A stretch of 49,934 bases of DNA, taken from Deltaproteobacteria bacterium. GTDB lineage: Bacteria; Desulfobacterota; Desulfobacteria; Desulfobacterales; GCA-2748835. The position numbers were made by a program, and so were the translations under genes. Below, piece by piece: positions 1 to 49,934 of this stretch. The notes under the pieces are model-generated. The model was not told the DNA's origin. It did not search any database and saw only the letters and a list, made by a program, of their open reading frames with translations. The first letter of the stretch is position 1. Each line of letters begins with the position of its first letter. The stretch covers positions 90,576 to 140,509 of the forward strand of contig PDTL01000013.1 in assembly GCA_002748835.1 (NCBI GenBank), in the 5' to 3' direction.

Positions 1-108
1 TGGTCTCAGAAAAACTGGGGATTCAAAACCCAGATCGGTGCCGGCATCAGCGAGACATCACCGGATATGCGGGTGATGGCCAGCGTCAATCACGCGTTTG
101 ATTTTTAA
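1..108 (+). CDS. C-terminal end of an outer-membrane beta-barrel protein (partial)
   Basis: The first 36 codons, read in frame 1, end at a TAA at 106-108 and give the last 35 residues of a protein whose start lies outside the window. The tail alternates polar and hydrophobic residues and finishes in His-Ala-Phe-Asp-Phe. A terminal phenylalanine on an amphipathic strand is the usual recognition signal of Bam-inserted outer-membrane proteins. A good terminator follows 13 bases later, so this is the end of a transcription unit. The exact family cannot be told from so short a piece; small DUF3187-like porins are one possibility. Confidence 0.55.
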   Translation, partial: WSQKNWGFKTQIGAGISETSPDMRVMASVNHAFDF

Positions 109-121
109 GGATATTCCAGCG

Positions 122-149
122 CCCCCTTGCCTGGCAAGGGGGTGTTTTT
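122..149 (+). terminator. Rho-independent terminator after the barrel gene
   Basis: A perfect 9-bp stem (arms 122-130 and 134-142, CCCCCTTGC with GCAAGGGGG) with a 3-base loop is followed by TGTTTTT. It lies just after the stop codon at 108 and should end the transcript entering from the left edge. The rest of the space up to 278 shows no gene. Confidence 0.88.
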
Positions 150-277
150 GATGTATCCTTTCAATCCATCCCGCCTTCCCTTGACCCCACTTCCTAACTA
201 CTCTGATTTCATACGCTGCTAATCGTCTTGAAAAAATGGGCCGCCTGAACCGGGTGCCGGCGATGTTTCAGCGCCGG

Positions 278-1309
278 TTACTCGAAGAGCAGGTTGTAAA
301 TCCCCGGGAGGAAGGCGTTGTCTTTTTCTTCCACCGCCTGATCCGGATCCAGCTTGACAACGGTCACCATATACAGGGGATGGTCATTGTAATTCCCGCC
401 CCAGGTCATGGTGTCTACGTTATGATCCCATGTTGTATGAATGTAAAGGAGTTCTGTGACACCGTCATCCTTGTATCCCACGCCAACCAGGGTGTGGCCC
501 GTAACATGAAGCAACACGGGCCGGCCTGCATCAATTTCAGCTTTGTACTGTGTATACGTGAATCCTGCGGCATGGGTTGGATGAATTTTCTGATTATACG
601 CTTCCACGACGTTATACCCTCGGGAATTGTAAAATTCCACAATCCCGCATAAACCGCTTTTATTATAAAAATCAGGGCCTTCGTTGAAAATGGTCGACGC
701 GTGGAGCGGATTTCCGGAAGTAAGGGAAATGAAGTATGTGGCACCGTCAACGTTGTTCAATGCGGACTGATTGGATCCCATGAAATCGCCAAGGCAGTCT
801 CCGGCTGCATGCTCGGGCCAGGAATTGATGTAAGGATCACTTTCTGTACTTCCATAGCACTTCCAGTAATCATCCACATGCCCGCGGGGGTTGCGGCCAT
901 CAAGTCCCTTCTGGGTGGCGGCTAGCGGGCAGCGGTGGAGGGACCTTCCGCAGGCGTCTACCCATGAGGACCAGTAATCATCGTTGTTCAGCGGCATGAC
1001 CCCGTTGTTTGTCGGACCGGTATACATATCGGGGTACCCGTTCCGGTCATAATACGCGGCGACCATGGCCGCTGATGTCGGCGCGCATCCGAAACTCCAG
1101 GTATATGCCGGTACATCCTGAATCATAGCGATGCCTTTTGCCGGATCCGGACTTGGCAGTTGAACCGCTTTACGGGTAACGTTCTTGGGGGGCGTGGGCG
1201 GTGCGTTGATCAGGATCCGTTCAAAGGTTTCTGTATCCGCATCGCTGCTACTGGCGGCCATTACAAACAGGATTATCAGCAAACCTGCGGTGTTTAATGG
1301 CTTTGACAT
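278..1309 (-). CDS. secreted C39-like (papain-fold) cysteine peptidase homologue
   Basis: A 343-residue protein with an N-terminal signal peptide: a hydrophobic stretch at about residues 8-20 with likely cleavage soon after. The motif FGCAPTSAAM (Cys75), a GHTLVGVGY segment (His272) and a TWDHN segment (Asp295) match the Cys-His-Asp/Asn order of the peptidase_C39-like family, so it is probably an exported cysteine peptidase or a relative. There is no ABC transporter or double-glycine substrate beside it, so it is not an obvious bacteriocin-processing enzyme. Six or more further cysteines suggest disulfides in the periplasm or outside. The start is supported by AAGGA eight bases upstream of the ATG. 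It stands alone on the minus strand. The substrate is unknown, and catalytic activity is inferred only from the residue order. Confidence 0.72.
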   Translation of the reverse strand: MSKPLNTAGLLIILFVMAASSSDADTETFERILINAPPTPPKNVTRKAVQLPSPDPAKGIAMIQDVPAYTWSFGCAPTSAAMVAAYYDRNGYPDMYTGPTNNGVMPLNNDDYWSSWVDACGRSLHRCPLAATQKGLDGRNPRGHVDDYWKCYGSTESDPYINSWPEHAAGDCLGDFMGSNQSALNNVDGATYFISLTSGNPLHASTIFNEGPDFYNKSGLCGIVEFYNSRGYNVVEAYNQKIHPTHAAGFTYTQYKAEIDAGRPVLLHVTGHTLVGVGYKDDGVTELLYIHTTWDHNVDTMTWGGNYNDHPLYMVTVVKLDPDQAVEEKDNAFLPGIYNLLFE

Positions 1310-1452
1310 GGAAAGTATCCTTTTATGTTACGGTTGAAAACTTTCGTTCCGTAGAGAAGGAACCTTATAAAATTAACAAATTTTGATGTATACTGAAATA
1401 CCATTTCGCCGTTTCCGGGACACTGGCGGTGCATTTTAGAACGGCCGCCGGA

Positions 1453-1482
1453 TTGACAGAACGGCGCGAGGTTGCGTATAGT
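1453..1482 (+). promoter_or_regulatory. sigma-70 promoter for the hydrolase-TetR-MoxR operon
   Basis: TTGACA at 1453-1458 and TATAGT at 1477-1482 are separated by 18 bases, giving six of six and five of six consensus matches. The first gene, the alpha/beta hydrolase, starts at 1547, so the leader would be roughly 60 bases. No other promoter of this quality was seen before 7320, so this one may drive the whole chain. Confidence 0.7.
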
Positions 1483-1546
1483 GCCAGCGATTCGTTGAAT
1501 GCAGACTGCCTGATCAAACAATTTTATCATGAAACGTCTGTGGTAA

Positions 1547-2470
1547 ATGAAATACCCTGAATTTCATCATATGACGGCTGATGACGGCTGCACGCTGAGA
1601 TATGCCCGGTGGCTGGCGGATTCGCATGAGAAAAAGGGCGTGATGGCAGTGCTCCCCGGACGAAGCGAGTTTATTGAAAAATATGCGGAGGTGGCTGGCG
1701 AGCTTCTGGATCGCGGGTTTGATGTGTTTATTCTCGACTGGCGGGGGCAGGGGCGTTCCTGCAGGGAACTGGCCAATGCGCACAAAGGCTATGTTCGTTC
1801 CTTTGACCGGTATGTGTCGGATCTTGAGGCATGGATGGCAACCTGCGTGATACAGGCAGGCGACGGCCCGTACTATCTGCTGAGTCATTCCATGGGGGGA
1901 AATGTGGCCTTGCGGTTTCTCCGTCTGCGTGAGCAAGATCTTTCCGGAAGCATCCGGGCGGCGGTGTTCACCGCTCCCATGATGGGACTTCGGACAGATC
2001 CCTTTCCGGTGCCTGTGGCAGAAATGATCTGTCGCTGGTGGGTGGGGGTCGGCCAGGGCGAGGCCTATGCGCCGGGGAATGGTGATTATCAGGCAAATCC
2101 TGTGTTTGAAGGAAACCGTCTGACCGCTGATCCGGAACGGTTTTATTTTTTTCATGATGCCATCAAAAAACAGCCGGAACTGGCCCTGGGCGGTGTCACC
2201 TACCGCTGGCTGGCCGAAGCCTTTACCTCCATGCGCAGGCTGATGGAAAAAGGGGTGCCGGAAAAGATTCATGTGCCGGTGCTGATGATCTCGGCGGGTG
2301 CCGATACGGTGGTATCCAATCTTCGGATGTCTGCGCTTGCCGCCCGTCTGCCCCGGTGCCGATACGTGGTTATCCCGGGTGCCCGGCACGAAATCCTCAT
2401 GGAGCAGGACGTGTACCGGGAACAGTTCTGGTCCTGCTTTGACGATTTTATCGCCAGGACCGCACCGTGA
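1547..2470 (+). CDS. alpha/beta hydrolase, lysophospholipase/monoacylglycerol lipase family
   Basis: This 307-residue soluble protein has the alpha/beta hydrolase fold. The nucleophile elbow is SHSMGG with Ser115; the usual first glycine of G-x-S-x-G is replaced by serine. An acidic residue follows a strand ending in ISAGAD, and the C-terminal His lies in GARHE, completing the Ser-Asp-His triad. The pattern resembles PldB-type lysophospholipases and monoacylglycerol lipases, which hydrolyse one acyl ester bond. No signal peptide is seen, so it probably acts at the inner face of the membrane or in the cytosol. The ATG has only a weak ribosome site; a second ATG lies nine codons in. It is the first gene after the promoter at 1453, and the TetR gene follows after 54 bases. 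The true substrate cannot be read from sequence. Confidence 0.82.
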   Translation: MKYPEFHHMTADDGCTLRYARWLADSHEKKGVMAVLPGRSEFIEKYAEVAGELLDRGFDVFILDWRGQGRSCRELANAHKGYVRSFDRYVSDLEAWMATCVIQAGDGPYYLLSHSMGGNVALRFLRLREQDLSGSIRAAVFTAPMMGLRTDPFPVPVAEMICRWWVGVGQGEAYAPGNGDYQANPVFEGNRLTADPERFYFFHDAIKKQPELALGGVTYRWLAEAFTSMRRLMEKGVPEKIHVPVLMISAGADTVVSNLRMSALAARLPRCRYVVIPGARHEILMEQDVYREQFWSCFDDFIARTAP

Positions 2471-2524
2471 GACTTGCGGTCATGGCGGCGACAAGACGGC
2501 GTTTATAGTGGAAAAAGAGGGTCT

Positions 2525-3142
2525 ATGCAGACAAAAACACGCAGAGAACGGGAACGGGAACAGAAAAAACGGGATATTCTGGATGCAGCTCAGGTGCTGT
2601 TTGCTGAAAAAGGGTTTCACGGGACCACCATGGCCGAGATCAGCCAGGCCTCCGAATTCCCGCTGGGTACCATCTACAAGTTTTTTCAGGGAAAAGAGCA
2701 ACTCTATCATGATCTCATCGTGGAGCGGGGACGTGCCTTCGGACGCATACTGAACCGCTCCCTGCGGGATGAAACCCTGTCTCCAAAGGCGAAGCTCGCT
2801 GGAATGATGAATGATATCGCGGACTATTTTGTGGATAACAAAGCGTTTATCCGGCTCTATATTTCCCAGGTGATTCATGTGGATGCGGTGCTCATGCCTG
2901 AGCTGGGCCGCAACATCAGCCGGATGCACGATGAGATGATCTCCTTGTATGCCGGGCTCATGGCATCGGGAATGGCATCGGGCGATTTTGTCAGCGCGGA
3001 GCCCGATGAACTGGCGGAATTGTTTCAGGGCATGATCACCAGTACGTTCTGGGCATGGATTCAGGCGGAAGAACCGGCAGATCGGCTGTCCGAACGGCTT
3101 CAGACGATTTACACCCTTATTGCGAAAGACAGGCGCTCATGA
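2525..3142 (+). CDS. TetR family transcriptional regulator
   Basis: With the start at 2525 the protein has 205 residues. That ATG has a GAGGG ribosome site five bases upstream; an in-frame ATG at 2474 lacks one. The N-terminal DNA-binding domain is typical of TetR: ILDAAQVLFAEKGFHGTT leads into a helix-turn-helix at residues 37-56, with LGTIYKFF in the recognition helix. The rest, about 65-200, is a ligand-binding, dimerising helical domain. Its TGA overlaps the ATG of the AAA+ gene (ATGA at 3139-3142). It probably senses a hydrophobic ligand and controls its own operon, but no clear operator was identified. The role is inferred from family and position. Confidence 0.88.
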   Translation: MQTKTRREREREQKKRDILDAAQVLFAEKGFHGTTMAEISQASEFPLGTIYKFFQGKEQLYHDLIVERGRAFGRILNRSLRDETLSPKAKLAGMMNDIADYFVDNKAFIRLYISQVIHVDAVLMPELGRNISRMHDEMISLYAGLMASGMASGDFVSAEPDELAELFQGMITSTFWAWIQAEEPADRLSERLQTIYTLIAKDRRS

Positions 3143-4305
3143 CCAAACATCCTGTTAGCGTGGATATCCGGGAAATAAAAACCATTCTGACCGCCTACCT
3201 GAACACCGATGCACGGATCAACTATGCCGTGAAGATTGTGGGACACCCGGGGGTGGGCAAATCCTCGATTGTCCGGCAGGTGGCGGAAGCAGAAAACCGT
3301 CTGTTTATTGATACACGGCTGGCATTCAAGGAAAATGTCGATCTGGGCGGGTACCCGGTTCCCCACCATTCGGACCGTGAGATGGTCTACTACCGTCCCC
3401 GATTTATTCCCCCGGAGACCGTACCGGAAGGGAAAGACGGAATTGTCTGGTTTCTCGATGAGGCCAACCGGGCGCATCCGACTGTGATCCAGACCCTGTT
3501 TCAGATTATCACGGAGCATGTGTGCGGTGAACATCGGCTTGCCGACCGGACGGCCATCGTTCTCGCCGGCAACCTGGGGGATCCGGATGACACGGTGCTC
3601 ACCGATTTTCATGATGCGGCCCTGGACGGCCGGCTGGCGATATTTCACCTGAAACCGTCCGTGACAAGCTGGCTCAGGTGGGCTGCTGTTGCCGGCATCC
3701 ATCCGGCAGTGATCCGGTATATTACCGTGAACCCGGACGCGCTTTGGGACGAAACTCAGGTGCATCCCAACCCCAGAGGCTGGCATCAGGTTTCCCAGGC
3801 CTTGACCCTGGCGCACCGGCTGGGAGACGAAGCGGCTCTGAAAACCGCCCTGAACGGCCCGGATGCGGCGGTGGTGGAAAAGGTGGTGATATCGCTTGTG
3901 GGAGAAACCGCCGGGCATGACTTTGTCATGGAACAGGTGGCTCCCCGGGAGCTGACCGCCGAACAGATTCTGGCCGGAGACCCGGAAAAAATCCAGGCCC
4001 TGAAAAATGAAGGCATTCATGTGGAGGACCTGCTCTGGGCCATCAACGGAACCCTCGGATATTTCAGGGATCCGGACAGGGACACTGCCGCACTCTCCGA
4101 TGACGACCTGAAACGGCTGGGATACGTGCTCACCTTTATTGCAGGTACGCGGGCGGATGTGCGGGTATCGTTTTTCTACCTGCTGCTGAAATCCTGCGGT
4201 ATTTTTTCCCAGATTCCGGCAGCCGTCAACCTGCTGGAGGATGCGGCGCAGCAAACCCGTATCCGCGAGAGCTACACGGCATTTCTCGAAGGCGGAATTG
4301 CATGA
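3139..4305 (+). CDS. MoxR-type AAA+ ATPase
   Basis: The 388-residue product starts at the ATG inside the ATGA overlap with the TetR gene. It carries a Walker A motif (GHPGVGKSS, 35-43), a Walker B motif (VWFLDEANRA, Asp109-Glu110) and a sensor-1-like segment (LAGNLGDP). The layout fits the MoxR branch of AAA+ proteins, which form hexamers and remodel or activate partners, usually with a VWA-domain protein encoded next door. That partner follows directly (ATGA at 4302-4305). Helical segments after residue 230 would form the lid. The pair probably acts as a metal- or cofactor-insertion or protein-maturation chaperone; the client is not known, although the two downstream genes are candidates. 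Confidence 0.85.
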   Translation: MTKHPVSVDIREIKTILTAYLNTDARINYAVKIVGHPGVGKSSIVRQVAEAENRLFIDTRLAFKENVDLGGYPVPHHSDREMVYYRPRFIPPETVPEGKDGIVWFLDEANRAHPTVIQTLFQIITEHVCGEHRLADRTAIVLAGNLGDPDDTVLTDFHDAALDGRLAIFHLKPSVTSWLRWAAVAGIHPAVIRYITVNPDALWDETQVHPNPRGWHQVSQALTLAHRLGDEAALKTALNGPDAAVVEKVVISLVGETAGHDFVMEQVAPRELTAEQILAGDPEKIQALKNEGIHVEDLLWAINGTLGYFRDPDRDTAALSDDDLKRLGYVLTFIAGTRADVRVSFFYLLLKSCGIFSQIPAAVNLLEDAAQQTRIRESYTAFLEGGIA

Positions 4306-5771
4306 CCCTTCACGGACCGGCGGAGCTGGATCTTTCCCCCGCAGAAATTTCAAGCAGAAAATGGGATGCGGTGCTGTCCCTGCTCTGGAAGCGGAGCCGG
4401 TTTGTCTCTTTTTTCTATCAGGGGATCCAGTTCTTGCCCGATACCGCAACGCTCACCCTGACACTGACCGTCAGCCGGTTCCGTCGGGTCCTGCGCTATC
4501 ACCCCGGTTTTGTGACACGCCTTGACACCGAGCACCTGATCGGGCTGCTCGTGCATGAATTTCTCCATGTGGCCTTAAACCACAGCCACCGGTCCGTGCC
4601 GGGAAAAAACACCTATCTTCAGAACATTGCCCAGGACATGGTGGTAAATGCGTACATGATCCGCCGATCGGGCAGCTTTTTCTCCCGCCGGGGGGTGCTG
4701 GAAAGGGATATTCCCAAACTGCAGCTGCCTCCGGGGCTTCCGGTGATCCCGGACGATTTTTATATAGAGACGGGCCACACGGATCCCACCTGGGAGGCGG
4801 TCTATACCTGGCTCGACACCCGGGGGCCTGCGGATATGAGCGCGTTCACCGACGCGGCGAAAACCCAGTTGGAACAACCGCCCCAGGTGAACAACCCTTT
4901 CAACGCGGCCATGGAAAATCCAGATCCGGAACCTTCTGAGCGCACCGAGTGGGGATTTCAGATGGATGACGCGGGTCTGATTTTTTACCAGGATGAAGGC
5001 CAGGTGCTCCCCACCGGTATGCACACCTTCCACGATGCAAGCGCCGAACGGAGCTTGACCGCCTCGTTCCGGCGGATCATCGAACAGGGCCGTCGCGAAA
5101 AAACCTTTGCCGACGAGCGGGTCTTCCAGGCAGTGGACGGGCTGATATCCGGTATTCAGCGTCCCCAGCAGCTCCGATGGAAACGGCAGATCCGGACCAC
5201 TATTGATCGATATTCCACGGCTGATCGCTGGCGATTTACACCGGCCCGTCCCAATCGCCGATTTTTGGACAGTGGCATCTATGCGGCCGGCCGGGTGCTT
5301 GATTTCAAAAAACAGGTGATCGTGGCAGTCGATGTCTCCAGCTCCATGGTCGGGCGGCCTGAAACGCTTCAACGGGCCTTCGGGGTGGTCGAGGATCTCC
5401 TGGATCAGTATACGGTCCATCTCCTGTGCGTGGATGAGACCGTGTTTGTGCCGAAAAAAGGGCTGTCCGGTTTTACGGCATCGCCCGAGTCACGAAGGCC
5501 CTATACCTATCACCGGGGAGACTGGCAGGCCATCCGCACCGGTTCCAGCGGTACCACATTTTTTGCGCCCCTGTTCAATGACTGGCTCAAGGGCGTCAAC
5601 GAAGCGGTACTGGTGGTGACCGACGGCCATATTTATGACCTGAATCGCCTTACCCCCTACCGGAAGACGGTGTGGCTGGTGACATCCCGGCCGGATACCC
5701 CGTTTTCCCCCGGATTCGGGAACATCTATTATCTGGATGATGACGAGATGACTGGATGGTGGCGCCCATGA
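4302..5771 (+). CDS. VWA-like protein with putative metallopeptidase domain (DUF2201 type)
   Basis: This 489-residue protein has two recognisable parts. The N-terminal half contains an HEFLH zinc motif (His85, Glu86, His89), as in the putative metallopeptidase domain that precedes VWA-like DUF2201 domains. The C-terminal part, from about residue 335, is a von Willebrand A-like fold with the metal-ion-dependent adhesion motif D-x-S-x-S (Asp344, Ser346, Ser348), and a G-x-T segment (SGTT) follows. Such proteins pair with MoxR ATPases, and here the genes share four bases. A variable, proline-rich linker at about 190-240 separates the domains. No signal peptide is present, so a cytoplasmic complex is likely. 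Whether the HExxH site cleaves peptides or only binds metal is open. Confidence 0.82.
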   Translation: MTLHGPAELDLSPAEISSRKWDAVLSLLWKRSRFVSFFYQGIQFLPDTATLTLTLTVSRFRRVLRYHPGFVTRLDTEHLIGLLVHEFLHVALNHSHRSVPGKNTYLQNIAQDMVVNAYMIRRSGSFFSRRGVLERDIPKLQLPPGLPVIPDDFYIETGHTDPTWEAVYTWLDTRGPADMSAFTDAAKTQLEQPPQVNNPFNAAMENPDPEPSERTEWGFQMDDAGLIFYQDEGQVLPTGMHTFHDASAERSLTASFRRIIEQGRREKTFADERVFQAVDGLISGIQRPQQLRWKRQIRTTIDRYSTADRWRFTPARPNRRFLDSGIYAAGRVLDFKKQVIVAVDVSSSMVGRPETLQRAFGVVEDLLDQYTVHLLCVDETVFVPKKGLSGFTASPESRRPYTYHRGDWQAIRTGSSGTTFFAPLFNDWLKGVNEAVLVVTDGHIYDLNRLTPYRKTVWLVTSRPDTPFSPGFGNIYYLDDDEMTGWWRP

Positions 5772-6352
5772 CAACGGACATGACAACCCGGCCTCCGGAC
5801 AATGCGCTGGAAGCGGCCATCACAGCGAGCACAGATCCGGAAGCCATTTACCGATGGGGACGGACCGCACAGTCGTTTCCCTGGGATCTGGGTCTGAAAC
5901 GGCTGTATGCGCTGGGCGGCGCCCAGTATCTGTGCTGGGCTGGCCGGGGCTGGGCCGGTGCTGATCTGGACACCTGTCTGACCTATCTTCTCAGTTTGCG
6001 GGTACCGTCCCATATTTATCATGCCGGCATCAACTGGAAGCGGTTTGACTTCAGACGGGCCCAGCCGGTGCTGATGCAGCTGGCAGACCCGGCGTTCATC
6101 TTCTACGCCGGCGCCTACTGGCAGGTATTTGATTATGCGGCAGGGATGAACGCGCTGATCCGCACCAAGAGCGCCGAATACCTGTACCGGGCCGGAACCC
6201 TGTGGCACACGTTTGACTACGATGCTGCCTGGCGGATTATTGAAGCGGATCCGGCGGCAGAAGACTGGCGGGCCAAGGCCCTGACCCATCCCAAGTGGCG
6301 CGCGGCCCTGAAACAGATCTGGCAGGATGCCTGGAAGCGGAGCAACGGATGA
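5768..6352 (+). CDS. unrecognised protein of five tandem 28-residue repeats
   Basis: I do not recognise this 194-residue protein. Apart from short ends it consists of five consecutive 28-residue units, at about residues 28-55, 56-83, 84-111, 112-139 and 140-167. The working consensus is an aromatic residue, x, Ala-Gly, two residues, Trp, two residues, Phe-Asp-aromatic, two or three residues, Ala, then a Leu/Ile-rich helix. Units 3 to 5 are the clearest. The pattern suggests a helical solenoid like TPR or Sel1, though neither consensus fits exactly. There is no signal peptide. The start at 5768 is chosen because it gives an ATGA overlap with the VWA gene; an ATG at 5756 is also in frame. Its place between the AAA+/VWA pair and a tRNA-modifying enzyme suggests an adaptor or client-recognition role (inference). 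Confidence 0.72.
   Translation: MTTDMTTRPPDNALEAAITASTDPEAIYRWGRTAQSFPWDLGLKRLYALGGAQYLCWAGRGWAGADLDTCLTYLLSLRVPSHIYHAGINWKRFDFRRAQPVLMQLADPAFIFYAGAYWQVFDYAAGMNALIRTKSAEYLYRAGTLWHTFDYDAAWRIIEADPAAEDWRAKALTHPKWRAALKQIWQDAWKRSNG
5849..6268 (+). repeat. five in-frame 84-bp coding repeats
   Basis: Five 84-base units in register encode the 28-residue protein repeats. At DNA level they are well diverged, so the periodicity is seen in the protein rather than as near-identical DNA. This points to old duplication kept by structural selection, not to recent slippage. Confidence 0.68.
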
Positions 6353-7320
6353 TTCGGTTTGAATCTGGCATGGATGATTTATGGATGGCCCCCCTGCGGG
6401 GGCTGACCGGGTGGGTTTATCGTTCTGTCTGGGCCGCGCATTTTTCCGGCATCGTTAACTCGGTCTCCCCGTTTATTACCACGGTCCGGGCACGGAAGGT
6501 GAAACAGGCGTTTTTTCGGGATCTGTTTCCGGAAAATAACGAAAATCTGCCCGTCATTCCCCAGATACTGGGAAATGATCCTGGAGACATGGCGTATCTG
6601 GTCAGCCGTCTGGAAGATCTCGGGTATGATCACGTTAACTGGAACCTGGGATGCCCGTATAAAATGGTGGCCAAAAAGAAACGGGGCTCCGGGCTTCTGC
6701 CGTTTCCAGATCAGATCGATGCGGTGCTGGATACCCTTTGCCGGCACCGGGAAGGGCGGATATCGGTGAAACTTCGTCTGGGCAGAGAAACCGCAGATGA
6801 GATCCAGGCACTGATACCGGTTCTCAATGCCCACCCCCTCAGCGGCGTGATCCTGCATCCCCGAACGGGCGTGCAGATGTACGCGGGCCGGGCAGACCGG
6901 GATGCCTTTGGTAACTGCCTGCCCCTGTTTAAGCATCCGGTCATGTACAACGGCGATATCACGACCGCAGCCGATGCGGCGGCTGTAAAACAGGCCTGCC
7001 CGGCGGCAGCCGGGCAGATGCTGGGAAGAGGGCTCTTGTGTGATCCGTTTCTGCCGGAAACCATCAGCGGTGCCAACCTTTCCGAGGCCGTGCGGCGAAA
7101 CCGCCTGAAAGCCTTTCATGACGATCTGCTGGATCGGTACCGGATCGTGCAGAGCGGTGAAAAACATGTGCTGGACAAGATGAAAGGACTCTGGGTTTAC
7201 CAGCGGTTTTCCTTTGCAGATCCGGCATCGGCGTTTCGGCAGATCCGTAAAACCGCAAGCCTGGATGCGTATACGGCTGCGGTAACGACCGTGTTTGACG
7301 TCTATCCGCTGAAATCGTGA
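6349..7320 (+). CDS. tRNA-dihydrouridine synthase family protein
   Basis: The 323-residue product is a flavin TIM barrel of the Dus family, which reduces uridines in tRNA loops with FMN and NADPH. It opens with WMAPLRGLTG, the usual MAPMxGxT start of strand 1, and has NLGCP with the conserved Cys102, the phosphate-binding segment MYNGDI, and GRGLLCDP near the end of the barrel, followed by a small helical domain. The segment after NLGCP (KKKRGSGLL) matches the KxxKGSxLL form. The start at 6349 lies in an ATGA overlap with the repeat-protein gene; an in-frame ATG at 6295 would overlap that gene by 58 bases and adds residues unlike the family. Its place at the end of an AAA+/VWA operon is unusual. 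Which uridine it modifies is not determined. Confidence 0.87.
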   Translation: MIRFESGMDDLWMAPLRGLTGWVYRSVWAAHFSGIVNSVSPFITTVRARKVKQAFFRDLFPENNENLPVIPQILGNDPGDMAYLVSRLEDLGYDHVNWNLGCPYKMVAKKKRGSGLLPFPDQIDAVLDTLCRHREGRISVKLRLGRETADEIQALIPVLNAHPLSGVILHPRTGVQMYAGRADRDAFGNCLPLFKHPVMYNGDITTAADAAAVKQACPAAAGQMLGRGLLCDPFLPETISGANLSEAVRRNRLKAFHDDLLDRYRIVQSGEKHVLDKMKGLWVYQRFSFADPASAFRQIRKTASLDAYTAAVTTVFDVYPLKS

Positions 7321-7391
7321 TTGATTCTGATCTCACCTGTTAAAAAAATCAGGGCTTTGTTGTGGGGGCAAATAATGATAACCTGTCTTGT

Positions 7392-7646
7392 ATGAGAACA
7401 AAGCACAAAAGAATTCTATCTGCAATTTTCGATTCACCAACACGTTCGAACCTCAAGTTTTCGGATATTGAATCATTGCTGATTTCACTTGGTGGAGACG
7501 TGTCGGAAGGTACTGGCTCTCGTATTTCCATTACCGTTTCAGAAAAAAGCATATTTCTTCACCGACCGCATCCGGGAAAAGAAGCAAAAAAATATCAAGT
7601 TGAAATGGTGAGGGAATTTTTAATGAAGACAGGGGTGACACCATGA
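7392..7646 (+). CDS. hicA: HicA-like toxin of a type II toxin-antitoxin module
   Basis: An 84-residue basic protein with the HicA double-stranded-RNA-binding-like fold: KFSDIESLLISLGG, then an EGTGSR segment, a strand with FLHRPHP, and VREFLMKTG at the end. HicA toxins are mRNA interferases. The usual catalytic histidine of the GSHH loop appears as Arg in GSR, while a His occurs later in LHRPHP, so activity should be checked. The ATG at 7392 is preferred over a GTG at 7362 because family similarity starts there; neither has a strong ribosome site. The stop overlaps the start of the HicB gene (ATGA at 7643-7646). The gene is more AT-rich than its neighbours, which fits acquisition by transfer. 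Confidence 0.8.
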   Translation: MRTKHKRILSAIFDSPTRSNLKFSDIESLLISLGGDVSEGTGSRISITVSEKSIFLHRPHPGKEAKKYQVEMVREFLMKTGVTP

Positions 7647-7981
7647 AAAACACGTTAACGTATAAAGGGTATACAGCACGGATCGCGTTTGATCCTGATG
7701 ACAATATTTTTTTTGGCCGCGTAGTGGGCCTTAAGGATATGATTGGATTTCATGGAGAGACCGTTTCAGAGATGATCGATGACTTTCACAATGCGATTCA
7801 TCATTATCTCGCCGGATGTGAAGCACGGGGTGAAAGACCGCAAAAACCCTATTCCGGGAAATTGACACTGCGGATGTCGCCGGACACACACGCAGAACTA
7901 GCTGCGGCAGCAGCGGATACAGGCAAAAGCCTCAACAAGTGGGTCACCGATACCCTTGAAGGTGTTATCCACGCGCGATAA
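7643..7981 (+). CDS. hicB: HicB-like antitoxin
   Basis: This 112-residue protein has the two HicB parts: an N-terminal RNase-H-like partial fold (GYTARIAFDPDDNIFFGRVVG, residues 9-29) that caps the toxin, and a C-terminal ribbon-helix-helix segment (KLTLRMSPDTHAELAAAAA, then SLNKWV) that binds DNA and would repress the hicAB promoter. It overlaps hicA by four bases, giving translational coupling. The module sits between the Dus gene and the speA operon. HicB neutralises HicA by direct binding; here the function is inferred from fold signature and gene order. Confidence 0.87.
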   Translation: MKNTLTYKGYTARIAFDPDDNIFFGRVVGLKDMIGFHGETVSEMIDDFHNAIHHYLAGCEARGERPQKPYSGKLTLRMSPDTHAELAAAAADTGKSLNKWVTDTLEGVIHAR

Positions 7982-8027
7982 CTGGATGGATTTCGTTGTA
8001 TGCTTCAAAAAACTAGCGTAATTTAAA

Positions 8028-8046
8028 CCTTTTTTATGAAAAAAGG
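8028..8046 (+). promoter_or_regulatory. small hairpin over the speA ribosome-binding site
   Basis: Arms CCTTTTTT (8028-8035) and AAAAAAGG (8039-8046) pair perfectly around a three-base loop. The right arm contains most of the AAAAGGA Shine-Dalgarno sequence of speA, whose GTG start is at 8056. The stem is mostly A-U and weak, so it could at most modulate initiation. Confidence 0.45.
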
Positions 8047-8055
8047 AAATGCGTT

Positions 8056-9972
8056 GTGGTGAAAAAAGATGCCCTGGAACGCTGGACCACGGAAAATGCT
8101 GCGGAACTTTATGGGGTCCGCAACTGGGGGGCTGGCTACTTTGATATCAATGAGGCGGGGGAGGTGGTGATCACTCCGTTCAACGACCTGCCTGTCTCGA
8201 TCAGTATTCCCGTGATCATCGCCGAACTGAAAGAGCGGGGGATCGACATGCCCGTGCTCCTTCGCATCGGAAACATTCTTGACTCCCAGATCTCCAGCTT
8301 GCATCAGGAATTTCAGACAGCCATGGAGACCTACGGGTACAAAGGTCAGTTTCGCGGGGTGTATCCCATCAAGGTGAATCAGCAGAAACAGGTGGTCGAA
8401 GAGGTGGCTGACTTCGGGGCCCGTTACCATCACGGTCTGGAGGCGGGATCCAAGGCAGAGCTGATTGCCGCGTTGTCCTTTTTAAAAGATCCGGAAGCCT
8501 GTCTAGTCTGCAACGGATACAAGGATGCGGAATTTGTGGATCTGGCCCTGTATGCCTGCAAAATGGGGATGAATTGCTTTTTGGTGGTGGAGATGCCTTC
8601 GGAGCTGGATCTGATCCTGGAACGGTCGACATCTTTGGATATACGGCCCAAGATCGGCGTGCGCATCAAACTGGCTTCCAAAGCTGGCGGCCACTGGACT
8701 GAATCGGGCGGAGACCGGAGCATTTTCGGCCTGAACACCACCCAGGTCGTGAAACTGGTGGACCGGCTGAGAGAGGAGGCCATGCTCGACTGCCTGCAGC
8801 TGCTGCATTACCATCTGGGTTCCCAGATACCCAATATTCGGGATATTCGCAACGCGGTTTTGGAAGCCTGCCGAATCTATACCGGTCTTTCGGCCGAAGG
8901 GGCGGGCATGGCGTATCTGGACCTGGGCGGCGGCCTGGCCGTAGACTACGACGGCACCCATACCAATTTCGCCAACAGCCGGAACTACTCCATGCAGGAA
9001 TATTGCGCGGACATCATCGAGACCGTCATGTCGACCATGGATGCGGCAGACATTCCCCATCCGGTGATCATCACCGAATCAGGCCGGGCCACGGTGGCCT
9101 ATTACTCGGTGCTGCTCTTCAATATTCTCGATGTAAGCCGTTTGCAGCCTCATCCGTTTCTGGAAGATCTGGCACCGGATACGCCGGATGTGATTACCAA
9201 CCTGATGGAGGTGACCCAGACCCTGAACGTAAGGAATATTCAGGAGTGCTTCAACGATGCCCTCTATTATCGGGATGAGCTTCGGCAGCGGTTCAAACAC
9301 GGTGATGTCAGCTTGAGAGAGCGATCCTTAGGAGAAAATATCTTCTGGCATGCCATCCACGCCATTGCGGAAGAGGTGAAAAAGCTGAAATTTGTTCCGC
9401 CGGCGCTCAAAGATCTCGAAAGCGCCCTTGCCGATATCTATTATGGCAATTTTAGTGTGTTCCAGTCGTTGCCCGATGCCTGGGCCATTGACCACATGTT
9501 TCCCATCATGCCGGTTCACCGGCTGAACGAGCTGCCGAATCGCCAGGCCATCCTGGCGGATATCACCTGCGACTGTGATGGTAAGATTGACCGGTTCATT
9601 GACATGCATGCCATGCGGTCAGCCCTGCCGGTGCATGATCTCAATGAACATGACGAGTACTTCCTGGGTGCTTTTCTGGTGGGCGCGTATCAGGAAACAT
9701 TGGGTGATCTGCACAACTTGTTCGGCGATACCAATGTGGTGAGCATCCGGGTGGAGCCGAACGGGGATATCGATTTTGTAAAAGAACAGAACGGAGACGC
9801 GGTGGCAGACGTACTCACCTATGTGGGATACACCCCCAAATCCATGGTCGAGCGGTTTCGGGCCATGGCGGAACAGGCGGTCCGGGAAAAACGGATCAAT
9901 GTGCAGGACCGGTACCGAATCATGAAGGCGTATGAGGGTGGCCTGCGGGGATACACCTATTACGAACGCTAA
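8056..9972 (+). CDS. speA: biosynthetic arginine decarboxylase
   Basis: At 638 residues this matches the large PLP-dependent SpeA family (fold type III), which converts arginine to agmatine and CO2. The PLP lysine is Lys106 in YPIKVNQQK. Further along are HYHLGSQIPN and LGGGLAVDYDG of the barrel, and the C-terminal beta domain with DCDGKID, where a conserved cysteine contributes to the active site. The GTG at 8056 has an AAGGAA ribosome site eight bases upstream; a second GTG follows directly. It is the first gene of a four-gene polyamine operon; the next start is 20 bases after its stop. SpeA usually needs magnesium and forms tetramers (family knowledge). Confidence 0.96.
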   Translation: MVKKDALERWTTENAAELYGVRNWGAGYFDINEAGEVVITPFNDLPVSISIPVIIAELKERGIDMPVLLRIGNILDSQISSLHQEFQTAMETYGYKGQFRGVYPIKVNQQKQVVEEVADFGARYHHGLEAGSKAELIAALSFLKDPEACLVCNGYKDAEFVDLALYACKMGMNCFLVVEMPSELDLILERSTSLDIRPKIGVRIKLASKAGGHWTESGGDRSIFGLNTTQVVKLVDRLREEAMLDCLQLLHYHLGSQIPNIRDIRNAVLEACRIYTGLSAEGAGMAYLDLGGGLAVDYDGTHTNFANSRNYSMQEYCADIIETVMSTMDAADIPHPVIITESGRATVAYYSVLLFNILDVSRLQPHPFLEDLAPDTPDVITNLMEVTQTLNVRNIQECFNDALYYRDELRQRFKHGDVSLRERSLGENIFWHAIHAIAEEVKKLKFVPPALKDLESALADIYYGNFSVFQSLPDAWAIDHMFPIMPVHRLNELPNRQAILADITCDCDGKIDRFIDMHAMRSALPVHDLNEHDEYFLGAFLVGAYQETLGDLHNLFGDTNVVSIRVEPNGDIDFVKEQNGDAVADVLTYVGYTPKSMVERFRAMAEQAVREKRINVQDRYRIMKAYEGGLRGYTYYER

Positions 9973-9992
9973 GACGTAAAGGAGATGCAGCC

Positions 9993-11171
9993 ATGGCAAG
10001 TGTGCTCATTATCGGCGCTGGCGGCGTGGGGCGTGTGGTGGTTCATAAATGCGCCCAGGTGCCGGCGGTGTTTACGGATATCTGTCTGGCCAGCCGGACG
10101 GTTTCCAAGTGTCAGGCCATTGCGGACAGTCTGGACCGGCCCATCCGGGTGGAAGCGCTGGACGCGGACGATGTGGCCCAGACCGTTGCCCTGATAAAGG
10201 ATGTGAATCCGGATCTGGTGATCAACGTGGCCCTGCCGTATCAGGATTTGGCCATCATGGATGCCTGCCTGGAGACCGGTGTCAATTATCTGGACACGGC
10301 CAACTACGAGCCGCCGGATGAGGCGAAATTCCATTACGGGTGGCAGTGGGCCTACCAGGAACGGTTCAAAGACCGCGGGATCATGGCCTTGCTGGGCAGC
10401 GGATTTGATCCGGGGGTCACCAATGTATTTACCGCCTATGCAGCCAAACATCATCTGGACGAGATTCATGAGCTGGACATTATCGACTGCAATGCCGGTG
10501 ATCACGGCCAGCCCTTTGCCACCAACTTCAACCCGGAGATCAATATCCGGGAAGTGACCGCACCCGGAAAGTATTATGAAGACGGTCAGTGGATCGAAAC
10601 CGGTGCCCTGAGCGTAAGCAGGGACTTTCATTTTCCCGAAGGCATCGGCCTGAAAAAAATCTATCTCATGTACCATGAAGAGCTGGAATCTCTGGTCAAG
10701 CATCTGCCGACAATCAAACGGGCACGGTTCTGGATGACCTTTTCAGATGCCTACCTGACCCATCTGAACGTATTGGAAAACGTGGGCATGACCCGGATCG
10801 ATCCGGTGATGTACAACGGTCAGGAGATCATTCCTCTGCAGTTTTTAAAAGCCCTGCTGCCGGATCCGGGCAGCCTGGGGCCTCTGACAAAAGGCCGGAC
10901 CTGTATTGGCTGTGTGATGAAAGGCGTGAAGGACGGAGCGGAAAAGACGGTCTACCTGTATAATATCTGCGACCATGCGGCCTGCTATGCGGAAGTGGGG
11001 TCCCAGGCCGTCTCCTATACCACCGGTGTGCCGGCCATGATCGGTGCTATGATGCTGCTCACCGGCGTCTGGCAGGGAACAGGGGTGTTTAACATGGAAC
11101 AGATGGATCCAGACCCCTTCATGGACACACTCAACCGTCACGGACTCCCATGGAAGCTTGTTACCCTGTAG
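9993..11171 (+). CDS. carboxy(nor)spermidine dehydrogenase (saccharopine dehydrogenase family)
   Basis: The 392-residue protein has an N-terminal Rossmann fold (VLIIGAGGVGRVV, residues 4-16) and the saccharopine-dehydrogenase-like middle domain. Carboxyspermidine dehydrogenase condenses putrescine with aspartate semialdehyde and reduces the imine with NADPH to carboxyspermidine. The assignment over true saccharopine dehydrogenase rests on context: speA upstream and, overlapping by 22 bases, the carboxyspermidine decarboxylase gene downstream. A strong AAGGAG ribosome site lies ten bases before the ATG. Whether it makes carboxyspermidine or carboxynorspermidine depends on the diamine; with agmatinase making putrescine, carboxyspermidine is expected. 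Confidence 0.93.
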   Translation: MASVLIIGAGGVGRVVVHKCAQVPAVFTDICLASRTVSKCQAIADSLDRPIRVEALDADDVAQTVALIKDVNPDLVINVALPYQDLAIMDACLETGVNYLDTANYEPPDEAKFHYGWQWAYQERFKDRGIMALLGSGFDPGVTNVFTAYAAKHHLDEIHELDIIDCNAGDHGQPFATNFNPEINIREVTAPGKYYEDGQWIETGALSVSRDFHFPEGIGLKKIYLMYHEELESLVKHLPTIKRARFWMTFSDAYLTHLNVLENVGMTRIDPVMYNGQEIIPLQFLKALLPDPGSLGPLTKGRTCIGCVMKGVKDGAEKTVYLYNICDHAACYAEVGSQAVSYTTGVPAMIGAMMLLTGVWQGTGVFNMEQMDPDPFMDTLNRHGLPWKLVTL

Positions 11172-12313
11172 ATCTCGACCTTGGGCGTGTGCCCACGCCT
11201 TGTTTTGTGGTGGATGAAGGCCTGCTGCGCCGAAACCTGTCTATTTTAGAAACCGTCCAGTCCCGGACGGGGTGCCGCATTCTGCTGGCCTTGAAGGGCT
11301 TTGCCATGTTCAGCCTGTTTCCCCTTATGCGCGAAACCCTCAAAGGGGTGTGCGCCTCGTCTCCCCATGAAGCCCGCCTGGGCCGGGAACTCTTCGGAAA
11401 ACAGGTCCACGCCCATGCGGCCGCGTTCAGTGATGCGGATATGGCTGAACTGATTCCGCTCATCGATCATGTGGTCTTTAACTCGATCTCCCAATGGCAC
11501 CGGTTTCGTGACCGGGTAAGTGCTGCGGAACATCCTATCTCCATGGGCCTGCGGGTGAATCCCGAGTCGCCGGTGGGTAGGGTTCCCCTGTATGATCCCT
11601 GCGGCCCGGCATCCCGGCTCGGCATCCGCCAAAAAGACCTTGAAACTGAAGATCTGTCCGGTATTGAGGGACTTCATTTTCATGCCTTGTGCGAGCAGAA
11701 TACCAACAGCCTGGCGGTGGTGCTCAGGGCCTTTGAGGCGAAATTCGGGCACTTGCTTGCGGGGATGCGCTGGGTCAATTTTGGCGGCGGGCATCATATC
11801 ACCCGGCCGGATTATGCGGTGGATCACCTCTGCGAGCTGATTTCCGGGATCCAGTCCCGTTACGCTGTCACCGTGTATCTGGAACCCGGGGAGGCCGTGG
11901 CCCTGAACACCGGCATCCTGGCAGCCAGTGTGATCGATGTGACCCCGGGTGTGAACGGGACGGCCAATGCCATTCTCGACGCGTCTGCGGCCACCCATAT
12001 GCCGGATGTCCTGGAAATGCCCTATCGTCCGGAGATTGTCGGGGCAGGGGCGGCTGGAGAAAAAGCCTATACCTACCGGCTGGGCGGTCCGTCTTGTTTG
12101 GCCGGGGATATTATCGGCGATTACAGCTTTGACCGGCCCCTGGGGGTGGGGGACAAGCTGATGTTTCTTGACATGGCCCATTACACCATGGTGAAGACCA
12201 ATACCTTTAACGGGATTCGGTTACCGTCCATTGCGGTTTACCGGCCCAAAACCGATCAGTTTGAGGTGATCCGGTCGTTCGGTTACGCGGATTTCAAATC
12301 ACGGCTCTCCTGA
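11150..12313 (+). CDS. nspC: carboxy(nor)spermidine decarboxylase
   Basis: This 387-residue fold-type-III PLP decarboxylase is of the NspC type, related to diaminopimelate decarboxylase. The PLP lysine is Lys49 in LALKGFAMF. HFHALCEQN and NFGGGHHIT give the barrel and phosphate-binding parts, and GPSCLAGD supplies the catalytic cysteine region from the partner subunit. It removes CO2 from carboxyspermidine to give spermidine. The start lies 22 bases inside the dehydrogenase gene, in another frame, so the two are probably translationally coupled. The agmatinase gene follows after 15 bases. Confidence 0.94.
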   Translation: MEACYPVDLDLGRVPTPCFVVDEGLLRRNLSILETVQSRTGCRILLALKGFAMFSLFPLMRETLKGVCASSPHEARLGRELFGKQVHAHAAAFSDADMAELIPLIDHVVFNSISQWHRFRDRVSAAEHPISMGLRVNPESPVGRVPLYDPCGPASRLGIRQKDLETEDLSGIEGLHFHALCEQNTNSLAVVLRAFEAKFGHLLAGMRWVNFGGGHHITRPDYAVDHLCELISGIQSRYAVTVYLEPGEAVALNTGILAASVIDVTPGVNGTANAILDASAATHMPDVLEMPYRPEIVGAGAAGEKAYTYRLGGPSCLAGDIIGDYSFDRPLGVGDKLMFLDMAHYTMVKTNTFNGIRLPSIAVYRPKTDQFEVIRSFGYADFKSRLS

Positions 12314-12328
12314 GGCGAAGGGAAAAAG

Positions 12329-13234
12329 ATGGCCACCGCTTATACCAAATACCCGCCGTTTCTCGGGTCAGAGCTTGACCCGCCTGCACCGGAAGCGGCG
12401 CGTTTTCATATCCTGCCTGTGCCGTTTGAGGGCACGGTTTCCTATGGCAGCGGCACTGCTGCCGGCCCTGCGGCTGTGCTGGCCGCCTCCCAGCAGCTGG
12501 AATTATTTGACGGCACAGACAACCCATCGGTTCACGGCATCCTCACCCTGGATCCGGTGGACTGCACCGGCGATGCCGAAACCATTATCCGGCGCATCCG
12601 TGATCGGGTGATGCCCATTGCGGAACGCGGAAAAATACCGGTGCTCATCGGCGGGGAACACTCGGTGACCGCCGGTGCCCTGGACGCCTTGAAACAGGTG
12701 CATGGCCGATTTGGGGTGGTTCAGATCGATGCCCATGCCGATCTGCGGGATACCTATGACGGAACCCCGCACAGCCATGCGTGTGTGATGCGGCGTGCAT
12801 TTGACATGGGGCTTCCTCTGTTTCAGGCAGGGGTGAGGAGCCTTTCCCCGGAAGAGGTGGTGTTCAGAGCGGATCAGCGCATCGCCCACCTGGATGCCCC
12901 GGAGATTGCCATGAACGGCATCCCGGACCCGCTGCTGCCGGATGCGTTTCCCTTGCAGATTTATCTGACCGTGGATGTGGACGGTATGGATCCGTCGATC
13001 ATGCCGGCAACCGGTACACCAGAACCAGGCGGTCTGAACTGGTACCAGACACTGGCGGTGATTGCCCGCAGCCTGAGCGGCCGCCAATTGATCGGAATGG
13101 ATGCCGTGGAACTGGCCCCCATTCCGGGAATTCATTTTCCGGAATTTACCGTGGCGCGTTTACTGTATCAGATGATGGGCATGGCAGGCCGGAATGCACA
13201 GAGGTGTGTTGACACAGCAGAAAGTGCTGAATAA
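12329..13234 (+). CDS. speB: agmatinase
   Basis: The 301-residue protein is a ureohydrolase with a dinuclear manganese site: GGEHSVT, DAHADLRD and DVDGMDPS are the three metal-binding motifs, and the end of the barrel contains DAVELAP. In this operon it should hydrolyse agmatine from SpeA to putrescine and urea, filling the gap before the carboxyspermidine enzymes. An arginase or guanidinobutyrase role cannot be excluded from motifs alone, but the neighbours argue for agmatinase. The AGGCGAAGGGA stretch upstream of the ATG serves as ribosome site. It ends the operon; no clear terminator follows. Confidence 0.94.
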   Translation: MATAYTKYPPFLGSELDPPAPEAARFHILPVPFEGTVSYGSGTAAGPAAVLAASQQLELFDGTDNPSVHGILTLDPVDCTGDAETIIRRIRDRVMPIAERGKIPVLIGGEHSVTAGALDALKQVHGRFGVVQIDAHADLRDTYDGTPHSHACVMRRAFDMGLPLFQAGVRSLSPEEVVFRADQRIAHLDAPEIAMNGIPDPLLPDAFPLQIYLTVDVDGMDPSIMPATGTPEPGGLNWYQTLAVIARSLSGRQLIGMDAVELAPIPGIHFPEFTVARLLYQMMGMAGRNAQRCVDTAESAE

Positions 13235-13267
13235 CGCTTTGTTACCGATGTGAACTAAAGGGTCTTA

Positions 13268-13276
13268 TGGTATAAT
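13268..13276 (+). promoter_or_regulatory. extended -10 promoter overlapping the start of the toxin-like gene
   Basis: TGG at 13268-13270 followed directly by a perfect TATAAT (13271-13276) forms an extended -10 element. A matching -35 is not evident, which is normal for this class. Transcription would begin near 13283, after the first ATG of the toxin-like gene at 13275, which suggests that the ATG at 13305 is the one used from this promoter. Confidence 0.5.
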
Positions 13277-13604
13277 GAAAAATAGCAAGACACTTGAGCA
13301 GATTATGGCTTTAGTCAAGCGTAGAGAAGTGATGATATCAGATCATGGATATGATGAGCTTGCTGAAGATGCCATTTCCGTTAAGGATATTATATCAGGT
13401 GTCATGAATGGTATTATCGTTGAAGATTATTCCGATTATTTTAAAGGACCTTGTGTTTTGGTTTTACAAAAAGACAGTCAAGATAATCCCATTCATGCAG
13501 TATGGGAAATACCTAAAGGTTCCTCATCGCCAGCGGTTTTGGTTACTGCATACAAACCCGATCCAACAAGGTGGTCGACTGATTTTATGAGGAGAAAACA
13601 ATGA
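13275..13604 (+). CDS. DUF4258-like putative toxin
   Basis: A 109-residue protein, or 99 if the ATG at 13305 is used. It has the compact RelE/BrnT-like pattern of DUF4258 proteins: [14 protein letters not shown], a turn with [16 protein letters not shown], and a C-terminal strand [13 protein letters not shown]. The conserved His in SDH and the YKPD tail are typical of the family. The next gene overlaps by four bases (ATGA at 13601-13604), as in toxin-antitoxin pairs. The DNA is clearly more AT-rich than the adjacent speB. RNase activity is not shown; toxin is a prediction from fold and arrangement. Confidence 0.68.
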
Positions 13605-13816
13605 AAAAAAGACCTCATCAAAAATTCATTCATGAAGGACAGTATGTAGCCAAAGTTAACATTGAACTGGTTGATACTGACGATGGTTGGGCTCCTTATT
13701 TATCAATCGATGACGCATTGAAACTGGATGATGTTCGTGATGCTTTAAGAAGAGGAGATGTAAAAACTGCCGCTCAATTTGCAGATGTTTTTACGCTTAC
13801 CCCAGTAGCTGTTTAA
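13601..13816 (+). CDS. putative antitoxin paired with the DUF4258-like protein
   Basis: This 71-residue protein contains [39 protein letters not shown], shown here in part: an acidic start followed by a basic helix and a conserved LTPVAV end. Small proteins ending this way are found directly after DUF4258-like genes, which supports an antitoxin role. No classical helix-turn-helix or ribbon-helix-helix is evident, so it may act mainly by protein binding. It overlaps the upstream gene by four bases. No terminator was recognised in the 165 bases that follow. Confidence 0.66.
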
Positions 13817-13981
13817 TCCCGTCAGAGAAAAAAACGCTTGAGAGGGATCCGGCTTGCTGCTCGGTCTTTTGGAGCGCTTGGTGCATGAAATTTTGACTTT
13901 TTATTGACGCTTTAGGCGGTTAAGGCGTCAGGTCTCTTTGGTGTTAAAAAGTAACGTTTTGAAAGTAAATTAAAAAAGCCA

Positions 13982-15364
13982 ATGGCACTCTCTGAAAAAG
14001 ACATTCACCACCTGTCCCTGGCGGCGGGCAGTTCAGCCGTGCTCCGCTCCGAGGCAGATCGGTTCACCTATGCCTATGATTCTGCAACCGGCACCTACCT
14101 GCCGGATCTGGTGATTCTGCCCGAAACCCGGGAGCAGGTGGCGGCAATCCTCGAAATAGCGACCCAACGGGGTATCCCCGTGGTGCCACGGGGTGCGGGT
14201 TCCGGCACTACGGGGGGCGCGGTTGCCACCTGCGGCGGCGTGGTGCTTGCCATGACTCGGATGAACCAGATCCGGGAGATCGATACCGACAACCTCACGG
14301 CTGATGCGGAACCCGGTGTGCTCACCGGCCAGCTGCATGCGGCGGTGGAAGCAAAGGGGCTGTTTTATCCGCCAGATCCGTCCAGTGCGGCGTTTTCCAC
14401 CTTGGGCGGCAATCTCGGCGAGTGCGCAGGCGGTCCGCGGGCGGTCAAATACGGAGTGACAAGGGATTATGTGCTCGGGCTCGAGGCCGTGCTGCCCACC
14501 GGCGAGATCATCCATACCGGGGTGCGCACCGCCAAGGGCGTGGTGGGGTATGATTTGACACGCTTGATTGTCGGGTCCGAAGGCACCCTTGCGGTGATCA
14601 CTGCCATGACCCTGAAACTCTTGCCCCTGCCCGAATCCGTGCGCACGGCCATGGCCGTGTTTGCCGACATGCAGGATGCGGCAAAAACGGTTTCGGCCCT
14701 CATCCGGAACCGGGTGGTGCCCCGGTGTATCGAATACATGGACCGGGCCGCCATCGGCTGTGCCGAAGCCCAGGCAGGGATCGGGCTGCCTGTGGACGCG
14801 GGTGCCCTGCTGATTCTGGAAGTGGACGGAAGTACCGCAGAAACCGGGGCAGCCCTGGACCGGATACACACCATCTGTAAAACGCGCCGGTGCCGCCGGT
14901 TTGATGTGGCCGCAGATGAAACCGCGCGCAAAGACCTGTGGCAGGCGAGAAAATCCCTTTCCCAGGCGTTGTTTGCCTATGGGCCGCACAAGATCAATGA
15001 GGATATCGTGGTGCCCCGGAGCCGGATTCCGGACATGGTGGCCCGGATCGAGGCACTGCGTCAGGAGACCGGCCTGACCATGGTCAGCTTCGGTCATGCC
15101 GGTGACGGCAACATCCATTTTAACATCATGCTGGACAAGACCGATCCGGTGGCGGCGAAAAAGGCCGAACAGGCTGTGAAGACCGTGTTCGCGTATACGC
15201 TTGAACTCGGCGGTACCCTGTCAGGCGAGCATGGCGTGGGGATCACCAAAGCCCCATTTTTTGACATGGAGATCAGCCCAGCGTCCATGCGGCTGATGAA
15301 GCGGGTCAAAGCCGCCTTTGATCCGCAGGGCATTTTGAATCCGGGAAAGATGTTTCAGAGATAA
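13982..15364 (+). CDS. FAD-linked oxidase, GlcD/D-lactate dehydrogenase family
   Basis: The 460-residue flavoprotein belongs to the VAO/PCMH family that includes glycolate oxidase subunit GlcD and D-lactate dehydrogenases. The FAD-binding domain shows VVPRGAGSGTTGGAV and GGNLGECAGGPRAVKYG; the C-terminal substrate domain has FGHAGDGNIHFN and SGEHGVG, both characteristic. It would oxidise a 2-hydroxy acid (D-lactate, glycolate or similar) and pass electrons on. No GlcE/GlcF or iron-sulfur partner is adjacent, so the acceptor is probably encoded elsewhere. The ATG lacks a clear ribosome site, but homology starts close to it. It converges on the phosphatase gene with only five bases between stops. 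Confidence 0.88.
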   Translation: MALSEKDIHHLSLAAGSSAVLRSEADRFTYAYDSATGTYLPDLVILPETREQVAAILEIATQRGIPVVPRGAGSGTTGGAVATCGGVVLAMTRMNQIREIDTDNLTADAEPGVLTGQLHAAVEAKGLFYPPDPSSAAFSTLGGNLGECAGGPRAVKYGVTRDYVLGLEAVLPTGEIIHTGVRTAKGVVGYDLTRLIVGSEGTLAVITAMTLKLLPLPESVRTAMAVFADMQDAAKTVSALIRNRVVPRCIEYMDRAAIGCAEAQAGIGLPVDAGALLILEVDGSTAETGAALDRIHTICKTRRCRRFDVAADETARKDLWQARKSLSQALFAYGPHKINEDIVVPRSRIPDMVARIEALRQETGLTMVSFGHAGDGNIHFNIMLDKTDPVAAKKAEQAVKTVFAYTLELGGTLSGEHGVGITKAPFFDMEISPASMRLMKRVKAAFDPQGILNPGKMFQR

Positions 15365-15369
15365 GGTGA

Positions 15370-16155
15370 TCAGGTATCCAGTGCAAGCAGGGCTTGCATA
15401 GCGGAATGAATCGGGCCGTTGGTGGCCAGCAGTTCAGGCATCTCCACCTGAAACGGGTTTCCGGAAAAATCAGTGACACGGGCCCCGGCTTCCCGGGCGA
15501 TCACCGTGCCGGCGGCCGTGTCCCAGGGTTTCAGGTGTTGCTCCCAGAACCCGTCAAACCGCCCGCAGGCCACATAGCAGAGATCAAGGGCAGCCGAACC
15601 CAGCCGCCGAACGCCCTGGGCCGCCAGCAGACAGTTTTCAAACCGCTGCATCAGGGGCCGGATATGGTCTTTTAGGTTATAGGGAAACCCGGTGACCAGC
15701 AGACACTCCTCAAGATTCGTCGTGGATGTGACGGAAATGGACTGGCCGTTCAGGGTGGCGCCCTGGCCGGCGAAAGCCTCGAACAGCTCGCCGGAAACCG
15801 GGTCGAGCACCGTGCCGTAGATCAACTGTCCTTCTGCGGCAAGGGCAATGGAGATACTGAACGCGTTCAGTTGATGGGTGAAGTTGGTGGTCCCGTCCAG
15901 GGGATCAATGATCCAGACATAGCGCTCATCGCCAGGGGTGGCCCCGGATTCTTCGGCAAGAAACGAATGATCCGGAAACCGCCAGCGGATGGCATCGATA
16001 ATGGCTGCCTCAGATGCTTTGTCTGCATCCGTGACCAGATCGATGGCCCCTTTTTTGTCAACACGGGGAAGTTTTCCCAGATAGCCGCGGATGATTTGGG
16101 CTGCCTGATAGGCCGCGCCCATGGCGGCAAGGTGTATGCGGGTCGTATCTAACAT
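15370..16155 (-). CDS. inositol monophosphatase family protein
   Basis: A 261-residue member of the lithium-sensitive, magnesium-dependent phosphatase superfamily (SuhB/IMPase). The metal site is complete: LAEESGA (Glu), WIIDPLDGTTNF (Asp, Asp) and KPWDTAAG (Asp). Substrates in bacteria include myo-inositol-1-phosphate, fructose-1,6-bisphosphate and 3'-phosphoadenosine phosphate; SuhB also takes part in rRNA antitermination. Sequence alone does not choose among these. An AGGACA stretch lies before the ATG. It is monocistronic and convergent with the FAD-oxidase gene. Confidence 0.9.
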   Translation of the reverse strand: MLDTTRIHLAAMGAAYQAAQIIRGYLGKLPRVDKKGAIDLVTDADKASEAAIIDAIRWRFPDHSFLAEESGATPGDERYVWIIDPLDGTTNFTHQLNAFSISIALAAEGQLIYGTVLDPVSGELFEAFAGQGATLNGQSISVTSTTNLEECLLVTGFPYNLKDHIRPLMQRFENCLLAAQGVRRLGSAALDLCYVACGRFDGFWEQHLKPWDTAAGTVIAREAGARVTDFSGNPFQVEMPELLATNGPIHSAMQALLALDT

Positions 16156-16464
16156 GGCTGGGTGTCCTATAAAACAGGGAAACGGGGTGTGTCAACACCC
16201 GACACAAAAACATCCGCCCACCAGGTGATGCAATCGGTGCCCAGGGTAGCAGAAAATCCCGAAAAAAACAGGTGCCGCTGCGTCTGGTTGACCCGACATC
16301 GTTGGCTTCAGGAGCAGCATCCTCCGAAAGCTCGGGGACATTATGGATGAAGCGGATGATATGATAGTCAAAACAAGACCCCTGCTTGAGAGGATCACCC
16401 CTAGTGTCATGTCACGTATTAACGGTTTATCCATTACCCAAATGATTTTCTTTGCGTGCCGGTA
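16156..16464. other. intergenic DNA without a recognised gene
   Basis: The stretch between the phosphatase and glycosyltransferase genes has no credible coding region in six frames. It contains a 6-bp hairpin (GGGTGT 16185-16190 with ACACCC 16195-16200) without a T-run, so not a standard terminator. The right end carries the promoter at 16465. Confidence 0.5.
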
Positions 16465-16493
16465 TTGACAGGCAATTTTTTGAATAATATAAA
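16465..16493 (+). promoter_or_regulatory. sigma-70 promoter of the glycosyltransferase gene
   Basis: TTGACA (16465-16470), a 17-base AT-rich spacer, then TATAAA (16488-16493): eleven of twelve consensus positions with ideal spacing. Transcription should begin near 16500, about 40 bases before the ATG at 16539. Confidence 0.8.
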
Positions 16494-16538
16494 CAGTTTT
16501 TTAAACGATTCCAACGACGTATCAGAAAGGCTTTAGGA

Positions 16539-17711
16539 TTGGTTATGATACATCCATCAGACCATATGCACGGTGTCTCGGTGATCATTCCAACGTACAA
16601 AGAGGCTGGGAATCTCCCTGCATTGATCAATCGATTGGCATCCGCATTATCTGGATCCAGTCTGCGTTATGAAGTGATAATTGTTGACGATGACAGCCAG
16701 GATGGCACTGCGGAAATGGTGTCTGAACTTTCGGAGAAGCTACCTGTATCAATTATTATCCGTAAAAATGTCAGGGGATTGAGTTCTGCAGTACTTACTG
16801 GTTTCAAGCATGCTGTGTACAGATATCTTTCAGTGATGGATGCAGACTTGAGTCATCCGCCCGAGGATGTCCCCAGGTTGCTTGAGCCACTACTCAACAA
16901 AGCGGCGGATTTTGTTGTCGGCTCCCGCCATGTGGACGGCGCCAGTATCAGTGAACAATGGGGGGTACTTCGCCATCTTAACTCACAGGTCGCAACCCTA
17001 TTGGCAGCGCCGCTGGTAAAAATAAAAGATCCGATGTCCGGTTTTTTTGCTCTGGATCGATCGCTCTTGCAACGAGCAGAGTATCTGAACCCGGTAGGGT
17101 ATAAAATTGGTCTTGAGTTAATGGTGAAGACCCGGCCCAAACGAATCGCAGAAATCCCCATCCACTTTGCATTGCGTAATGAAGGCACGTCCAAACTCGA
17201 CTTCAAGCAGCAGCTGCTCTATCTTCAGCACCTGAAACGTCTGTACGAATACAAGTGGTTCATGCAGGTGCAGTTTTTATTCTTTTGTCTCGTCGGCGCA
17301 ACAGGGATTATTATTGATACACTCACAATGTATATCCTGTTTGCTCTCTTCGGCTGGCCCTTTAGCCTGGCCCGGTTGCCCAGTTTTATCCTGGCCGCAT
17401 CAGGGAATTTCCAGTTAAATCGGATGATCACATTTTCAGACTCGACAAAACGCAACTGGTTTCACCAGTATTGTGGATTCCTGGTTGTCAGTGCCATCGG
17501 TTTTATCGGGAACTGGCTGGTCTCCGTCCATCTTTTTAAAACCTATGCGTTTTGTCAGACGTTTTATGTTTTACCAGTTGTTGCAGGGGGGATATCAGGG
17601 GCCTTTGTTAATTTTACGCTCAGCAAAATCGCTGTGTTTGATTCTGCGGCTATTTCAGGATTGACACCGGGGGTTAAGCCGGTGGTATTTGATGAACATC
17701 ATGAGGGATAA
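16539..17711 (+). CDS. polyprenyl-phosphate glycosyltransferase (GT2) fused to a GtrA membrane domain
   Basis: Residues about 10-240 form a family 2 glycosyltransferase of the dolichol-phosphate-mannose-synthase type: SVIIPTYKEAGNL, IIVDDDSQDGT and VMDADLSHPPED, which holds the D-x-D metal and nucleotide-sugar site. Residues about 245-375 form a GtrA-like domain with four membrane helices, as in lipid flippases that act with such transferases. The protein would make a polyprenyl-phosphate sugar at the inner membrane and help move it across, for later decoration of lipopolysaccharide or polysaccharide. It is 390 residues long, normal for the fusion. The gene is monocistronic and more AT-rich than its neighbours, which may mean horizontal transfer. 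The sugar is unknown. Confidence 0.9.
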   Translation: MVMIHPSDHMHGVSVIIPTYKEAGNLPALINRLASALSGSSLRYEVIIVDDDSQDGTAEMVSELSEKLPVSIIIRKNVRGLSSAVLTGFKHAVYRYLSVMDADLSHPPEDVPRLLEPLLNKAADFVVGSRHVDGASISEQWGVLRHLNSQVATLLAAPLVKIKDPMSGFFALDRSLLQRAEYLNPVGYKIGLELMVKTRPKRIAEIPIHFALRNEGTSKLDFKQQLLYLQHLKRLYEYKWFMQVQFLFFCLVGATGIIIDTLTMYILFALFGWPFSLARLPSFILAASGNFQLNRMITFSDSTKRNWFHQYCGFLVVSAIGFIGNWLVSVHLFKTYAFCQTFYVLPVVAGGISGAFVNFTLSKIAVFDSAAISGLTPGVKPVVFDEHHEG

Positions 17712-17839
17712 AAAAGGCCAGAAAAACAAACGGGCAACAGAAAACCGCAATAGATGACGCCGTATGGTGTCCATTCACGTCACTGCGTTCACGGTCATTA
17801 TCCGTCAGCGGCCTGTTTTTTCACCAGAGGGCCGGGTGG

Positions 17840-19693
17840 CTATCTGTCTTTCCATGGTATAGTTAATACTTCTGGCGGATTGCGCAAAAAAACTTCGGCT
17901 GCATCTGCAGTGAGCGGCTTGCTGTAGAGGTAACCCTGAATGTGCTGACAGCCGATGGCACGCAAAAATGTCATTTGGGCTGGGGTTTCGATGCCTTCTG
18001 CGATGACGTTAAGATTAAGGCAATTGGCCAGGGCGACAATCCCCTTGATCAAATTCTGGGCACTGGTGCTGGTTTCGATCTCGTTGACAAAAGAACGATC
18101 TATTTTCAGGTGATCCACCTGGATTTTTCTGAAACGGCTTACACCGGCATAACCGGTGCCAAAATCATCAATTGCGATGCCAATTTGCATCTTTCTCAGC
18201 TGCTGCACGATCTGGTCAAGATTGATGATGTTTTCGCCGAACAAGGTTTCCGTGATTTCAACTTCAAGAACCCCTGGATCAATCCCGGTGTCTGCAAGTG
18301 CCGCTTTGACCGTGGCTAGAAAATCGGGATGGCTGAATTGCTTGATTGATACATTCACCGCAATGCGGGGAACATTCAGCCCCTTATCTTTCCATCTTTT
18401 CACCTGGGCACAGGCGGTGCGGAATATCCAGGCACCAAAATCCACGATCAGTCCGATCTCCTCGGCCACCGGTATAAAATCTAAGGGCGGTACTTGTCCC
18501 AGAGTTGGGTTGTACCACCGCAGCAGTACCTCCAGTCCGCTGACGGTGCCGGTGCGCAGATCCATCTGCGGCTGGTAATGAAGGGATAACTCGTTGCGGT
18601 CAAGAGCCTGCCGTAATGCACTTTCCATTTCCAGTCGTTTGACGGCCCGCATGTTCATTGACGCCTGGTAGTAGGCAATGCTGTTTTGCCCCTTACGTTT
18701 GGCCGCGTACATGGCCAGATCCGCATTTTTCAGCAGCGCTTCGCCGGTTTCTCCATCCTGGGGATAGATGGCAATACCGATACTGACCGTGGCCAGGATT
18801 TGGTGCCCATCCAGGGTCAGGGGCCGGGCAACCGTTTCCGCAATACGCTGGGCGACGATGTTTGCGGCGTGTTCCGAGGCAATTTCCGGTAAGATGACGA
18901 TAAACTCGTCTCCACCGAGTCTGGCCGCCGTCCACCGGCCGACAATATCCGAGACGCGCAGGCACGAGACAATGCGTTCGGCAATGACTTTGAGCAATTT
19001 ATCTCCAACCCTGTGTCCCAGAGAGTCATTGATCAGTTTGAAATTATCCATGTCAATAAAGAGCAGGGCGGCCAGTGACTGGTGTTGTCTGGCATGCTCC
19101 AGTGCCATGGGGAGCCGTTCGGAAAGCAGGGTCCTGTTTGGCAGGCGGGTCACCGTGTCATAGAAGGCAAGTTGATGCAGGCGGCCCTTCACTTCTCGGG
19201 TGAGTTCCCATTTGCGAGTCAGGGCGTGGGCCATTTGCAGCACTTCCATATTGTCGAAGGGCTTTTTGAGAATCAGCAGATTATCTGTCTCTCCCAGAAT
19301 GTCGCGTATTTCCCGCCATGAATAATCGGCATAGGCGGTGCAGAGTACAATTTGCAATTCCGGATCTCTCTGCCAGAGGCCCTGAATGGTCTCGACGCCG
19401 TCCATTCCCGGCGGCATACGGCCATCGACGAACGCCAGGGTGTAGGGCTGATTTTCCGCCAGGGCTTGATCAACCATGGCCAGGCCTTCCGTACCCTGGG
19501 TGGCACACTCCAGTTTGAAATTTAAAGCCGTGTCGGCTGGCTTTTCTTCACCAAAAAGGGCGGCTTCCAGGCTGTCCAGATCGGCGTCAGCGTGGGAGGC
19601 TTTCATCAGAATTTTGGCAAAATCCTCATGAATGGACTGGTTGTCATCAATGGCGAGGATACGATAGCAGGCTTTTTTTTTGCGGTCGGTCAT
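17840..19693 (-). CDS. response regulator with REC, GGDEF and EAL domains
   Basis: 617 residues in three parts: a receiver (about 10-150, phospho-acceptor Asp90 in AFVDGRMPPGMDG), a diguanylate cyclase domain with intact GGDEF (about 185-345), and a phosphodiesterase domain (about 360-605). The phosphodiesterase signature reads E-V-L-L-R instead of E-A-L-x-R; the catalytic Glu is kept, as are EVEITE, DDFGTGY and IAEGIET, so hydrolysis of cyclic-di-GMP is likely possible. Between the RVSD inhibitory site and GGDEF there are five more residues than usual, which may alter feedback control. The receiver is enlarged by an insertion after its first helix. Its ATG overlaps the TGA of the kinase gene, so the two form a signalling pair. 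It is the last gene of the operon. Confidence 0.92.
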   Translation of the reverse strand: MTDRKKKACYRILAIDDNQSIHEDFAKILMKASHADADLDSLEAALFGEEKPADTALNFKLECATQGTEGLAMVDQALAENQPYTLAFVDGRMPPGMDGVETIQGLWQRDPELQIVLCTAYADYSWREIRDILGETDNLLILKKPFDNMEVLQMAHALTRKWELTREVKGRLHQLAFYDTVTRLPNRTLLSERLPMALEHARQHQSLAALLFIDMDNFKLINDSLGHRVGDKLLKVIAERIVSCLRVSDIVGRWTAARLGGDEFIVILPEIASEHAANIVAQRIAETVARPLTLDGHQILATVSIGIAIYPQDGETGEALLKNADLAMYAAKRKGQNSIAYYQASMNMRAVKRLEMESALRQALDRNELSLHYQPQMDLRTGTVSGLEVLLRWYNPTLGQVPPLDFIPVAEEIGLIVDFGAWIFRTACAQVKRWKDKGLNVPRIAVNVSIKQFSHPDFLATVKAALADTGIDPGVLEVEITETLFGENIINLDQIVQQLRKMQIGIAIDDFGTGYAGVSRFRKIQVDHLKIDRSFVNEIETSTSAQNLIKGIVALANCLNLNVIAEGIETPAQMTFLRAIGCQHIQGYLYSKPLTADAAEVFLRNPPEVLTIPWKDR

Positions 19694-21906
19694 GCGTTTT
19701 CTCCGGGATGAACGGGAATTTCAAGGGTAAAGGTGGCACCGCATCCGGGCCCATCGCTGTCAGCGGTCAGCGTGCCGCCAATGGCACGCGCAGCTAGGGC
19801 ACCGCTGTGCAAGCCAAAACCATGTCCTTTTTTCCGGGTGGTAAATCCGTGTTGAAAGATTCGTTCCCTGTTTTCGGGCAGGATGCCAACGCCTGTGTCC
19901 TGTACCTGGAATGCGACGCGGTCAGGTGCGGGATTGAAAACGCGCAAGGTAACCTCCTTGGGGCCATTGCTTTCCGAGCAGGCATATTTGGCATTATTGA
20001 TAAAGTTCAGCAAAATCTGGATGACGGTATGTTTGTCTACGGTAACAGCGGGAACTGCGGCATAGTCACGGAAAACATCGATCTGATGCCGAACCAGTGC
20101 CCCTGCGTTCAGGGTCAGAGCGTCCTCCATCAGACTTTCGGGCGTTACGGATTCAACCACACCAAAAACACGGCCATAGGTTTGCTGCATGGAGACAATC
20201 TCCTTGATGTGATCAATTTTATGATGCAGGGATTCGACCTCGTCCGTGATCTCCTGACGCTCTTTTTGCAAAGCGGCAGACAAGGACGTCAGATAGGTGG
20301 GGATGTGTTTACCTCGGGGGTCATCGGTGAGGAAATGGGACAAGCCGCCCTCGGGATTGGTCAGCAACTCGGCGACCTTTTCGATGTTGGCAATGCGCGA
20401 CTGGCGAATTTTTTCCCTGATCAGGTTGCTCGAGACGTTGACGCTGTTTAAGACGTTGCCGACGTTGTGAAGCACACCTGTGGCCACCTCGGCCATGCCG
20501 GCCGTTCGGGACATCTCCAGCAGGGTACTTTGGGTCTCGGCCAGCTGGCTCAATGCCTGTTCCTTTGCTGTTACCTGGTCTTTGAGTTCCCGGGTCCGCT
20601 CCTCGACCCGTTCTTCGAGGGTGGCCTTGGCTTCCAGCAGGGATTGCTGGGCCTGCTGCCGGGCAATGGTCGTTCCCAGCATATCCGCGACGGCCCGCAC
20701 GCTGTCCTGCTCGCTTTCAAGCCAGATGCGTTCGTGGATACAGTCATCAAAACCAATATATCCCCACCAGCGCTTTTCTACGATAATTGGCACAAAGAGG
20801 ATCGAACAAATGCCCTGGGGTTCTACGATGGCCCGGGTTTCATCGCTCATTTCAGACAAGGTCATGGAAAGGGTATCATTGTGACTGAGCAAAGCGATGG
20901 TTTGCACATCCAGACCACTGTCGGCATAGGGCAGATTTTGCAGTTCGGGATTGGATAGTTGGGAGGAGATGTTTTCCGCCACCCATTCGCATTGCTGGGA
21001 CATACACAACTGGCCCGCCTCGTTGGTATGATTCTGAAAAATATAGACCCTGCAGGCATCGACCGCCTGGCCCATTTTCTCCAGAATATCCGGGATGGCG
21101 GTTTCCCATTCACTGGTGTGTAAAAAAAGCTCGGCTGCATAACGGACACTGTCTAGAATGCTGTCCCGGTGCAGCAGTCCTTCGGTCATGATATTGACCG
21201 ATTCGGCCAGGCTGCCGATTTCATCGCGACGGACGGCATCGGCGCGTACATTGAGGTTCCCGTTTGCAATCTGGTGAACAATTTCGCGCAGCCGGACAAT
21301 GGGCTTGACCAATTGATGGGCGTAGCCCAGGCAGATCAGCAAACTGATGGCCGCGCAGCTGAGGCTCAGCCAGAGCGTCTGGTGGTAGAGAAGTTTTACA
21401 CTTTCGTTATAATTCCGAATGCTTAAGCCAACGTGAAACCATCCCCACTCAATACCGGAATAATCAAACGGCTGGGCGTGATGAAAAACCGGTCTGTTCA
21501 GAATGGGAACGGTGGCGATGGCACTTGAGGCCTGACGTGTTTTCGCACGCCAGAACCCGTCCATATTTTGCTCAATCTTCCATTCTTCCCGCCGGTTGAC
21601 TACGGCAAATCCGTCATTTTTAACAATAATCAGAAATTCCAGATCAGGATCACCTTCTATCAGTGTCCGGCTGGCGCTGACCAGGCTGGCAAAATCCTCA
21701 TTCACGGCTGCTCCCGCGATGGCGTCATGAAGTGAAACCGCCACGCTGTTGGCCTTGGATTCCAGACTGCGTAAAAATACTGTTTTTTGCTGAGGGATAA
21801 TCACAAGAACGAAAATCGTCAAGGTACCGATAGCGATGATCCAGGAAATCAGGGCAATACGTAGACCGATACCCAAACGGATAGGTGATATTTCTAACGT
21901 GTTCAT
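19690..21906 (-). CDS. membrane-bound sensor histidine kinase with HAMP and GAF-like domains
   Basis: With the start at 21906 the protein has 738 residues. Membrane helices at 14-37 and 176-196 bracket a periplasmic sensor of about 140 residues; then follow a HAMP domain (197-250), a GAF-like region (258-415), a coiled coil (about 415-460), the phospho-acceptor helix with His480 in GVLHNVGNVLNSV, and an HATPase domain with NAKYA (N box), DTGVGI (G1) and GHGFGLHSGA (G2). The H box form is that of the HNxxN kinases common in Deltaproteobacteria. A longer reading frame from 22092 would overlap the binding-protein gene by 143 bases and adds non-conserved residues, so it was rejected. The stop overlaps the response-regulator start by four bases. 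Confidence 0.9.
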   Translation of the reverse strand: MNTLEISPIRLGIGLRIALISWIIAIGTLTIFVLVIIPQQKTVFLRSLESKANSVAVSLHDAIAGAAVNEDFASLVSASRTLIEGDPDLEFLIIVKNDGFAVVNRREEWKIEQNMDGFWRAKTRQASSAIATVPILNRPVFHHAQPFDYSGIEWGWFHVGLSIRNYNESVKLLYHQTLWLSLSCAAISLLICLGYAHQLVKPIVRLREIVHQIANGNLNVRADAVRRDEIGSLAESVNIMTEGLLHRDSILDSVRYAAELFLHTSEWETAIPDILEKMGQAVDACRVYIFQNHTNEAGQLCMSQQCEWVAENISSQLSNPELQNLPYADSGLDVQTIALLSHNDTLSMTLSEMSDETRAIVEPQGICSILFVPIIVEKRWWGYIGFDDCIHERIWLESEQDSVRAVADMLGTTIARQQAQQSLLEAKATLEERVEERTRELKDQVTAKEQALSQLAETQSTLLEMSRTAGMAEVATGVLHNVGNVLNSVNVSSNLIREKIRQSRIANIEKVAELLTNPEGGLSHFLTDDPRGKHIPTYLTSLSAALQKERQEITDEVESLHHKIDHIKEIVSMQQTYGRVFGVVESVTPESLMEDALTLNAGALVRHQIDVFRDYAAVPAVTVDKHTVIQILLNFINNAKYACSESNGPKEVTLRVFNPAPDRVAFQVQDTGVGILPENRERIFQHGFTTRKKGHGFGLHSGALAARAIGGTLTADSDGPGCGATFTLEIPVHPGENA

Positions 21907-21949
21907 ATTCTTATTTTCATCATTTCTGTCTTTCCCCCTGTCAGTGAGC

Positions 21950-22915
21950 TCAGTGATGCGAATCGGAAAGGGGGGAGACAAGTGCCCTGACTGTTTCCAT
22001 ATCTTCCGGCCGGTAAGCGACAATCTGGTCTGTTTTGAACAGATGGAGTATTTGTTGGCCTGCCGGAGACAGGTGCAGCTCCAGCATGGCATTGATAAAA
22101 TCTTCTTTTACCGTGGGACTGTCCCATCCTGTTTGGTTGAAGCAGGTAATGCCGCAAATCAATGGTTTGGAAATGGCAATGGCGCGCATTTGGGTCAGCT
22201 GCGGGTTGAGTTCCGCCATCAATTCAAATCTTTCCGCAGCGATGAGTCCGGCATCTCTTTTGTCGAAAAAGACAGGTAAAACAGCCTTCATGGGGTCGTT
22301 TTCGATGGTGATATCCTTGAAAAACGAGTCCATTGTCTCCACGTCGTGTTTCCGAAGCAGACTGCGCAGCCAGTGAAATCCTATCTGCGTTTGGGGCATG
22401 AACAGTATGTTGATGGTTTTACCGCGCAGGTCTTCAATGGTTTTTGCCGGGCTGCTGACGGGAACGAGAATTTCAAAGGAGCTGCACACCCTGCCCCTGC
22501 CGACCGAGGCGGCTGCAACCGGTGTCAGCCATCCTTCCTTTTCTATTTCCAGAAATGCCCAGCTTTCCAGAACGGCGATATGGGGACGCCTGGCGTCCGG
22601 CAGCGCCGCAAGTTCAGCTGCGTCTTTAAACGTGGAGACAGTGATCTCCATGTCATATCCCTTTTGTTTGCCCATGGTCCTGGCAAAGGTCTTGAACGCT
22701 GCTGCCGCGTCATTCTCGTTGCTTCCCAGAAAGGCACTTTCAATTAATGCCACCTTTATATGGGTTCTGACAAGGGGGGTGTCTGCGCAAAAAGCGGCCC
22801 TGAACCCAAATGGCACCACAACAATGATCAGCAGCAGGGTCAGACAGCCCTGGATGACGTGTTTCCCTGACTGGGTGAAAAAGAAACGATTGAATACAAA
22901 AAAATGAACCCTCAT
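21950..22915 (-). CDS. PhnD-like periplasmic binding protein, second copy
   Basis: A 321-residue protein with a hydrophobic N-terminal segment (about 22-43) ending in AAFCA, a likely signal peptide or anchor. The mature part follows the PhnD/phosphonate-binding pattern (PF12974-like): IKVALIESAFLG at the start, then an ISVLES-like strand (HIAVLESWAFL), EDLRGKTINI, and RDAGLIAAERFELM. These proteins bind anions or small organics in ABC uptake, but here no transporter permease or ATPase is nearby. The gene lies directly before a histidine kinase, so a sensory role with the kinase's periplasmic domain is more likely (inference). It overlaps the upstream copy by four bases. The ligand is unknown. 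Confidence 0.8.
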   Translation of the reverse strand: MRVHFFVFNRFFFTQSGKHVIQGCLTLLLIIVVVPFGFRAAFCADTPLVRTHIKVALIESAFLGSNENDAAAAFKTFARTMGKQKGYDMEITVSTFKDAAELAALPDARRPHIAVLESWAFLEIEKEGWLTPVAAASVGRGRVCSSFEILVPVSSPAKTIEDLRGKTINILFMPQTQIGFHWLRSLLRKHDVETMDSFFKDITIENDPMKAVLPVFFDKRDAGLIAAERFELMAELNPQLTQMRAIAISKPLICGITCFNQTGWDSPTVKEDFINAMLELHLSPAGQQILHLFKTDQIVAYRPEDMETVRALVSPLSDSHH

Positions 22916-23859
22916 TTTTGCTCATTATCTCCGGTTTGTTGAGTGCTTTTTTTCTGGTTCTGTAAAAATGAAAGCGTTGGTTCCAGAATTGTTATCGGGT
23001 GTTTTTCCAACCGTGAACAATGAAATACAGCCAGTACCTGTTTGCCTAACGGCGTGGTATGGAGTTCAGAGAGTACCGTTTCCATGGCATGGCGCAAGGG
23101 CGTCTGCCAGGAGGGCCGGACAATGAGAACGATCGGGATAAGCGGCATTGATTCTCCGATAATGAACAGATCGTTTTGTATCTGCGGATTGCGTTTACCC
23201 ATTCTGTTCAAAGCATTCCTGGGTATCACGGCGGCGTCTATCTGTCGGAAAAAAACCTGCATTCCCGCTTTAAAAACATCTTCCGAGTCGGTCAGTTTTG
23301 TTAGAAAGGAAGACTCTGGGGGGTGCCCATATTCTTGAACATATGCATCAAACCAGATTTCAGCAAGCTGCATAAAGTCCCCGCGGGGAATGACAACGGT
23401 GCTGTTTTCAAGATCTCTGGGGGTGGTGATCGTGTTGTCCCGATGGGCTACCAGCGCGTAGCGTACGGGAAATGAGCCCGTTGGCACAGACACAAAAACG
23501 GTCTTAATCCCCGGGGGCAGCTGTAACATATCATGGGTCGGTGTGCTTACAATTTCAAGCTGCTGGTTATCCAGGCCCTCACACAGTTCGGTTGTAGAAT
23601 CAATGATAGCCACTTCAAATGCCGACTCGATTCCATGTGCCCTGGCCGAGTTTTGGGTCCAGACCTTGATTGCAGCCAGTGCGTCATTGATGTTGGCAGA
23701 GGGAACAGTCTGCGGTGAAATGCCAATATGAATCACTTCGCAGAAAACGATGGGTGCCGTACCTGGAAAAAACAGAAGCGCGCCGAGAATGAGCGGTATA
23801 AGCACTTGTGTTTTCAAACGATGTCGGGTCGGGTCAGAAGACAATACAAAAAAAGACAT
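22912..23859 (-). CDS. PhnD-like periplasmic binding protein, first copy
   Basis: The start at 23859 is chosen because GGGAGGGA lies about seven bases upstream and a signal peptide follows (hydrophobic 19-38, ending VFCEV); an in-frame ATG at 23979 would lie inside the TolC gene. The 315-residue product resembles the second copy in plan: IHIGISPQTV at the mature start, EIVSTPTHDML, RDLENSTVVIPRG and a DAAVIPRNALN strand. Identity between the two is low, so the duplication is old or the pair was recruited separately. Only one base separates it from the TolC stop codon, so the ribosome site lies in the end of that gene. It probably binds a small ligand in the periplasm, for signalling rather than uptake. 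Confidence 0.78.
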   Translation of the reverse strand: MSFFVLSSDPTRHRLKTQVLIPLILGALLFFPGTAPIVFCEVIHIGISPQTVPSANINDALAAIKVWTQNSARAHGIESAFEVAIIDSTTELCEGLDNQQLEIVSTPTHDMLQLPPGIKTVFVSVPTGSFPVRYALVAHRDNTITTPRDLENSTVVIPRGDFMQLAEIWFDAYVQEYGHPPESSFLTKLTDSEDVFKAGMQVFFRQIDAAVIPRNALNRMGKRNPQIQNDLFIIGESMPLIPIVLIVRPSWQTPLRHAMETVLSELHTTPLGKQVLAVFHCSRLEKHPITILEPTLSFLQNQKKSTQQTGDNEQK

Positions 23860-23860
23860 G

Positions 23861-25432
23861 TTAGTTCCCTCCCAGAACATCCAGCACTGTGGTGCCGACG
23901 GTGAGATCCAGTTGAGACTGCAACGCAATATGGTCAAAGCGGGTTTTGTAATGCTGGGCAGACATGAAGGCCTCGACAAGCTGGGCCTTTATAACATCTT
24001 CGGTTGTCACCAGACCGTGCTGATAGGCACGAATGTTGAGATCCCGGTTATCAATGGATGCGTCCATGGCTGCCCGGGTCGCCTGCTGGGCCTTTACCGT
24101 CGCAGCCAGAGACAGGAAAATATCCCGGACTTTAAGTCCCAGACCTTCCTTCAGCAGGATTTTTTGTTCCTTGATTTCTGCTTCCCTGGCACGGGTTTCG
24201 GCCACCCGGGCACGGGTCAGAAAACCGTCGAAGAGCGTGCATTCAATTCCCATCGCCACGGACCAGCCTTCCTTGTTGGTTTTTGTGGCTGACCCCGTAT
24301 CCTGATCGTTCCACCATTTATACAATTCACCCGTCAGGGCTATCTTGGGAAAATAGCCGCTTCTGGCAGCGCGCACCGCACCTTGTGCCGCCTGGATTTC
24401 TGCCTTGATCCCGGCCCAGTCCGGGTTGAACCGGTAGGTGGTGCTGACCAGTTCTTCCAGCGGGACATCAACGGGTGTAAAGGGAATGGTTTGTTCCAGG
24501 GGGCGAACACTGGTATCCCAGGGCAGTCCCATACCGTTGGCCAGGGCCGCCTGGGCCATGACTTTGTTTTTTTCCAGCAGAGCGACCAGGGCCCGTAAGG
24601 ACTCGACCATGACCGTGGTCGTCAGCCAATCGGTTTTTTTTACCTGTCCGCTGCCTTCCTTGTACAGGGTTTCGGTGAGACTGAGCGTAATTTCCATACG
24701 GGCCAGAGTGTCCATGCCGATCTGATGCAGCTGACGGGCAAGAACGGCTCCGTAATAGTAGCGTTTCACACTGTCAATGATTTCCAGGTCCGTGCGGCGG
24801 GCTGCCTGCTGCATCATGTCAAGCGCGGCACGGGTCTGTTCATTATACCCTTTGCGCATACCGCCATCATAGAGCAGCCACTGGGTCTGCAGCGCGGCAA
24901 CCGTTTCGTCTTTATCCTTGAGGATAATCTCCTGGGGGGGCGTTGTCACATGCTTTTCGGGTATGGAAACTTCCGTTACGGATTGGGGACCTGTGGGTGT
25001 GTTGAGCGTGATGCTCATTCCCGGTGTCAAAGGAATCAATTGTGCGGGGATGGTGTAATCGGCCTCCGGCACAATGAAATTGGGAGACGCATTCATGTGC
25101 AGCTGGGTGACGTGAGTCGCCAGTTGCGGCCAGTAGGCGGCCAGGGCTTGTCGGTGCCGGGCCTCGGCCATGGCAACGGCAAATCGGGAGACCGGACGGC
25201 GGTGATTGTTATCCAGGGCTTCCTGAATCGCCCGGTCCAGACTGACCTCCCGAATCTGCCCCGGCTCCTGGATTGCAGCTGGTAACGGGGTGGCAGCCAG
25301 CGTTATTAGCAGGGTAACAAGGCACGAGACAGGCAGCATATAAAACAGGAACAGGGGAGTCAGAAAATTGAGTGGTGATGGCCGGAATCCGAGCCATCGT
25401 TTTATTTTTTTCTGGCAGCAGATATCCTTCAA
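23861..25432 (-). CDS. TolC-family outer-membrane efflux protein
   Basis: 523 residues with an N-terminal export signal (hydrophobic about 20-52, ending LPAA). The remainder is a repeated pair of long helical segments typical of TolC/OEP: SLDRAIQEALDNN near the start of the first half and PLEELVSTTYRFNPDW near the start of the second. It would form the trimeric outer-membrane channel of an export system. It leads an operon of binding proteins and a two-component pair rather than a pump; the pump operon just upstream has its own TolC. It may serve that pump, another pump, or a secretion step tied to the sensor genes. A sigma-28-like promoter lies about 115 bases before the ATG. Confidence 0.85.
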   Translation of the reverse strand: MKDICCQKKIKRWLGFRPSPLNFLTPLFLFYMLPVSCLVTLLITLAATPLPAAIQEPGQIREVSLDRAIQEALDNNHRRPVSRFAVAMAEARHRQALAAYWPQLATHVTQLHMNASPNFIVPEADYTIPAQLIPLTPGMSITLNTPTGPQSVTEVSIPEKHVTTPPQEIILKDKDETVAALQTQWLLYDGGMRKGYNEQTRAALDMMQQAARRTDLEIIDSVKRYYYGAVLARQLHQIGMDTLARMEITLSLTETLYKEGSGQVKKTDWLTTTVMVESLRALVALLEKNKVMAQAALANGMGLPWDTSVRPLEQTIPFTPVDVPLEELVSTTYRFNPDWAGIKAEIQAAQGAVRAARSGYFPKIALTGELYKWWNDQDTGSATKTNKEGWSVAMGIECTLFDGFLTRARVAETRAREAEIKEQKILLKEGLGLKVRDIFLSLAATVKAQQATRAAMDASIDNRDLNIRAYQHGLVTTEDVIKAQLVEAFMSAQHYKTRFDHIALQSQLDLTVGTTVLDVLGGN

Positions 25433-25500
25433 AGAAGTAATCTCCCCATCTTACGCATGATGTGTTCCTGTCAGGCAGGCGGAGGTGTCTTTATTTCGTC

Positions 25501-25533
25501 GCCTGTAATCGGATATCGCTATCATTTACAGGC
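25501..25533. promoter_or_regulatory. inverted repeat in the leader of the TolC-PhnD-kinase operon
   Basis: GCCTGTAA (25501-25508) and TTACAGGC (25526-25533) form a perfect 8-bp inverted repeat separated by 17 bases. It lies just downstream of the expected start of transcription of the sigma-28-like promoter. No T-run follows on either strand, so it is not a terminator; an operator for a dimeric regulator or an mRNA leader hairpin would fit. Confidence 0.4.
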
Positions 25534-25547
25534 AGCGCCCGTTCCAC

Positions 25548-25574
25548 ATATCGGCAGTTTTTCGAAAAAATTTA
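25548..25574 (-). promoter_or_regulatory. sigma-28 (FliA)-like promoter of the TolC-PhnD-kinase operon
   Basis: On the minus strand TAAATTTT (25574-25567), eleven bases, then GCCGATAT (25555-25548). Against the enterobacterial sigma-28 consensus TAAAGTTT-N11-GCCGATAA this matches 14 of 16 positions with exact spacing. It lies about 115 bases before the TolC start at 25432. It would place the operon under flagellar/chemotaxis control. Confidence 0.58.
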
Positions 25575-25598
25575 CAATTGCAGAAAAAAATGTGCAGG

Positions 25599-26756
25599 TT
25601 AATGAGGATTCGTGTTGACGCGACCAGCCCCGCGCTGTCGATTTTGCTGGTAAAGCAGTATGGATCCCATGAAATAGACTGCAAAAAGCCCCCAGAGTAA
25701 ACCGAATTCCCGGGTACACGCGAGAAAATCCGCGCCCATCTGATTGAGCTGCTGGGCAACGTTTGCGGCATGGGTGAAGGGGACCCACTGTACCAACCCG
25801 TTTATCCACCGTGGAATGGCACTTTTCGGCCAGATAAAACCTGCGGTGAAAAGCAGGGGAATAGAACTCACGAGAACCGTCAGCGTCACCAGTTCCTTTC
25901 GGGGAATCAGCTTGCCGATAAGGGTCCCCAAGGCGGCTGCGGCCAGCAGGAAAGGGACAATGACGTGAAAGAGTTCACCGGGATCTGCCAGCCGATAGAT
26001 CTGGTAGGTCTCAAAACACCAGCCATAATAAAACAGGGTAAATGGCAGATAGATCACCATAAAGGCGGCCAGGCGAAGGCACAGCTCTGCCAGTATGGAG
26101 ACCTGTCCTCCGTACACGGTAACACCGGCAATCCGCTGCGCTTTGCGCGTGGTGGCATGGATACCGGCGGCAATCACCAGGGTTTGATGTAAGACAAGGA
26201 GAAAGACCGCCGGGATTACATAATTCAAATAGCCCGTATTGGGGTTAAACACGGGCTGAAGATTCAACGCCAGCGGGACAGGGCCACCTTGGCCTGCCAG
26301 GGAGTCCTGGACAAGCCGTATTTCCTCATCAAGCGCATTGGCTGCCGCAGTAATGCCCTTGATAATGGTGCCATAGACAAGGAAATACGAGGCGTCTCCG
26401 GCATAGACCAGCGTGGGACTGCGGTGCAGCAGAATATCCCGATAAAAATTTTCGGGTACGCGCAGCACCCCGCTGACCGCGCTACGCTCTAAAAGACGCT
26501 TTGCATCTTCAAGGCTGGTGGCCTGGCTAACAACATCGACCTGGGCTGTGGCACCCACCATCCGAATCAGACGCCGGCTCATGGGGCTGTCATCATTATC
26601 AAGAACAGCAATTTTTTGCCCTCTGGGGACCTGATTCAAATAGGGCTGCGGGTAAAGGAAGGCGTAAAAAAGCATCCCGCCGATCACGGTAAGGGAAATA
26701 GCCGGGTTACCCAGAATGTCCCGAATTTCAGTCAGCAAAAGGCGCCAGATCGTCAT
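25599..26756 (-). CDS. ABC-2 type export permease, second subunit
   Basis: The 385-residue protein has one membrane helix at about 18-36, a large periplasmic region (about 40-170), and five or six helices in the C-terminal half, the plan of ABC2_membrane_3 permeases such as YbhS/YbhR and YhhJ. YVIPAVFLLVLHQTLVIAAG begins the membrane part, given here as a landmark. Such permeases work as a dimer with an ATPase, a HlyD-like adaptor and TolC. Its start overlaps the stop of the first permease (ATGA at 26753-26756). It is the last gene of this operon. No ATP-binding gene is found in the cluster. Confidence 0.86.
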   Translation of the reverse strand: MTIWRLLLTEIRDILGNPAISLTVIGGMLFYAFLYPQPYLNQVPRGQKIAVLDNDDSPMSRRLIRMVGATAQVDVVSQATSLEDAKRLLERSAVSGVLRVPENFYRDILLHRSPTLVYAGDASYFLVYGTIIKGITAAANALDEEIRLVQDSLAGQGGPVPLALNLQPVFNPNTGYLNYVIPAVFLLVLHQTLVIAAGIHATTRKAQRIAGVTVYGGQVSILAELCLRLAAFMVIYLPFTLFYYGWCFETYQIYRLADPGELFHVIVPFLLAAAALGTLIGKLIPRKELVTLTVLVSSIPLLFTAGFIWPKSAIPRWINGLVQWVPFTHAANVAQQLNQMGADFLACTREFGLLWGLFAVYFMGSILLYQQNRQRGAGRVNTNPH

Positions 26757-27961
26757 GACTTTTCACCCTTCAGAGCAGCCTGGGGAACCGGAAACGACGC
26801 AGATTCGCTGCCGGCGCGTCTTCTCAGGAAAAGGACCAGAACCACGAGCAAAAAAAGCGGCAAGAAACAGCACAAGGCCCGAAAACTGGGCAGTAAAACA
26901 ACAGGAGAAACCCCGTAATTCAGTATACCGATCTGTATTTCCATATAATGGCTTACCGGCAACAGGGCCCGCCACATCTGCGGAAAAACGCCCATATCCG
27001 TAGCCGGAAAAGTAACGCCGATAAAGGCAAACCCAGGGGCGGTATAGGAGGCTGCCATACTAAAGGCCCGGGGCGCCTCCGCAATGCAGAGCGCGTATAC
27101 GGTCCCTATCGCCTGACAGGCCAGGATGGTGAGCCATTGGGCTAAAAACAACGGCGCAAAGCCGCCATGGAAAGGCCAGCCCTGCCAGAGGAAAAGGGCC
27201 AGGAAAGAAACTCCCTGCACCAGAAAGACAGCCTGGTAAAAGACCAGCCGAATCACCGTTTTCGAAAACGGACGCGTTTGTAACCAGGCCGCAATACCCC
27301 TGCGCCGTTCTTCTGCAAACCACACCAGTATCATCACCGCAACCATCAAAATCTGCCATATAGCGGGAAGTAATCCGGTGATCAAGAACTGGGCATAATT
27401 AAAGCCCATATTATACAGCGGCGTGATCTGTTTTCGGGTGGTCACAGCGATCCCCTGGGCCTGAACAAGCTGAACATTGCCGCGGCCAAGCCCCCTTAAG
27501 GTGGCCATCTGGGCGGTATAGGTGGCATGCGCCCTGACCAGTGACGATTCGAGTGATTTCCCGATAAGCAGGGTCTGGAAATTATCAAACACCGTAATCT
27601 GGGGAGAACGCCCGGTGCGAAGATCCTGCTCAAGGTTTCCGGGAACATAGATGATGCCGTAGACCCTTCCCGAACGCAGGGCGCTGGCAGCGGCTTTCTG
27701 GCTGGCATACTGCTGGATGGTCAGGCCGCTGCTGGCATCATAGCAACGAATCAGAGACCGGGACAGGGCGCTGTGATCCATATCCACCACAGCCACTGGC
27801 AGTTCATGGACAATACCCGCGTGAAAGACGCAGAGCATAAATAAAAACAGTCCTGCAGGCAAAAGGCTCACCGAAAACAGCAGCCACCGGTCAAACACCA
27901 GTAACCGCAGCTCGTCACGCATCAGATCTCCAAGACTGCTGGCGGGGGATGCGAGTGTCAT
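26753..27961 (-). CDS. ABC-2 type export permease, first subunit
   Basis: This 402-residue paralogue of the next gene has the same plan: an N-terminal helix at about 27-47, a periplasmic domain with a VVDMDHSALSRSLIR segment (the partner has VLDNDDSPMSRRLIR in the same place), and C-terminal helices from about residue 185. The matching segments show that the two subunits derive from one ancestor and probably form a heterodimer. The exported compound could be a drug, lipid or glycoside. The start shares one base with the stop of the HlyD gene. Confidence 0.86.
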   Translation of the reverse strand: MTLASPASSLGDLMRDELRLLVFDRWLLFSVSLLPAGLFLFMLCVFHAGIVHELPVAVVDMDHSALSRSLIRCYDASSGLTIQQYASQKAAASALRSGRVYGIIYVPGNLEQDLRTGRSPQITVFDNFQTLLIGKSLESSLVRAHATYTAQMATLRGLGRGNVQLVQAQGIAVTTRKQITPLYNMGFNYAQFLITGLLPAIWQILMVAVMILVWFAEERRRGIAAWLQTRPFSKTVIRLVFYQAVFLVQGVSFLALFLWQGWPFHGGFAPLFLAQWLTILACQAIGTVYALCIAEAPRAFSMAASYTAPGFAFIGVTFPATDMGVFPQMWRALLPVSHYMEIQIGILNYGVSPVVLLPSFRALCCFLPLFLLVVLVLFLRRRAGSESASFPVPQAALKGEKS

Positions 27962-28950
27962 CAGAATACGAGCACGCTCATGCCGGCACGCAGGTTTTCC
28001 ACCGGCGCCACCGGACGCGCTTCGACCTCAAAGGTGCGCATATCAAACTCTTTTTTGACATTAGTGGCCCGCCAGGTCGCATATTCGCCCAGCACCGCGA
28101 CATGGCTGACCCGGAAACGGACCTTTTTGCCGTCTAAGGCCGGTAGGGTTCCCTCGAACTCGGTTCCCGGCTGCCAGTCATTCAACACGTCTTCACGGAT
28201 ATGCAGCACAAGCCAGCTGTCGGCCATATCAACCACCGTGACCACAGGAAAACCCTGGGGCGCCAGTTCACCGGGGTGCAGTAACACCTGACTTACTTCA
28301 CCATCATACCAGCTCGTTATCTCAAGATCAGCGGCATAGGCCTTGACTTCCGCCACTGCCCCGGCAGCCATTTTTTCCTTTTGCCGGGCAGCCCGCTTGG
28401 TTTGGCTGCGGGTTCCTTCCTTGGTCATCTCATAGATCTGAAAGGCGGCCTGGGCATTGCTGCGTGCCGCATCCCGTTTTGCCTTTGCCTCATCGCGTTT
28501 TTGGGCCGCGATCACACCGTCCTGAAAGAGGATTTCCACCCGTTCATAGGTCTTTTCAGCAAGCTCAGCGGCAGCCTCGGCTGTTTTCCAGGTGTTTTTT
28601 GCTGCCGCAATCTGCTGCTTTCTTGCGCCAATCTCGGCCTCTTCAGCCAGGGCCTCCGCAGCCATCTGACCGGCTTCGGCTTGCTCTATCTTGGCCTTGA
28701 GTTCAGGACTTCGCAGGCAAAAAACAGGCTGCCCTTTACGCACGAGGTCTCCTTTTCTCACATAAACCTCGGCGATTCTGCCGGCTATCTTCGAGGAAAT
28801 GCTGTATTGCTGGGCCTCTATCTGGCCCTGCAGCCGGGTGGGGCTGGGCTGATATGCCTGCCAGAAGGTATAGGCAAGCCATACAAACAGTGCCACAAAA
28901 CATAAAACGACAAGAAGAGATGCCAGGGTGTTCAGTAGTTTTTTCATCAA
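27961..28950 (-). CDS. HlyD/EmrA-like periplasmic adaptor
   Basis: A 329-residue membrane-fusion protein: an N-terminal anchor (about 8-30), a biotinyl-lipoyl half-motif (YSISSKIAGRIAEVYVRKGD), a long alpha-helical hairpin rich in Ala, Glu and Lys (about 75-200), the second lipoyl half around LEITSWYDGEVSQVL, and a beta-barrel region. It would link the two inner-membrane permeases to a TolC channel. It resembles YbhG/YhiI, adaptors of ABC-2 exporters. It overlaps the upstream TolC gene by four bases and the downstream permease gene by one, so production of the parts is coupled. Confidence 0.9.
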   Translation of the reverse strand: MMKKLLNTLASLLVVLCFVALFVWLAYTFWQAYQPSPTRLQGQIEAQQYSISSKIAGRIAEVYVRKGDLVRKGQPVFCLRSPELKAKIEQAEAGQMAAEALAEEAEIGARKQQIAAAKNTWKTAEAAAELAEKTYERVEILFQDGVIAAQKRDEAKAKRDAARSNAQAAFQIYEMTKEGTRSQTKRAARQKEKMAAGAVAEVKAYAADLEITSWYDGEVSQVLLHPGELAPQGFPVVTVVDMADSWLVLHIREDVLNDWQPGTEFEGTLPALDGKKVRFRVSHVAVLGEYATWRATNVKKEFDMRTFEVEARPVAPVENLRAGMSVLVF

Positions 28951-30470
28951 TTATCTATCTCAAAAAAGGGTTGTTGGTGAGCGGTGGTGGATTGGTGTCG
29001 CAACACCGATTGGGCCTGCTGCTGATACGCGGTGAACTGATCGCACTGTCCGGACATGGCAAAAAGATGAGCCAAAGCGGTCACATAGGCATAAGCCGCC
29101 GCCAATCGTTGGGTGGTCACGCCTTCGAGAAACAGCCGGGCATCAACAACGTCAAGGGAGGTCGCCATTCCTTGCGAAAAGCCCTTTTGCCTGAGCCGTA
29201 CATTTTCCCTGGCCAGATCAACGCTTGATGCCAGTCCCTTGTATTCCTCCAGGGCCTGCCTGGACTGTTTCCAGGTTTTTTCAACCAAAACAGAGAGATC
29301 CCGTTCTGCCTGCCGGTATAAACAGGTGGTTTGGAACAAGGCGGCGTTGGCCGCCGCAACCCGTTCCCCGCGTCCCTTGCTATCAAACAGGGTCAGGCTG
29401 ACCCCCAGCCCGGCCTGCCAATCGGGAGTTGCTTCCCCAACGATGTCGTCTTCTGTGTACAGGTTGTAGTTGGCAAAGGCATATACCTGGGGATAATACC
29501 GTCCCTGTTCAACACGAATCAAGCCCTTTGCCTGGTCCTGCTTGGCCTGCAACAGGGCCAAACCGGGGTGCAGGCGCAGGGTCTGCTCGCATATTGCATC
29601 CGGGTCTGGCAGCGCATCTTTGATGAAAAGCGGACTGACGGGCTGAACCTTCTCTTCCTGGTGAAGGGCCTTGCGCAAGGCGAGCTGGGCAATTTCTAAC
29701 ATCCGGTACGCCTTGCCTGTGGCCACCCTGGACCGATCATAGGCTGCCTGGGCTTCGAGTCGTTCAACTCTGGCGATTTGTCCTTGCTGTTCGAGTGCAA
29801 GGGCATGTTGATAATGTATGCCAAGGCCATTTTCCACTTCTTTTTTGGTCTGTGCGATTTGCTCGGCAAGCACAACGCCAAAATATACTTTGGCAAGCGC
29901 GGTAAACTGTTCCTGGCGTACCATGGCAAGCCGGGCCTTTTCGGCCCTGGTCTGTTCGGTGGCGATCTGCTCGGCGGCGGTTATCCGCCAGCCGGTAAAC
30001 AAGGGCCAGGTTGCCCGAAGTCCGCTGGCAAAAATATTCTGACTGACAATCTCTGTGGTCAGATCGACATCCTGTCCGATAAGGTGCTGAAACAGCACCC
30101 CAATATCACGGGCAAACTGAGGAGAAATCTGCCCGGTGGCAGCAAGACTGACCAGGGCCTGGCGAATCATCTGCGGATCCATGGAGGCCATGGGTTCTAA
30201 GCTCCGTGCATCGACCACAAGGGGGTCCGAGAGATGAAGATATTGTCCGTCAAGCGTGATATCCGGAAAATGGCGTTTGGACGCTGCCAGCTGAAGATGC
30301 TGGTGCCGTTCCACGGCAGCCTGTTGGGCGGCCAGGGTGTCGCTGAGTTCGAGCAACTGTTCCCAGGCTTGGGAAAACGTATAGTCCGCAGCATGCAGAG
30401 AAGTGGCGAAGCATGCCAGAATCACAGCCACGGATAGTAAAAAATAAAGATGTATGCGTCTTTTTTTCAT
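28947..30470 (-). CDS. TolC-family outer-membrane channel of the ABC-2 exporter
   Basis: 507 residues with a clear signal peptide (hydrophobic about 8-26, ending LHAA) and the TolC pattern: TFSQAWEQLLELSDTLAAQQ as first repeat start, ICEQTLRLHPGLALLQAKQD as second, both given as landmarks, and long coiled helices. It is the first gene of the export operon, with the adaptor gene overlapping by four bases. Together they should span both membranes. It differs strongly from the TolC protein encoded at 23861-25432, so the two are not recent duplicates. Confidence 0.9.
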   Translation of the reverse strand: MKKRRIHLYFLLSVAVILACFATSLHAADYTFSQAWEQLLELSDTLAAQQAAVERHQHLQLAASKRHFPDITLDGQYLHLSDPLVVDARSLEPMASMDPQMIRQALVSLAATGQISPQFARDIGVLFQHLIGQDVDLTTEIVSQNIFASGLRATWPLFTGWRITAAEQIATEQTRAEKARLAMVRQEQFTALAKVYFGVVLAEQIAQTKKEVENGLGIHYQHALALEQQGQIARVERLEAQAAYDRSRVATGKAYRMLEIAQLALRKALHQEEKVQPVSPLFIKDALPDPDAICEQTLRLHPGLALLQAKQDQAKGLIRVEQGRYYPQVYAFANYNLYTEDDIVGEATPDWQAGLGVSLTLFDSKGRGERVAAANAALFQTTCLYRQAERDLSVLVEKTWKQSRQALEEYKGLASSVDLARENVRLRQKGFSQGMATSLDVVDARLFLEGVTTQRLAAAYAYVTALAHLFAMSGQCDQFTAYQQQAQSVLRHQSTTAHQQPFFEIDN

Positions 30471-30501
30471 AAAGCGCTCCCTCTACAAATTTTCCTTCAC
30501 T

Positions 30502-30530
30502 CTTTTACTGTAGAACCTTTTTTGTTTCAA
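30502..30530 (-). promoter_or_regulatory. candidate sigma-70 promoter of the export operon
   Basis: On the minus strand TTGAAA (30530-30525), 17 bases, TAAAAG (30507-30502): five of six and four of six matches with ideal spacing. The TolC start is at 30470, giving a leader of about 25 bases. Confidence 0.45.
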
Positions 30531-30809
30531 GCGAAGAATGATGAATAATCCAGGGAAACCGATCCGATTGTTGCCAATGATTTAAAAAAAAATACGGCTG
30601 ATGGACGGACTGGCAAATTAGTGAAAAAAGCACCTAACCTATTATAATATTTTCCTATTTTTTTACAAAAAAGACTTTTAATAAATGATTTGTTATGATA
30701 TAAAAACGACAAATCAGGTTGAAGAGATACAGTGATATGATGCAAAAAAACGAACCGGTTATTACGTTCTGATTGCCGCGTTACGCTTACTTGTCAATGG
30801 AGACAAACG
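30531..30809. other. AT-rich divergent intergenic region
   Basis: The DNA between the export operon and the chemoreceptor gene is very AT-rich and holds no credible coding region. A perfect TATAAT lies at 30643-30648 but has no good -35 at the right distance. A second TATGAT lies at 30694-30699. One of these may drive the chemoreceptor; no sigma-28 site as good as the one at 25548 was found here. Confidence 0.45.
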
Positions 30810-32810
30810 ATGAAAAAATTAACCTTGAGATCAAAATTGGTCATTGGGGGGGTGTTGGCGGCAATGTTGCCCTTGGCTGTTGTGGGTGTGTTTTCGATAA
30901 ACAAGTCTTCATCAGCACTGATTCATCTTGGAGAAGGGCAGGCAGAACTTACGGCACGAAATCTGGCAACCATGGCCACCCTTTTTATTGAAAGTCAGAT
31001 TGAAAAAACCAAGATGTTGGTGATGGAACCCTCCATCCAGCAGTTGCTTGATAACAGCGGCGCTGAAGGTTTTGAAAATGATTTTTCCGGGGTATCGGAT
31101 ATCAAGGCATATCTTTCCGATGCCATACGGGCGAGTACAAAAGATAATGACTGTATTTTTCTTGCAAATGCGTCTGGTCTCATCCTTGCTTTTTCTTGCA
31201 GTAACGGTAAAGAGATTACAAAAACAATAAACATAGCCGACCGTAAGTATTTTCAGACAGCCAAGTCTGGTAAGATTTCCATCAGCCCGCCGCTTGTTTC
31301 TCAGGCAACCGGCGAGTCTGTTTTTGTCATCGCGGTGCCACTACAAAACCGTTCCGGGGCCTTTGCCGGTGTATTGGGTGTAGGGATAAAACTGGCAGCG
31401 TTAACCGAAAAAATTGCACAGACAAAAATTGGACAGACCGGTTATCCGTTTATGGTAGATATTAACGGGCGTTTTATCTATCATCCTGTGGAAGCATATG
31501 TATTTAATATGAATATAGGAACCCTGAAGGGGGTGGAGAACGTGGCCAGAAGAGTGATGGCCCAGGAAACAGGCGTTGAAAAATGTACGTTTAAAGGGGT
31601 AAAAAAGATTACTGCTTTCGCACCCGTACCTGCCGCAGGCTGGAGTCTTGCGGTCAGTCAGAATGAATCGGAGTTTCTGGCGCCGGCGGTTTCCATCCGC
31701 AATATGGCGGTTGCCGCCGGCTGTATCTTTCTGGTGCTGACAATCCTGGCGGTGCTGTGGTTTGTGAAGGGAATCATGGCGCAATTGGGACATGATCCGT
31801 CTGAAATCGCCACCGTGGCCGACCGGATTGCGACGGGTGACCTGACCTATGCATTTCCGGATACGGGAAAACCCCTCACGGGGGTCTATGCCAGCATGAA
31901 GCAGATGACGGCAAATTTGAAAGAGATGTTTCATGATATTTCAGGAGGGGTCCACACATTGACCGCTTCTTCCGGAGAACTTTCCTCCATTTCCCGGCAG
32001 CTGACATCCGGGGCCGAGCAGTCTTCCCGGAAGGCAGAAAATGTATCTTCGGCCGCAAAAAATACAGCTGCAGCCATGAACAGTGTGGCAGCTGCCACAG
32101 AACAGACAAGCACCAGCCTCCAGTTGATTGTGGCTGCGGCAGAAGAAATGACGGCAACCATCAACGAGATTTCAGCCGATACGGCCAAGGGCAGCCGCAC
32201 GACAAATCTGGCTGTTGAAAAAGCTGAACATATTTCCGGAAAAGTGGATGGACTGGGCCGGGCCGCCATGGAGATCAGCAAGGTTACTGAAACCATCGCC
32301 GATATTTCTGCACAGACCAATCTGTTGTCTTTGAATGCCACCATTGAGGCCGCCCGGGCAGGGGAAGCCGGCAAGGGGTTTGCTGTTGTGGCAGGTGAAA
32401 TCAAGGCACTTGCAAAGCAGACTGCCGATGCTACAGACGAAATCGGTTTGAAAATCGGCGAGGTCCAGTCCGCAGCCAGGGAATCCGTCGAAGCGATCAC
32501 CACCATTGTTGAAATTATTGACGACATCAATACCATTGTCACATCGATTGCCGCTGCCTTTGAAAAACAGTCCGGCACAACCCGGGAAATTTCAAATAAT
32601 GTGAGCCAGGCAGCTTCCGGTATTCAGGAGGTGAACGAGAATGTCAACCAGACCTCTGCCATGGCAGCCGAGGCCAGCGGGGACGTGGATCAGGTGAGTC
32701 AGTCTGTAAACGAGATTACGACCGGCAGCATACAAATAAACGAAAGTGTGATTGAATTATCCAGACTTGCTGAACATCTATCCGAGATGATTGACCGGTT
32801 TCATCTGTAA
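30810..32810 (+). CDS. methyl-accepting chemotaxis protein with periplasmic Cache-type sensor
   Basis: 666 residues. A membrane helix at about 10-30, a periplasmic double-Cache-like sensor (about 35-285) with DRKYFQTAKSG and the second-module segment GYPFMVDINGRFIYHP, a second helix (about 290-312), HAMP (about 315-370), and the long signalling coiled coil with the hairpin tip ISAQTNLLSLNATIEAARAG, which binds CheA and CheW. Cache sensors bind small molecules such as amino acids or organic acids; the ligand cannot be told. The end lacks the NWETF-type tail for CheR docking. It is monocistronic, with a terminator at its stop codon. No che genes are in the window. Confidence 0.94.
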   Translation: MKKLTLRSKLVIGGVLAAMLPLAVVGVFSINKSSSALIHLGEGQAELTARNLATMATLFIESQIEKTKMLVMEPSIQQLLDNSGAEGFENDFSGVSDIKAYLSDAIRASTKDNDCIFLANASGLILAFSCSNGKEITKTINIADRKYFQTAKSGKISISPPLVSQATGESVFVIAVPLQNRSGAFAGVLGVGIKLAALTEKIAQTKIGQTGYPFMVDINGRFIYHPVEAYVFNMNIGTLKGVENVARRVMAQETGVEKCTFKGVKKITAFAPVPAAGWSLAVSQNESEFLAPAVSIRNMAVAAGCIFLVLTILAVLWFVKGIMAQLGHDPSEIATVADRIATGDLTYAFPDTGKPLTGVYASMKQMTANLKEMFHDISGGVHTLTASSGELSSISRQLTSGAEQSSRKAENVSSAAKNTAAAMNSVAAATEQTSTSLQLIVAAAEEMTATINEISADTAKGSRTTNLAVEKAEHISGKVDGLGRAAMEISKVTETIADISAQTNLLSLNATIEAARAGEAGKGFAVVAGEIKALAKQTADATDEIGLKIGEVQSAARESVEAITTIVEIIDDINTIVTSIAAAFEKQSGTTREISNNVSQAASGIQEVNENVNQTSAMAAEASGDVDQVSQSVNEITTGSIQINESVIELSRLAEHLSEMIDRFHL

Positions 32811-32823
32811 CCGGCTGTTTTTT
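32795..32823 (+). terminator. Rho-independent terminator at the end of the chemoreceptor gene
   Basis: CCGGTT (32795-32800) pairs with AACCGG (32809-32814) around an eight-base loop, followed by CTG and six T. The stop codon (32808-32810) is part of the stem. Confidence 0.6.
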
Positions 32824-32875
32824 CGGTACGTCTGGTGAACCCATGCGTGAAAAGATCCTGGATAGAAAAATGCCT

Positions 32876-34105
32876 TTATTTTATCAATTGATTCATTTGG
32901 ATAATGGGCATGAGAATGGACAGGACAATACACGCGACCACGCCGCCCATAATGAGAATGACCACGGGTTCAAGCAGTGCTGTCAGGCCGGTGACTGACG
33001 CTTCGACTTCCCGTTCATAAACTGTTGCCACTTTTTCCAGCATGGCTTCCAGGTCTCCGCTCTGCTCGCCCACCTGGATCATCTGAACGGCAAGATAGGG
33101 TATGACATCCGGAGATGCAGACAGGCTGACGCCCAGGCTCTGGCCTTGCTCTACGTTGGCGGCAGCGGTTGCGACAATCTCAGAAACAACCCCGTTTCCG
33201 GCCGTACTTCTGGCGATACGCAGTGCCGTGAGCATGGATACCCCGTTATCAAGCAGGGAACCCAGGGTTCGGGTAAAGCGGGCCACGGCGAGCTTGCGGA
33301 TCAGGTTGCCGGCCACGGGTAGACGGAGCTTCAGCCGGTCAATGGCCATCCGGCCAGCGGGTTTGGCGGCAAGGATTCTGAAGCCGGCAATTAGCACAAT
33401 CCCCAGGAGCATGCCGATCCACCAGCCATTCAACAGCAGATCACTTACCGCGATGAGTATCCGGGTCGGCAGGGGCAGGGCTTGCTGGCTGTTGATAAAA
33501 ATCACGGTAATTTGGGGGACGATGTAGCCGATGAGAACAAACAACACCCCGAAGGCGAGCAGTGTCATCAGGATGGGGTACATGAGTGCCGCCTGAATCC
33601 GGCTGTTTAAGGCCTGCTGGCTTTCGGAAATATCGGCCAAACGGTTCAGGACCAGCTCCAGGGTTCCTGAGCTTTCCCCTGCCAATACCATGTTGCGGTA
33701 CACCGGAGAAAAGATGCCGGGATAACGGCCCAGGGCATCAGCAAAACTCTCGCCTTCCTCAACCGCGTCTTTCAGATGGGATAACACGCGCTTCAGGGAG
33801 TGGGACCGGGCCTGCGGGATCAGAGTCTGAATAGCTGAGACCAGCGGAAAACCAGCATTCAGAAGTGTTGCCAACTGCCGGGTTACCAGGGTCAGTTCAG
33901 CAGGCTTGACCCGTGAAAAAAAGGCGGAAATCCGTGCCTGAACGCCACCAAGGGATGCGTCTTGTGACTGAATTTCTTTCAGGCTGACGGGGAATGTTTT
34001 GCTGTCTCTGAGTTTTTGCCTTGCTGCAGACGGGCTGTCTGCGTCAAGCAGACCGCTGGTGCGTTTCCCGTTTGCTGAAAGGGCCGTGTATTCATATACA
34101 GGCAT
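32876..34105 (-). CDS. gspF: type II secretion / type IV pilus inner-membrane platform protein
   Basis: 409 residues with two GspF (T2SSF) domains, each a helical bundle followed by membrane helices: about 70-195 and 272-395. MPVYEYTALSANGKRTSGLLDA is the usual start, given only as a landmark; VLAGESSGTLELVLNRLA and VGEQSGDLEAMLEKVA are the matching GE-x-SG repeats of the two halves. GspF/PilC turns or anchors the pseudopilus at the membrane with the ATPase GspE/PilB. No other secretion or pilus gene is near, so this is an orphan copy or part of a dispersed system. Convergent with the chemoreceptor gene. Confidence 0.92.
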   Translation of the reverse strand: MPVYEYTALSANGKRTSGLLDADSPSAARQKLRDSKTFPVSLKEIQSQDASLGGVQARISAFFSRVKPAELTLVTRQLATLLNAGFPLVSAIQTLIPQARSHSLKRVLSHLKDAVEEGESFADALGRYPGIFSPVYRNMVLAGESSGTLELVLNRLADISESQQALNSRIQAALMYPILMTLLAFGVLFVLIGYIVPQITVIFINSQQALPLPTRILIAVSDLLLNGWWIGMLLGIVLIAGFRILAAKPAGRMAIDRLKLRLPVAGNLIRKLAVARFTRTLGSLLDNGVSMLTALRIARSTAGNGVVSEIVATAAANVEQGQSLGVSLSASPDVIPYLAVQMIQVGEQSGDLEAMLEKVATVYEREVEASVTGLTALLEPVVILIMGGVVACIVLSILMPIIQMNQLIK

Positions 34106-34376
34106 AGGTCGCTTTCAGTAGTTGCGCGTTCGTGATGCTCTATCCCGTTGCCGTGTTCAGGTATGCCCTCCCACGCAACGATATGTTTAAAAAGTCTATC
34201 ATACGTGGTGACAGCTCACAAGCACCCTTTTTCCTGCAACCGGTGTGACGGCTGCTTACGGCATAGGAGGGGACAGCAGCTACAGATTTTGACAAATGAA
34301 CAGGCCCGTTGTAATAGATCTCTGCAGAGAAATCGTCATCACTCGCGATTGAGCGTGTGCAGTTCGGTTTCATAAA

Positions 34377-36659
34377 ATGATCGTTCAGAATGGAAAAGGG
34401 TATATGGCGCTTTATCAGCAGGTCAAATCGGAACTGCATACGCAGTTGGCTGTTTTTTCAGACCAGGTGGCGGCTGCAACGGCAATTCCGGGCTTTGATG
34501 ATGGCTTGTGCCGTAAATGGCAGGCCGCAGGGGATCGTATTCGGAATCGGCTGGATGATGAGATCATCCGTGTGGCGGTTGTGGGGGCCATCAAATCCGG
34601 TAAATCCACGCTGATCAATGCCCTGTTTGGCGGAGACCACCTCAAACGCGGGGCTGGTGTGGTGACCTCCCTTGTCACCAAGGTCCGGGCAGGGGATGCA
34701 CCGAAAGCTGAAATCCATTTGAAATCATGGGATGAAGTGAATGCCGATATCCGGCAGGCACTGGTACTGTTCCCCGGCGGGTTGTCGGTTGACACCGAAG
34801 GGGGCGGGTTTGATATCCGCCGCCAGGCAGACCGGGAATCTCTGGCGGCTGCCATGGCAGATCTGGATGCGGAACAGCTGATCAGTGATGATACGCGCAA
34901 TATCAATACGGTTTATATCCGCTGTTATCTTGCCGGATTTGCCGCCATTGGCGAGATGATCAAGCCGGAACCATCCTGTATCGCATATCAGGGAGACCGG
35001 TTCGGTGAGCACCGTCAGTTTGTGGGCGATGACAATCTGGCTGTGTATGTGCGGGATGTCCGAATATCCCTGGTAACAGACCACCTGCCTGCGCAGATGG
35101 AGGTGGCAGACTGTCAGGGCAGTGATTCCCCCAATCCGCTCCACCTGGCGCAGGTGCAGGATTATCTCGCAGAGACCAATCTGATTGTGTATGTGATCAG
35201 CAGCCGAACCGGCGTCAGGCGGGCTGATATCCGCTTTCTCTCCATGATCCGGGAGATGGGTATCCTTGATAACATGCTGTTTGTGGTGAACTGCGACCTG
35301 AACGAGCATGATGGAACCGCAGATCTTGAGGCGCTGATCGGCCGTATCTGGGAGGATATTTCCCTGATCAAGCCAGACCCTGAAATTCATGCGTTTTCTT
35401 CATTGTTTAATCTGCTGCGCGCGATCCGGGAACAGGGAGGGGATACGGCCTTGCTGCCAAAAGATCAGGCACGGCTGGCCCAGTGGGAGGGAGACACCGT
35501 GTTTGCCGACTGGTCGGATGCCCGTACAGCCGGATTTCTCGACGCACTGCTCGGTGTCCTGACAGGAAAGCGTTTTGAACTGCTGCTTAAAAATCATCTG
35601 GAGCGGCTGACCCTGTTGGTGGATGCCATGATCAACCGGTGCCGGCTCATGACAGACCTTCTGGCCCGTGACACGGAAAGCGCGGTAACGGTCGTCAGTC
35701 GTATCCGCCACTATCAGAAAAAACTTGAGCGGGTGAAAGACATGGTCAAACGCACCTTGGACGGCGGGAAAGCACCGCTGCACCAGAGCCTGCGTACCGA
35801 GACAGACCATCTGTTTGCGCCGCACCGGGAGTTGATCCAAGCGGTTTCCGGCTTTATCAAAAGTTACGCACCAGGTCTTGACGCCTATGCTGCATCTGTC
35901 TCCACAGAAGGGTTCAATGCGGTGCTGTTTCGGTTGTATCAGGATTTCAAACAGGCTGTTGACCGGCATATTACCGAAGTGGTCACTCCGCAGGTCATCC
36001 GGTTTACCCGGAAAATGGAAACCGAAATTCAAGCGTATTTTCTCGGAATCGCGGAACCCTATGAGGGGATGATGATTGATGCCCTGAACGATTACTGTGA
36101 TGGGCTTTGTGAACTGGGAATTGTACAAGCCCCCACCTCCTGGGAGCCGATTCAGCACGGGGAACTGGAATCGATGAAGACGGTTGCCGGAATTGCACTG
36201 CCACCCATCATGGACCTGACCCGATACGGCGCCCGGGTGCGAACTGAAACCCTGTTCCGTTTTGGGATTTACACACTGATCAACCGTATCCGCCAGGTAT
36301 TTAAAAAACCGGTTACCGAAGACCGCAGAGAAGCCTTGCGGGCGCTCAAGGATGGACTGAAACGCATGAAACGGGAAACCGAGGCCTCTATCCGTTTTCA
36401 TTTCAAGGATTATCAGGAAAATCTAAAATTTACGTATCTGTTCCGGCTGGCAGATGCGGTATCTGCCGATGTGTGGACCACACTGACCGAACGGTTCGAG
36501 GCGCACACGGCAGATCTGGATGGTATTTCCGCAGTCATCCAGTCGCATCAGACAGACAAGGCGTCGATTCAGGAACAGCTTGCCCGGTATGAAGCGGACT
36601 GCACAGATATGCGAGAAAAACTGATCGGTCTTCGAGCGGATGTGAGCGGGGCTGTCTAA
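34377..36659 (+). CDS. dynamin-like large GTPase
   Basis: A 760-residue protein with an N-terminal GTPase domain and long helical segments, the plan of bacterial dynamin-like proteins. The P-loop is GAIKSGKST (70-78), a switch-I threonine lies in GVVTSLVTKV, and the DxxG motif is DCQGSD. The usual N/T-K-x-D reads VVNCDLNE, an uncommon form. From about residue 430 it is mainly helical with coiled-coil tendency, and a basic or hydrophobic patch near 640-665 could touch membrane. Such proteins remodel or repair membranes. The start is uncertain: ATG 34377 has no ribosome site, while ATG 34404 has AAAGGG very close before it. Monocistronic, with no dynamin partner gene beside it. The upstream 270 bases hold no clear gene; a TTGACA at 34289 lacks a good -10. 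Confidence 0.83.
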   Translation: MIVQNGKGYMALYQQVKSELHTQLAVFSDQVAAATAIPGFDDGLCRKWQAAGDRIRNRLDDEIIRVAVVGAIKSGKSTLINALFGGDHLKRGAGVVTSLVTKVRAGDAPKAEIHLKSWDEVNADIRQALVLFPGGLSVDTEGGGFDIRRQADRESLAAAMADLDAEQLISDDTRNINTVYIRCYLAGFAAIGEMIKPEPSCIAYQGDRFGEHRQFVGDDNLAVYVRDVRISLVTDHLPAQMEVADCQGSDSPNPLHLAQVQDYLAETNLIVYVISSRTGVRRADIRFLSMIREMGILDNMLFVVNCDLNEHDGTADLEALIGRIWEDISLIKPDPEIHAFSSLFNLLRAIREQGGDTALLPKDQARLAQWEGDTVFADWSDARTAGFLDALLGVLTGKRFELLLKNHLERLTLLVDAMINRCRLMTDLLARDTESAVTVVSRIRHYQKKLERVKDMVKRTLDGGKAPLHQSLRTETDHLFAPHRELIQAVSGFIKSYAPGLDAYAASVSTEGFNAVLFRLYQDFKQAVDRHITEVVTPQVIRFTRKMETEIQAYFLGIAEPYEGMMIDALNDYCDGLCELGIVQAPTSWEPIQHGELESMKTVAGIALPPIMDLTRYGARVRTETLFRFGIYTLINRIRQVFKKPVTEDRREALRALKDGLKRMKRETEASIRFHFKDYQENLKFTYLFRLADAVSADVWTTLTERFEAHTADLDGISAVIQSHQTDKASIQEQLARYEADCTDMREKLIGLRADVSGAV

Positions 36660-36685
36660 CGGGTAAACGGCGGGAAAGAGACGAT

Positions 36686-36790
36686 GGGGCGGTTTCAGGC
36701 AACAGCGAAAAAGGCCGGGCTGTTTAAAGGAGATCTTTCCGGATTCATACCGGTTGCCCGATATGCATAGTGCCACGCCCCGCTTTTTTT
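36686..36790 (+). other. possible structured 3' region between convergent genes
   Basis: GGGGCG (36686-36691) can pair with CGCCCC (36776-36781), and inside it GGCAAC (36698-36703) with GTTGCC (36753-36758); seven T follow at 36784-36790. Nested pairing before a T-run could be a terminator of the GTPase transcript or a small RNA, but the loops are large and the case is weak. Confidence 0.3.
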
Positions 36791-36793
36791 CAA

Positions 36794-38521
36794 TTATGAC
36801 TTTAACTTCAGCAGGTTTTCCCAGGCAAACTCAAGTGTCGGGTCGATAGCAACCGCCTTTTCATAATAGGCAATGGCCTTTTGGGTTTGTCCCAGCTTTC
36901 GGTAGTTGGTCGCCATATTGGCATAATCAATGCCAGAAGACGGATTCAGGGCAATCACCTGCTCAAAGGCATGAATGGCTTTTTCGAATGCGTCGCGTTT
37001 GAAGTGACAAAAACCGATCAGGTTCAGAATGTCTGTGCGTTCAGCATCCATTGACAGCCCCTGGTTGAGAATCTCAAGGGCCTTGTCGTATTCCTCCATA
37101 TCTTTTAAACACATGCCGAGATACGAACAGATGCTCGGCATGTCCTGGGCAGAGGGGGACCTTCCCAGTGCCTCGCGAAAGGCGTCTGCGGCGGCAGGGA
37201 TGTCTTCCATGGCCAGCTCCACCATGCCTTGATAAAAACAGGTGTAATACCGCCCTGGCATCGCAGTTTCAAATTGCTCGAGCAGCTGTTTGGCTTTTAC
37301 GGGAGGCAGGTTTTCCGCCATATACTTTGCGGTAAACAATCCCATACTGCTCATTTCCGCCCGCTCACGGAAAGCCGTGCCGGGGATGAGTGTATAGAAC
37401 GCGGGTATATTAAGCTCCGGGTGCGTGGTTTCGATGGTGAGGATTTCAAATCCGATCTTCCTGAGGCGATCGATGAGGCGTTCGACTTCGACCCGGATGT
37501 TGATGTCTGATATATCCGGCAGACTGTCAATGGATTTTATTTCAGCCGGGTTCATGATGTCGTCGGCAGACGCAAGGCTGGTGTATTTCGGAAGTCCGCT
37601 GGCTTCGTAGGTGGTGCCGCTGTTGAAATCCCCTCCCAGCTGTGCAACTTCGGTCAGGGCACGGTTGAGCGCCTTGACCGGGCTGGGGGCGGTTCCCGCC
37701 GTCCAGACCAGCTCACTTTTTTCCGGAAAGGTGGCGGGATCATATGCCAGAACACTGACCGTTGGAATCCCTGTGTCCAGGGTCATGTCAGAGGCATACA
37801 GCCGGATGCCGTTGCGTGTAAATTTTTCGATCAGGGTTTTCGTCACTGGATCGGTGACGGTTTCCAGATCTATGCCAGGCAATGTCAACCGCTCTTTTGC
37901 CACGCGTGCACACACGTGCCGTTCCACCACCTCGCAGATTCCCTGGCAAAGGGCCTCTTCTCTGCAGTTTCCCGCAGAGGCGCCGTTGAACGCATTGATC
38001 ATGAAAAACCAGTCAAAGGGGACAAGGACGATTTGGTTTCGGGTCAGGTTGGTTGCAGGTGTCCAGTTGAACGGGAGCGCTGAGAAAAACGGGGCCACCT
38101 GATCGGTCTCTTCGGTTGATTCGTTCACCGAAGCGGCGATCTGATCCAGGGGAATCGCCTGTTTTTTTACGTCTTCCCAGGTTGCCGTGGTAAAATGAGC
38201 GGGCGTGGTTTTGAATGCATAGACACTGAACCGTTCCATGAGCTCCATGACAGCGCTGGCTTCCGCCTGTTCGGGACTAGCGCCTTTTCCCATTTGTTTT
38301 GATGTACCGGTAAGCTGTTTTGCATCAGTGCCGCAAACGGAAAAAAAGACCGGTATATCAAGCCGGCCCGAATCGATACGACGGGTCTCAGATAGAATAT
38401 CCATGCCAACGGCTTCGAGCTTTTTGCGCACATGTGCGAGGGTTTGAACGGGTGACAGGATTTTATCCTGATCTGCGGTAACTGTTTTTACCGCGTCTTC
38501 TAAAACAAGTGGGGGGGTCAT
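36794..38521 (-). CDS. YcaO-domain protein with C-terminal TPR repeats
   Basis: The start at 38521 has AAGGAGC seven bases upstream; an earlier in-frame ATG at 38614 has none. Of 575 residues, about 60-400 form a YcaO domain with the ATP/Mg-binding glutamates in EQAEASAVMELMERFS and REEALCQGICEVVERH and the KALNRALTEVAQL helix. Residues about 430-570 are TPR-like repeats (SICSYLGMCLKDMEEYDKAL and three more; landmarks only). YcaO enzymes activate backbone amides with ATP in azoline and thioamide formation; E. coli YcaO, which also has a TPR-like tail, helps RimO-dependent modification of ribosomal protein S12. No precursor peptide, TfuA or E1-like partner is encoded nearby, so a housekeeping role is more likely than a RiPP cluster. 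Confidence 0.88.
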   Translation of the reverse strand: MTPPLVLEDAVKTVTADQDKILSPVQTLAHVRKKLEAVGMDILSETRRIDSGRLDIPVFFSVCGTDAKQLTGTSKQMGKGASPEQAEASAVMELMERFSVYAFKTTPAHFTTATWEDVKKQAIPLDQIAASVNESTEETDQVAPFFSALPFNWTPATNLTRNQIVLVPFDWFFMINAFNGASAGNCREEALCQGICEVVERHVCARVAKERLTLPGIDLETVTDPVTKTLIEKFTRNGIRLYASDMTLDTGIPTVSVLAYDPATFPEKSELVWTAGTAPSPVKALNRALTEVAQLGGDFNSGTTYEASGLPKYTSLASADDIMNPAEIKSIDSLPDISDINIRVEVERLIDRLRKIGFEILTIETTHPELNIPAFYTLIPGTAFRERAEMSSMGLFTAKYMAENLPPVKAKQLLEQFETAMPGRYYTCFYQGMVELAMEDIPAAADAFREALGRSPSAQDMPSICSYLGMCLKDMEEYDKALEILNQGLSMDAERTDILNLIGFCHFKRDAFEKAIHAFEQVIALNPSSGIDYANMATNYRKLGQTQKAIAYYEKAVAIDPTLEFAWENLLKLKS

Positions 38522-38575
38522 CGCTGCTCCTTGAATGCCGGTTTTCATCTGAATCGGGGCTCGTGTATTTTTTAA

Positions 38576-38594
38576 GGCAGCCTGCAAGGCTGCC
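38576..38594 (-). promoter_or_regulatory. hairpin in the leader of the YcaO gene
   Basis: GGCAGCC (38576-38582) and GGCTGCC (38588-38594) form a perfect 7-bp stem with a five-base loop, 55 bases before the YcaO start. On the minus strand it is followed by TTAAAAAAT, so it is not a terminator there. A TATACT (-10-like) lies just upstream at 38609-38604. A leader structure or protein site is possible. Confidence 0.4.
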
Positions 38595-38747
38595 GATTCA
38601 TATAGTATAAGCAAAAACCCGTTGAAAGAAAAAGGAAAAACAAGACGAAGAACCGGTTACGCCGCCTGCCGGGTGTTATGCACTTTTTTGTTTCTGACGT
38701 GACAGGGGTCTTAGTTGGGGGCATTGTCTGCGGAAATCAATCGGGGG

Positions 38748-38776
38748 TTGACATCGGGTGAGGAATACGGTATACA
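38748..38776 (+). promoter_or_regulatory. sigma-70 promoter for hisB and possibly dnaG-rpoD
   Basis: TTGACA (38748-38753), 17 bases, TATACA (38771-38776): six of six and four of six matches. The hisB start is about 75 bases after the expected transcription start. The AT-rich leader has an 11-base palindrome, GTTAG-T-CTAAC (38811-38821), of unknown meaning. Confidence 0.66.
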
Positions 38777-38854
38777 GTATATTTATTTTTTGTATTAATA
38801 ATATTAGGCAGTTAGTCTAACGCGGTTCGGCCGGTCACTCGATGGGAAAAATGA

Positions 38855-39439
38855 ATGCGGAGTGCTGAACAAACCCGGGATACCCGGGAAACACAAATAA
38901 AAATTGAGATGAATCTGGATGGAACGGGAATCGCGTCAGTACAGACGGGGATCCCGTTTTTTGATCATATGCTGACGCTGTTTGCGGCGCACGGTTTTTT
39001 TGATCTGACGGTATCTGCAAACGGTGATCTTGAGGTGGATGCCCATCATACCGTCGAGGATGTCGGGCTGGTCCTGGGCAGTGTTTTTAAAACTGCTCTG
39101 GGGGACCGGAAGGGCATTGTCCGTTACGGACACGCGGTGACGCCCATGGATGAAACATTGACGGCAGTCAGTGTGGATCTCTCCAATCGACCGTATCTGG
39201 TGTATCATCATCCGGATATCTACCCTGCTCCAGTTGTGTTCGACCTGAGGGTGGCCAAAGAGTTTTTTCGGGCGTTTTGCGTTAATTCCGGGATGAACCT
39301 TCATATCAACGTGCAGTACGGCGAGAACGAACATCATATTCTGGAATCCATGTTCAAGGCCATGGGGCGTGCGTTGCGGCAGGCGGTAAGCCTGGATCCA
39401 CGGATCGAGGGAGTGTTGTCGACAAAAGGAGTGCTTTAG
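38855..39439 (+). CDS. hisB: imidazoleglycerol-phosphate dehydratase
   Basis: 194 residues, the usual length of the monofunctional bacterial enzyme that dehydrates imidazole glycerol phosphate in histidine synthesis. The two manganese-binding His clusters are present: [10 protein letters not shown] in the first half and [13 protein letters not shown] in the second, along with [10 protein letters not shown] and PMDETL. It forms a 24-mer in the cytoplasm (family knowledge). No other his gene is adjacent, so histidine genes are dispersed here. A GATGGGA stretch precedes the ATG. dnaG follows after 115 bases, which include a TTGACA at 39453 without a good -10. Confidence 0.96.
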
Positions 39440-39554
39440 CCAGTCGACAGCATTGACACCTGTAAATCCAGTGTTACTTTCATAGGCGATAGGGCTTTAA
39501 AGTGGATCAGCCGAATCGTGGTACGGCGCCTGAAACGCGTAAGAGGGCTCAGGG

Positions 39555-41228
39555 TTGGCATTTATTTCTGATGAGCAAATATCCCAAATCAGACAGACCG
39601 CAAATCTTGTTGATCTTGTTTCCGAAACCGTACAACTGAAAAAAAACGGACGGAATTTTATGGGCCTGTGCCCGTTTCATTCCGAAAAATCGCCTTCGTT
39701 TTCGGTGAGCAGTGAAAAACAGTTGTATTATTGCTTCGGCTGCGGTGAGGGCGGTGATGCATTCAAGTATCTGATGAAACGGGACGGGCTCTCGTTTCCG
39801 GAAGCCGTGCGCCAGCTTGCAAAGCGGTGCGGTATTGCCATTGATGAAGCGAAACTGCCGCCGGAAGCCCGGGCGCGCATCCGGCAGCGCGAAGGCCTTT
39901 TTCGTGCCAATCAACTGGCGATTTCTTTTTTTAAAGCTCAGCTGGAAAAAGCCCCTCATGTGAGCGACTACCTGGAGCATCGCCACCTGACTGCGGAAAC
40001 ACTGGACGCTTTTGAAATCGGGTATGCACCGGATGGATGGGATCATCTGAGCCGGTTCTTATATGAAAACCGGGTGCCGAAGGCGCTTGCGGTTCAATCC
40101 GGACTTCTCATGGAAAATGACCGCGGCGGGATTTATGACCGGTTTCGCAACCGGGTCATATTTCCTATCCGGGATTCGTCATCACAGGTGGCGGGTTTTG
40201 GGGGCCGCGTACTGGATGACAGTCGGCCAAAATATTTGAATTCACCCGAGACCCTGGTCTACCACAAGAGCCGCATCCTGTACGCCCTGCCGCTGGCAAG
40301 ACCCCAGATCCGGCAAACCGCCTGTGTTCATGTGGTCGAAGGCTATGTGGATGCGATTGCCTTGTATCAGGCCGGTGTCCGGAATGTGGTGGCCACACTG
40401 GGAACAGCGCTGACGGAAGATCATGTCCGGCTGATGAAGGGATATGCGAAAGAGGCGGTGCTGGTATTTGATTCGGATTCGGCGGGTATCAACGCCGCTG
40501 AACGGAGCATCCCCGTTTTTGAAAAACAGAAGATGGATGTGCGGATCCTGGTGTTGCCGGAGGGGCAGGATCCGGATGCCTTTGTTTCAGCCAATGGCGG
40601 AGCAGCGTTTCTCAAGCTGGCGGAAAGGGGAAAACCGGTCATTCATTTTCTGTCAGATATCAGCATCCGGCGCCACGGTTTATCTGTGGAAGGCCGTCTG
40701 CATGTGCTGGATGATCTTAAAGGGCCGGTTCAGGCAATTGACGACGGTCTGAAACGGTCCTTGTATATACGGGATCTTGCCGAGCGGCTGGAGGTGGATG
40801 AATCGGCCATCCGCAGCCGGTATGAAGTCGTCCGTCCGGAAATAAAAAAGTCAAGGGGAGAAACTGGGCATGATCCGCTTCCGGTGGACTGGCAGCGGAA
40901 AGACCGGATGGAAAAAAGGATCTTGTCCATGCTGGTGCAGTTTCCCGACATTCATCCGGAAATGCGGAAGCGGGAAACCCTTTCCCTGTTCCAGGATCCG
41001 GAGATGCGGCAGCTGGGAGAGGCGATTTTGTCAGGGCTTGAAGCGGGGGGAAAGACCCTTGTTGATGTTGTCTCTCAGCACCTGGACCCTGCGAGTGCGT
41101 CAGCCGTGGCATCGCTGGCGCTTTCAGAGGATGAGTGGGTGTACGACGGCTGTGTGAAATTGCTTGACCAGTTCAGCTTCATGCGGGGGCGCAGGCGCCG
41201 TGTGACGGGATCAGGACACAGGGTTTAA
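39555..41228 (+). CDS. dnaG: DNA primase
   Basis: 557 residues from a TTG start that has AGAGGG eight bases upstream. The CHC2 zinc ribbon is complete (Cys39, His42, Cys60, Cys63). The RNA-polymerase-like core follows with its TOPRIM site: VVEGYVDAIALY (Glu), FDSDSAG (Asp, Asp) and the downstream acidic residue. A C-terminal helicase-binding-like domain of about 120 residues ends the protein, somewhat shorter than in E. coli. It makes RNA primers for replication with DnaB. rpoD follows after 108 bases, the remnant of the macromolecular-synthesis operon; rpsU is not upstream. Confidence 0.96.
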   Translation: MAFISDEQISQIRQTANLVDLVSETVQLKKNGRNFMGLCPFHSEKSPSFSVSSEKQLYYCFGCGEGGDAFKYLMKRDGLSFPEAVRQLAKRCGIAIDEAKLPPEARARIRQREGLFRANQLAISFFKAQLEKAPHVSDYLEHRHLTAETLDAFEIGYAPDGWDHLSRFLYENRVPKALAVQSGLLMENDRGGIYDRFRNRVIFPIRDSSSQVAGFGGRVLDDSRPKYLNSPETLVYHKSRILYALPLARPQIRQTACVHVVEGYVDAIALYQAGVRNVVATLGTALTEDHVRLMKGYAKEAVLVFDSDSAGINAAERSIPVFEKQKMDVRILVLPEGQDPDAFVSANGGAAFLKLAERGKPVIHFLSDISIRRHGLSVEGRLHVLDDLKGPVQAIDDGLKRSLYIRDLAERLEVDESAIRSRYEVVRPEIKKSRGETGHDPLPVDWQRKDRMEKRILSMLVQFPDIHPEMRKRETLSLFQDPEMRQLGEAILSGLEAGGKTLVDVVSQHLDPASASAVASLALSEDEWVYDGCVKLLDQFSFMRGRRRRVTGSGHRV

Positions 41229-41336
41229 CACGATTATCGGTGAATGGGGCTTAAGCATAAACAGCGCTTGCATACAGGGTGTCTATCCGCGCGGGCGTAG
41301 CGTCGCCTGCAGGACCTAGCCAGGAGAAAATTATTT

Positions 41337-43214
41337 ATGGCAGCAAAAGCCGCGAATACACGTAAAAAAATGCTTGAGGCGAAAAAACAGGAACTCAAGG
41401 TGCTCATTGCCAAGGGAAAGGATCAGGGATATCTGACCTACGATGAAATCCTTGAAGTTGTACCCGATGATCTTCAGACAGCGGATCAGATAGACGAAAC
41501 GCTTGAAATATTTGAAGATCTGGATATCGAAATTGTCGATCGACAGGACGGTGCCGCCAAACCGGCAGCCGGTAAAAGCCGGGGAAAGGCTGCTGAAGCT
41601 TCAGCCACTGAGGAGGAGGGCGAAGAAGCGGAGGAAGAACGTGATTTGACCGCCGAATGCGGCGTCACCTCAGAGAAGAAAAAAACAATTACCAAGGCGT
41701 CACTCTCTGGCGAAGGGAGTGAGAACGAGTTCGGCAGTGTGACGGATCCCGTAAAAATGTACCTGCGTGAGATGGGGATGGTGACCCTGCTCAGCCGGGA
41801 AGGTGAAATAGAAATTGCCAAAAAAATCGAGGCCGGGGAATTAGCGGTTCTAAAGGCCATGCTGGATACCAGCCTTGCCGTATCTACCATTCTGAATCTT
41901 GCTGAAAATATCGAAAAAGGAACATTGCGCCCCAAACATGTGCTGCGGGATATTGATGAAGGCGACACCGTGTCCGAAGAAAAGGACCAGGTAGATAAAT
42001 TTCTGGGGATCATGAAGAATGTCAGGGCCCTGCATGCAGAAAATATGGCGCTCAGGGAAAAACTGTTTTCAGGCGAAACCCCCTCTGAAGACCAGCGAAA
42101 ACTGCGTCGGTCCATCGGACGGCGGAATACCAAAATTTTTGAACTGATCAAGGACTGGCGATTCGAAAGCCGGGTCATCGATAAAATCGACAGCCGGGTG
42201 AGGGATAATATCGTCTGGTTTGAAACCATGAACAAGCTGGTGGCCCGGTGTGCGGAGTCGTTTGACTGTGGCATCAGCGAATTTCGGGGCTTGATCATGG
42301 ATGCAGACGCCTTTGTCAGTGTGGTGTCACAAAAATCAGGAATGCCAGAAACGGATCTGCGGGTAATTCATAGTGATCTGGCACGGGTGGCGCTTCAGAT
42401 TATTGAGCGGGAGATGGCGCTTAAATCTGACCTGCGCAATCTTCGCAAGGTGGTGAACAATATTGACGGCGGCCGGGTTCAGGCAAAAAACGCCAAAAGC
42501 GAACTGGTCAAGGCCAATCTGCGGCTGGTGGTGAGCATTGCCAAAAAATATACCAACCGCGGGCTGCAGTTTTTGGATCTGATTCAGGAAGGGAACGTGG
42601 GCTTGATGAAGGCGGTTGATAAGTTTGAATACCGCCGGGGGTATAAATTCAGCACCTATGCCACCTGGTGGATCCGCCAGGCCATCACCCGAGCAATTGC
42701 CGATCAGGCGCGTACCATCCGTATTCCGGTCCATATGATTGAAACCATCAACAAGCTGATCCGCACCTCCCGCTATCTGGTTCAGGATCTGGGCCGTGAG
42801 CCATCGCCCGAGGAGATCGCGGAAAAAATGGAGATCCCCTTAGACAAGGTGCGGCGCGTGCTTAAAATTGCACGGGAGCCCATTTCTCTTGAAACGCCGA
42901 TTGGTGAGGAAGAAGACAGCCATTTAGGGGATTTCATCGAAGACAAAAAGTTTCTGCTGCCCTCTGAGGCCGCCATCAGTATGAACCTGGCAGATCAGAC
43001 CCGGAAGGTGCTGGCCACCCTGACACCCCGTGAGGAGAAGGTGCTACGGATGCGGTTCGGCATCGGTGAAAAAGCGGATCATACGCTGGAAGAGGTGGGT
43101 AAAGACTTTGCCGTGACCCGTGAGCGGATTCGGCAAATTGAAGCAAAAGCCTTGCGGAAACTCCGGCACCCGACACGCAGCAGAAAACTCAAAAGCTTCA
43201 TTGAAAACGGATAG
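41337..43214 (+). CDS. rpoD: primary RNA polymerase sigma factor
   Basis: 625 residues, the full size for primary sigma-70 of Proteobacteria. Region 1.1 (about 1-80) and an acidic linker ([10 protein letters not shown]) are followed by region 1.2 ([11 protein letters not shown]), a non-conserved insert of about 240 residues, region 2 ([13 protein letters not shown], then [20 protein letters not shown] and [11 protein letters not shown]), region 3, and region 4 with the helix-turn-helix ([20 protein letters not shown]). It directs transcription from -35/-10 promoters like those found here. AGGAG lies before the ATG. Confidence 0.98.
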
Positions 43215-43244
43215 GCACCAGGGCTCAGATCCGAGATTAACCGC

Positions 43245-43274
43245 TTGACAAACACGGGGCAGGGGAGTAATGAT
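43245..43274 (+). promoter_or_regulatory. candidate promoter of the tRNA gene
   Basis: TTGACA (43245-43250), 18 bases, AATGAT (43269-43274): six of six and four of six. The tRNA begins 22 bases downstream, so a short leader would be removed by RNase P. Confidence 0.5.
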
Positions 43275-43295
43275 TTCCAACTATGTTAAGTGAAC

Positions 43296-43372
43296 GGGCC
43301 TATAGCTCAGTTTGGCAGAGCCACCGGCTCATAACCGGTCGGTCCCTGGTTCGAATCCAGGTGGGCCCACCA
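43296..43372 (+). tRNA. tRNA with CAU anticodon, probably elongator tRNA-Met
   Basis: A 77-base cloverleaf with CCA encoded. Acceptor stem GGGCCTA (43296-43302) pairs with TGGGCCC; the D arm is AGCTC...GAGC; the anticodon stem is ACCGG/CCGGT with anticodon CAT at 43330-43332; the T arm is CCTGG-TTCGAAT-CCAGG. It is not the initiator: the first pair is G-C, and the anticodon stem lacks the three G-C pairs. Elongator Met is the likeliest, but an isoleucine tRNA with lysidine at the first anticodon base has the same gene anticodon. Confidence 0.95.
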
Positions 43373-43375
43373 TTT

Positions 43376-43402
43376 TCCTGTAAACGTTATCCGTTTACAG
43401 GA
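43376..43402 (+). other. hairpin directly after the tRNA
   Basis: TCCTGTAAACG (43376-43386) pairs perfectly with CGTTTACAGGA (43392-43402) around five bases, starting three bases after the CCA end. It has no T-run. A processing signal for the tRNA 3' end, or the trace of an old repeat, would fit. Confidence 0.55.
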
Positions 43403-43449
43403 GGGAACGCGGCTATAACTGCAGCCGTGTTCACGCTCAGCTGATTTAA

Positions 43450-43481
43450 AACGCGGAAGGCCATGCCTTCCGCGTTTTTTT
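43450..43481 (+). terminator. strong Rho-independent terminator of the tRNA unit
   Basis: A perfect 12-bp stem (AACGCGGAAGGC 43450-43461 with GCCTTCCGCGTT 43465-43476), a three-base loop and five further T. It separates the tRNA from the Nif3-like gene. Confidence 0.92.
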
Positions 43482-43528
43482 GTGCCAGGTGAAAAAAGGA
43501 TACACAAAAACGGTCAAAGGGGGAAGGT

Positions 43529-44335
43529 GTGGTTTGTGCAGCGGACGTTATTGCACTGGTGAATGCCTGCATTCCGCCGGCTTATGCGGAAGCATGGGAT
43601 AACTGCGGGCTGCAGGTGGGAGATGGCCGGTGGCCGGTGCATAAAATCATGGTTGCCCTTGATCCAACGCCGGCGGTGGTTGACGAAGCGGTGGCCTGCG
43701 GAGCGGGGTTTCTCTTAACCCATCATCCGCTGATATTTTCGCCCCTGAAACAGGTGGATGGGGAGACGGCGATAGGCGGTATCATTGCAACGGCCTGCAG
43801 GCATCAGTTGACGCTGTTTGCTGCCCACACCAACCTGGACAGCATGGCTGGCGGCCTCAATGATCTTTTGGCAGAACGAATCGGCCTTGAATCGCTTTCT
43901 GTTTTGATCCCGGATCCTGGTGGCGATACCCATGCCGGTCTGGGGCGTATCGGATCCCTGGCAGGAGCGGGCATGACTCTGGAACAGCTTGCCACCCGGC
44001 TCAAGGATCTCCTGGGGGCATCCGGGGTCAGGTTCTGCGGAGACCCAATGTCCAGGGTCAAACGGGTGGCGCTCTGCACGGGAAGCGGCAGCAGCCTGTT
44101 CAAACAGGTCGCGGTCTGCGGGGTGGATGCCTACATCACCGGCGATTTGAAATATCATGAGGTCAGAGATATGGAGGCGGCGGGTATCGGTGCGGTGGAT
44201 ATCGGGCATTTCCCCTCAGAGCATATCATGGTGGCGGCAGTGGTGGAAAAAATGACCCAGGCAGTGAAGAATGCCGGGCTTCCGCTGGAGGTGCTGGCGA
44301 GCCGCTGTGAATCGGATCCGTTTCAGTGGGTATGA
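43529..44335 (+). CDS. Nif3-like dinuclear metal-centre protein (DUF34)
   Basis: 268 residues of the Nif3/YbgI family, which form hexameric rings with two metal ions per subunit. Visible motifs: WDNCGLQVGD near the start, LLTHHPLIF (metal His), AAHTNLDSMAGGLND, VDAYITGDLKYHE and DIGHFPSEH (metal His and Glu). The biochemical role is not settled; metal insertion and GTP cyclohydrolase-related roles have been proposed. It starts at GTG 43529 after AAAGGGGGA. The zinc-ribbon gene follows after 65 bases, a pairing widely kept in Deltaproteobacteria. Confidence 0.93.
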   Translation: MVCAADVIALVNACIPPAYAEAWDNCGLQVGDGRWPVHKIMVALDPTPAVVDEAVACGAGFLLTHHPLIFSPLKQVDGETAIGGIIATACRHQLTLFAAHTNLDSMAGGLNDLLAERIGLESLSVLIPDPGGDTHAGLGRIGSLAGAGMTLEQLATRLKDLLGASGVRFCGDPMSRVKRVALCTGSGSSLFKQVAVCGVDAYITGDLKYHEVRDMEAAGIGAVDIGHFPSEHIMVAAVVEKMTQAVKNAGLPLEVLASRCESDPFQWV

Positions 44336-44400
44336 TACAGGCGAAAGGTGTGCAGGTTGAACAAGGGCAGAACCCATAACCGTAAAAACAGGATGTGGCC

Positions 44401-45150
44401 ATGACAGAGAACATGGGGGAACAGCTGGCTGTGTTGATTCAGCTCCAGGCATTAGAGACACGGTCGCTGAAGATCCAGACCGTGCTGGGAACGGTTGACA
44501 GCAAGATTGCCGAGCTGGATGCGCGCCTGTCAGCGCTGGCGCGAGGGGTTGAATCAAAGGAAGGCGAGTTGAACGGTCTGCTGGATCGGCAGAAACTGCT
44601 TGAGCAGGAAATTCAGACCTGTGATGCCCGGATTGAAAAAAGTGATGTGTCGCTGCGTTTAGTGACCACAAACAAAGAGTATCAGACGCTGCTGCGGGAG
44701 ATTGATGACAACCGTAAACGCAAATCCGCCATGGAAGAGGAACTGCTCGTTCTAATGGAATCGACCGAAGGCATGGAAGCCGAGGTGAAAGCAGCACGGA
44801 ATCGGCTGGCTCAGTCCCAGAGTCAGGTTGCGGCGGAAAAGGAAACCATTTTATCTGATTCTGTGGAAGACCGGGAGGATCTTGAAGCGATTGAGGTTGA
44901 TAAGGCGCAGATTGCCGGGCGTCTGAAACCGAAGCTGAAGGAATGGTTTGAGCGGCTTTCCAAAAGCACTGGCGGTATTGTGGTGGTCCCGGTGGCAAAG
45001 GGGGTCTGCCAGGGGTGTTTCATGAGTATCCCTGCCCAGCTGAGTAATGAACTGTGCCGGAATGATGGTTTGAAAACCTGCCCGCACTGCCATCGCATTA
45101 TTTACAGGGAACTCCCAAAGGAAACCGAAGCAGCTGCGGCAGCCAGCTGA
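44401..45150 (+). CDS. coiled-coil protein with C-terminal zinc ribbon (CT398/DUF164 type)
   Basis: 249 residues from the ATG at 44401, which has AGGA seven bases upstream; a GTG two codons earlier is less likely. Residues about 10-175 are two long antiparallel coiled-coil helices. The C-terminal 50 residues carry four cysteines in CQGC and CPHC, a zinc ribbon of the C4 type, with the family core GVCQGCFMSIP. These proteins are thought to bind nucleic acid or to assist secretion or RNA processing; the function is not known. The next gene is rnpB, 93 bases on. Confidence 0.9.
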   Translation: MTENMGEQLAVLIQLQALETRSLKIQTVLGTVDSKIAELDARLSALARGVESKEGELNGLLDRQKLLEQEIQTCDARIEKSDVSLRLVTTNKEYQTLLREIDDNRKRKSAMEEELLVLMESTEGMEAEVKAARNRLAQSQSQVAAEKETILSDSVEDREDLEAIEVDKAQIAGRLKPKLKEWFERLSKSTGGIVVVPVAKGVCQGCFMSIPAQLSNELCRNDGLKTCPHCHRIIYRELPKETEAAAAAS

Positions 45151-45243
45151 TACGCGCTGAATGTAAATGGGTGTTGCAGCGAACGCCTATCAATGATAAG
45201 GGGCTGTTGCCTGACTGGCGGATCTGATGCGTTGTCGTTTTTT

Positions 45244-45644
45244 GGCCGGAGTCGTCAAGACGATCGCTGGCCCGTTCAGGCGGGCTGGAGGAAAGTCCGA
45301 ACACCAGAGGACAGGGCGCTCCATAACGTGGAGTCACGGTGACGTGAAGGCAAGTGCAACAGAAAGCAAACCGCCTGGCACGGTGCGGTTCGGTATGTCC
45401 GGACCGTTTCTCTGTGTCCGGTAAGGGTGAAACGGTGAGGTAAGAGCTCACCAGTTCTCCGGGTGATCGGAGAAGCTGGGTAAACCCCGCCCGGTGCAAG
45501 ACCAAATAGGGAAGAGCCTGAGGGTGGTCCGCCTGATTCTTCCGGGTAGGTCGCACGAGATGCCGGGTAACCGGTGTCCATGAGATGAATGATCGTCAAC
45601 CCCAGTCTGGGGTTACAGAATTCGGCTTATTGACGACTCCGGCC
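45244..45644 (+). ncRNA. rnpB: RNase P RNA (bacterial class A)
   Basis: The ends pair perfectly: GGCCGGAGTCGTCA (45244-45257) with TGACGACTCCGGCC (45631-45644) forms P1. Inside are the universally kept GAGGAAAGTCCGAACACC of the P4 and J3/4 core, the ACAGAAA segment, the GGTAAACCCCGCCCGG stretch, and ATGAATGATCG near the 3' end with ACAGAATTCGGCTTA. The length, about 401 bases, is normal for class A. It is the ribozyme that cuts tRNA 5' leaders, with the protein RnpA. No terminator is evident right after it. Confidence 0.97.
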
Positions 45645-45658
45645 GATTGCTTTATGAT
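45630..45658 (+). promoter_or_regulatory. sigma-70 promoter of sufC overlapping the end of rnpB
   Basis: TTGACG (45630-45635), 17 bases, TATGAT (45653-45658): five of six matches in each box with ideal spacing. The -35 box is part of the last strand of the RNase P RNA P1 stem. The sufC start lies about 65 bases after the expected transcription start. Confidence 0.68.
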
Positions 45659-45728
45659 ATACGTTTTCGGGTGCGTCTGGCGGCGGCAGGCGCATGTCCG
45701 GCCACGTTAGAAACAATGAGATGGGTTC

Positions 45729-46487
45729 ATGCTGCTGATCGAAGCGTTGAAAGTTGAAGTGAGCGGGCGGGAAATCCTGAAGAACGTGAACATGCATATC
45801 CCCAAAGGGGAAACCCATGTGCTCTTCGGCCCCAACGGAGGGGGAAAAACCACCCTGATGCTCACCCTGATGGGGTTTGCCGGGTATACGGTGACTCAGG
45901 GAAAAATCACATTCAAGGGTGAAGATATTACGTACATGCCCATTCATGAACGGGCGCGTCTGGGCATCGGGATTTCGTTTCAGCGACCACCCACCATCAA
46001 TGGGCTGAGCACACGTAAAATGGTGGAAATCTGTGCAGCCGGCAGGCCAGTGGATGTGGATGCGCTGTCCGAAGAACTCAATTTCAGGCAGTTCCTGGAC
46101 CGGGATGTGAATCATAATTTTTCCGGCGGTGAGATTAAACGCTCCGAAATCCTGCAGCTGACCGCCCAGCAGCCGGACCTGGTCCTGCTCGACGAGCCAG
46201 AGTCCGGTGTGGATCTTCAAAGCATTGTCATGCTGGGCGAGGCCATCAACCGACTGCTGAACCGGGGCGTTACCCGGTCATCGCTGTGCCCCTCCCGTAA
46301 AGATCCGGAGACACAGGGAAAGTCCGCCCTGGTGATTACCCATACCGGCCATATTCTCGATTATATCACGGCGGACAGAGGCCAGGTACTGTACGACGGT
46401 GTGCTGCAATGTACGCGGAATGCAAGCGAAATACTCAAGTGGATTCGTGAATACGGATATGAGGAGTGCGTGAGATGCTCGATATAA
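45729..46487 (+). CDS. sufC: SufC-like ABC ATPase for iron-sulfur cluster assembly
   Basis: 252 residues with Walker A GPNGGGKTT, a signature NFSGGEIKRSEILQ and Walker B LVLLDEPESGVD, the characteristic SufC form (ESGVD in place of TSALD). The Q-loop region is SFQRPPTINGLS. SufC binds SufB and uses ATP to open the scaffold for cluster building. Only the B-type partner follows, with 13 bases of overlap. This is the minimal SufC-SufB arrangement of anaerobic bacteria and archaea, without SufD, SufS, SufE or SufU. Confidence 0.94.
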   Translation: MLLIEALKVEVSGREILKNVNMHIPKGETHVLFGPNGGGKTTLMLTLMGFAGYTVTQGKITFKGEDITYMPIHERARLGIGISFQRPPTINGLSTRKMVEICAAGRPVDVDALSEELNFRQFLDRDVNHNFSGGEIKRSEILQLTAQQPDLVLLDEPESGVDLQSIVMLGEAINRLLNRGVTRSSLCPSRKDPETQGKSALVITHTGHILDYITADRGQVLYDGVLQCTRNASEILKWIREYGYEECVRCSI

Positions 46488-47656
46488 AGATCGGGGACAG
46501 CCCGGAAGTCGATCTGCAAAAATACACAGTGGCCGATCAGACGCATGCTTATGTGGAGGATCTCTCTGGGCTGGATGCAGACGATGCAGCTGCATTTCTC
46601 AACGTGGGCATTGAAACGGATATGACCGCGCGAGCGGGAACCTTTATTCAGAAAGACAACCGGATTATCCACTGCAACGCCACTCAGAACGGCGTGGATA
46701 TCATGGGGATCTCGCAGGCAATTAAAACCGTTGATGGACTGTCGGATCATGTCTGGAAGCTGATTGATCCGGAAAAGGATGATTTTACCCGGTGTACCTA
46801 CGATATGCCCACCGAAGGTTTTTTTATCCGTTCACGAAAAGGGGTGAAAGTTCCCCAGCCGGTTCAGACCTGTCTTCATATTGCAATGGAAAAAAGCTCT
46901 CAGCATGTGCATAATATTGTGATCGCCGAAGAGGGGTCGGATATGCATATCATCTCCGGCTGCTCGACGTCTCCGCACCTGATCGAGGGGCTGCACGTGG
47001 GTATTTCCGAATTCTATGTGAAAAAAGGTGCCAAGCTTACGTACACCATGATTCACGACTGGGGTAAAGCAGTGAACGTGCGGCCCCGAACCGTGACCCA
47101 TGTGGAAGCGGGGGGTATTTTTATTTCCAACTATGTTTCCCTGAAACCGGTGGGCTCCCTTCAGACCAATCCCCTGACCATTCTGGCAGGCAAGGGGGCG
47201 GTTGCACGTCTGAACAGTGTGTTGGTGGCTGCCGAAGGCTCGCAGATGGATGTGGGCTCCGAGGTGGTGCTCGAGGGGGAAAACAGCCGGGCGGAGATTA
47301 TTTCCCGTGCCATTACCGCAGGCGGCAGTATCATTGCCCGGGGCAAGCTGATCGGAAAGACGCCGGGCATCAAGGCCCATCTGGAGTGCAAGGGACTGAT
47401 TCTGAGCGAGGGATTTCTCCATGCGATTCCAGAGCTGGAAGGTTTTCAGCCGGGTGTTGAAATGTCCCATGAAGCGGCTGTGGGGAAAATAGACCAGCGG
47501 GAAATCGAATACCTGATGGCAAGAGGCATGGATGAAGATGCGGCGATCTCAACCATTGTCCGGGGGTTTTTGAATGTGGAGATCGATGGACTGCCGGCAA
47601 GCCTGGTCGAAAAACTCGACAAAGCCATTGCCGAAACACAGAACGATGTGATGTGA
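46475..47656 (+). CDS. sufB: SufB-like iron-sulfur cluster scaffold protein
   Basis: The start at 46475 has GAGGA nine bases upstream; a GTG at 46466 is in frame but less well placed. The 393-residue product has the right-handed beta-helix of SufB/SufD (about 110-320), with HLECKGLIL holding the Cys expected to build the cluster and MSHEAAVGKID with the matching Glu, then a C-terminal helical part for SufC. It is shorter than aerobic SufB (about 480) because the N-terminal part is reduced. It is translationally coupled to sufC. Confidence 0.93.
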   Translation: MLDIKIGDSPEVDLQKYTVADQTHAYVEDLSGLDADDAAAFLNVGIETDMTARAGTFIQKDNRIIHCNATQNGVDIMGISQAIKTVDGLSDHVWKLIDPEKDDFTRCTYDMPTEGFFIRSRKGVKVPQPVQTCLHIAMEKSSQHVHNIVIAEEGSDMHIISGCSTSPHLIEGLHVGISEFYVKKGAKLTYTMIHDWGKAVNVRPRTVTHVEAGGIFISNYVSLKPVGSLQTNPLTILAGKGAVARLNSVLVAAEGSQMDVGSEVVLEGENSRAEIISRAITAGGSIIARGKLIGKTPGIKAHLECKGLILSEGFLHAIPELEGFQPGVEMSHEAAVGKIDQREIEYLMARGMDEDAAISTIVRGFLNVEIDGLPASLVEKLDKAIAETQNDVM

Positions 47657-47667
47657 TAAGGCCTGTC

Positions 47668-48975
47668 ATGAAACCTGAGGTGCGCGATATCTCATTTGTC
47701 CGAAAGATTGAGATCTACTCGTCTGGCTACTTGAAATGCTGCCGCTATGTCTGCGGCCTCTCTCAGCTTGAGCATGGGTTTACCAAAAAGTTTTTTTCCA
47801 CATTTATCGCCACCTCCCATCTGGTGGAGGACTTCCTCGACTATCATGGCGCCAAGAACAACTCCCGATGGTTTTTCTACCGGGAGCTGGCTGCGGCTGT
47901 GCGGCATATCGGCCTTGGCGCCTATGCTCAGCAGCATATATCTGACCGGTTTGCCTTTTACGGCGTGTCAGCGCCTGCCGGTTTTCGGACGGCCGGGGAA
48001 GAAACGCTGACCTATCTGAGAAACACCCTGGCCAGGCTGGCCCCGGTCATCCTCAAAGAGGCTGAAAAACGGGGTATTCGAGTTCCGGACGACGCATTCG
48101 GAACGGAGGATTTCCCCGGTCTTGTCACCACAGACCGGCTGGAAAATGATATTGAAGATGAGCGAATGGGCGAACAGCGGCGGCATGTGGTTAAAATCGC
48201 CAATGATTTTTTGAACATTGCCGCATCCTTTGAATCCTATGGATTTTATGACCCCTATGACATGGAAACGATCCGGAAGCTTGTTCCGGAGCAGGTGAAC
48301 GAGGTGGAGGTCCGCCGGGTGGAGATGCTGGTGCACAACCTGCAGTCTGCCTTTGACACCTATGTGATCCATGGGGGGGTTCAGTCAGACGTCTCGATGC
48401 TCAAACAGTTTCGCGGGTATGTGTCGGTGATTCTTCACCTGCTTCAGATGATCGGCCGACTGCTTCATTTTTACGAACGTCACCTGCATCAGGTGAGCCT
48501 CAAGGCCGCTTACCGCGATGTTCAGGAAGCGCTGGTTGACCTTATCGAACCGGATATCCTCCTTGAACAGACCGTCAATTATGCCTTGCGCCATGTATGG
48601 CTGTTCATGGATGCAGGCCGGAAGCTGGCGAGAGTTCTGCTCAAAGAAAATGTGGAGCGGTCTTTTATTCGGACAGGTATCCCCATGAAACGCGGGTTCC
48701 ACTCCCGGCCCAGCCTGCTGGTGGCCAAGATTGTGCAGTACTTCGGCGGTCAGGTGGAGTTGTGTGTGGGAGAGGATCGGTTTGACGCAGGGAGTGTGCT
48801 GGATATCCAGTGGGCGGGCGGTAAAATTCAGAAAGAAGATATCCGTGAAGTCGTGTTTGAAGGGGATGCCCGTGCCTTGAACGATATTCAGATCCTGGCC
48901 AGTGTTAATTTCGGTGAAGACACCATGGGCAAAGGAATCCCCCTGCCCAGTGAACTTTCCTACCTGCAAAGCTGA
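47668..48975 (+). CDS. unknown helical protein with C-terminal HPr-like domain
   Basis: A 435-residue protein from the ATG at 47668, with AAGG before it. Residues 1-330 are mostly helical and match no family that I recognise. Residues about 335-425 are an HPr-type phosphocarrier domain: GFHSRPSLLVAKIVQYF carries His345 at the place of HPr His15, and LDIQWAGGK follows where HPr has the conserved Ser46 region. The absence of the usual phospho-Ser motif suggests phosphorylation on His only, or none. No EI or EII genes are near. It lies 11 bases after sufB, and ispD follows after 7 bases, so it may tie phosphorelay or energy state to iron-sulfur or isoprenoid synthesis (speculative). Confidence 0.75.
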   Translation: MKPEVRDISFVRKIEIYSSGYLKCCRYVCGLSQLEHGFTKKFFSTFIATSHLVEDFLDYHGAKNNSRWFFYRELAAAVRHIGLGAYAQQHISDRFAFYGVSAPAGFRTAGEETLTYLRNTLARLAPVILKEAEKRGIRVPDDAFGTEDFPGLVTTDRLENDIEDERMGEQRRHVVKIANDFLNIAASFESYGFYDPYDMETIRKLVPEQVNEVEVRRVEMLVHNLQSAFDTYVIHGGVQSDVSMLKQFRGYVSVILHLLQMIGRLLHFYERHLHQVSLKAAYRDVQEALVDLIEPDILLEQTVNYALRHVWLFMDAGRKLARVLLKENVERSFIRTGIPMKRGFHSRPSLLVAKIVQYFGGQVELCVGEDRFDAGSVLDIQWAGGKIQKEDIREVVFEGDARALNDIQILASVNFGEDTMGKGIPLPSELSYLQS

Positions 48976-48982
48976 GCATAGC

Positions 48983-49729
48983 ATGTTGACGGGAGCGGTG
49001 ATTGTCGCAGGCGGCAAAGGGCTGCGTATGGGCGGAGATGTCCGTAAGCAGTATCTTACGCTTTGCGGCCTGCCGATTTTAATTCATACACTCCGGCAGT
49101 TCGTATCTGTACCCGCCATTCATCGGATCTGGCTGGTGGTTCCGGAAGAAGACCTGAATTTCTGCACCCAGCTGATCCGGGAGTATGTGGGCTGGTCAGA
49201 CCGGTTGTGTCTGGTTGCTGGCGGGGATACGCGTCAGGCCTCTGTCTACAATGGATTGAAGGCCATGGACGGCAGCGGGGTGGATACGGTGTTGATTCAT
49301 GACGCGGTCCGTCCTTTTGTACCTGAACGCCTCATTCTGGCGTGCATCGAAGCTGCCGAAAAGACCGGGGCGTGCATCCCTGTGTTGCCTTCTGTGGATA
49401 CACTGAAACGCGTGGACCCGCAATCAAAAAGAGTTATTGAGACCCTTACACGGGACCACATCCGGGCTGTTCAGACCCCCCAGGGTTTTTCTTTTGCGCG
49501 CATACGGGAGATACACGAAAAAGCGATTGCAGCCGGGGTGACAGGAACCGATGATGCCGGCATGATGGAAGCCTTTGATGTCCCGGTGTATACCATCCCC
49601 GGCTCCCGCTTTAATCTGAAGATCACGACACCGGATGACCTGCTGCTGGCAACGGCCTTAATGACACTGCCGGCGTACCAGGAAACCGTTGAATCCGGGA
49701 AATCCCCCCTACAGCAGACCCCTCGGTAA
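48983..49729 (+). CDS. ispD: 2-C-methyl-D-erythritol 4-phosphate cytidylyltransferase
   Basis: 248 residues with the IspD pattern: AGGKGLRMGGDVRKQYL (CTP-binding loop with its Arg and Lys), VAGGDTRQASVYNGL, VLIHDAVRPFV, LTRDHIRAVQTPQGF and GTDDAGM. It transfers CMP to methylerythritol phosphate in the non-mevalonate isoprenoid pathway. The start at 48983 is where the family similarity begins; an in-frame ATG at 48902 lies inside the previous gene. The spacing of 7 bases suggests it is the last gene of the suf-HPr-ispD unit. ispF, its frequent partner, is not in the window. Confidence 0.95.
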   Translation: MLTGAVIVAGGKGLRMGGDVRKQYLTLCGLPILIHTLRQFVSVPAIHRIWLVVPEEDLNFCTQLIREYVGWSDRLCLVAGGDTRQASVYNGLKAMDGSGVDTVLIHDAVRPFVPERLILACIEAAEKTGACIPVLPSVDTLKRVDPQSKRVIETLTRDHIRAVQTPQGFSFARIREIHEKAIAAGVTGTDDAGMMEAFDVPVYTIPGSRFNLKITTPDDLLLATALMTLPAYQETVESGKSPLQQTPR

Positions 49730-49934
49730 AGATACGGTCGTTTGATGACCCGATTTCCTGAATTGCGGTGTCATTATTTTTATAGCCTTTGATGTGAACG
49801 GGTTGACGGGTGCCGGGGGATTGTGTAGAACTGTCACCGAACAGCGCTATATTATGATGTTTTTTTAGTGCGTGCTTAGATGACTTGCTGTGTCCCGACA
49901 GATACAGGCGATCATGATCCACTACATAAAAAAG
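49730..49934. other. sequence after ispD, no recognised gene
   Basis: The last 205 bases show no credible coding region, no strong terminator and no RNA gene. Reading frames here have no recognisable motif. Confidence 0.5.

Follow-up and report, generated by a model that had tools for sequence, protein, structure and literature searches.

MoxR-type AAA+ ATPases are commonly paired with VWA proteins, but few clients of such pairs are known. The window analysed here, a stretch of 49,934 nucleotides from a member of the Desulfobacterales, carries such a pair within a run of five genes, and this raises the question of which of these genes work together, and on what. The original prediction held that all five form one translationally coupled unit, and took its tight link to the tRNA-dihydrouridine synthase (Dus) at its end to suggest an action on this enzyme, on tRNA modification or on something that the TetR protein senses. 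The four ATGA overlaps on which it drew were all located in the open reading frame coordinates (at 3139, 4302, 5768 and 6349). The genes and motifs of the run are:

2525..3142, + strand: TetR-family regulator (PF00440, 50.5 bits); partial member of the unit
3139..4305, + strand: MoxR-type AAA+ ATPase, core subunit 1 (AAA_5, PF07728, 30.3 bits, cut-off 22; phrog_1297, 2.6e-50)
3241..3264, + strand: Walker A, MoxR residues 35-42, GHPGVGKS (sequence and alignment)
4302..5771, + strand: DUF2201_N metallopeptidase-like protein with C-terminal VWA domain, core subunit 2 (PF13203, 58.5 bits, gathering cut-off 23.2; phrog_1314, 3e-31)
4554..4568, + strand: HExxH, residues 85-89 of the VWA protein (kept in 30/30 aligned homologues)
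5331..5345, + strand: MIDAS DxSxS, residues 344-348 of the VWA protein (30/30 aligned homologues)
5768..6352, + strand: 28-residue-repeat protein, core subunit 3, predicted alpha-solenoid (co-occurs with the VWA gene; AlphaFold2)
5837..6256, + strand: five two-helix 28-residue units starting at residues 24, 52, 80, 108 and 136 (AlphaFold2 helix positions; lag-28 test)
6349..7320, + strand: Dus-family protein, neighbour outside the conserved unit (PF01207, 105.2 bits, cut-off 20.4)

A lysophospholipase-like hydrolase gene (1547-2470) precedes the run. Because only 54 bp part its end from the start of the TetR gene, the run may begin upstream of TetR.

Conservation of the gene run

Among 194 genomes sampled from the window's order, the same 18 carried a VWA and a repeat gene, no more than 1.1 kb apart, and both genes also fell in the same 12 of 149 Spirochaetota genomes; at the thresholds used, no repeat gene was seen apart from a VWA gene in either sample. 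At 39 MoxR loci, both genes lay downstream of MoxR in 32, a contig end cut the locus in six, and one (L038) was a true exception. By shared genomes and gene order, the genes for MoxR, the DUF2201_N/VWA protein and the repeat protein (the triad) are therefore one conserved unit in two bacterial phyla. The ATGA run is real, but the five-gene order was seen at none of the other 38 triad loci in the sequence retrieved, and the triad is its only conserved part. The functional link had been staked on the repeat and Dus genes both staying with the MoxR-VWA pair in relatives; the repeat gene did so and Dus mostly did not.

That the triad serves Dus or tRNA modification would fit the coupling in the window and the more frequent occurrence of Dus in triad genomes of the order (14/18) than in triad-less ones (75/176; Fisher 0.006). 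However, Dus lies beside the triad in just one of those 18 genomes, elsewhere in 13, and is absent from four; the sequence retrieved around the remaining 38 triad loci contained none (Spirochaetota were searched at triad loci). The Dus of the window is below the cut-off of the DusB equivalog TIGR00737 (107.9 versus 293.3 bits) and is a divergent protein, the third-best Dus match of its genome (105 versus 264.4 and 210.1 bits), ahead of two weaker ones (30.5 and 20.8 bits). Given the single adjacency, the many triad-less genomes with Dus and this divergent third paralogue, the tight link to Dus is unsupported and the reading hardly credible: Dus is a local neighbour outside the conserved unit, and not its client. 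What remains of the idea is a single genus (G026, G085, G122) in which a related Dus gene and an acyl-CoA dehydrogenase gene of the clade T described below are divergent neighbours about 0.5 kb apart.

The three subunits and their relatives

The MoxR protein of the window shares 52-56% identity with those of four same-order relatives, and its Walker A residues, D107-E108 and N145 are invariant in all five aligned sequences. DUF2201_N was detected (E <= 0.001) in 30/30 homologues of the VWA protein, in whose N-terminal domain the HExxH motif and H94, H96 and D112, invariant in 30/30 aligned homologues, make up a predicted metal site. None of the Pfam VWA models matches the C-terminal part of the window protein; its assignment as VWA comes from the fold and from the MIDAS motif, of which D344, S346, S348, T419 and D441 are invariant in 30/30 aligned homologues. 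The NorD VWA domain (9qhe_G, E 1.4e-3) was one of its weak Foldseek matches.

The repeat period of the third protein was confirmed as 28 residues, the best lag among 10 to 79, which 0 of 5,000 shuffles equalled. AlphaFold2 predicted an alpha-solenoid built of two-helix units (mean pLDDT 94.8). The protein had been called unrecognised, and profile searches against Pfam, NCBIfam, PADLOC and PHROG indeed gave no family at E <= 0.01. Among 28 homologues compared with Pfam, three weakly matched DUF7476 and one weakly matched Csm6_6H, with no match for the window protein at E <= 0.001.

A third conserved gene beside MoxR and vWA is also the logic of the ternary conflict systems (VMAP, iSTAND and others) described by Kaur et al. 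2020, as far as the passages of PMC7159879 considered here set them out. A defence role is further suggested by MoxR relatives in phages, and by metagenomic proteins in which the same repeat is joined to DUF7666 or other N-terminal parts. Phage relatives of the MoxR and VWA proteins include N4 gp24. The phage ATPases are homologous to MoxR and the VWA protein also has a PHROG match (phrog_1314, labelled HNH endonuclease), but identity to MoxR is 24-29% among the matches listed, and the repeat protein of locus L013 had no match at E 0.1 among 50,697 phage records. The bpMoxR model scored 15.3 bits on the window MoxR, below its cut-off of 27, and the best PADLOC match of any of the three subunits had an E-value of 0.006. 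The third protein of the triad is a predicted helical repeat, with no recognised domain in the window's copy, which would set it apart from the conflict systems, and the triad is conserved with a metabolic gene instead. A defence system is therefore very unlikely.

Association with an acyl-CoA dehydrogenase

The metabolic gene encodes an acyl-CoA dehydrogenase (ACAD). It adjoins MoxR in 20 of the 35 loci with enough upstream sequence to be informative, on the same strand in 11 (Desulfobacterota, and metagenome-assembled genomes with broader labels) and divergently in nine (Spirochaetota); the remaining 15, the window included, have no ACAD beside MoxR. Three associated ACADs (two relatives) scored 48-61 bits with Acyl-CoA_dh_1 (cut-off 22.4) and 26-31 bits with Acyl-CoA_dh_M, the latter under the cut-off of 33.3, which makes them divergent members of the family. 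The copy in the window's own genome resembles ACADs of known structure (1ukw the closest, E 1.9e-13).

A tree that took in every ACAD match (E <= 1e-120) from triad-less genomes of the window's order split the family, and one branch, clade T (84 rows, SH-aLRT 98, midpoint root), tracked the triad. Clade-T ACADs were present in 18/18 triad and 8/176 triad-less genomes of the order (Fisher 1.5e-19) and in 12/12 triad (G237 by score only) and 1/137 triad-less Spirochaetota genomes (Fisher 8e-17); both Fisher values are uncorrected for, and inflated by, close relatedness among the genomes, and counting the weakly placed rows G018, G173, G225 and G315 as clade T raises the triad-less figures to 10/176 and 3/137. 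In a search of 12 triad genomes, of which four overlap with the Spirochaetota sample, all had an ACAD match at E <= 1e-100. The ACAD gene lies away from the triad in 13 of the 18 triad genomes from the order, including the window's own (contig 13), and on a different contig in 6 of the 12 Spirochaetota triad genomes. As co-occurrence persists where the genes are apart, the link extends beyond adjacency. Nine sampled genomes (G013, G047, G104, G108, G110, G127, G136, G162 and G287) have a clade-T ACAD without the triad, and a MoxR search in them, run without a positive control, found none; their ACADs must do without the triad or use a substitute.

The TetR gene is immediately 5' of MoxR in 7 of the 39 loci (the window and six Spirochaetota), so that its proposed place in the unit holds as a partial link only. 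The best NCBIfam match of the window TetR is a FadR-type fatty-acid regulator, at 49.9 bits far below the cut-off of 200. A palindrome, GAACNNNGTTC, occurs in five of the nine divergent ACAD-to-MoxR spacers (start codons assigned by the analyst) and is absent from the other four, with 12 occurrences overall in 461,491 bases from 35 loci; it was not seen at the TetR gene of the window or at the ACAD promoter of its genome.

Co-regulation and co-occurrence are no proof of a physical client, and ACAD and triad could both serve one pathway. Were the triad part of the same acyl-CoA regulon with a different target (for instance a partner in the membrane, a lipid-stress target or the electron acceptor of the ACAD), the co-occurrence and the common divergent promoter would indicate joint use and not contact, and the acyl-themed neighbours do vary: the window has the lysophospholipase-like hydrolase, L011 an enoyl-CoA hydratase and L027 a phosphotransacylase fusion. 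However, no neighbour family besides ACAD recurs as often; the second most recurrent, a transporter ATPase by eye, is found at eight loci with scattered offsets. A separate target is thus possible, though on the unlikely side.

The invariant HExxH, H94, H96 and D112 would also suit a quality-control protease, in which damaged ACAD, delivered by MoxR and the repeat protein, would be destroyed or trimmed at the HExxH site. In alignment, however, clade T differs sharply from clade N at three columns only (I146, Y154 and C250; >= 85% on each side), with no processing tail or extra domain peculiar to clade T. Known-fold match lists of the whole HExxH/VWA protein are filled by its VWA domain, and in NorQD, according to the passages of PMC9976466 considered here, a VWA finger fills the MoxR pore, which argues against threading of a target. 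Proteolysis is accordingly rather improbable.

Proposed working and significance

The favoured reading, to which we give a probability of about one half, is that the triad works as an AAA+ machine that would activate, repair or mature the ACADs of one branch, which are about 568 residues long. The proposal draws on gene order, co-occurrence, intact motifs and, in some loci, the spacer palindrome. Three hallmarks of MoxR-VWA chaperone/activase pairs are present: a MoxR-type AAA+ protein with intact Walker A and B, an adjacent VWA partner with a MIDAS (by motif and fold), and, in the co-occurrence and adjacency of clade-T ACADs, a genetic link to a candidate for a dedicated client. The earlier assignment to the client-maturing kind of MoxR-VWA system was judged right. 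By analogy with CbbQO, NorQD and RavA-ViaA, the triad is best read as a probable caretaker that has the solenoid as its third subunit.

The client of CbbQ-CbbO is not a flavoenzyme, and fumarate reductase is a flavoprotein complex. CbbQO activates rubisco, which is bound through the CbbO VWA domain (PMC4660213), and like the proposed machine it combines a MoxR motor and a VWA adaptor with one dedicated metabolic enzyme; the abstract of that paper mentions neither a repeat-protein subunit nor an HExxH domain. NorQ-NorD, a MoxR-VWA pair for FeB insertion into nitric oxide reductase, differs in its client, and the pre-VWA part of NorD has no obvious homologues according to the text considered (PMC9976466), where the triad has DUF2201_N with an invariant HExxH. 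RavA-ViaA, also a MoxR-VWA pair, interacts with and modulates fumarate reductase; in the same text it has two components and no link to ACAD. As the original prediction had it, no described system of this composition was found in the open-licence PMC literature.

In the proposed machine the MoxR ring would be the ATP-driven motor, plugged by the C-terminal VWA domain of a protein whose N-terminal domain would carry the metal site, and the length-variable solenoid would dock the ACAD. ATP hydrolysis may then strain the flavoenzyme so that a dead-end ligand is freed, FAD is inserted or exchanged, or assembly is finished; in part of the family, the TetR protein may control triad and ACAD jointly. 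A more specific and doubtful version is a three-part ACAD activase, rubisco-activase-like in its MoxR-VWA part and with the solenoid as client clamp, that would extract dead-end ligands or spent FAD. One candidate for such a ligand is CoA persulfide, which butyryl-CoA dehydrogenase has been recorded to bind and which poses a hazard wherever sulfide is produced.

Of two sister ACAD branches only one tracks the triad, and comparing them points to a candidate client that is directly testable. If the proposal is true, acyl-CoA dehydrogenases would become a further group of enzymes dependent on an AAA+ caretaker, the purpose of the third, solenoid subunit would be revealed, and both the DUF2201_N metallopeptidase domain and the unnamed 28-residue repeat would gain a function.

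The five-gene run and its repeat protein

The original prediction placed five genes of the window in a single run joined by four ATGA overlaps, and re-reading of the window sequence confirmed all four. Family scans of the window genes returned TetR, MoxR-type AAA_5, DUF2201_N and Dus (tRNA-dihydrouridine synthase family) matches. The run and its neighbours are:

278-1309, minus strand: protein whose family match is Peptidase_C39-like
1547-2470, same strand as TetR: lysophospholipase L2-like hydrolase, family match below the cut-off
2525-3142: TetR regulator
3139-4305: MoxR-type AAA+ ATPase
4302-5771: DUF2201_N HExxH/VWA protein
5768-6352: 28-residue-repeat protein
6349-7320: Dus
7386-7981, directly after Dus: HicA toxin-like and HicB antitoxin-like genes
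8056-11171: arginine decarboxylase-family gene, then a saccharopine dehydrogenase-like gene

The lysophospholipase L2-like gene ends 54 bp upstream of TetR and may be co-transcribed with the run; such a hydrolase fits an acyl-lipid theme. The arginine decarboxylase and saccharopine dehydrogenase-like pair looks like a polyamine route.

Scans of Pfam, NCBIfam, PADLOC and PHROGs at E <= 0.01 assigned the repeat protein to no family. Its best lag was 28 residues, a signal equalled by none of 5,000 shuffles, and it was predicted (AlphaFold2, 28 homologues, pLDDT 94.8) to fold as an alpha-solenoid in which five two-helix units are clear; the model had no PDB match in Foldseek at E <= 0.001. The 28-residue repeat was also seen in six metagenomic proteins (P0004, P0007, P0009, P0010, P0013 and P0014) that are unlike the triad's protein in appearance, some carriers having other N-terminal parts, such as DUF7666. 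It is a general, unnamed repeat module. Separately, 710 of 50,697 phage records matched the window MoxR, all at <60% identity; the 30 phage matches listed, N4 gp24 (NC_008720.1) among them, showed 24-29%.

Conservation of the MoxR-VWA-repeat triad

A MoxR-alignment scan of GTDB representatives yielded 35 loci that belong by record title to Desulfobacterota or Spirochaetota, four of them bearing no label beyond Proteobacteria or Deltaproteobacteria. Adding the window and three loci of its order (L010, L011, L013) gave 39; L012 was left out, its contig being identical to that of L027. In 32 of the 39, MoxR is followed downstream by both the VWA and the repeat gene. Six loci are cut by a contig end (L015, L020, L037, L043, L045, L047), and the real exception is L038, where MoxR stands alone (region 8001-9973): a short integrase-like ORF (judged by eye) is 0.5 kb downstream, and the remainder of the contig lacks both the VWA and the repeat gene, likely through decay of the triad unit. 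Spacing is not uniformly close: the MoxR-to-VWA gap is 0.2-0.5 kb in L010, L025, L029 and L046, and 1.4-5.5 kb, with other ORFs within, in L019, L023 and L048.

Genome searches, whose samples partly overlap the locus set, gave the same association. VWA (E <= 1e-40) and repeat (E <= 1e-10) profiles matched the identical 18 genomes among 194 from the window's order, on the same contig and at most 1.1 kb apart; in Spirochaetota both matched the identical 12 of 149.

An acyl-CoA dehydrogenase beside the triad

Neighbour clustering identified an acyl-CoA dehydrogenase (ACAD)-like protein of about 568 residues adjoining the triad. The three of these proteins that were tested in Pfam exceeded the cut-off of Acyl-CoA_dh_1, and their middle domain narrowly missed its own. 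After antisense-ORF masking had been removed, ACAD was found beside MoxR in 20 of the 35 loci with enough upstream sequence (L019, L020, L035 and L041 being too short): upstream on the same strand in 11, and divergent in nine Spirochaetota loci, eight with two copies and one (L045) with a single copy. The window genome's own ACAD is on a different contig (G000:C13:85169-86875). At L027, a cupin-phosphate acetyl/butyryl transferase fusion (6496-8004) lies directly upstream of MoxR and overlaps it.

The motif GAACNNNGTTC occurs in five of the nine divergent ACAD-to-MoxR spacers (L036, L039, L042, L045, L048), and 12 times in 461,491 bases of 35 loci with those five counted; in L039 and L048 it falls inside the longest possible ORF, upstream of a start codon chosen by judgement. 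It is not shared by the window's TetR promoter or by that of the window genome's ACAD. A TetR gene immediately precedes MoxR in the window and in six Spirochaetota loci. PMC9736018, one of the papers that mention MoxR, acyl-CoA dehydrogenase and chaperone together, concerns a TetR adjoining an AidB-like ACAD. Searches of open-licence PMC found no paper for MoxR, VWA and DUF2201 together, for MoxR, acyl-CoA dehydrogenase and Desulfo- organisms, or for von Willebrand, acyl-CoA dehydrogenase, AAA+ and Spirochaet-.

Co-occurrence of the triad with one ACAD clade

The window genome's ACAD matched 82 of the 194 genomes of the order (E <= 1e-120), and a Spirochaetota ACAD matched 23 of 149 (E <= 1e-100). 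A midpoint-rooted tree of 155 rows took in every match from a triad-less genome and, except for G237, one or more from each triad genome. Clade T (84 rows, SH-aLRT 98) was present in 18/18 triad genomes of the order versus 8/176 triad-less genomes, and in 11/12 Spirochaetota triad genomes by tree (G237 by score) versus 1/137; Fisher tests, uncorrected for kinship, gave 1.5e-19 and 8e-17, respectively. Most ACAD-bearing triad-less genomes have their ACADs in clade N (67 rows), which also includes one second copy from triad genome G067. Rows from G018, G173, G225 and G315, near clade T on a weak branch, were counted in neither. All 12 sampled Spirochaetota triad genomes carry two ACAD copies, versus 1/137 others; G198, a triad genome outside the sample, showed one. 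Because ACAD is away from the triad in 13/18 triad genomes of the order and on a different contig in 6/12 in Spirochaetota, the shared profile is more than adjacency copied.

The tight link between Dus and the triad that had been predicted did not hold. The window is the one place where Dus adjoins the triad, no relative turning up in the sequence retrieved for the other 38 loci. Relatives (E <= 1e-40) occur in 89/194 genomes of the order: 14/18 with the triad and 75/176 without. The window Dus ranks third among its genome's five Dus matches (264.4, 210.1, 105, 30.5 and 20.8 bits). A faint link stays open, because Dus adjoins clade-T ACAD in one genus (G026, G085, G122). At L133:9692-12923 a Dus relative is divergent from clade-T ACAD, 485 bp away, and likewise in the same-genus G122 and G085.

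In neither sample (194 and 149 genomes) was a triad seen without clade-T ACAD, and nine sampled genomes had clade-T ACAD without the triad. Such one-way co-occurrence would be expected of a triad that serves the enzyme rather than the reverse.
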